Source of the DNA: Syncephalis plumigaleata
Taxonomy: Eukaryota > Zoopagomycota > Zoopagomycetes > Zoopagales > Piptocephalidaceae
DNA: 45,181 nt
Direction of reading: 5' to 3'
NCBI GenBank assembly: GCA_025201365.1
Contig: JAIXMF010000079.1
Coordinates: forward strand, 1 to 45,181
Part shown: piece by piece, positions 1 to 45,181 of the stretch
Position numbering within the stretch: the first letter of the stretch is position 1
Layout of the letters: each line of letters begins with the position of its first letter
The notes under the pieces: generated by a model
Databases searched by the model: none
What the model was told of the DNA's origin: nothing
The model's input: the letters and a program-made list of their open reading frames with translations, nothing else
Made by a program: the position numbers and the translations under genes

Positions 1-1
1 A

Positions 2-1275
2 ACCATTATTCTCGCGACTCTAAGCTATAAAACATCATACGTACATGCGACACAGGATAAACTACATGGTAACTAGCCTCTTGACTAGCATTCGATGCAT
101 GCAAACTCACTAATCCAACTGTCAATCCAGGCGATCCGGGAATATATGCAGCCGGTCGTCTCTATGTGGATGACAACCTCAAGTCGCTTAAATTAAGCAA
201 TCTAAAATGGATTGGAGACGATGGCACCGCAAGCTTTGCCGTTGCGCACTGGGACAAGCAGCCGGCCTTTCTCAGATGCGATACCTTTATGGGGAGGGAA
301 GACAATATATTCGATGTAATAAATGATCATTATTCAATAGAGATATCATACTACTACTAATCTAATCTCTTCCTTCCTCATAGATTCTAATGAAATACAA
401 AACTAGTCTTCAGCCTAGTAATCCCATTGGTGTACGCCGGACTCAACAACCGTTGTTTAAGTTTGTATCACCGGAATACTACAATAAACAGGTGGTTAAA
501 AAGGCCAATTGCTTTGTCTACACATTTGCTGCTGGTAAAACGTTGAATTCACACTTGAAATGGAAGCCGGTGCAGGGCAAAAAGGAGGAACGGTCGCCAG
601 AAGAAAGTCTAATGGCTTTTTATAAAGTGTTGCCCCAAATACTTCAAGGTAGAGAATATAGACAGCATCACATTTACTTGAGTATACCGATAGCTAATAT
701 AGTACGTAGGAACTGTTTATCTACACTATGCCGGTGTGGTACATAATGATTTACGTAACCCTGAAAGTAAGTACATGGATTGTGACGAAATCATCTACTA
801 ATACCGCATAGATACCATGGTGCACCAAGCATCTGCCACTAGTGAACCTACGGTAACTATAGTTGACTATGGTAATGCAGTTCCGTTAGACGAGGAAGAG
901 AAGGCCAAGCTACACAAAGCTAAACCAAGAAGGAACGAACAACTCGAGGAAGATGACGACTCCCTCCGATGTCAAGTGGACAACATGGATCTTGCTCACT
1001 TAATCCAGGATCACATCATGGCTTATACACCAAGTAAAGCGGTGGTCGAGAAGAGAAAGGCATTCAAGTATCAGAATTTACTGAGTAAAACAAAGATGCT
1101 TAAAAAGCCATCGCCATTCCCCGATACCAATTCCATAGAAGAAGTGCTATATCACAATTACGAGGTTGCTCGTAGCGCTCAAAAGATACTCGCCACCAAA
1201 GGATCCCATTGCATGTCTACCATCAATGCCCTTGAGCTATTGCAGAATTCGCTCATTTTCTATCCTGGCATTTAG
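2..1275 (+). CDS. Secreted kinase-fold protein (5' end outside window)
   Basis: Partial gene; the start lies left of the window. Exons: up to 68, 131-315, 384-648, 710-766 and 812-1275, which join in frame to 346 codons including the stop. The first visible residues (TIILATL...YVHA) look like the end of a signal peptide. Further on, VVHNDLRNPEN resembles the kinase/choline-kinase catalytic loop (HxDLxxxN), and after an Asn-containing spacer TIVDYGNAV resembles the metal-binding DFG motif (here DYG). FVYTFAAGK could be the hinge. The region after DYG is acidic then Lys-rich, with no clear APE motif. The beta-3 lysine is not obvious, so activity is uncertain. Kinase fold: seen motifs. Secretion: inferred from a partial signal. 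It could instead be an aminoglycoside/choline-kinase-like phosphotransferase. Confidence 0.6.
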
Positions 1276-1582
1276 AAATAAATAGACTGACTTACACGAC
1301 CGTCAAAATGTTTTTCAATTTTACAATTTCATTTATATTATAACAAAGCTTGTTTCTATCTATCGAATGATATGCAAATGATAGTAGGTTAATTAATCAG
1401 CGATATCGTGTTGTAATACGACAAACATTGGCCACCTCGCATAACTGGACTGAACCCAATTTGGTTCACATTTATGCCATCATTAGCATTGATATCGACG
1501 CAGTGTTCTCATAACGAAATGGCGTGACGAAATCAATCGACTACGCTTCTTTAATCCCTTTTTAATATCAATTACGTTTACC
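1276..1582. other. Intergenic spacer, kinase-like gene to coproporphyrinogen oxidase
   Basis: AT-rich spacer of about 300 bases holding the 3' UTR of the upstream gene (AATAAA-like aaataaata at 1277) and the promoter of the oxidase gene. No open frame or RNA gene is recognised. Confidence 0.6.
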
Positions 1583-3146
1583 ATGTTCGCGCGTTCCTCT
1601 ACAAAGATCAGCAATATTGCCGCGAGAGTGGCAGGCAATAGTCGTATGAAACGTCCTAGTGCAGTATTACGGTAATTGCATATGCTTACAAGTACCTTTG
1701 ACGGAATAACAAGAACTAAAACGTGTATCCCCTAGACATAACAGCTTAATTAGTCGTGGACCATGCTATTCAACTGGCACTACTTCCGAATCTACGAAAC
1801 CAGCAACCAATGCACAACGTAACAATATCATTCTCGGTGTCAGCGCCTTACTCGCGCTAAGCGGTTTTATTAGCTATCGACGAGGTAAACGATTACAACG
1901 TGAAGCTAAAGTAAGTGACAACATTAGTATAGATAATAACACACAATAAATATCCATCCTATTATTACTATTATCTAATCATCTATTGATCGTTCTAGTC
2001 TGCCTTGTCGGCATCATCGGCATCGGCATCGCCATCTACTGATCAACCATCCGCCAGTGATGTGACATCGATGAAACCAACGGCAAGTATACGAATGACA
2101 TGTCCTACTTTATTTGATCTATTAATACCAGTTATATCTTCATTCTATTATAGGTGGAGGCTGACTTTCCACCATTACCAGCGAGACTTGCCGACACGAG
2201 TAATACGCATCCTGCTATGCGTGATCGTATGCAACGCTTTGTCATGGAGCTACAACGTCAAATAGTCACCGAGTTATCCGCGCTGGATGGCACACCGTTT
2301 CACGTAGAGGCATGGAAACGCGATGAAGGCGGTGAAGGCATTTCATGCGTACTACAAGGTGGTCGTGTCTTCGAGAAGGCCGGCGTCAATATCTCCATCG
2401 TACACGGTCAATTACCCGAGGCAGCGGTACGTCAAATGCGTGCTGACCACAAGGATCTCGATCCTAGCAATGCACCCTATCCATTCTTTGTGGCGGGTAT
2501 TTCACTCGTGTTGCATCCGCATAATCCAAAGGCACCCACCGTCCATGCTAACTACCGCTACTTCGAGGTGGAGCAAGGTGAGGGTAAGCCGCCCGTTTGG
2601 TGGTTTGGCGGTGGTTGCGATCTCACCCCATCCTATCTGTACGTGGAGGATGCCAAGCACTTCCATCAAACGTTGAAAGACGTGTGCGAACGACATCGCA
2701 AGGGTAGTTATCGCGACTACAAGCTATGGTGCGACGACTACTTTGACGTGAAGCATCGAGGTGAACGTCGCGGTATTGGCGGCATCTTCTTCGATGATCT
2801 CAACACATGTTCACAGGAGGAGGCATTCGCATTCGTACAGGATGCCGGTCGTAGTTTCCTTCGATCCTACCTGCCCATCCTTAAACGACGTATGAATGAG
2901 CCGTATACCGTCGAGGAGAAGCAGTGGCAACAGCTACGACGTGGTAGATACGTGGAATTCAATTTGGTACATGATCGTGGCACGAAATTCGGACTAGCCA
3001 CACCTGGCCCGCGTATTGAGAGCATTCTCATGTCACTGCCATTGACTGCTCGCTGGCAGTATCAACATGTGCCCACACCTAATAGTAATGAGGGACAATT
3101 ATTAGCGGTGCTACGTAAGCCACAAGATTGGATTCCTCTAGATTAA
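1583..3146 (+). CDS. HEM13: Oxygen-dependent coproporphyrinogen III oxidase
   Basis: Converts coproporphyrinogen III to protoporphyrinogen IX in haem synthesis, using O2. The last exon carries the family blocks in order: a HANYRYFE motif, WWFGGGCDLTP, a DYKLWCDDYF stretch followed by KHRGERRGIGGIFFDDL, RRGRYVEFNLVHDRGTKFGL, and GPRIESILMSLP near the C-terminus. Exons: 1583-1671, 1736-1910 (1745 and 1754 are also in-frame acceptors), 1999-about 2086, then to 3146. The last junction has two frame-preserving solutions: donor GTATAC at 2087 with acceptor at 2181 (438 aa), or donor GTGACA at 2062 with acceptor at 2153 (439 aa). The N-terminus is Arg/Ser-rich without acids (MFARSSTKISNIAARVAG), followed by a hydrophobic segment (IILGVSALLALSGFI). 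This suggests mitochondrial import and membrane anchoring, unlike the cytosolic yeast enzyme. The stop is 9 nt from the stop of the convergent gene. Confidence 0.96.
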
Positions 3147-3155
3147 ACTATTTTA

Positions 3156-4827
3156 TTATTTTGATACAGATGAACGTTTCACAGAAGAAGTACGTAGTAG
3201 ATTGCGTACATAGGCCAATGCATCCGTAGGAGATACGTTTGTCTAAGGGAATAAAAGCAAAGAGTATGATATACATATACATATACATGTATGTATTAGT
3301 GTGTGATTGTATGTAATACAACTAAAACCATATACGCGATAATACTTACTACAACAGAAGTGTTTTGTGATGTTGATGATGCGGTATGATTCCTACTAGC
3401 AAGCGTACAAATATCATGTACGATATACTCCCAACCAGCTAATGGCGTGGATGTACCCGTGGATATACCGCGATTATTTACTTGCTTTCTAATCCATGGA
3501 CAATACCATCGATGTTCTAGTGCAGGATCACATGGCAATGACTCTGTCTCGGTTATTGATTCATGATGATATTGATGCTGATTACTATTACTAGTAGTAG
3601 TGTTACTATTCTGCTCCTGTTCTGGTGTAGTATTGGTCAATGGTGTATACAAGGTGAAATCTACACGTTGATAGCATAAATCACATTGTACTACCGGTGT
3701 TGTACAGTTGCTATCCTCTCGCCAACCATAGATGGCTAGGGCAATAATATTCGATTGATAGACCGTATCAAGTGATGCCATGACAGGTAATGATGCAGCC
3801 CATTCTAATAGGGTAGGCATGAAAGATGCCAGCTATCATCAATGAATAAGTATGTGGATACATTCATTAATGAGACTATTCACTATGAATACGAAATAAC
3901 ACTAATACATACCGATGTTTCTATTACAATTGGTAGCTGATTCTTCCATCGTATTATACCAGCAATACGATCTTTGAGTGCCGTTTCATTGACAGTACGT
4001 GATTGCATAGGAAATCGATAGATTGACTCTATACAATAATAAGCATTGATTACATTTATCAACTAACTAGCTAGCTTGTATAGATTAATGCTTACCATCA
4101 CAGGGTCGTTCATGCCAGGGACATACTGTCTTATGAGTAGTTAATAGTTGTGATTGATAACTTGACAAAATATCATCTACATCCATTGCACATTAGTGAC
4201 AATCGTAGTCATAGCAGTAGTAATGATATGATTAATAGCTTACTGAATTCCGGTGTGTCTGCCACAACACTGCTTAGATCGACGATTAAGCGTGCATGAC
4301 AAGTAGGACACGCTAGTAGATCCGCCTTCTCGTTGATCCATCCATGACGTGCACATACCACTGGACTAAGTGCCTCGGGTTTATCAAACCAAGTAGTGAC
4401 GTGTCATCATCATCATCAGCAATCCCATCTACTAGTTAAATAATACAACGTATAGCACATTATTCATGATAGTATTGCCTCTATGTACACATACAAAAGG
4501 ATATCTTATAGGAGGCGAGTCGTTTCAATAGGTCGGCTCTACTCCATGGTCGATAAGGACCAAGTATACCCTCGTCTTCCTGCGAACCTATAGTCTTTGT
4601 GACAGGTGATAATGGCGACGATACACTAGTCATTATCAAGAATTAGCACATATATGTATATACGTGTATATATCTATTCGGTGTAGAGTCTACCTTGCAC
4701 CAAATTGAACTACACTACGATGCGTCAGTGGTCTCTTATGTTGTGTTGCATGTGTTGATTCATCAAGTGCACTGAATACTTGAGCTAGCTTCCTTTTAGT
4801 AATAAAGTGATTAGTATGGTTCTGCAT
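3156..4827 (-). CDS. C3HC zinc-finger protein, NIPA (ZC3HC1)/Rsm1 family
   Basis: Nuclear zinc-finger family linked to nuclear-pore basket assembly (ZC3HC1/Pml39), ubiquitin ligation (NIPA) and mRNA export (Rsm1). Exons on the minus strand: 4827-4694, 4625-4505, 4400-4244, 4176-4096, 4028-3913, 3832-3350, 3242-3156, summing to 392 aa plus stop with every junction in frame. The first domain shows TTWFDKPEALSPVVCARHGW, then ACPTCHARL and VCPWHERPC, giving the Cys/His set of the C3HC finger. A second, related domain holds IYGWRED, QCDLCYQR and HRWYCPWI. The basic KRKLAQVF start resembles family N-termini. Exons 2 and 3 join only through an AT-AC intron (see the separate entry). The last exon lies in the 3' UTR territory of the coproporphyrinogen oxidase gene. 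Start ATG at 4827; an upstream non-coding exon is possible. Confidence 0.9.
4401..4504 (-). other. Probable U12-type AT-AC intron
   Basis: Read on the minus strand, the exon end TATAAG is followed by ATATCCTTTT, which matches the minor-spliceosome 5' splice consensus ATATCCTTT exactly. The intron ends ...GATGACAC before GTCACTACTTGG. Length 104 nt, phase 0. It joins RLASYK to VTTWFDKPEALS, the expected order in this protein family. The GT-AG alternative (GTATGT donor, TTAACTAG or TAGTAG acceptor) puts the finger domain out of frame, and reading back from TGG meets TGA before either AG. Branch-site candidates are TATTTAAC (about 35 nt from the 3' end, long for the class) and TTGCTGAT (about 15 nt, weak match). 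Confidence 0.75.
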
Positions 4828-5065
4828 AATTGCAAATTCAATAAAGAGAAAAGAAGAAACAGATAAAGAAGTTACATGTAAAGGTTTCAAGGAGATGACG
4901 CTTCTTCTTTCAACGTCAAAATAGAGCAGCTCAAGTGAATTCACCGCATCTTTCCTCTTCCTCTTCCTGTTCTTCTTTCAGCAATCACCTTTCCATATTG
5001 ACACTAGTTAGTTTTACGTCCTCTCTCCTTCTCCTCTCTACGCACACACACATATATATATAACC
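4828..5065. promoter_or_regulatory. Divergent promoter, NIPA-like gene and ALG1
   Basis: 238 bases separate two divergent start codons. The plus strand is strongly pyrimidine-rich around 4945-5040 (repeated TTCC/CTTC and CTCTC runs), with a TATATATATA tract at about 5052-5061 directly before the ALG1 ATG. No specific factor site is recognised. Confidence 0.45.
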
Positions 5066-7099
5066 ATGCCGCTTTTATTGACTATACTGTTGTGTCTATT
5101 GGGACTAGGTGTGGTAGTGGGTAGTGCCGCATATATTATTATACAGCGTGCCCTCGTCTCTCCTCCTACTCCACCAGAGTCTAATGCATACAAGCGTGCC
5201 ACCGAGAAACGCGCTATGGTTGTGGTACTAGGTGATATCGGTCACTCACCTCGCATGCAGTATCATGCACGTTCACTAATGGAACACGGCTATCAAGTGG
5301 ATATGGTCGGTTATTCCGGTAATATTGACGCGTCCGTAACATACTAGTTATTAGTTGACTAACGTGCATATATGCACATTATTATTGTTGCTGGGGATAT
5401 ACTAGGTGCTCAACCTCTTTCAACACTATTGGATTCACCACTAGTTCATTTTCACTATTTGGTATCACCACCACGCTTGCCAGCGAATACACCAAAACTA
5501 CTATTTCTAGCCTATGCTCCATTCAAGATTATCTATCAAGTACTCGTGCTAATGCGTACAATGCTATGGACGACACCATCACCTGATTTCATACTTATTC
5601 AGGTAGTTAAGAAGTATTGCATCAATGCTACTAGTGTTAACCTATCTATGATGATGTAGAATCCACCAGCTATTCCATTACTCGTTGTAGCTCGTCTTGT
5701 GGCCGGTCTACGTCGATCACGTCTAATTATTGATTGGCATAACTTTGGCTACACCATTCTTGGTCTTAATCTTGGTGCTCGACATCCTGTAGTTAGAATA
5801 GCAGAATGGTATGTCCCACATCATACTACATGTTAATATATATACTAGCTAACATACTAATCCATCACTAATCGATTAGGTATGAGCGTATTTTTGGTGG
5901 CAATGCATATGCTCATTTATGTGTAACAAAAGCAATGGCTCTTAAATTACGAAATGACTGGCAACTCTGGTAATTGCTTGTATTCTACTTTATTTATTCA
6001 TTGGTTACTAATGATTGTCATTGTTATTATTTGTTATTAGCGGCCCTATTTACACATTATATGATAGAGCACCTGATCAATTTCATCGATTGGATCTAGC
6101 AGAGAGACATGAAGTAAGTTATTATGATCAGCTATATCATTTATTAATATCTATTATGTAGTTATTTACTCGTTTAGCTATATCTAAACAATTAATTAAT
6201 ACACCAGTAAATACTACTAATAATGACAATGACAATGATGTAAATGCATCAATATGGACGGAAACCATTGATTCATTAGAGCAGACATTATGGACTGAAC
6301 GAGCATCTTCTCAAAGTGTCGTCGTTGAACGATCAAATCGTCCTGCATTACTTGTAACAGCCACCAGTTGGACAGCCGATGAGGATTTCGATCTATTACT
6401 TGATGCCATTACGCGTTATGATCAGCGTGCTATCGATAATCCTAATTTACCACCAATTGTATTGATCATTACGGGTAAAGGTCCGCTTAAGCAGCATTAC
6501 GAAACAATCATGCAATCCATGTCACTCTCTCGTGTACGTATGGCTACTGCATGGTTAGCCATAGAAGATTATCCACGCCTACTAGGTAAATATATATACA
6601 TACATAGAGAGAATATTATTCATTAGATGGTAACACATTTGCTATTATTAGGTTCAGCAGATATTGGTATATCATTACATGCTTCATCATCGGGTCTCGA
6701 TCTACCGATGAAGGTGGTCGATATGTTCGGTTGTGGATTACCTGTATGTGCATTAAACTTTAACTGGTAAGTGTATTCTGCTGTAGACAATATACTATAA
6801 TAGAGTGCTAATTGTTCAATATTCAGTATTGATGAATTGGTACAACCCAATAGTACTGGATTACTATTTGATACGAGTAATGAATTAGCAGATCAATTAG
6901 AGGTAATAGTTTATGCTTTATAATGCTGTCATTGTTACTCATTCATTGTATACACTACAATTACTAGATGTTATTGTCAACATTCCCTCATCAACAAGAT
7001 CAACTAGATCGTTTACGACGTAATATAACAACAGCTCATCAACATCGATGGACAGAGAATTGGAATAGTGTAGCATGGCCATTATTTACATCTAAATGA
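5066..7099 (+). CDS. ALG1: Chitobiosyldiphosphodolichol beta-1,4-mannosyltransferase
   Basis: Adds the first mannose from GDP-mannose to GlcNAc2-PP-dolichol on the cytosolic face of the ER (N-glycan precursor; CAZy GT33). Nine exons: 5066-5318, 5406-5602, 5660-5808, 5880-5969, 6041-6113, 6162-6585, 6652-6766, 6827-6902, 6968-7099, together 502 aa, close to the usual family length. An N-terminal membrane anchor ([20 protein letters not shown]) is followed by [17 protein letters not shown], the family's first conserved block. Further blocks are [49 protein letters not shown] and the C-terminal donor-site region [22 protein letters not shown] with its Glu-equivalent loop. A linker of Asn/Asp repeats (about residues 255-275) is specific to this protein. 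All introns are short GT-AG. Confidence 0.95.
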
Positions 7100-7281
7100 T
7101 AGGATACTCATATGATTAAGGATATAATAAAAGAAACGAAAGAAAAGCATCATTGATTTATTTTGCGGGATTTAATACAGATAAAACTAAAGAGAAAAGA
7201 ACACTTTTTGTTAATAGTAAGCAAGTATATATATGTATATATTGTATATATACGTAGGCATATCATTGTGGTTATTGTAGT

Positions 7282-10200
7282 TTACGTAAATCGTGTAAAA
7301 TCAATAACTTGCTCTAATTGTACACCTGATATTTCTGTTGAATAATTATTCAAGTGAATATTATGAGGACCGGTTGATTCCATAGAAGCTGAGCGTGGTC
7401 GTTGTTGCTGTTGTTGCTGTTGTTGCGCTAATGGTGATAAATGTTCCTGTAGACTATGTGCAATACCACTACTACCCGGTACAAATAGTGAATTTGATTG
7501 TGATACAGTAGTAGCACTACTACTACTATTGTTATTGTTGTTACCAGTCATGGTATTTGCATTGGTTGTCATCTGTGCAGTATTACTACCACTGCCGGTA
7601 TTCGTATTCGTTGTATTTGTAGTAGCACGATCACGTACTCGTTTAATTTGACGTAACCGTTCCTTCCAATTAGCAACGTATTCGATACTACCACCTGATG
7701 AACTACTTTGTAGGAATACTTGAGCGTAGATATTGACATGTAGCGCAATTTGTCGTACGAATGCTGCCAATAGGGCATGTGTAATGACTTTGGGCTCTTC
7801 AATGGGGCTAATATCGGGCATTTCCGGTCGACACTGTGTGTGTACGCGATAATAAGCCGTTTCCGGTGAGGTGAGGTGTCGTGGATCTGTCGTCCATAAA
7901 GGTCCAGCCTGAGTTGACCTACCACCCGAGTCGCAATCGATGAGTGGTGTGATCACGATTTGTACAAAGTTGAATTGACTCGGTAGCGTGTCGAATGCAA
8001 ATGGTAAGCCGGATTCATTATAAATAATCGTGACAAAGTCATTGCCAATATGACGCTCTTGCTCGTTGAATTTGATCTCGTTCAAGATCGGTGGGCATCA
8101 GTGTAGGAATATGGAATATAAGCTGAGTGGTCGCTTCCTTCCAGTAATACGTGTAGGCACCATCCAGATCCATTTCTGTGTCGAGACCACCAGTGTACAC
8201 GTCCTTGCAATTCTTTAGTCGTATCAATTCACCCAGCCATTTAGGAATCGAGCGTAGCGTGATGATCCCACTCGATTGCCTAGAATGGCTGCTCGGTACA
8301 TTGACCGGGTGCAACGTACACCACGCCCACTTTATGAAAGTCAACCACCGGTGTACGATCAAGTATATTGATTGCTCGTTGATGGCATCATCTCCGGTAA
8401 GGTACAGGCATGTGTGTGGCATTAAGATCGGGATAGCTTGACAGCTGTATGAATAAATAGCTGGATCCAAATAGGGATGGCTTTCCTAGTGGCACGCGAT
8501 GTTGTCGATAATGCTGCTGCTGCTGTGCACTATTTCGATGCTACCACTACCACCACCTAGCATGGGTGATCAATAGTTCTATTAAGTGAGGCCGTACTAC
8601 CGGGATAATCGATGATTGACCAATACTCGTATGATGTAGCATGGTGTCGACGGATGTGATGGCGTCCCGTATCCTGCATCGCTAGAATAGCCATACAAAG
8701 AACGTTTACGTAGTCCTGTACCAGGATGAGGTGCAAGCGTTGATGCTTCAGTTATGAACCAGTTCGAGATGATGGTGCGTATTGTTCGACAGTGTTTTTC
8801 CTCACTAGTACATCTGGTGGTAGTTGCGATTTCTTATGCCATCGATTCAATACAACTTGTGCAGCCACTGATAGTGCACTATCTTTACGTGATGATGACA
8901 ATGATGTTGCTGTCGATTCATCATGTTGATGCGTTCTTCTTACTGCACTGTCACCACTATTAGCACTATTATTATCGTAGCTAATAATGGCATGGTAGTG
9001 GATGTTTCGATACCATCATTTGTAGCAGTTAATCTACCTCGAGTATTGTCTGATTCATTTATATTACTGCTGATTCAAATGTGTACCTCCTAATAATGAA
9101 GTAGTATCGTTTTCACCTCTAATGCCTAATCCTTGTAACATGTATCGTCGTCATCATTGTCATCTTGCTCATCACGATTACGAGCATTCTCATCTTCATC
9201 GTCGTCATCGTCATCATCTTCATTCGGTGTAATACTAGCATGGATGATACGGTATTGGCACGAGAGCGTAATCCCAGTTCGACGCCTAATAACTCACTAC
9301 GACAGCCATCTGACTCAATTTCAATAGATCGACCGATGTCGTACCTGTCGATGATGCTGTAGCGCAGAAGCAGTAGCATCCGTAACATCTTCCTCGTTAC
9401 CCCGTTGATAAGCAAGTCCTTCCCGATGTCGTCTTGCAGGAGAGCATCGTCATTACCCTCGTCATTCTGCTCTTCATTATCGAGTAATGGTGCAAAAGTG
9501 TCGGGATCCCAGTGTGCCATTAGTAAGCCGGCAATGAGGATAGATCGGGTTGCTCGTCTTTCGTCTATTCTCTAGTTTCACTAGAATGATGCCACACACT
9601 AGGACGACGTGCGGTGACTTGAGCCCAACCGGAAGAACGAGCCGCTCTAATGGTTACTAGCGAGTTACCCATGACCCAAGTGCGTGATATTGCCTGTTTC
9701 GTATCGAGTAATGCCTCGCTAATGAATGAACGTTCCGCTTTAGGTGTACAATTGGCGTAAGCATATCGCGCCAACATGTCGAGACAAGTTTCCGTTGCTC
9801 GTCCACGTGAATGGCCTATTACTCTGACCCGGTTGCTCGTTGGCCAGTAGTAGACCACGTACAATAAATGACACGAACTTGCGTCGATCCGTTAAGCGTA
9901 GATTAACAAACCAAAATGTAATGACATTGTAGGCGAGTACAAGCACGTATTGCGCCAAAGCATGCTGACCCACTGCGGTGGATGTACCCTTTAACGGACC
10001 TGCTCCCGGTTTGGGTTGTTCACCCGCCGCCAACGTTGCATTATTATACTTGATATATTGCAGGGCGATACCGAACACCATTTTGTAGTCATTCTCCACG
10101 AAATTCACGTAAAGATGCGGTAAACGAGTGAGTGTCGATAGGAACTCAAGAATATGCGCGCTAACCGATTGTGTCGACATTATTTGCGATAATTGAGCCA

Positions 10201-13200
10201 CGATACTGGGCAACATTTTAGTCATCGACAATGGTAGCTCGTACAAACAAACGGTTAGAGCGTGTATACATCCACGGGCAGTTTGCGACCAGCGTTGTAG
10301 ACCCGTGTAAAATGTGACTACCATTTCATCCTGTTGCTGTTTCGTAAATATACGTCGATAGCTGACTAGCACGGTGAGTAGACGATAAGCGTAGACGAAA
10401 ACATCGGCACGTCTTAGGGTATTCGGCAGATTACCGATAGTTTCACCTAGACGTCCTGATCGAATATGCTGACACAGATAGGAGCGCAATTGTTCAAGTG
10501 GTTCCGTCGACCCGCAGAACAGATGCTTACTATAGAGTTGAGTAAGAAAATGACTTAGAATCGATTCGTATAGTGTCCAGTCACGCTCCTTTGACAGTAA
10601 TTCTATCAGTGTGGCGACATAATCCGGTATCGGTAGTAGTTGTTTGTCATGCAGTGCTGATGACGATAAACCATTGCTGGATGAAATTGTTGAATGGTGA
10701 ATGCCTTCACGCGGTCCCGGATCCTTACTCGTACCAGTGAACGGACTATTATTGTTACTGCTATTGTTACTGCCACCACCATTACTAGAGGTGGAGGTAG
10801 CATCTTGCGATAGAAACGATACTAGGCCATGGCTTAATCGTGGTGGTGTCCAAGTCATTACCGTGCCATTCGATTCATTCGTCGATTCCTCTACAATTAA
10901 TACGCGTAAATTGGTTAGTCATTTACTGTAGAATACAATATCGTCTAGTCTAGTCTAGTCTAGTCTAGTAGCTAAATTACCTGCAACAGTAGCGTGCATA
11001 GTCTTCGATTGACTATTATTGTTACCAATATTGCTATTGCCTAGTAGTATCGATGGTGGTGGCGGTTCACTTGTTCGACGATTTGATCCAAGTGACGATG
11101 TCGACGACGTTAATAGATGGTCGACTATAGTTGGTCGCATTTGATGGCCACGTTCAGTATCAATGGTCAGACGCCGTCTACTTCCCGATGGTCCTCCTCC
11201 ACCTCCTCCACTTGTACTACCTGCACCACTTAGCGTGGATGAACGTGATGCAGGTCCCGCTGACTCAACGGGAAGTAATGGCGTTGCAAATGGTGGCTCC
11301 GGTCGATCTACACCGGCTGTCTCGTGATCAACCAAGTAAATACGATGATCTGCCGGATTGGCTCGCAGTTGCAACAGACAATTCAATAGGATGCATCGAG
11401 TGGCTGCGTGAATGCATTCATTACGTAGTGCTTTTAGCATTTCTTGGAATATTAAAAGAGCTGGCGTAGCATCCGGTCGATAGATAGTATCTTCGAATAG
11501 GGCGACTAGACAACGTGCCGCACAATGAGCATGACAATTGGGCTGAATGGGTCGCGGTACAAATAGAGATGTGACCCCCGTAGAGCTGAATAGACCGCCT
11601 GAAGGTGAACTACGCTCGGTCATCGTTTGCCCACTCGATGCTGATCGAGTAAGTGATGCAGCAGATGCACCTCGTAAAGCGGAAGATCGAGGCAAGACAG
11701 CGCTATGATGATGATGCTGAGCCATTAATCGACCATGTGGACTGGATCCCATACCCGATTTATTATTATTACTATTATCACCAGTGCTACTATTCAGTAT
11801 AGGCTGTTCCGGACAATGACACACAAGACACGCGCTAATTGCTTCAAGTGTCTGTTGAAGACATGGATGTAACGCATCCTCTGCGGATTTATCAAGCGGA
11901 TCACAGTCCATGGCGATATGCAATAATAACTGAAGTGCTTGTTGTCGTATAACATCGTCTGTTTCATTGCACGTATCCGCCAGCATGGGTAGTAATAGTG
12001 CGGGTACCACTTGATCGGCGTACATGTCTTTAGTGCCTTCGTACACTTCGATTACCGTATTTAACATGCGAAGACGTATTTTGGTTCGTTTATCCGTTTT
12101 GTAGAAATGATCAATAGCGTTGGATAGTGTTTGCAGCCAATCGACGGATACCGGGTAGAATGCATCTTGTGCCACGTAATAATCTATAAGCAGCAATGCT
12201 GATTCTTCCGTTAAACACGGTTGCAATCGTTCTAGCACTCTAATAAATCGATGAGTTGGCCCCGACAATTCACGTTGCTGATAGTCGGTTTGTAGACGTG
12301 CAATAATACGTGCAAATGCTTTCAGTATCATACAAAGTAATTCATCGCCTGGTTCATCGGTTAAATCCACCATCGAAGCATTAACAAATTCACTAGGTAC
12401 TCGATTAGTGTTGTTGCTTTCATTTGTTGTTGACGAAGTTGACGTTGCAGTATACTTGTTAGCACTAGTTTTATGCGCGTGTTCAAGTGCATAATGTGTC
12501 AGGTAGTCGAGCATGTCATAGTAGAGTTCCCATTCGAATGTCGTCAATTTCACGCCATACTTCTTCAATAATCGATTCATATTTAGTAGGATCTCATAGT
12601 CCACATTGGTTCGCTTGTAGGATAGTGCACGTTTCATGGCACTGAGTGCACGCGAGAAGGTGTGCGATAACGTTTCAACTCGTTGCGATCCCCAGCTAGA
12701 CATGCCGAGAAAGAATACCGCGCCGCGTAGTAATGGCACCACCGATGCATGTCGATCATCCTCAAGGATAGAGCAAAGAATAAGAATGGCCCCGTGCGCA
12801 CAATGACTCTTTAGCAGGTTACGCATAATGGCCCAACTATTCCGTGCGAATTGATCCAAATTAACACATCGACATAGTGTACGTACGTAGCTGGTGAGTG
12901 CTGCCTGCGGTACATACGCATATCGCACGGCTACATCCATGAAACCTAGACAGTTTTGCACGTCTTCCGGGTATAGTGTCTTGTCGCATATTCGACATAC
13001 AATTTCGATTAGTCGGGCAGTTTCACGTTCTTCGAAACAGGATGCGTTGAATTTAACCACATTCGTTAGCAGTAGTAGTACCGCGCTGAACTGCGGATGA
13101 TACGGATTGCTGCTGCTTGATGCGGCAACACGTTGTGACGCACTACCGGCCAGTGCCGATAATCTCACATTGCCATTGCCGCTACCCGCCGATCTCGATA

Positions 13201-14059
13201 GCGATCCGTTGTAGCTAGCCGCAAGCTGCGATAGGTCTAGACTTTGCGCGGCCGCTCGTTGTGCTCGTTCAAACAATTGACGTAACCAGTCGAGTAGCAT
13301 ACGCCCGACACTCTTCTCGAATCCACTAATGTCCCTACCATCTTTCACGAGTGCTCGCAATGCCGTAATACGTAATTCCGTGTCCTCTTGATTATCGTAG
13401 TCCTGCAAAGTACGATAAAACTCGGCGCGTAATAAGCCTAGACGTGTATATTGACCGTGAATACACGCTAGCATAAATTCAAACGCGGCGCGTCGTGCAT
13501 CTGTGGGCGAATTCATGGCAAGCAATTCCGATACTGCCGCCCATATTGCCTCCAAATGATCGACACGTCGCTCGCGTATTACGGCGGCAATATCACGCGT
13601 TGCTCTCGCCCGTTGACTAGCTGAATTTGCCTGCCGAAACGCCATTAACAAGCGATACCCGTCGCTTTCCGAATGACTTTCAGCTGCCAACAATTCCGAT
13701 GTCGATAGTTCTTGCGTTGCATCTGCCGTAGCTGCTGACCAAGTCTCCTCGGTCGACGTTCTACGCGGTCGAAATACTCGAAATAGCCCGCCTAACCGCG
13801 CGGATGAAGGCCCCCTAGCGAATGAAGCCGCGGCAACACTTGAACTCGTCATAACACTGGAGGCAATACTGACAGCAGCACTGGCCATGGTTGTCGTTTG
13901 ACCCTGATTAGATACACTGGCAGTGCGCGTGGATGATTGTATGCTTATACCACCATCTTGATTGGTGGTAGCCGTCAATAATCCCGATGACGATACAGAC
14001 GTGGATTGCGGTCTATCCGATGATCGTCCAGTATTATTATCAATCTCATGCGTGGACAT
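7282..14059 (-). CDS. TSC2: Tuberin (TSC2), Rheb GTPase-activating protein
   Basis: GAP for Rheb, acting upstream of TORC1. Exon 1 (14059-10981) begins at ATG 14059 and encodes about 1,026 residues: a Ser/Thr-rich start followed by the tuberin alpha-solenoid. A 90-nt intron (10891-10980) leads to exon 2, which is clean to about 9860 and carries further tuberin domain. The family block ETCLDMLARYAYANCTPKAE with TWVMGNSLVTIR follows in another frame. The RapGAP domain is recognisable at the 3' end: VVDFHKVGVVYV, KDVYTGGLD, IFHIPTLMPT, and ERHIGNDFVTIIYNESG, whose Asn (codon near 8041-8043) is the catalytic Asn-thumb position. Then QFNFVQIVITPL, a poly-Gln run and RPRSAS. Between about 9860 and 8050 the frame changes many times without splice signals, so no continuous protein can be read there. 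Confidence 0.92.
8050..9860 (-). other. Frameshift-rich segment of the TSC2 gene
   Basis: In the minus-strand sense this stretch alternates between all three frames, each piece giving credible TSC2-like or low-complexity coding sequence cut by a stop. Pieces include SFISEALLDTKQAISRTW (about 9730-9675), an Asp/Glu run (about 9225-9135), a Ser/His-rich stretch ending in RKNTVEQYAPSSRTGS (about 8960-8755), SYLFIQLSSYPDLNATHMP (about 8470-8405), ILDRTPVVDFHKVGVVYV (about 8366-8310) and WLGELIRLKNCKDVYTGGLD (about 8245-8185). Several joins sit in short homopolymers, where one missing base would restore frame. I count at least ten breaks. Flanking exons on either side show none. Confidence 0.75.
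10944..10968. repeat. (TCTAG)5 microsatellite in TSC2 intron
   Basis: Five perfect copies of the pentamer TCTAG inside the 90-nt TSC2 intron. On the coding strand it reads CTAGA repeats near the donor, and may vary in length between strains. Confidence 0.9.
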
Positions 14060-14712
14060 GGCCGTTAAGGCCACTAACTATATAAATGACAAGGTGACTA
14101 GCAATAAGATACGCTATGGCTAATAGACAATATAACAACGACTATTATGGTTAGAACGTAATATTAATATTAATAGATAAGCTGCTTGATGCCTATAGAT
14201 GGTGATACTACTATTATTACTAATCGGCTATAGTAGTACTTACCCTGACTGATAGTGTTAAAGGAATAGTGTCGATAATCAAATAGATTAGAATCTAATC
14301 AATAAGGGAAAAAGAAGCTCAAGTTAAACTTGACAAAAAAGATCCTCCTAATCGCCAAGCAAGGATTGGCAGCAAGAGTTGCAATGACCAATCAACGCGT
14401 AAAATAACAGAAAGGGTGCTTGCCTATAGACTTGAGTCTATGCGTATATGCACTACAAGCATACACAGTAGTAGGATGACAATAGCCCGATATAAGTAAA
14501 TGTATGCAGATTGGATTCAATTCTACGACCAAAAAGGATAAGTGTACAATATAAAGTTGAATAGGACAGGATAGAAATAGCGGTAGTTGTAGTTGTACTA
14601 GTTGAACTGATATCAATATAGTAAACAATCTACGCAACTGTGGAAGAAAAAAGAATCAAAGAAAGAAAGAAAGGGATGACAAACGTCGTTGTTGTTGTCG
14701 TAGTCGTCGTTT

Positions 14713-14769
<57 letters not shown>

Positions 14770-15900
14770 ATTCTACAATAGAATGAAGTGTAATCAATAT
14801 AGTAGATAATATCACTTCTACTCATATTACTACTATATAATAGATAGATAGATAGATTAATAGTAACCTGTAATGGTCATGAAATAGAACATAGATATAG
14901 CCACAATGTTGCTATGTGTGTGAGAGTAGGTTGAGTCACTGAGTAGTAGTAGTAGTAGTAATAGAGCAGTGAACAAAATGCACGCAAGTAAGAAAAAACG
15001 TAGACACGAGTGTAGTAATCATTATTGTAGTGTTTCATCTTTTGATGAGTATATACTCTATGGCTTATTAGCCTATAAGCACCATATCAATTTGTCTAGA
15101 CTAATAATGATGAATTATGACGACATTGTAACGCTTTATTACTGAATCGTCATAGTTGTTTATTATATAGATATATCTCCTTGATGGCTAGTAACCATTG
15201 ATTAATAATCCTATGTGATAAACAAATATGATTAGGTTAGTATTTGTATATGTAAACAAGTGATTATCAATAGGTAGATTAGTCATTGCTCAGGCATCCG
15301 TCTTCTCTCATCCTACTAGACATGTAGAGATTTGTCTAGAGGATTTGCCCGAGAGCCTTTCATCTAGACAATAGAATTGTTGATGAAAAGAACCGATGCG
15401 TAGTATGTTGTCGTCATACGTGTACATACACTACACGTGAATACGAACAAGGATGATACTTGTCTATTTCCTCATAGCTATCCTGTTATATAAAGTACTT
15501 TTACCAAATGACTTACATTGTAACACACTAGACACGAAGAGAAATAGAGAAAAGAGAAAAAGGTAAGAAATGAAAAGTGTATTCGAAAACAAAAAGAATG
15601 ACAATTTTATGATGATGATGATGATGATGATGATGAGCATGGACAGGTCTACCATTATTACAATAAATCTTTTTACGCTAGTTCAAAGCAATTAAATATA
15701 TAAATGTATATATGTGTAGAGATAGAAATAGAGAGAGAGAGAGAGAGAGAAAACAAAGCATGTAGATAAATGAATAAACAAATAAAGAGGAAATAAACGA
15801 ATGAACAAACAAATATAAAAGAACTGACTGAGTAATAAACGACTAAAAAAATGCAATCTACTAGAACAAGTATGAACGAAAGTGAGAGTCAACATGATGA
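14060..15900. other. Gene-free spacer between TSC2 and the GATA factor gene
   Basis: About 1.8 kb holding the TSC2 promoter/5' leader and the 3' region of the GATA gene, both on the minus strand. It contains simple repeats: (GTA)19 at about 14713-14769, (GATA)n near 14840, (GATG)n near 15610, and (GA)n at about 15731-15750. Short frames here are Leu/Thr or Phe/Ser runs produced by these repeats. No tRNA or other RNA is recognised. Confidence 0.6.
14713..14769. repeat. (GTA)n trinucleotide microsatellite
   Basis: About 19 perfect copies of GTA/TAG in non-coding DNA upstream of TSC2. It creates spurious poly-Thr and poly-Leu frames on the minus strand. Confidence 0.95.
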
Positions 15901-17635
15901 TTACGATATATTCGGGTGACCTGGCTTAGATGATGTGCTACAACCAGCGGATGATGTTCCTGATGTTGGTAGCATGCTAGTAGCAGTTGCTGTAGGCCAT
16001 CCATTAGCTGCTGCCAATAAATTAGCTGATTGAATAGCAGCAGCAGCAGTTTGCATATGAATACCACTGAAGCCATTAGCTATCGTAGTATTACCATTGC
16101 CAGTTGTAGTTGTAGTAGATGTACCACTATGATCAATATCCATCATCATTGATTCTTGTTTAATAGGCATACTTAGTAGTGATGTTGCTGCCGCTGATGC
16201 TGCTGCGGCTGCTGCTGATGCTGAAGATGCTGTCGAAGATGAAGCTGATAATGGTTGAGTGGATAATTGATATAGTGATGTTAAATTATTAAGATTAGCA
16301 GCAGCAGCATCAGCAGTTGTCGTGGTTGTTGTTGTTGTTGTTGTTGTTGTTGCTGTTGTAGGCTTAGTTGATGCTGGTGATTGACACGGTGATGTTTCTA
16401 TCGAGCCTTTATCTTTAGCTTTATTTGCTGCTGCTTTTGATGTTGTCGGTTGATTGTCTGGACTACCATCACTAGTGGCATTATCATGATCGCCTGTTTT
16501 CGCTTTCTTCGCTTTCTTGCTTGCATCATATCGTTGTCGCTTCTTAATCACATCGGTTTTTAAACTAAGTGGACGACGTTCTTGGTGTAATTTCAAACTA
16601 TTACAGAATACAATTAGCCATGAATGTCACCAAATTATACTATGTGTATTAGTGCAATGAACTTACTAGAGACCACAAGCATTGCATAGGATATTTCCTT
16701 GCTCATCGCGACGCCATAATGGTGTATTGGTCGTGTAGCAATTAGTGCATACCATAGACGATTTGGCAGTATTGGTATTGGTATTGATCGTTGTAGTGGT
16801 AGGTTCACATGGTGGTTCTACGCCTGCTCGTAGCTCTTTACGAGGTGTTTTACGATTTTTGGGTCGTGCTATATTGTGTAATTTCATACTATGTGCACGA
16901 TAGATTGTTAGTAAACAGGTCATTATTCATTAGTTTTACATATATATATATATATATGCACTTACTAAAGACCACAGGCATTACATAGAACTTCATCGGA
17001 GGCAGATCGACGCCATAGCGGTGTTGATGTTACTCCACAGTTATGACAAAACAGTTGAACTGGTTCAGCCATGGTTGACGATTGCGTTGCTAGCTTGGAT
17101 AGATTGTTAATGGGCTGTAGTACATTCGGTGAGTTACTGGCTGAGGATGGCATACTCCCACTGATGGAAGTGGTAGCAGTAGCAGTAGCAGTAGCAGTAG
17201 CTGCATTAACCGATGATGAATTTAGCGTATCATTGGTAGATTGGAGTGTAGGGAATATCAACTTGTTAGCATCTGGTGTGGTGGATGGCGTGGCATTTAA
17301 AGATGCTACAGCTGTTGCTGATGGCATTGCGGTAACCGATGAAGGAGCAGCCACTGGTGCATCATTTATATTTGTGCTGGACATGGTAGTCGATGTTGCC
17401 GCCAATGCTGCTGATGTCGCCATCATCGATCTCGTATTCGCCGACTCCAACTGTTCCGTTAATAGTTGTTGTGCTACCTTGAGAGCTGCTGTCATATCCT
17501 CGCTGGTTCTAGTGGCAGTTGGCGTTGTATAGCCACTTAACGATGCTGCCGTGTTGTTTCCTGAGGTAGCCATCGTTGCTCCTATCGATCCAGTTGGTAT
17601 CATATAGCCACCGTTGTTGTTACTATTGTTGTTAC

Positions 17636-17666
<31 letters not shown>

Positions 17667-19274
17667 GCCATTATTATAGACTGGATTGGGCGATGTTGCC
17701 GCCGATGACTGTGCGGTTATCGCGTCCATCTTCGACACTGGCATGCCACTTCGTGGTGACGTGGTGGCTGACTGGGCCGTACTAGGATTGGTGGGCCAAC
17801 GACCTGATGCAACATTGAGCCAGGCGTCAAAGTAGTTGGTGTTCATTTGCTCATGTGCACCCGATGGTGTTGACGCAGTTGACCAGTTTGAACTGGCAGC
17901 GGCCGCGGCAGCGGCAGCAGCAGTGGAGGCATCGATGCCATTTGCACTCAGCACTTGCTCTAATGGAATCTCAATGGTGGGTGGTCGGTTAACATCGCCA
18001 ACATAGGCCGAGGCAGGAAATGAGCCAAACATGTCGTCTAAGAGTACACCGGCCGCAGTGCCAGTCAATGAATTCGCCGCATGATTGATCATTCCCGTAT
18101 TGTGGGGTAGACCGGGAATGCCCATTAGTTGCGGGAACATGGATGCCGCTGCGCCCATAAGCTGACTCAAATCATTACCGGCTGTATAGGCATGATAGGG
18201 CGGGTAGACTGCCGACGGTGCTGGCAGCATTGTGTTAGTCGTTGTAGTAATGGCTCGGCCCTGATTCATCTGCGGTAGCGTATGAGTGGGTATAGATATC
18301 GAGGTATTGCTATTATTGTTATTACTGCTACGAGTATTAATATTTGGATTAGTCAATGTAGCATTAGAAGCAGTAGTAGTAGTAGGATTAGCTGCCATGG
18401 GATTCGTTTGCATGGCATACGCCTGTTGAAGCCAGAGTGCGTTATTGGCTGTGTGAGTTGTTGGCATTGATGATATTCCAGTTGGATTAACCTGATTGAC
18501 GACACCGCTATTTGTGCTGGCAACATTAACTACCTGTGGTTGTTTATTAACTTTGGTCGTGGTTGTGGTTGTGGTTGTTGCTGTTGTTGTCGTGTTGATT
18601 GATCGTTGATTACTGCTCGCCAATGGTAATGGCAATGGTGTTGGTGTGGCCGCTGCTGTTTGTGGCGACTTGGAAGCAGATGGACTACGCCCCGTTGATG
18701 ATGGACTGAACTGACGAACGCGCATTTCAAATTCACGCTGATCCGCATTCTCGTCTCCATCTAAAATACGCGTGGCATTCTTGGATAGTGTACGAAATGC
18801 TTGTCGCTTACTTTCTGTCATGATGTTCACTGAAGAGGAAGATGCCGATGCAGATATGGATGATGGTGATGGTGATGATGTAGACGATACTGTCGATGAC
18901 GACGGCGATGATGATTGCAGGTTAGATGGTCCATTCTGTCGATTGCTTGCTGCTGTTGCTGTTACTGCTGTAGAAGAATGCATACTTTTAATATCCAACA
19001 AACTAGCATTGTCACTCGTTGACATACGACGCATCTTTCCTCCATTCGCAGCATTGTCATCCTCATCATTATCCGGTTTACGTTTGCCACTAGCAACAAG
19101 TTGATGCAGATGCCATAGTCGCCAACTTAAGTTCTCTAAACGGCTTCCATTCTCTAGTGAATCCTTGACTTTAGTGCAAACGCGCCATGTTTTCGACAAA
19201 TCCTCCTCGCTATCCAACTCTGCAAACGGAAGAAAAGGACGGCTGCCCTTGATTTTAAGCACAATAGGTGGCAT
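15901..19274 (-). CDS. Two-finger GATA transcription factor, AreA-like
   Basis: Nuclear zinc-finger regulator, probably of nitrogen or related metabolism. Exons 19274-16966, 16888-16667 and 16597-15901 give 1,075 aa. Near the N-terminus, [30 protein letters not shown] (about residues 27-56) resembles the DUF1752 domain of fungal AreA/NIT2-type factors. There are two CX2CX17CX2C fingers: [14 protein letters not shown]...[20 protein letters not shown] (about 745-785) and [14 protein letters not shown]...[20 protein letters not shown] followed by TDVIKKRQR, the AreA signature. The rest is low-complexity Ser/Thr/Ala/Asn sequence, including an Asn run coded at about 17622-17670. Both introns interrupt the fingers at the same place, after CNACGL and in the same phase. 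AreA itself has one finger; two-finger fungal GATA factors of the Sre/Fep1 type regulate iron, so the target pathway stays open. Confidence 0.88.
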
Positions 19275-21705
19275 AGTTAATGCACGCTATCCGTATTCCA
19301 GCTATAAAATGTTGAAAATGAGTAATCGAGTTAATGGTTTCAAGTCCAGCTGTTGAACTGCCTTGTAAGTGTAAAGAAAAATAAAACGTGGTCGTACAGT
19401 CAACCGAGACAAAGCTTTCTAGATTGTCAACAATTCACAATTAGTAATCCGTATTGCAATAGTATTAGTAGTAGTTGAGTGGAAACAAGTAGTGCTCAGC
19501 ACACGTATGTATACACGCAATGAAACTATTAGAAACTAGCGACGAATAGCTCGTATACTGGAACAGTAGCAACGATAAAAAACACCGACATAAACACGCA
19601 ACAAAATGTAAAACTATCGCGTGTCACTATGATGTAGTAGGAGTAGTAGTAGTCTACGGATTACACTTACCAGAGTAGCTATGCTTTGCATATATACACG
19701 CAAATGCGTGCGGTTATACCGTTAAGAAAACAAGTGGAAAAGGAGAAAAAACAAAAGGAAAGCTGTCACAATCGAGAGAGAACGAGAGGCGTTCTTGTAG
19801 TGTGTGTGTGTGCCGCCGTGTTGCTACTCTGCTACACCCATACACAATAAAGCGTAGACACACACAAAAAGCCCACAAGCACGCACACCCTCAAACTACG
19901 GTTGCTCTAATCCTTTAGCGTAGGTGCGCGGTAAGTAGCGCAGGTATGTGTCAAATTTTGTGCAGTGTAAGTGTGCACAAGCAAGATTGACCGACAGCGT
20001 CGTTAGGGCAAATGGGGTTCCCTAGATAGTAGTAGTAGGTAGTAGGTAGTAAGTATGGAAGAGTGTATAGCGAATAGTGTTTGTACGCACGCACATACAC
20101 ACAGGCACTTATGTATGTATGTATGCGTGTATGCGTGTATGCGTGTATGCGTATATATATATATATACTATATGTACGTACAAGCAATAATGAAACGGAG
20201 TGGCGGCTGCTAGGGTAACAGTCAACAGATGCAAAAAATGTCGGAAGATGACGAAGAATCCTATGATCCAAAGCCGTTGTCGAGGAGTATACTAGATACT
20301 AGTAGTAGTAACAGCAGCAGTAGTAACACTAGTTGCAGTTGCAGTTGCAGTAATAGGAGTGAACTATGTCGTATGGGATACACGCACTTGCATACGCACA
20401 CGAATACGTTGGCATAGATCGATGAGGACCCGTGCCGCTAATAGCTGATCTCTTTGGCTCGTAGGCACTACTCAGTAATAGAGGAATCTAGGTAATGCGA
20501 CAGAAAAACCGGGTCAAATCAAAGAGGATAAATAAAGTGAGACGTAAACGTTAGAGGAAAAAAAGAAGAAGTGGAGGACGGGTTCGCATAGGCGGTTGTA
20601 GTAGTAATAGTGGTAGTAGGAAGAGGCGGTGGTGGAGTAGCACAACCACTACAATAACAACAATAGTAAAGGTGGCAGTAGCAGCAGTAATAGCAGTAAT
20701 AGTAGTAATAGTATATTTCACAGCAACGACAATAGCGGCAATAGGAGCAGCGTAGAAGGAAACGTGCGAAAAGAAGTGCGAATATATGTGTGCGTGAGTG
20801 TGAGTGCGAGAGTGTGTCTGAGCCAATGCTGAGTAAAAAAAAGGTTCTACGCTATTGTTTCTTCACTTCTTTTCACTGCAATAAAGTTGATTCACCCGAA
20901 CAAGATTGATGGCGTGATCGTTTAGTAAAAATGGTAACATCACGGTAGTGCATCGGCCGAATCTTGGCATCTACTAAGCGTCCATACCAGCTGCCTTGTA
21001 CGCCGCTCATTAAGGTCAGTATGGATTGGTATACACATGCGTCGACACGTGAATGTCTGTATATACGTAAGTATAAATGATATGGAAACGGGCAATAAGC
21101 AAGTTCAGTCGAAAGTGTGTAAAGAAAACCATACAAATAGCAATAGGTGAGTTGATAATAGAGGCAACAATTACATAATTGATCTGTACCGATTCGACTT
21201 TAACTATCCATTAACGATTTTTGTGTAGCATACGATATCAAGATGCTGAAAATGGAACGACTATCGATATATGGCCCATGAGTCTATGCGATAACTACAA
21301 ATGCCATTCATGTTAATTCATTAGAACACATGTCTAATTGTATAGATGATAATAAGGCTTTATTAATTGATAAATAATGTAAATAGGAATAGGAATAGGA
21401 ATATGAAACTAGAATTAATATTACTTGTATCAAAATGCTATACAAAACACTACTTCATATTACTACCATCTGTTGCTTCATCTAACCTGATCTACTCTTT
21501 TTTATTATCACCTATGAAACAAATAAACCATGAATTGCAAGAATCGTAATAGTAGTATTTGTTATTGTAGTTCATTGACTCATATTTACAATACGGTTCA
21601 TGGAAAAAGTATCATGTCAATGCTGCCATGACTGTTCCGGGCAAGTATGCCACGTGAAGAAAAAAGTTAAAAAGATCCGCACGTGTTTACTAAACTAATC
21701 GAGAT
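19275..21705. other. Long repeat-rich spacer upstream of the GATA factor gene
   Basis: About 2.4 kb with no convincing gene. It contains the 5' region of the GATA gene (minus) and the 3' side of the Gemin8-like gene (minus). A TATGT/GCGTG array with an (AT)n tail lies at about 20111-20166, an (AGT/AGC)n patch at about 20300-20350, and GT runs near 19800. A frame at 20229-20417 (+) and one at 20873-21136 (-) have no recognisable domain and could be chance frames or upstream ORFs. A long 5' leader is possible. Confidence 0.5.
20111..20166. repeat. Compound TATG/TGCG/(AT)n microsatellite
   Basis: Three GTAT units, then four tandem units of the type TATGCGTG, then a TA run. Non-coding, in the spacer upstream of the GATA factor gene. 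Confidence 0.85.
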
Positions 21706-22473
21706 TTAGCAGTTGAGCGGAAGAACCGGCCATACAACAATTGCCGAGTTGCTACTATTTTTACCATGACTGATTTGCATTCGCTGTTGACATTGTGTAC
21801 GATACACGGCGTTCAGTGCCGTTTCCCGCCGTACAATTTCTAGTGCCCTCTCTGGGCCGTAGAGTTCCTTGTACACCTGCATGGAATTGACACATGGCAT
21901 GTCATCCAATGGATTAGGCTCGACACGACTTCGTAAGCGTTTGCTTGCTCTACGAGATCGCCGATCCTCGTTGCCTTCATCTTCACTTTCACTGTGGCCA
22001 TTACCATCGTTACTGCTGACGTATGTATCGTCGTCCTCTCGCTCCTTCTCTCGACGTACTAGCAACATCATCATCATAGTTATTATTATTATTAGATTAG
22101 TCGTTACAATAGTTCAGAATGGCAACCTACATTCCTCACGATACGCCGCTGACCGTGCAAACATTTCAATAACGGCAGGGGCCAATACAAGACGCGACCG
22201 TTCAAGTGCATCTTGCTCATCTTGATCCGACACTGCATCCACGTAGTAGCTCGATTCAACTACGTCACTACCTTCAACCGCGTCCTTACCCGTTGCTATA
22301 GCATAGTCTGTACTGAGCAACGATACCCTATCATATGCCTCACTACACCCGGCAGTTGCCATCGACGATGGATATGATGCAGGCCCAGCCGGTTCTCCTG
22401 GGTTTACAAGTCGCTGGAATGCTGCACGTTGGCTAGCACCAAAATGCGCAGCATGGAATGCCGAAAAGTCCAT
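21706..22473 (-). CDS. Gemin8-like SMN-complex subunit
   Basis: Exons 22473-22131 and 22058-21706 (intron 72 nt) give 231 aa. Gemin8 connects SMN to Gemin6/7 in the complex that assembles Sm cores on spliceosomal snRNAs. The match is at family-pattern level. A segment VIEMFARSAAYREELRREKE followed by an acidic DDDTYV corresponds to the Gemin8 block before its acidic spacer. A later VYKELYGPERALEIVRRETA is like the LYG...A..I...E block. The C-terminus VVWPVLPLNC matches the WPVIPL ending typical of Gemin8. The N-terminal half is not recognisable, and the middle holds an acidic/Arg-rich stretch (SESEDEGNEDRRSRRASKRL) that may be a nuclear-localisation signal. It is divergently arranged with the OCIA-domain gene, 224 bases between starts. 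Gemin8 is absent from budding yeast but known in fission yeast. Confidence 0.7.
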
Positions 22474-22697
22474 ATTGGTACACGGAAACTATTACGAGTA
22501 TACTTTACTGGTTAGCAATAACGTACAAGTATTAAATCACTAAGCGTACGCTGTTTATATTGGTATTGGTTTAGTCTACAAGTGAATTATAATGATAGAA
22601 TAAAATGTAAAAGATGTTTATTAAATGTTTAAAACTGATTGGAACTTCGTCATTCCACTCTTCTCTCTTTCTTACTTTCACCTTTTACATTTACGTC
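22474..22697. promoter_or_regulatory. Divergent promoter, Gemin8-like and OCIA-domain genes
   Basis: 224 bases between two divergent start codons. A pyrimidine-rich stretch (about 22650-22690) precedes the plus-strand ATG. No specific motif is assigned. Confidence 0.4.
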
Positions 22698-23732
22698 ATG
22701 TCTGTTATTCCTGCATTTCAGAAAATATTCGAACGCATCGGCCAGGAACCGCTTACTCCCGAGGAGCAAGCCACTTTGGTGCGTATTCGAGACAATTCCG
22801 CTCGGAATGGTAATGCATAGCAAGTTTGCTTTAAACTACATACTCTAATCGCGATATGAATTAAACAGTAACCATAGCCGGTATTGTCGGTCTAACCGGT
22901 GGCATGCTATATGGTTAGTATCAATGGATGGGCATGTAATATGATGCATAGATGTGTGCCGCCACTAACGCATATGAATGAATAGCACGTCGTCGGCAAT
23001 TTAGACCGTTTGGTACATTCTTTCTTGCTAGTTGTAAGTACAAGATGTTGCTTTTACGATAGTCCTAATGCGAATTATCCACTTTATTAGTTACTGGTAT
23101 GATGGGTGTGCAATTTGGCACGATGCTCAGTGGTTGGATGGCCAAACGGGAAATCGACAAACTACCTGATAGTAAGCGGTTCATTCGCTTGTTCAAAGAA
23201 GCTCGGTAAGTATAGGATGATTATTCAATGGCGTTACTAACTTGTTATTATTGCTACAAGTGATGAGATGATAAATGAAAGATTGCAGCGACATCATCCA
23301 GGCTCTCCTTCCTCTTCCTCGTCAGATAGACTATCCGGTCCTGATGCTATTCTACGTGGTGCTTCTATTGATCGCGATGAAACGAACCAGACAATGTCGT
23401 TCGGATCGTCTAATGAAGCGGAGCCTACGAGGGATCATAATGAAGGCGATGCATCGGCTTGGAATAAAATACGAACGCAAAATAAACCAGAATCAACCTG
23501 GGATCGGATACGAGCACAGCAACATCGTTCAGGGTCATTCGATCAAGACTCGAATAAGCAGGACACGTATACCACCGCTTGGAATGGTGCATCAGCAAGC
23601 AATCGCAGTATTAGCAAAAGTAGCAGCAGCGATAATGAAGAATCATTTCCACGTACTCGCGAGGACTTTGAACAAGCACGCCGCACTACTGCCGCACGTC
23701 GCAACAAGTACGGCGATGTTATCGATGAGTAA
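22698..23732 (+). CDS. OCIA-domain mitochondrial membrane protein
   Basis: Exons 22698-22809, 22869-22913, 22986-23033, 23091-23205 and 23261-23732 give 263 aa. The first 105 residues fit the OCIA layout: LTPEEQATLVRIRDNSARN, a first membrane segment (VTIAGIVGLTGGMLYA), RRRQFRPFGTFF, a second hydrophobic segment (FLASFTGMMGVQFGTMLSGW), then a helix rich in Lys/Arg/Asp. The C-terminus NKYGDVIDE matches the NKYGDxWDE ending of animal OCIAD proteins, which sit in the inner mitochondrial membrane and aid complex III assembly or prohibitin contacts. The tail holds three copies of a W(N/D)-x-IR/GA type motif (AWNKIRTQ, TWDRIRAQ, AWNGASAS) in Ser-rich disorder. Start chosen at the ATG preceding SVIPAFQKIF, which keeps all junctions in frame. 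Confidence 0.75.
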
Positions 23733-24004
23733 ACATCATAAAAATATTGCTAACAAAATAAATAAATACACAATGAGTAATTACTATCGATTGAGCGTAT
23801 AAATCGTGACTAAACAAAATAGATTAGAAATAATCTATTGAACTGCTTGTGCTTATTCTTCTTTATTCTTATAAGTCATATAAAAACATGCCTTAAATAT
23901 TAGGAGCAAGTATCGTATAGGGCATTAATAACAATACCCTACTAACTTATGCCATGCTTACTTAATATGCTACCACTTCAATCTATCACCCAATCAGAAA
24001 ATGG

Positions 24005-26467
24005 TCACTTTTTAGTTCTACTTATTGTTAGCGCTCTCCTTGACTTGTCTAATTTATCAATGGCATACGCTAATTTAGTGGCGCTTTCGGAGAACTGCTG
24101 GTATAAGGTTGCACTACCAACTAAAGCATGATTAGTTCGTGTAGCGTAAATACTGGAGTTACTTACAATGGCCTGCATTCATCTTTATGTCCATAACAAT
24201 CGTGCGTGGATTGGGTTTGTCGCTCGAGTCAATAGTGTTCGCGCGTAATTTAACAGCCCACTTAATTGGATCTATCGTGCATTACATATGATTAAATGAA
24301 GTAGTGTTGCACCATCTAGTACTTACCCCAGTAAGCCACGCGTGGATCATTACATCCGATAAAAACCAGCACATTAGGATGTTTTGCATTCAAACGTATA
24401 TTATCGTAGGGTGAGTAATTACGAATATATTTGAGCATATATCTGGACGACTGTGGATCTCCCAGTTCAATATGATCGGCGTCATTGGGCACGCTGTTCA
24501 GATCCATTAACACATCTAGAACACTAAGGAACGGTGCTGCATTGAATTGTTAGCACGGTTTAACTGCTCCTACACTATCGCTCACCATTGAGAATGGCTA
24601 CCTCTGCAAGGTCAGGCCACCTATTAATGACGGTTCCCATTAGTATGCCACCAGCACTCGTGCCCTCGATAACCATTAATTCGGGCCGTGTATACTTGTC
24701 GAACACGAGCCCAGTTGCAGCTAACTTGAAATCGCTAAACGTGTTCTCTTTGTTGTGTCTTGATCCTTCATGCCACCATTCCATACCTAGTTCACCGCCC
24801 CCTCTAACATGCGCGATAGCATATACAAATCCATGCTTTAGCAATGATGCAACAGACGGACTAAGTTCGGTCTTTATATAAATCCCGTAAGCACCGTAGC
24901 CAACCAGCCATGCGTAATTAAGCTGATTTCTTTCAAGGTTGCTTCTATGCGCAATGGTAATCGGGATTTTAATCGGTTTACCGTGTCTATTAACGGCACC
25001 ATTTACGTAAATAATATCCGTAGTATACTCGGATTCATCATAATCTGGCAGTATATTTTGGTGAAGCTTGTCCAGCGTTTCCGTTGCCATATCGTAAACG
25101 TACGTGATCGTGGGCGTGATGAGTGACGAGTACTCGAATACTAGTTTGTTGCTGTTAAAGTCGATTTGTGACGGACCAGTAATGCTGTATCCTTTGACTG
25201 GAAATTCGATGATACTCGGCTGTGTATTGGGCCATAGTCTTCCATTGGCGTCAAGTTTATACACCTTGATTGTATCTGTCATCTTTTCACGGTCAAATAC
25301 AACGACATATCCATGGAATACAAGAACTTTTCTATTGTAATCAGCGTTGATAGATTGCAATGTTCGCGTGCATGAGTGAGGATTGTTTAATTCATCGATA
25401 TCGCATATATAAAAATACGCGCTCATCCTATCGTCGATGTGTAGGTTTAATTTGAATAAATATTGACTAGCTAGCCGGTATACTGCAACTAGCTTTGCTG
25501 TTACGGGCGATTCAGACGAGCGTTGACTAGCTAGCTGATTTGCTTCCGATAATACCATAGATGCAGGTAATTTGATTGGAATCAACTTATCCGCCATATC
25601 ATCCGTAGCATCCATGTAGTAATACTCGTTGCTATTCACCTCGACTTCTGTTATAATGAAAAACTGACCATTACTCAATTTCTTCAAGTACAAAGTTTGC
25701 GACTCTTCCTTCATGCAATAGAGCTTCTTGTCCTCGGCCTGAGCATTACCAACCGTATGGCGTAGCAGGCAATAAGCACCGGTTCTACTATCGAAAGTCG
25801 TGTATAGAATGGTGTTCCCGGTAGCACTCCATTCGAATCGAGCATCCACGTTCTCTAACGTATACGGTAGTATTTTATCTGCATCAATATCCATCAGGTG
25901 TAGCGTGTATTCCTCGTCACCAGTTGCATCTATGGTGAACGCAAGCCACGACTCCTTCCTGCTAGTTTTAATATCGCCGACATTTCCAACTTTACCCTTG
26001 AGTTTATTGAAATCGAGTATCAATACTTCCGAGGCATTAGCCTCCCTAGTGGACCTTCTATAATAGCATGGATATTGTTTGTCTGCCGATTGACGACTGT
26101 AATACATGTAATCGCCAGAATACCATATGTTTGCTATAAAGTTATCCGATGCTTTTACCATTTGTTGAAACATTCGTAACCTAAGAGGCTGACTTTCCTT
26201 GAGTACTCGCTGAGCGTAGATCGACTCGTTTCTAATGAGCCGTATCACGTTTTTGCTCTTTAAGCCTTCACTTCTGATCCAGTTATAAGGGTCGTTGTAA
26301 TACGGTCCATAATACTTGCGTGTGAATGCCTTTGCTTTGGTTATCGGTGGCAATAGCCGTCCTTTTGGATATGATTTCGGAAGCTCATTTAAAAACGTAC
26401 AGGCATTAATATGCGATGAAAGCAGCAATAACCATAGATATACGGTAATTATATAGGGACATGACAT
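24005..26467 (-). CDS. Secreted prolyl-oligopeptidase-family serine peptidase (S9A/oligopeptidase B-like)
   Basis: Exons 26467-24586, 24536-24327, 24271-24167 and 24120-24005 give 770 aa, about the family norm. A signal peptide (SCPYIITVYLWLLLLSSHINA) starts at the ATG at 26467. YYGPYYNDPYNWIR opens the mature protein. The beta-propeller includes the FEWSATGNTILYTTFD type blade. The catalytic alpha/beta-hydrolase domain has all three residues: Ser in EGTSAGG (about 604), Asp in GCNDPRVAYW (about 691) and His in NAGHFGS (about 732). YGAYGIYIKTELSPSVASLL and HVRGGGELGMEWW are family blocks. It cleaves short peptides after specific residues; secretion suggests extracellular peptide use. The Ser motif is GTSAGG rather than GGSAGG. 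The usual family members are cytosolic, so a secreted form is notable. Confidence 0.9.
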
Positions 26468-26802
26468 TTTTTGACAACAGTAAAGTAAAAATAAAAAGCA
26501 AAAATGACCAAACAATACATGGTCGATTTATAGAATAACCGCTATATATCAATGCCACGCCAGTCTATTACTAAAGTGGATACTTGTAGTTGTTACCGAA
26601 GGTGATAATCACCTCAGTTCATAATGTATCGCTCGTTTTCTTTACTCACACATGCTTCATTACTACTCGATTAGCTGGAACTGCCATGCTCACTATGCTT
26701 TATTCATTCTACTGAACTTTAGACACCTTATACAAATAAAAAATGGACTGCCAATACGGAAATAGTAAGCAGACACGTGGCAAAACGTATACAATGCAAG
26801 GT

Positions 26803-26823
26803 GACAAAAAAGCAAAAAGGATA
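26803..26823 (-). terminator. Pol III terminator of tRNA-Leu
   Basis: In the minus-strand sense the tRNA is followed after a few bases by TTTTT and then TTTTTT, the T-run signal that stops RNA polymerase III. Confidence 0.7.
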
Positions 26824-26905
26824 TGGCCAGGGTGGGGTTCGAACCCACGCCTCCGAAGAGATTACGGCCTAAACGTAACGCCTTAGACCACTCGGCCACC
26901 TGACC
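26824..26905 (-). tRNA. tRNA-Leu (anticodon TAG)
   Basis: 82 nt including the discriminator A. Acceptor GGTCAGG pairs with CCTGGCC (one T-G and one C-G pair within the stem). D-arm is GCCGAGTGGTCTAAGGC. Anticodon stem TTACG/CGTAA holds loop TTTAGGC, so the anticodon is TAG (reads CUA). The long variable arm TCTCTTCGGAGG is typical of tRNA-Leu. T-arm is GTGGG TTCGAAC CCCAC. No intron. The A box and B box are both present within the gene. Confidence 0.95.
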
Positions 26906-27005
26906 ACTCACGAGAATTTTTGTGTTTATGTCCTCTATATAATAGTTGCAAAAAATTGCTAAAATTTTGCCGGGCGCTGTTTCTTCGTATTTTTTTTTGG
27001 AGGAT

Positions 27006-27077
27006 GGGGTTGTAGCCAAGTGGTTACGCTCTATTTCTCGGACGAATAGGTCCTGGGTTCGATTCCTGCCAATCCCG
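27006..27077 (+). tRNA. tRNA-like element, possibly tRNA-Pro (CGG), degenerate
   Basis: 72 nt with a fully paired acceptor stem (GGGGTTG/CAATCCC), a D-loop-like AGTGGTT and a T-loop TTCGATT. The best anticodon stem is TATTT/GAATA with loop CTCGGAC, giving anticodon CGG. The D stem and the T stem each contain mismatches, and no T-run follows directly. It may be a tRNA pseudogene or a divergent functional tRNA; the assigned amino acid is uncertain. Confidence 0.5.
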
Positions 27078-28097
27078 TCATAGGGAAAAAGGTATCATTT
27101 CTAACTAGTTAACAGAAATGTTGACATTTATTAACCTACCGACTATATGCTAGTTGGTTTTCTGCTACACAACCGTGTTCTGCACTCGCAAGACACATTT
27201 CCATTCCGTGGGCATTGGGCTGTTTGTCAAATTGTTTGTTATTATAACCCTGGTTTATTCATTTATAATAAAAGACGGCATATAGCCAAATATGTTCTAA
27301 CAAGAAAAAAAAAAAAAAATTCTTCGTATTTTTTTGTATATACTAGCAAGATGTAATGCTTTTACTTACTAGGATTAAAGTAGATAGTTTGTAGATGTTT
27401 TTGTCTTATTATATAATACGTATAACTTTTCTCTTTAATAAATCATTTATGTTATAATAGATATATAATAGTAAAAGCGCTTTATCATTTATTGTAACGA
27501 TATGTAATAAGCATTAATAGAATGTTGGCTAGCTAGTGATTATTTATTCCGTTACATTCAGGCATGCAATCTATCTATATTGCTTATTGATATACAGGCA
27601 AATATACCGATATCACCTACTCATTTATTTGTAAGCTGACTCTAAGATGTATTGACGTAAATGACAATTCTGCATTAACCCAACTCATTACGACATTGGC
27701 CAATAATCAGTGAGCACGTCTTTTTTAATGGCTGGCTGGGTGGCTGGTTATATTTGCGTGTACTCGTCACTCGTCGAGATATCACTTGTCATCGTGGATA
27801 CCACAGCACACAGCTATTGCAACACATCTTGCAACTCGTAAAAGACATTTCTTACCAAGCTTCTTTACTTTCCAGCATCCTACGAGAAAAACATTAACTA
27901 TATTGACCGCTGTTCTTTCTTCCTTTCTCTCTTCTCTTCCCTTGGTTATTTAATTACTACCATCGTTTCGGTTAGTATTACAACAGCGATAATAACAACA
28001 AGGACGCAGCACTTATTACGCGTGCAATATAGGGCTCATCACGCTTACATTTACTAGTAGTGGCATTGCGTAGTCGTAGTAGTAGTCGTGTTTACAT

Positions 28098-31000
28098 ATG
28101 CCGCTGAAATCTATTCAACGAACGGCCACCGTAGCGTGGTCACCCGCTAACCCGAATGACCCACTATTGGCTACTGGTACGGTTGCGGGCGCGCTAGATG
28201 ATTCCTTTTCCAACACGACAGAGCTGGAAATCTTTCGTCTCGGCCTCGATGATAAGGCTACCACCGAGTTATCCTCACCAATAGGTGTTGTCTCTAGTAA
28301 TGCAAGGTAATCCTAGCACGATTTGTAGTTATTATCAGTTGATTAATCTTGTATCTCGTATTTCGCGAACAACAATGATAGATTTAATCGACTTAGCTGG
28401 GGTGGTGCCACGGCCGATCGTCCGCTCGGTGTCATCGCAGGTGGTTTGGAGAATGGCGAACTTATGCTATGGAATCCAGATGCAATCGTCAATGGCAATG
28501 CGTAAGTATACGATGATTATCGTGGAATAGCGCGCACAGCAATACTAATCAATCTCGCTACATTCATGTGTTGTAATGACAGGGAAGGTGCCGAACTATT
28601 CCGATCCAACAATCACAGTGGTGCCGTGTGTGGATTAGACTTTAATCCATTCCAGAATAATCTACTTGCATCAGCCGGTGGCAATGGCGAGGTAAGCGGC
28701 AATAGTTACGACGCTACTTGTATACGAGTGTATTAATATACAATGATTAATAACACATGTATACGCACGTGTATACATCAGATATTCGTGTGGGATTTAG
28801 CCAATTTAAGTAAGCCTTATTCACCGGGACCGCGTTCATCAAAACTCGAGGATATTACGTGCTTAGCGTGGAATCGACAAGTACAACACATTATGGCTAC
28901 ATCATCAGGCACGGGCTATACAGTTGTATGGGATTTGAAGAATCGTCGTGAAGTGTTGCATCTTAATTATGGTGGTGCCACATCTACCGGTGGATCAACC
29001 GGTCTCGGTGGACGTCGTGGTGTAACGGCAGTGGCATGGAATCCTGATGGTGTAAGTAATAATGACTGGTTGTTGACATAGATCGCATGGCTGATCAATT
29101 AATGATGAATAGGCTACACAACTTGTTACCGCGTCAGAGGATGATGGCAATCCCGTTATACTCACCTGGGATCTACGTAATGCGAGAGCACCAGAAAAGG
29201 TGAATATCTAAATATTTTGAGAGATATAGAGTGTATTCATTACTAATGAATCGTTTATTCAGATATTACGCGGCCATTCTATGGGAGTATTAGGATTATC
29301 ATGGTGTCGTATGGATTCCAATCTATTATTGAGTGCCGGTAAAGACAATCGTGTAATATGCTGGAATCCACGAGATGGCGATATAGTTGGCGAGGTAAGC
29401 AATGCTAGTCTAGTATACATCATTAGTATGTGATAATAGTATTAATGATAATGATGATAATGATAATGATGATTAGCTACCGCCTAGTAATAATTGGGCG
29501 TTTGATGTTCAATGGTGTCCACGTAATCCAAATCTACTTAGTGTAGCGTCATTTGATGGACAGGTAGCTACTACTATTATTACTACTACTGCCATGAATT
29601 AGATAGCTAATTTTATTAATTTACTTAGGTGAATGTGTATTCTGTTCAATCAGATCAAGCAGCAACTGCTAGTCAATCATCCAATATCGCAGCTATCGGC
29701 GCTAATGCAGATGATCCATTTAATCTCAATGCATCTACCCTGCCTACTGCTACGTCATTGACGCTAAAGACACCGCCCAAATGGTTGCGTCGTCCAATAG
29801 GAGCCACATTCGGATTTGGCGGCAAACTCGTCACATTCAGTGCTACCTCGACAGCAACATCAACGGCAGCAACGGCAGCAGCAGCACCAGGTGCACCGGG
29901 TGCGAATGCGGTCCCTCACTCGCATTCCAGCGTCAGTATTCGCACGGTAGTTACCGAGCCAACTCTAGTGACACGTTCGCAGGAACTAGAGCGTGCCATT
30001 GAAGCAAAGAACCTTCACGCATTCTGTGAAGCACGTCAAAAGGAGGCTGCCGGTAACGCGGAAGAAGAGGCTGCATGGAAGATTATTGCCGTGCTATTTG
30101 ACGGAGATGCACGCGATCGTCTTGTCAAAATTCTAGGACGCGACAAGGAACATGTACTATCGGAATTGACCAGCAAGCTTGAAACTACCACTATTTCAAC
30201 CGATGAATCTGCCGATAATCAGGATACATCAGCAGCAGCAGTAACAACAGAAACTACCGAAACCGCAGATTCTACAGATTCTACAGATGCTGCACCCACC
30301 AGTACAAATAATGGTGATGCGCTAAGTGGCTATTTCCCCGAGAGTACGGCAGCTGAATCCGATTTCTTTAGTGGAAAGAGTGGAACATCAGCAGTAGATG
30401 AGCTAGGTGTTGCGGACAAGAGCGCTAGTGCTACTACTGCTAGCACACCTGATAAAAGTAAGGATACCGCCACCTTCCACATTTTACCCACGGATGCTAG
30501 TCCGGTTGATACATTGATCACTCGCGCTGTTCAACTGGGTGATTTTGATGCTGCCGTACGAGCATGCCTAGATGCCGACAGACTGGCCGATGCACTTCTA
30601 TTAGCAGTGTGCGGTGGCAATGAATTATTAGCACGCACAAGACAGGCCTACTTTGAGCGACGTGCTAATTCCGCGCCTTACCTACGTTTATTGCGTAGCG
30701 TTATTAGCGGCAATCTGGCCGATGTTGCCAGTCAAGGTGATTTAGCACAATGGGACGAGATACTCGTTGTATTGTGCACATATGCACGTGGTGAGGAATT
30801 CTCCGGTTTGTGCGCGCAACTCGGCGATCGACTAGTGGAGCAATGGCACGCGCATAAGAATCGAGAGGCTCGTCAAAACGCCGTATTGTGCTATTTGGCC
30901 GCGGGTGATCTCGCTAAAGTGACGCAATTATGGATTGTCACTGAATCGGAGGTGGAGCAACACGGATTGACTCAAGGATTATTGTCGGCGAGTTCCGTGC

Positions 31001-32803
31001 ACGCTCTCGCTCTTCAATCGTTGATGGAGAAGGTTGCCGTACTACGACAAGCGATTGATCATGTCGACGATGCGGTGGAGGCACCATTGGATTCACGCAC
31101 GGATACCGCCAATGTCACGGCCATCGCTGCTGATAGCAAGTTCAAACTCTCCGCACTCTACGATAAATACTGCGAATACGCGGAACTACTGGCTTCACAG
31201 GGCGAACTAAAGACGGCCGCTCATTATGCCAGTAGAACACCGGCCGATTACCATGTCAAACAAGAGGATGGACTTGATGCCTTGGCCGTTATTAAGGATC
31301 GTCTTCGACAATGTGGACAGGAAGTGAATAGTGCGACACGTCCATTCGATATCACACCCATTGGCAAACAACCAACGGTAACTGCTACTACTACTACTAC
31401 TGCTCCTACGGCAGCAACAGCAACAACAGCAGCCACAGCTTACGGTACTGCAGCTTATGGTAATGTGGGTTATCCCACTACTGGTTATCCAGCAGCAAAT
31501 ACAGCACAACCAGCCTATACTGGTTATGGCGGTAATACTACTGCTACTGCAGGATATTCCACAACAGGTTATGGTGGTTATAATACTGCCAATACAGGAT
31601 ATAATCAATCCTATGGAGGCACTACGCAAACCACAGGCTATGGATATGGTAGTACGCAATTACCGCAACCAACGCAACCATCAATCCCTGCACCCACCAC
31701 TGCTACAATGATGGCAACTAATGCCACTACAGGTGGATATGGTGGATATACGCCTGCTAGTCATTACGGTAGTGCAGCAATCCCACCACCTCCACCACCC
31801 ATGGCAGGAGGTGCGCCTACTGATGCAGCGCCTCATTCACCGCCCGCCTCACAGCGTAATGATATACCAGGATGGAATGATCCGCCACCAATGGCAGTGC
31901 CCTCTAAGCGTACCAATGTCACTACAGCTACTATGACACCACTAACCACACCATTCCCCGGTGCCAATCTAACACATCCTAATATGCCACCAACTGCTAG
32001 TGGTGGTATACCAGGAGGGGCAGGAGCAGCAGCAACCCCACCACCACCACCACAGAATGCAATGGCACCAGCACCATTATACGCTCGACCACCTAGTAGC
32101 CAACAAGGTGCGTCAACTGGAGCGGCAGTACCACCACCTCAACAAAACCCATATAATATGCCTAATACTGGATATGGTGCTATACCATCACAACCACAAC
32201 AGCCACAGCAACCACAACAACAGGCACCACCACCAGCACCAGTGGCACCACCAGTGAAACAACGACATCGTAAGTAATAATATTCTATTTATTGGTACAG
32301 CGTACTAATGCTAACTCATACCTGATTGCTATAGCAATGGGAGATCGCTCACACATCCCTGCCAATTACATGCCCATTGTTGACATATTGAGTGCACAAT
32401 ACGCTAAATTGGAACAAATGTCACCGGTAAGTGATTAATACTACTATTACTAAATAACCTAACTATTACTAATAATGATGATGCTATATAGCCAAACCAA
32501 AAACGTTACGTGGATGATATGAAGAAGCGGCTAGACATGCTAATCGATGCTCTTAATAACGATGAAGTAGCCGGTCCTATTGCCGAACAATTACTGCAAG
32601 TGGTTCAGGGTAAGCTATTTTATTATGTTGATAGCATATATACATGCATATTAATGAATGCATGTATATTAGCAATGGAAGCGCAAAACTTTGCCGGTGC
32701 TCGTGATATTATGCAAGATTTGTTCACCAAGTCCGGTGGTGGTGTATGGATGGTAGGCGTACGTCGTCTAGTGGATACCATGGCCAGTGTTCATGGACAA
32801 TAG
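28098..32803 (+). CDS. SEC31: COPII outer-coat protein Sec31
   Basis: Forms the outer cage of COPII vesicles with Sec13 at ER exit sites and stimulates Sar1 GTP hydrolysis. Eleven exons: 28098-28306, 28382-28501, 28583-28691, 28782-29051, 29113-29199, 29263-29394, 29477-29563, 29629-32269, 32335-32426, 32492-32609, 32673-32803, giving 1,331 aa. An N-terminal WD40 propeller opens with RTATVAWSP and ends near [17 protein letters not shown]; blades include [12 protein letters not shown] and [13 protein letters not shown] helical ACE1 solenoid follows (for example [20 protein letters not shown]), then a Tyr/Gly-rich and Pro-rich disordered region (about 30 kDa; the Sec23-binding part) and the C-terminal helical domain ([18 protein letters not shown]). 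Exon 8 alone codes for 880 residues. All junctions are in frame. Confidence 0.97.
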
Positions 32804-33387
32804 TCGACTATATAACCATCATTATTACTGAACATATAAATAAACCAATGCAATTTACGATCTACATCTCATGAAGTGATAATAATAATGGTACTAATGA
32901 ATGTGCATTATTATTTATTAATAAGAGCAAAAGTTAAAGACTAGTATTGCTAACTGGTTGAAAACCCCCTGTATATAGTGTAATTGAACAAGAATGATTT
33001 TAGTAGTACAACCTGGCAATAAAGCATTAGCGCATAGTGTTTAATTAGAACGTGAGCGATTGCTCCAATGGAGCACATTTGACAATCTTGGCATTAATCA
33101 CACTTGATTACAATGGAAGCCGTTGATACATAGAGAGTAATTCTATTAATAGCAACACTGGCTATGGAAAAGTAAGGAAATACAACGCGTGTAAACAGCA
33201 CGAAACTGGTTAAGACTACGTGTTTTTTATTTTTATCTTAGCAATCATTCAGTTGTCGAATTGCTATATCGCCTTTGTAAGCAATGCCGTATTGATATAA
33301 ATATACGTCGCTTATGTCTCCTTATTTTATACGATAGTCTTCTACATCAGCATTTATTTATTCTTCGCATTTGCATACTTTATAACC
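32804..33387. other. Spacer between SEC31 and PPxY gene
   Basis: 584 bases holding the SEC31 3' UTR, a copy of a dispersed repeat (see the repeat entry at 32862) and, near 33292-33306, a TATAAATA box about 90 bases before the next ATG. Confidence 0.5.
32862..32964. repeat. Dispersed repeat, copy 1 (modules A then B)
   Basis: Module A (32862-32884, TCTACATCTCATGAAGTGAT...) and module B (32911-32964, TTATTTATTAATAA...AAAAGTTAAAGACTA...AACTGG). The same two modules occur at 42081-42172, but there B comes first in the same orientation and A follows inverted. Possibly remnants of a small non-autonomous element; no terminal repeats or target-site duplication were identified with confidence. Confidence 0.6.
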
Positions 33388-33894
33388 ATGTCTACCAGCA
33401 TTACAACTGATCGTCGTTATGTTTATAGAGCATCATCATCATCATCAGCATCATCAGTATCAAGTGTATTAACCGCACCTTCTTTATCTCATTCGCGTGA
33501 ACCAGGAGTAATGGCAGCTGCAGCATCGAATACAGTTCCATCGGAGCAACAAGAAGAGAATAATAGGAATCCATTCAGGTCAACATGCGAACATTCAGAA
33601 TTAATTGCACCACCACCAGCTTACGTTGATGCAGCGAATATGCCACCACCGCCATCATATGTAGCCGTTGATATGTCATTACCAACACCAGCGGATACAA
33701 GTCAGACTGCCGCTACTACTAGATCAATGCCAACAGATGCTGATTGGACCAATACAACTACAACAGCAACACGAAATGGCGTAGAACATAACAACAAAGC
33801 ATTGGATGATGCGTTAGATGACCTATGTTTTTGTTGCTCTGTACTTCAATGTATTGACCTTCTCTTTGCATGCTGTATCGGTTTGGCTAAATGA
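33388..33894 (+). CDS. Small PPxY protein with cysteine-rich C-terminal tail
   Basis: Single-exon 168-aa protein, not matched to a named family. It has a Ser-rich N-terminus, then two PPxY motifs (PPAY and PPSY within APPPAYVDAANMPPPPSYV, about residues 71-89), a Thr/Asn-rich linker, and an end DDALDDLCFCCSVLQCIDLLFACCIGLAK with six cysteines inside a hydrophobic stretch. PPxY motifs are known ligands of WW domains, especially Rsp5/NEDD4 ubiquitin ligases. Cysteine-hydrophobic tails of this kind are usually palmitoylated or resemble CYSTM segments. Inference: a membrane-tethered Rsp5 adaptor or substrate. A TATAAATA box lies about 90 bases upstream. The start is the first ATG after it, preceded by ACC. 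Confidence 0.7.
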   Translation: MSTSITTDRRYVYRASSSSSASSVSSVLTAPSLSHSREPGVMAAAASNTVPSEQQEENNRNPFRSTCEHSELIAPPPAYVDAANMPPPPSYVAVDMSLPTPADTSQTAATTRSMPTDADWTNTTTTATRNGVEHNNKALDDALDDLCFCCSVLQCIDLLFACCIGLAK

Positions 33895-35034
33895 ATTACG
33901 TTTAGATCAAACATTTTATATAAAAATAAAGTTGATCAACATTCTATTGTTTAATAAAAGTGTATACAAATGGATATTAATAAAAGAGGAGAAGAGTGAA
34001 TAAGTTGATGGGATAATGGAAATGAAGCATGTCAATGACACTCGCCAATTATTCATGACATGGGTAATGAAGCTAGAACATTGCAAGTGAGTTCATTCGA
34101 TGTATTTTGTAATAGGAAACATGATAATATTTATTGAAAGTATATAGGAAGCATATTGGAAGAGCTAGTGTCATGAAAGCCAGAGTGTACGGTCATCATC
34201 ATTCATATGTACCATTATTGCCATGAATCATTGTTATTAACAAGTTCATTCAAATTGTCTTATTGTCCTTAGTGTTATGCATACTCATTACTCGTCAATA
34301 CGGCAACAACACCTACTGATGAGAGCATCAACAAAATGGAAGGGAAAGATAGGAGGAAATCATAAGGAACGACATCAATATATGTCAATAGATTTATTAG
34401 CATTTCATTAGTAATTTCTGCTTAACATTTTGTTAGCATTTACCAGTAATAATAATGATGAGGATGATTCAATATTACTTTATAACTATCCAGCATGACT
34501 AGTATTTATAACTTACAAAACGTGTTAGCCAAATAGGATATTTGTAACACAATAAATTGCTAAATAAGAAGTGAAGAATGACACATTTTAACTCAGTATT
34601 ACTAGGAATGACAAAGAGTGACGCCAGTCATAGTTCTATGCTTAGCATACTTACTTTTACTAGTTAGTCATGTTTACCATTTGTGTGCATGTACATACAC
34701 TTATGTAGTAAATGTACTCTAGCGTGATCGACCTAGTCCCTTTGTATAATAATCAGTCATACTGTATTGCGTATGGTGGAATGGGACAGGTGTACAACCA
34801 CTGTTCCCTTGACTTGTTCCGCTCTTTACTTTTATGGCATACGCTATTGGTTCTATTGTATGTTCCACGAAGAATCACCATTATTACGCAGCTCACATCA
34901 TATGTCACGGTGAATTGATTTCAAATTGCTTTAAATATCCGCGATGGAATGTACTTGTTGTAACAAAAACCATTGGATCCACATCATCTCACTTCTAGTT
35001 CACTCCACATACCTTTGCTCTTCTTGTTATCACT
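33895..35034. other. Gene-free spacer before the ankyrin gene
   Basis: 1.1 kb, AT-rich. No open frame with a recognisable product, no RNA gene and no clear repeat. The last 40 bases before the ankyrin-gene ATG are pyrimidine-rich. Confidence 0.5.
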
Positions 35035-38000
35035 ATGTCCAAAATGATGGTCACCCACGCCTATCCTGACCCGTTAATCCGTCAGTTTATCGAGGAGAAT
35101 GCTCGGGATCCAGTGGTGGCATTAAACAATGCACTTGCCATCGAGGCAGAGTATCGTCAATTATTCGCGCAACAACCAAACGATACGCGTATTACCAATC
35201 CATACGTGCTCTTATTGGATGTGTTCAATCATCCGGAATTATGGCAACATCCTGAACGTATTAGCGAGGATGAATTGGCGAAGCGTGGCTATGGCATCGT
35301 CATGCCAATCACGGAGAAGGAGAAGCAATACACGCCCAACACTCTGGCCATTTGTCACGATACGATCGATCAATTTAAGCGAAACTGGCGACTATTCACC
35401 GAGAATAGTCTAGAGAATCTCAATTGGAATAATGTATTTGCAGCAGGTAATGATAAGGATACATGTAGAGCAAGATGGCATAACAAGTACTAATGACGAG
35501 TGTGGTGATGATGGTAACAACATAGGTGGCGCGATCAATGCTTGCTTATTGCCTATACCGGAGAAATCGGCAAAATCGTATCGTACAATACGAGAGTACT
35601 ATCACGAGAAGCAATACGCTAGTTCCGATATCGATTTGTTCATTTACGGTTTAGACGAGGAACAAGCTAAACTGAAGATGGAAGAGATATACAACTCAGT
35701 ACGCGATAGGTAAGTGAATAGCGACAATAGAGTAATTGTTTACTTATCATCCATATGTACATGTATATGTAGTATACCATGGGATGTTTCCTGCATACGT
35801 AGTAAGAATGTCGTTACACTCGTGTCAAAGTATCCCTATCGTCATATTCAGATCGTTTTGCGCCTCTATCGTAGTCCAGCTGAAGTGTTGATGGGATTTG
35901 ACGTGGACTGCTGCTCAGTTGGCTACGACGGCAAGCGAGTGTGGGCATTGCCACGGGCACGCGAAGCAATCATTCGTTGTCAGAATCGAGTGGATTTAAC
36001 CCGCCGATCACCATCGTATGAGGTGCGATTAGCCAAATACTCTGGACGTGGCTTTGAGGTAAGCAAACAAATAGATACGTAGCAAACAAAGCGAGCTAGT
36101 TGACTGATTAATTGCCTTAGATACTTGTACCTGGACTGGATCGTGAACGTATTAATCCCACCATTTACGAGCGTAGTTTCGAGAAACTTTACGGACTTGC
36201 TCGTCTACTTGTCATGGAAGAGTTGGGGACACCTGACGCGCGTTACGTGTTCCTGGAGAAGCGTCGACAACATCGTAAACGACCGGCACATAAGAATGCA
36301 GGAAGTTACGCGGCAAATCATCGTGGTAGCTTCGGTGATCTAAAGGGTGGCTCATTCGACAATAGCGATTACGAGACTGTCCACCTGCCTTACGGCGCCA
36401 GCTGGAATGCCAACAACATTGTACACCGCTTGTACACCAAGGATATGATTCTTAATTCACCATGGTATCCAAAGAATCGTGGCCGTAACATTAAATTCCA
36501 TCGACATCCATGCTTCTTCGGCACGATGCAAGAAGTGATGGGAGATTGTTGTGGCCATTGCCCCGATATCACAAAGCTGAGTGAGGATGAGCAGCCGACA
36601 CCAAACGAAATGGATGCCTACGTACAAGGCGCGATAGAGTTCATTAAGGACGATCCAGGCAGACAAGCTATCGGGTCATTCCATCCGATTACAGAGGGTG
36701 ATTGGTCTGCTGGCGCGTACATTGATCAGCCGCAGCTCGATTTATGTTACGCTGCCTTTAACAATGATCTGGCAGCGGCTAAACGAATTATCGCCAATGC
36801 ACAAGCAGAGGAAGCAGCATCAGCAAAAGAAAGCGAAGCAACGACAACAACAGCAGCAACAGCAAATGTAATTACCGTGGCCACAGCACCTGCTTGTGTC
36901 AATACTCGTGATAGTGTTGGACGAACTCCATTACAATTGGCGGTAATTGGCGGACACGTAGAGATGGCAACGCTACTCATCGACCATGGTGCCGAGATAT
37001 GTGCTCGTGTGGCCGATGGACGTACTGTACTGCATTTGGCGGCACAACAAGGACACGTTCCACTTATTAAACTGCTGTTAGCGCGTAGTCAGTTGAATGA
37101 GAAGATTAAAGAAGAGCGTGAGGCAGCAGCAGCAGCAGCAGCACTAGATGAAACGATGAGCGATGCTGTCAGCGAGACTAGTTCTGTGGAAATGATCGAT
37201 AAAGAAGAGTTGAGCGACTATCCCGGCGTAATTAACTGGAACAGCAACGATGACAATGAAGATCCTGAAGTGACAGATCCTGAAAAGATCGAGGACGACA
37301 TCATCGATGTCAACATACCCGATTGGGATTATAAGGTAAATCGTAGCTGGTCTTCGTTAGTTGTAATACACATGTATTCACGTTTTTTGCTATGCAGATG
37401 AGTGCAATGGAGCATGCCATATTCTTTGGTCATTTGGATGCGGTTAAAGTGCTCGTAGAGGCAGGTGCCGATCCACGCCGCGTTATCAAGATCAATGCAA
37501 GACGCGTCATTTATTATCCATTAACGATTAGTATGGTAACCAAGGATGCCGATACTGGTGTTGAGATAGCAAAGTATTTAATTAGCAAAGGAGCACGGCC
37601 CACGCAGGTAAGTAATGTCGTAGTGATGCAATGCAATGGAAATATTTACCCTAAGATGTCATACTAGTTAAACAGTAGAAATGAAGCAGTGGCCAAGGTG
37701 GCCATACACTATGGCCGCTTACCGTTTGTCGACCTTTTCTTAAGTTCCGTCGAGGAACCGGAGCAATATGTTAATGATATGGATTACAGACACGTAACAT
37801 CATTATGTAAGGCATTGGAGCAAGACAAACGAGGATTAGTGGAGTTACTGTTGAAATACGGAGCAAAGGTAATATTATTAATGACATATACGTACACCAG
37901 TATCTAATAATGACAATGCTATGACAGCCGGAGATAACTTTACAGTATTGCAAGGATCGATGTGCACGTAGTAGGACATCCCATCCTAGTCGTTACGTTA

Positions 38001-41000
38001 CAGGCGGTGCCTCATATGAATATGACAGTGATCAGGCTGGCAAGAATATGTACGATAGCTTGAAGCAGCCCATCTTCTATACCGTGGGCAATGATTTGTA
38101 TCCGCTCTTGGTGGAACGCGGTATCGAACTTAATTGCACGATCAACAACAAGAAAACACAGGAGAAAAAGACGGTACTCGATGTGGTTTGCGATGAAATA
38201 AGCCAGTGGGAAAGTCGTCTAGAAAAGTTGAGACCATCGCCATCATCATCATCCACTGATGCTAGTAAGGATAGTAAGCATGAGGAGCAACAGGAATACA
38301 GGAAGAAACTGTTGCAATTGTATCTCGATCAAATCGAACGTTGTCCCAAGGATAGTTACGAGAGATACTGCTGGGATTATGCTTACTACACTATGCGACA
38401 ACCACCTAATCCGACAGTCAAGAAGGAGTTGGATGAAGCAGAGAAGAAAGAGCAAGAGGAAGCGATCAAAGAGATAGAATCGATTATTAGCAGGTTACAA
38501 AAACAGCGCGACTATCTGATTGAACATGGCGCTAAGCGTATCGTTCATACTCATGCCATGGATGTCGAAACCACTGGTTCCCTAAAGCATAATGCCGATG
38601 ACCAGCAAGCATCTGCAGCATCCACAGATAAGCCTAAATCATTGGAGATACCGCAAATATTCAACTATACCATACTGAATAAGACAAACATGCACTCTCG
38701 CGTGAATATATCGAAAGAGGAGGAGCCACTTTATAACGAGTTATTTGGAGCCGTTTGGAGTAACGACATTGCTACTGTCAAACGACTTACCACTACCACT
38801 ACCACTACCACTAATGATGATGGTAGTGATACCACACGATATCCACTACATATAGTTGTTTACAATCAGAATGCACAATCTTTATTACATATAGCGTGTA
38901 TACGCGGGTATGCCACAATGGCTGCATTAATATTGAAGATCGCCGACAATCAATATGCCTCGGTGGTTAGCAAGGATAAGAAGAAGGATCGCAAGGAGAA
39001 ATCCATCAATAACTACAATCTACCCATATGTAAGGATAACCAAATATATAGTATATATATAACATATAGTAGTTATTAACGCATGCAATAATTGATAGAT
39101 GATGAGGGATTAGATTCGGATTATCCTACGGATTCTTACGAGAGTAGCATAGCGGATGATAGCGAGGACGATGACGAGGAGACATTGAACGCTATTCGCG
39201 ACAGAGATTTACCATTGATGCCTGGTAAACCATTGGAGAATGTTGTGTCACCCTACGAACTACTTACTAGAAGTAGTCCGGTCTATTTCGGTAGTATCAT
39301 ACCGGAGGGTTGGATCGAACGTGCACCGCCATCGAGCACTACGAGTGATGATGATAATGATGATGATAAGCATCGACCATTTAAAACGTCTCTTATTAGT
39401 TTAACACCATTACAGGTGGCAAGCATGCGTGGTGACATTAAACTAGTGCGTGCCCTATTCGAAACAACGAAGAAACTAAAGAACGGTAAGTGTATTGCCA
39501 ATCATCTCAGCTAATACAGTTTGTAATTAATGCTGATGTATTTATTATAGGATTTGATTTGAATAAGGGAATGCGTTCCGATGCCATACAAGCATTGCTA
39601 GAAAGCGAGTACAGCAATTACGTCTACTTCAACGATACTCGATTACACTCTGTTTCCTTGGCTGTAATGCTTGGCCATGAAGATATTATCGATCTGTTTA
39701 TCGAGTAAGTTACTATAATTAGTACTTCTTTCCTTCTTTCTTTTCCAGCTTATTGCAAGCATCATTACTTACTGCTTATTGACATATTGTCGTGATTAGG
39801 GAAGCGGCAGCGGGTAGTCATTTCTCCGGTATTGATATCTATCGTGATTGCGAGGACATTGATAAAGATACCAGTCTAAGTCCACTCGATAATTATCTTG
39901 GTCTAAATGTCAATGGTAAAAAGAAGAAGGGCTGGATTATGCAACATAATCGAGGATCGCACAACTTGCACGAGCAACCATTATTGCGTATTGCCATCTC
40001 GACGAATAATCATCGTAGTATGGCCTATTTAATCGGTAAACGATCATCCGATGCATTACGTCGATTTGCCGAGAAACACACGAATGATCGTCGTTCCTCA
40101 GTGCTAAGAAGCAAGGAAGACCTTGGCTTGGCTTGGAATCATCTACTTGGTATCGGTATGAAAGATGGACCTACACCATTGCAGGTGGCGGTTAAGGCCG
40201 AGCAACCAGAAGCATTGCGCTACATGCTGGAACATTATCGGGACACGTACAAGGACAATGAGGCCGCGCTGCTTGATATAATCAATTATGGTACTGGTAA
40301 TAATGTGGCACCACCTATTTACTTGGCGGTCCTGCAAGAATCGTACAAATGTTTCGATATCCTACTTGAATTCGGTGCTGATCCACTCGTCATCTTCCAT
40401 GGCTGGAATATAGCACATCATGCCGCGTAAGTAGAATGAAGTAGAAGTCGTCATCATCGCATATGTTTATAATCTATTATTAACCTTATTGTTATTGTTA
40501 TTGCTATTGTTGTTTTTCCTACTCGTTCTTTATATTTTATTTCTAGGCATGATGACAAGTATAAGATGTTAAATCATATTGCCAGCAAAGTATCAACCGA
40601 TCAATGGCATCAACTAATGCTGAGCCAGGCTGCACGATGCAATAGAACACCTCTAGCTATTGCAATTGCTAAAGCACATTATGCCGCTGTTCACACACTA
40701 CTCGAGTTGTTGCCCGATTCGAAGGCTCTAAGTGTCTTTGACGTGGACTGCGAGTTCCCGATACATTTGGCGGTCAAGAGTCAGAATCCATTTATTGTAG
40801 GTCAAGTCATCAATAAGATACAATCATTGGACATGTGGTCATTGCTGGCCATTGAGAACGGTGCCGGTACCACAGCTTACGAGTTCTCCCGACAATTGTT
40901 GATGTCGCAATTCTACAGCAATGATTTACAACCAGTAGCGGAAGGATCGGGCGGTGTCACCATAGAGAAATACCTAGATATGGTTCGACAATACGATCCC

Positions 41001-41297
41001 AACGATAAGGAAAAGGAGGTTCGCCCTGGAAACGCAACGGAAGTATACGAGGTAATGACCTATACGCAATCATTAATGGCGAGTCAGGACAAGGTGTCAC
41101 GTAGACCGATGGAACTACACGAGTTGCAGCAGTTGGTCAAGTTGGCTGCAAGCGATTCGCGACGTATAAGTAAGCTTCATTACTACGCACGTCGCTATGA
41201 TAGACAACGTGATTCGCCTGTAGCATCATCTAGCTTCAGTATCTTTCAAGGCGATATGGCGTGCTCAACGAGATACTCAATCGGCACCGCTCGTTAA
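35035..41297 (+). CDS. Ankyrin-repeat protein with N-terminal nucleotidyltransferase-like domain
   Basis: Eleven exons: 35035-35446, 35526-35709, 35803-36058, 36121-37335, 37398-37607, 37668-37868, 37928-39029, 39099-39485, 39551-39704, 39800-40426, 40547-41297, summing to 1,832 aa with all phases matching. Residues about 138-175 read AAGGAINACLL...SSDIDLFIYGL, and about 230-236 read GFDVDCC. GG, DxD and a third strand-borne Asp are the hallmarks of the polymerase-beta-like nucleotidyltransferase fold. Between them lies VSKYPYRHIQIVLRLY. A conserved-looking block follows (RRSPSYEVRLAKYSGRGFE). From about residue 580 on there are roughly ten ankyrin repeats (RTPLQLAVIGGHVEMATLLIDHGA, RTVLHLAAQQGH, SLLHIACIRGY, TPLQVASMRGD, TPLQVAVKAE, PIYLAVLQES, FPIHLAVKSQ). 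No signal peptide or membrane span. Function unknown; activity is an inference from motifs. Confidence 0.85.
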
Positions 41298-42204
41298 GCC
41301 GGTCAAGTTCCGCTATTGTGTCCCAGACGTTATTGCAATCTATGGTTAAACTCCTCAATACTTTATATCGCATATTATTAACAATAGCAACAATAAAGGC
41401 ATTGCCAGTTGTCATGTATACATGGTTTTCCGATCAGTTAACACTGTTAGTCTTTAACTTTTGTTCTTGTTAATAAATAATCTTGCGCATTCATTAGCAC
41501 CATCATTATTATTGAAGTCAATATATAACATTAGTATCTGTGTACGTCATTAACGCTCTCTATAGTACGTTCACCTTATAACTCCTGTTGATCGTATTCA
41601 TTATATGACTGCGTATACAGTATCTTAGTGTTATACATTGAACATCGTATGCGTATAAATGTGATACTTTATTAGCATTCTGAATAAAACATTATATCTA
41701 TTGACTATATCCTATATTGTAGCGTATCTATCAAAGTGCGTAACGTAGCTAACCGTAGTAGCATTTCGCTGATTGTAGATGTTGCTTTGCAAATGCTTAA
41801 ACATCATACGTTACTTCAAGTAGCTAGAATACAGAATACACTAGACACATATGCATTCAAATAAGCTAGATGTACCATTACTATTATTATTTAGCAGATA
41901 CATTCCTAGTGCAAGGTAAATTCTAGTTATGCAGAACATTGTTTGATGCGGCCTTAATGGCATTCGCATTGTGATAAATAACATGAGACGAATGCTAAAC
42001 AAAGAATAAAGCATTTGCTAATGGGGGATCACATACCCACATGCTGACAACGACAGTGATGGTAACTACTATGCAAAACTATTTATTAATAAAAACAAAA
42101 GTTAAAGACTAACGATGTTAACCGGCTGGAAATTTGTAATATTGAATCATTATCACTTCATGAGATGTAGATAACGGCATTGTGCAATGCGATATAGAAT
42201 CAGT
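41298..42204. other. Spacer between the ankyrin gene and CMD-like gene A
   Basis: 907 bases between two convergent genes; 3' UTRs with several AATAAA-like signals (for example 41384-41390 and 41681-41690). It contains the second copy of the dispersed repeat. No gene is seen; a frame at 41261-41473 overlaps the end of the ankyrin gene and is not supported. Confidence 0.5.
42081..42172. repeat. Dispersed repeat, copy 2 (module B then inverted A)
   Basis: Module B (42081-42132, ATTTATTAATAAAAACAAAAGTTAAAGACTA... type) and, inverted, module A (42150-42172). Compared with the copy at 32862-32964, the order and relative orientation of A are switched, so this is not a simple transposed copy. Both copies lie close to gene 3' ends. 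Confidence 0.6.
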
Positions 42205-43218
42205 CTAGTTAGTTGTGGTATTGACGCCATATATTGGAGCAGTGATTGCTCGGGCTAATGCCAGCAATGCGTGGACTTGTTCTTCAGTTGCACCTACATT
42301 GGTGGCACCTTTAACATGTCCGCGTAATTGATTGGGCACTTGCATCGAGTGTAATACACCTATTGCAAGTAGCTCGCTTTCTACTGGATCTAATAAATGA
42401 TTATCAGATAATATCTTGCCATACATGTCTAGCATAATGAGGAGCATTAGTGATAAAGATGAATTGCGCGTATACTTTATTACCTTGTAGAATCACTTCA
42501 ATTAGATCGGGATAGGCATTATTAAGGTTATTGATAAGCTTTTCACCTATTATGCGTACATGTATTGGTTACAGGAATCATTATTGCCAACTGAATGCCG
42601 TCGCTTACTGTGATGGGCATAGACATCATTGAAGAATTTCAGTCCGCGTTCACGCCACGCTTCAACTTGTTTAAAATCAGTAGCCACTCTACAATCAACG
42701 AGTATTATTATTATTATTAGCTTAGTATACCATTTATCCTGTCGCATAACTCTACCTGTGTGGTGTTGTAGGAAGTGCGTCAAGCACATCTCGATCAACT
42801 ACCGCTACACATTCATTCATTGAATTAATGACCTACATTAGTAATGGAATACAATCAATTCATTAATAAATATCGATAGATTCGTGCTTTCTATAGACTT
42901 ACTCGAGGTATACCACATACCGGTGCAGCTTTCAATAGTGCTTCTCTTACTGTTTGCACCAAATGTCCTTTTCTATTTACGTCTGATTGCAATTCTAGGG
43001 CGTGGCGTAGAATAGGTCCAGTCTGCTTTGGTTGATTGGCCGCAGCAAGAATAGCAATCTGTCAATGCGCGTTCATGTTAGTATCAGTATTATTTGTCCA
43101 TGCGTATACCATCTACCTTAGCTGCCGTGGCGAACGGCTGCGAGAAAGACGCGCCATGTTCCTCCCATTTCAATATATCCTGCGCGGTATATGGCGCGAT
43201 AGCTTCCGGCATAGACAT
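42205..43218 (-). CDS. Carboxymuconolactone decarboxylase-like protein, copy A
   Basis: Six exons: 43218-43117, 43058-42903, 42832-42756, 42688-42609, 42546-42484, 42428-42205, giving 233 aa. It resembles the AhpD/CMD superfamily in fungi: DMYGKILSDNHLLDPVESELLAIGVLHS, then LRGHVKGATNVGATEEQVHALLALA, where the His and the GATEEQ helix are typical. The CxxC pair of peroxidase-active AhpD is missing, so a peroxidase role is unlikely; the substrate is unknown. Exons 1-5 have exactly the same lengths (102, 156, 77, 80, 63) as in the divergent paralogue at 43932. Intron 2 to mid-exon 4 is almost identical between the two, while the rest is diverged. The start ATG at 43218 begins MSMPEAIAPYTAQD. 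Confidence 0.8.
42644..42902 (-). repeat. Gene-conversion tract, copy A
   Basis: 259 nt spanning intron 2, exon 3, intron 3 and the first 45 nt of exon 4. Against 44283-44541 on the plus strand I count six differences (four in intron 2, one in exon 3, one in intron 3), about 98% identity, with no length change in either intron. Confidence 0.85.
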
Positions 43219-43931
43219 GTTTGTCAATTGTCTGGTCCTTACTTTGTACAATGCGGTTGAGTGACCTGCTGGTCGAATGGTGCGATGAAAGCGGTAAATG
43301 AATACAGTGCAAAGCGAGGCATTCAGCGGCATTCCTGTTCCGAGTATTATTAAATACAAATGGTTCTACAATGACGCGTACCTCAAGAATAATAGTAGTG
43401 ATAAAGAGTAAAAAACGTACAAGTGAATCTGATATGCATGCAAACGCGATATGCTCAGTCCTTTAGTATAAATAGCCATTTCCATGATATCGCTACAAAT
43501 AACTAACTGTTATCATCATCAATAGTTTGCTAGACTGAAATTGCTACTTGCATAATCATAGCTGTACATGCACTACGGATGCATATTCTAAAATCAATGT
43601 TCGCCAACATGTAAACTGCCATGTGCTTCTAAACAGCAATAAGCTGTACTAATGCAGTCGGTTACTCGTAAACAATGCTGTAAACTGGTATTTCGTAAAT
43701 GTCCATGCAATTTAACTGTTGCGCGTGACTAGTACATTCACGCGGATATTGCTTCTCCACAAGGCCATCAAGAGCCGTAACTATGTTTAAAAGCACCGCC
43801 ATAAAGATGACAACAAGTTGTTGACTCTCCATACCATTGTTACTAGTGCTCATTACTTCTTACTTTACCAGTATTCTTTTCCTTCTATTTAGTGCGTCTA
43901 CCCTTTATTCCATTCAGTAAAATATTATACC
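43219..43931. promoter_or_regulatory. Shared divergent promoter region of the CMD-like pair
   Basis: 713 bases between two divergent starts. It contains one open frame (43662-43853, minus) with a signal-peptide-like N-terminus (see next entry). No clear TATA box or palindrome is assigned. Confidence 0.4.
43662..43853 (-). CDS. Possible small secreted peptide
   Basis: 63-aa frame starting at an ATG: MSTSNNGMESQQLVVIFMAV, then LLNIVTALDG, which looks like a signal peptide (hydrophobic LVVIFMAVLLNIV). A mature part of about 35 residues with two cysteines follows and the frame stops. Its start is about 78 bases from the start of the divergent CMD-like gene B. No homologue is recognised and a chance frame is quite possible. 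Confidence 0.25.
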   Translation of the reverse strand: MSTSNNGMESQQLVVIFMAVLLNIVTALDGLVEKQYPRECTSHAQQLNCMDIYEIPVYSIVYE

Positions 43932-44969
43932 ATGACTACATCGGAAGCTATCGCACCCTATACCACCGAGGATTTGTTGACGTGGGAGAAGCTTACAGCA
44001 TCATTTCCACAACCCTTCGCAACTGTATTAACTGTACGTAAATATCCGCATACCACGAGAGAGAGAGCAATCCTAGTCATAGTACCATTAGAACGACTAA
44101 TATGAATGCTGTCAATTATCCTATAGATAAACATCCTTACTGGTGCCAATCAATCAAAGCCAGCTGGTGTGGTTTTACGTCGTGCTCTTGAATCGTTACC
44201 GGACTTGCAGACTAAAGCACATCTTGTACACAAGGTCCGAGAGGGTCTACTGAAACTAGTCCCACTCTGTGGACTGCCAAGAGTAAGTCTATAGAAAGCA
44301 CAAATCTATCAATATTTATTAATGAATTGATTGTATTCCACTACTAATGCAGGTCATTAATTCGATGAATGAATGTGTAGCGGTAGTTGATCGAGATGTG
44401 CTTGACGCACTTCCTACAACACCACACAGGTAGAGTTATGCGACAGGATAAATGGTATACTAAGCTAATAATAATAATAATACTCATTGATTGTAGAGTG
44501 GCTACTGATTTTAAACAAGTTGAAGCGTGGCGTGAACGCGGCAACAACTACTTTGAACGCGTCTATTCAGGACAAAGTACTTATAATTCATGATTGACAT
44601 CTTTGATTTATCGGCTAATTACTCTATTCAACCCTAGGCAATGAACTGGTCAATGTGCTGAATAATGCATATCCAGACTTGACGGAGATAATCCTACAAG
44701 GTAATTCGATCTATGCGCTGCATCTGCTTAATGATATTGATGTTGGCTACGTAGATACTTATGGCAAGATATTATCCGATACTCGGTTTATCACTCCAAT
44801 GGAAACCGAATTATCCGCCGTGGGTGTCCTGTATGCCATGCAAGCGTATGGCCATATGGCAGGACACATGAAAGGATCGCGGAATATGGGTGCCACTGAA
44901 GAGCAAGCTGATAAAGTGGTAGCATTAGCTAAGGCTATTACCGCCCCATTGGATGGTAAATGGGAGTAG
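43932..44969 (+). CDS. Carboxymuconolactone decarboxylase-like protein, copy B
   Basis: Six exons: 43932-44033, 44127-44282, 44353-44429, 44497-44576, 44638-44700, 44755-44969, giving 230 aa. It starts MTTSEAIAPYTTEDLLTWEK, parallel to copy A, with conserved VREGLLKLVPLCGLPR, an exon-3 motif VINSMNECVAVVDRDVLDAL identical to copy A, and the C-terminal DTYGKILSDTRFITP...HMKGSRNMGATEEQADKVVALA. The His and GATEEQ positions match the CMD/AhpD family, but there is no CxxC. The 102, 156, 77, 80 and 63-nt exons mirror copy A, so an inverted duplication is clear. Outside the converted tract, copies A and B differ much more. Function is unknown; both copies look intact. Confidence 0.8.
44283..44541 (+). 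repeat. Gene-conversion tract, copy B
   Basis: Partner of the tract at 42644-42902. The block starts at the exon 2/intron 2 boundary and stops inside exon 4, right after CGTGAACGCGG. Confidence 0.85.
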
Positions 44970-45181
44970 ACCTACAAGGCAATGAATAAATACGTATATA
45001 TTGACCATTTTTACGCTTGAGCACGACAAACTATGTAATAGTGGTTTATTACAGTATATGTTATCGATGGAATACGAGGATGCTCGAGTCTAACAATTTC
45101 AGTAGTCCTCAGATCAGGACCTAACCCGTAATAGCATCGATCCGAGTGCGACAGCCATTGTCCAAGCTCTAGTTTAGTCAT
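44970..45181. other. Right edge of window
   Basis: 212 bases downstream of CMD-like gene B with an AATAAATA polyadenylation-like signal at about 44983. No further gene is recognised. Confidence 0.5.

Follow-up and report, generated by a model that had tools for sequence, protein, structure and literature searches.

A predicted U12-type AT-AC intron in a NIPA/Rsm1-like gene, and candidate minor-spliceosome components and related introns in the same genome

A NIPA/Rsm1-like gene on the minus strand of a 45,181-nt stretch of DNA (hereafter, the window) has its reading frame broken by a 104-nt interval at positions 4504-4401, which raises the question of what this interval is and how it would be removed from the transcript. 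An earlier note on this DNA had interpreted it as a U12-type AT-AC intron, and this remains the best reading: we consider it very probable that the interval is an intron of this class, which a minor spliceosome with the usual composition would remove. The reading is based on the splice signals, on a join that restores a conserved domain, on the presence of parts of the splicing machinery in the genome, and on other introns of the same anatomy. Counting against it are a weak branch-site candidate, a branch-to-acceptor spacing of 35 nt compared with 11-26 nt in 13 other AT-AC introns, and the fact that U4atac was not found in the genome search.

The spliced model of the gene comprises 339 residues and contains a zf-C3HC domain (PF07967, 123 bits) and a NuBaID_C domain (PF08600, 53.6 bits), each scoring above its curated cut-off. 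The predicted product is a NIPA/Rsm1-type protein; it has both domains in common with the NIPA/Rsm1 (ZC3HC1) family, the NuBaID proteins, and displays no notable difference from them. Among solved chains, Pml39 is its best match, a weak one (E 0.037). Exon 1 (4505-4633, minus strand, as are all features of the gene) runs to the ATG and ends in RLASYK, and exon 2 (4244-4400) extends from VTTWFDKP to TPEF. Exons 3 (4096-4176) and 4 (3913-4028) are flanked by three predicted GT-AG introns placed by eye, namely intron 2 (4177-4243, 67 nt), intron 3 (4029-4095, 67 nt), and intron 4 (3833-3912, 80 nt), while exon 5 (3296-3832) has an open frame and encodes the NuBaID_C domain; an additional intron may be present towards the 3' end, which makes the C-terminus uncertain.

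The interval that constitutes predicted intron 1 (4401-4504) begins with the minor-class 5' splice site ATATCCTTTT (4495-4504) and ends in GACAC, with the 3' splice site CAC at 4401-4403. Its removal joins AAG to GTC in phase 0 and yields RLASYK VTTWFDKPEALSPVVCARHGW. The earlier note was thus correct in placing a donor of the minor-class consensus at 4504 and an AC acceptor that rejoins the finger domain in frame. Two features by which U12-type introns are recognized are present, namely an RTATCCTT 5' splice site and an AT donor combined with a YAC acceptor, and the acceptor is preceded by no polypyrimidine tract (the preceding 35 nt read CTAGTAGATGGGATTGCTGATGATGATGATGACAC). The 5' splice site has the potential to pair with the 5' end of a U11 gene and with the AAGGAG of a U6atac gene, both encoded in the same genome. 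The donor octamer ATATCCTT is weak proof alone because it occurs four times in the 45-kb window, counting both strands; its weight comes from its placement at the join that best restores the domain. Further RTATCCYT sites were observed in the window at 7125, 35462, 36446, 30467, 25187, and 35830, and another ATATCCTTTT starts at the last base of a tRNA gene (26824-26905, minus strand, 57.2 bits).

Pairs of terminal dinucleotides spanning at least 25 nt were listed in the stretch that extends from base 61 of a region beginning at 4636 to the TWFDKP codons. The listed pairs that preserve the TWFDKP frame consist of 9 AT-AC, 6 GT-AC, 7 CT-AC, and 3 GT-AT pairs, and of the 15 that end in AC after an AT or GT donor, 4504-4401 alone starts with a minor-class donor. 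Join scoring covered eight of these 15 pairs, 4504-4401 included, and one GT-AG pair, and all eight rival joins scored below 4504-4401 on zf-C3HC. In the full-length protein, the 4504-4401 join gave 123 bits as opposed to 116.1 bits for the GT-AC join 4494-4403. When the first 161 residues were scored, it gave 113.5 bits, and six other AT-AC or GT-AC joins were rejected at 106.7, 108.7, 105.6, 106.3, 103.7, and 104.8 bits. Retention of the interval was likewise rejected, as a stop occurs at its eighth codon (after ISFCMCT).

A major-class (U2-type) intron that uses the GTATGT at 4494 and a downstream AG acceptor would be the conventional alternative. This GTATGT, ten bases into the interval, is part of a good-looking major-class donor, GTATGTGTAC (4485-4494); however, none of the GT-AG or GC-AG pairs listed at 25 nt or longer preserves the TWFDKP frame, and the earlier note had likewise rejected the two GT-AG pairs that it saw as available. 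Six GT-AG pairs reach CARHGW, all with loss of TWFDKP, and the scored one (4494-4361) deletes the TWF block and falls to 90.3 bits on full-length zf-C3HC. GT-AG and GC-AG joins were rejected on these grounds, and we regard a major-class intron as very unlikely. That the interval reflects a pseudogene or an assembly error, to which the frame break itself might point, is more improbable still: elsewhere the modelled gene has an open frame, GT-AG introns, and the two domains, and two contigs agree. A second copy of the locus (C79:367660-368355) is 97% identical over 701 bases, and no third copy was listed in the search of the same assembly. This C79 allele retains the donor, the branch-site candidate TATTTAAC, and the CAC acceptor, and an assembly error is unlikely because the second allele keeps these signals. 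Between the two copies of the interval there are five base differences, and three of these convert TGATGATGATGATGA to TGCTGCTGCTGATGA just upstream of the acceptor; in the window copy this segment contains a (TGA)5 run (4404-4418) that provides five TGA stop codons in the frame of exon 2, compared with two in the C79 allele. Several other loci are also present twice nearly unchanged (e.g., C361/C79, C13/C25, and C112/C187), one copy often being on a short contig, and the assembly seems to retain both haplotypes of a heterozygous organism.

The U12-type reading presupposes a minor spliceosome, and the earlier note had suggested searching for its snRNAs and for proteins of the U11/U12 particle. 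This search was successful for U11, U6atac, SNRNP25, and, below the cut-off, a U12-like gene, and it failed for U4atac. The U6atac gene (C1:977157-977339) reached 33.7 bits when the genome was searched (cut-off 33) and 32.4 bits, just under this cut-off, in cmscan; it carries AAAGGAGAGA, with a TATA-like box upstream and a T run downstream. The same search also brought up the major U6 gene, which scored 77.9 bits on its own model. The U11 gene (region of C329:1275401) scored 35.7 bits in the genome search and 53.7 bits when realigned on a longer locus, the cut-off being 39. It starts with AUAAAGG and contains AUAAUUUUUUGG, a possible Sm site. Relative to the Rfam model, this gene has an insertion of approximately 70 nt near the first hairpin.

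The U12-like gene (C373:829795-829977) scored 27.4 bits (E about 0.02), below the cut-off of 53. Matches below the cut-off also appeared in prokaryote controls at loose E-values (U6atac in 8 of 14, U11 in 3, U4atac in 9, and U12 in 7, none above the cut-off), and for this reason the argument for U12 rests on the conserved 5' half of the gene, which is U12-like, beginning with AUGUCUUAAUUAAUGAGUAAGGAUAUAAC followed by a matching stem. A search with a 19-base U12 core allowing three mismatches gave 26 matches, compared with 63 for the reversed control, and no U12 was found in 18 of the 20 loci returned or in L001 upon rescoring. The U12-like gene has a second copy at C290:45990; approximately 260 bp are shared between unrelated flanks, and the shared segment has sharp boundaries, one close to where the transcript probably starts and the other at a T-run. 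One copy looks as if it had been made from a transcript, and the U12-like RNA may be approximately 260 nt long, ending at the T-run as polymerase III transcripts do.

SNRNP25, which is specific to the U11/U12 particle, is encoded at C113:122023-122336. Its two exons gave 34.4 and 20.1 bits separately and 69.4 bits when joined, and the nearest solved chain is the U11/U12 25K protein (E 4.4e-8). It is one of two minor-specific proteins covered by the test. The other, CENATAC, was not found with its Pfam model, a result that is uninformative because the controls also lacked a match. In the model search of the genome, U4atac was not found (best match 22.4 bits, E 1.57), and a pattern for U4atac, derived by complementing the genome's own U6atac, matched the U6atac gene alone. 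The recovered parts of the minor spliceosome look conventional.

Introns of the same anatomy are present elsewhere in the genome. A genome-wide search for RTATCCTT followed after 20-50 bases by TCCTTRAC gave 23 matches, compared with 3 for the reversed pattern, and a version with 51-81 bases and TCCTTAAC gave 8 compared with 0. Copies were collapsed, and 7 of the 23 matches, in three groups (L005/L015/L020/L026; L019/L021; L022), were dropped as all having TCCTTGAC and no supportable join; this was a judgement by eye made after seeing the matches, and L027, which also has TCCTTGAC, was kept since its join is supported. The 17 distinct candidates of the strict pattern comprise 13 with AT donors and 4 with GT donors, one of the latter (L006) having no convincing acceptor and being counted for donor type only. 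One GT-AG candidate is located in a TCP-1 chaperonin gene (120 bits). All 13 AT candidates have an AC acceptor with which the frame stays open, and in 10 of these AT-AC introns a homologous protein spans the join: Pfam families in two xanthine dehydrogenases, DCP2, a HIT zinc finger protein, a ChAPs protein, a DHHC palmitoyltransferase, and a GOST protein, and solved structures in AIP1, exportin-4, and TAF2. For the other three (L010, L013, and L058), a search restricted to Pfam gave no homologue across the join. The two xanthine dehydrogenase genes (C351:17243 and C2:306072) have their AT-AC introns at the same codon and in the same phase, with branch-to-acceptor spacings of 13 and 18 nt.

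Some of these proteins also bear on the nature of the organism. A yeast protein is the best solved relative of the TAF2 fragment, at 74.9 bits, and the next scored 29.2 bits; ChAPs is a fungal family. Together, the TAF2 fragment and the ChAPs protein support a fungal affinity of the genome. A GATA finger in the window did not discriminate in this respect, as it matched animal GATA-1 (115.6 bits) better than fungal AreA (69.6 bits) among solved structures.

The branch-site candidate of the window intron is unusual in both strength and position. Its best match is TATTTAAC (4435-4442), with the branch A at 4436, which is identical in the C79 allele; its score is 6.2 bits and its distance from the acceptor 35 nt, in agreement with the earlier remark that the branch candidate is distant or weak. 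Eleven introns used to build the branch matrix scored 13.2-17.7 bits, a gap that is partly built in because they were chosen for TCCTTRAC. The 6.2-bit score was equalled or beaten in 4% of 2000 shuffles. Against the branch-binding segment of the U12-like gene, TATTTAAC in the canonical register forms five Watson-Crick pairs and one G-U pair with one mismatch, and the predicted duplex has -3.0 kcal/mol, compared with -6.6 kcal/mol for the consensus. In the 13 other AT-AC introns the branch A lies 11, 11, 11, 12, 13, 14, 18, 18, 20, 21, 22, 24, and 26 nt from the acceptor (median 18). The optimum distance is 11-13 nt according to the available text of the review PMC3584512, and the 35-nt spacing of the window intron is outside this optimum, which is a preference and not a strict criterion.

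The acceptors of these 13 introns are CAC or TAC and, in every case, the first YAC at least 10 nt from the branch A, with the qualification that reading frame and homology guided the choice of acceptors and that the 10-nt minimum was fixed once the data had been seen. This rule also holds for the CAC of the window intron, at 35 nt. When random stretches of the window were taken, the first YAC at least 10 nt away occurred at a median of 29 nt, so that the rule alone does not favor short distances. The 13 introns also share ATATCCTT, because the pattern demanded RTATCCTT, and introns with weak branch sites would escape a search that demanded a consensus branch site. The earlier note had seen in the unusual branch site a possible pointer to a divergent minor spliceosome; a general divergence receives no support from the many introns with a textbook TCCTTRAC, although the search pattern itself required that branch site.

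Two alternatives concern the branch site and its consequences. The branch point could lie nearer the acceptor, within the GATTGCTGATG stretch, at approximately 14 nt, which is within the usual range, and a duplex of this stretch with the U12 segment in another register reaches -4.7 kcal/mol compared with -3.0 kcal/mol for TATTTAAC. In the canonical register, however, it forms only one of seven Watson-Crick pairs and scores -3.8 bits, and the C79 allele reads TTGCTGCTGCTGCTG at this place, where the positions 7-21 nt from the acceptor contain no A; we consider such a branch point improbable. Alternatively, and as a supplement to the U12-type reading, the intron might be poorly spliced, with a fraction of the transcripts retaining it and being truncated, which would set the level of the NIPA-like protein. 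Compared with the other introns, it has a branch candidate with a lower score and a greater distance to the acceptor, and retention produces an early stop. Yet the comparison introns were selected for a strong branch site, and the signals common to both alleles would result from plain neutrality as well. Poor splicing has somewhat more in its favor than the nearer branch point and is, in our view, still unlikely.

For the U12-type AT-AC intron at 4504-4401, splicing would begin with U11 pairing with ATATCCTTT at the donor and U12 pairing with TATTTAAC around 4436. At the donor, U11 would then give way to U6atac, and the donor exon would be joined past the first YAC far enough downstream, which is the CAC at 4403-4401. 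We infer that growth of the TGA/TGC repeat upstream of the acceptor may have produced the weak and distant branch site. A likely parallel is the AT-AC intron of the DHHC palmitoyltransferase gene, in which the 26-nt stretch between branch and acceptor is filled by a GT repeat. As a tentative and rather doubtful generalization, the minor introns of this genome would be dominated by AT-AC, and its spliceosome would tolerate a long and variable branch-to-acceptor distance by taking the first YAC at least 10 nt away; the window intron would be the extreme case, its spacing stretched by the TGA/TGC repeat and its branch site eroded. A compact 32.6-Mb genome of fungal affinity that has kept the machinery along with mainly AT-AC introns would offer a small system well suited to studying how the minor spliceosome chooses its branch site and acceptor and why such introns persist, and the window intron would provide a natural test of how much branch-site weakness and distance is tolerated.

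Our literature search found no paper on the minor spliceosome in early-diverging fungi and none linking ZC3HC1 to a minor intron. As far as the available text of Larue et al. 2023 (PMC10639083) goes, Rhizophagus irregularis has 205 minor introns and Basidiobolus meristosporus has 249, none that were convincing were found in the two largest fungal groups, and GT-AG is the majority minor subtype in most species. The rarity of such introns in fungi was, in view of the first two counts, overstated in the earlier note. The available portion of Bartschat and Samuelsson 2010 (PMC2846911) gives one U12-type AT-AC intron in Rhizopus oryzae and 8-9 in Phycomyces blakesleeanus, compared with 8-12 GT-AG introns in the latter, and AT-AC makes up about 40-67% of the small Phycomyces and Phytophthora sets. 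The ratio of 13 AT to 4 GT donors found here, which comes from a strict pattern and not from a full annotation, is opposite to the GT-AG majority described by Larue et al. With known U12-type AT-AC introns, whether animal, plant, or fungal, the window intron shares the ATATCCTT donor, the YAC acceptor, the lack of a polypyrimidine tract, and the presence of minor snRNAs in the genome; it differs from them in its branch candidate TATTTAAC and in the 35 nt that separate this candidate from the acceptor. The window intron belongs to a known kind, and minor introns have already been published for several fungi.
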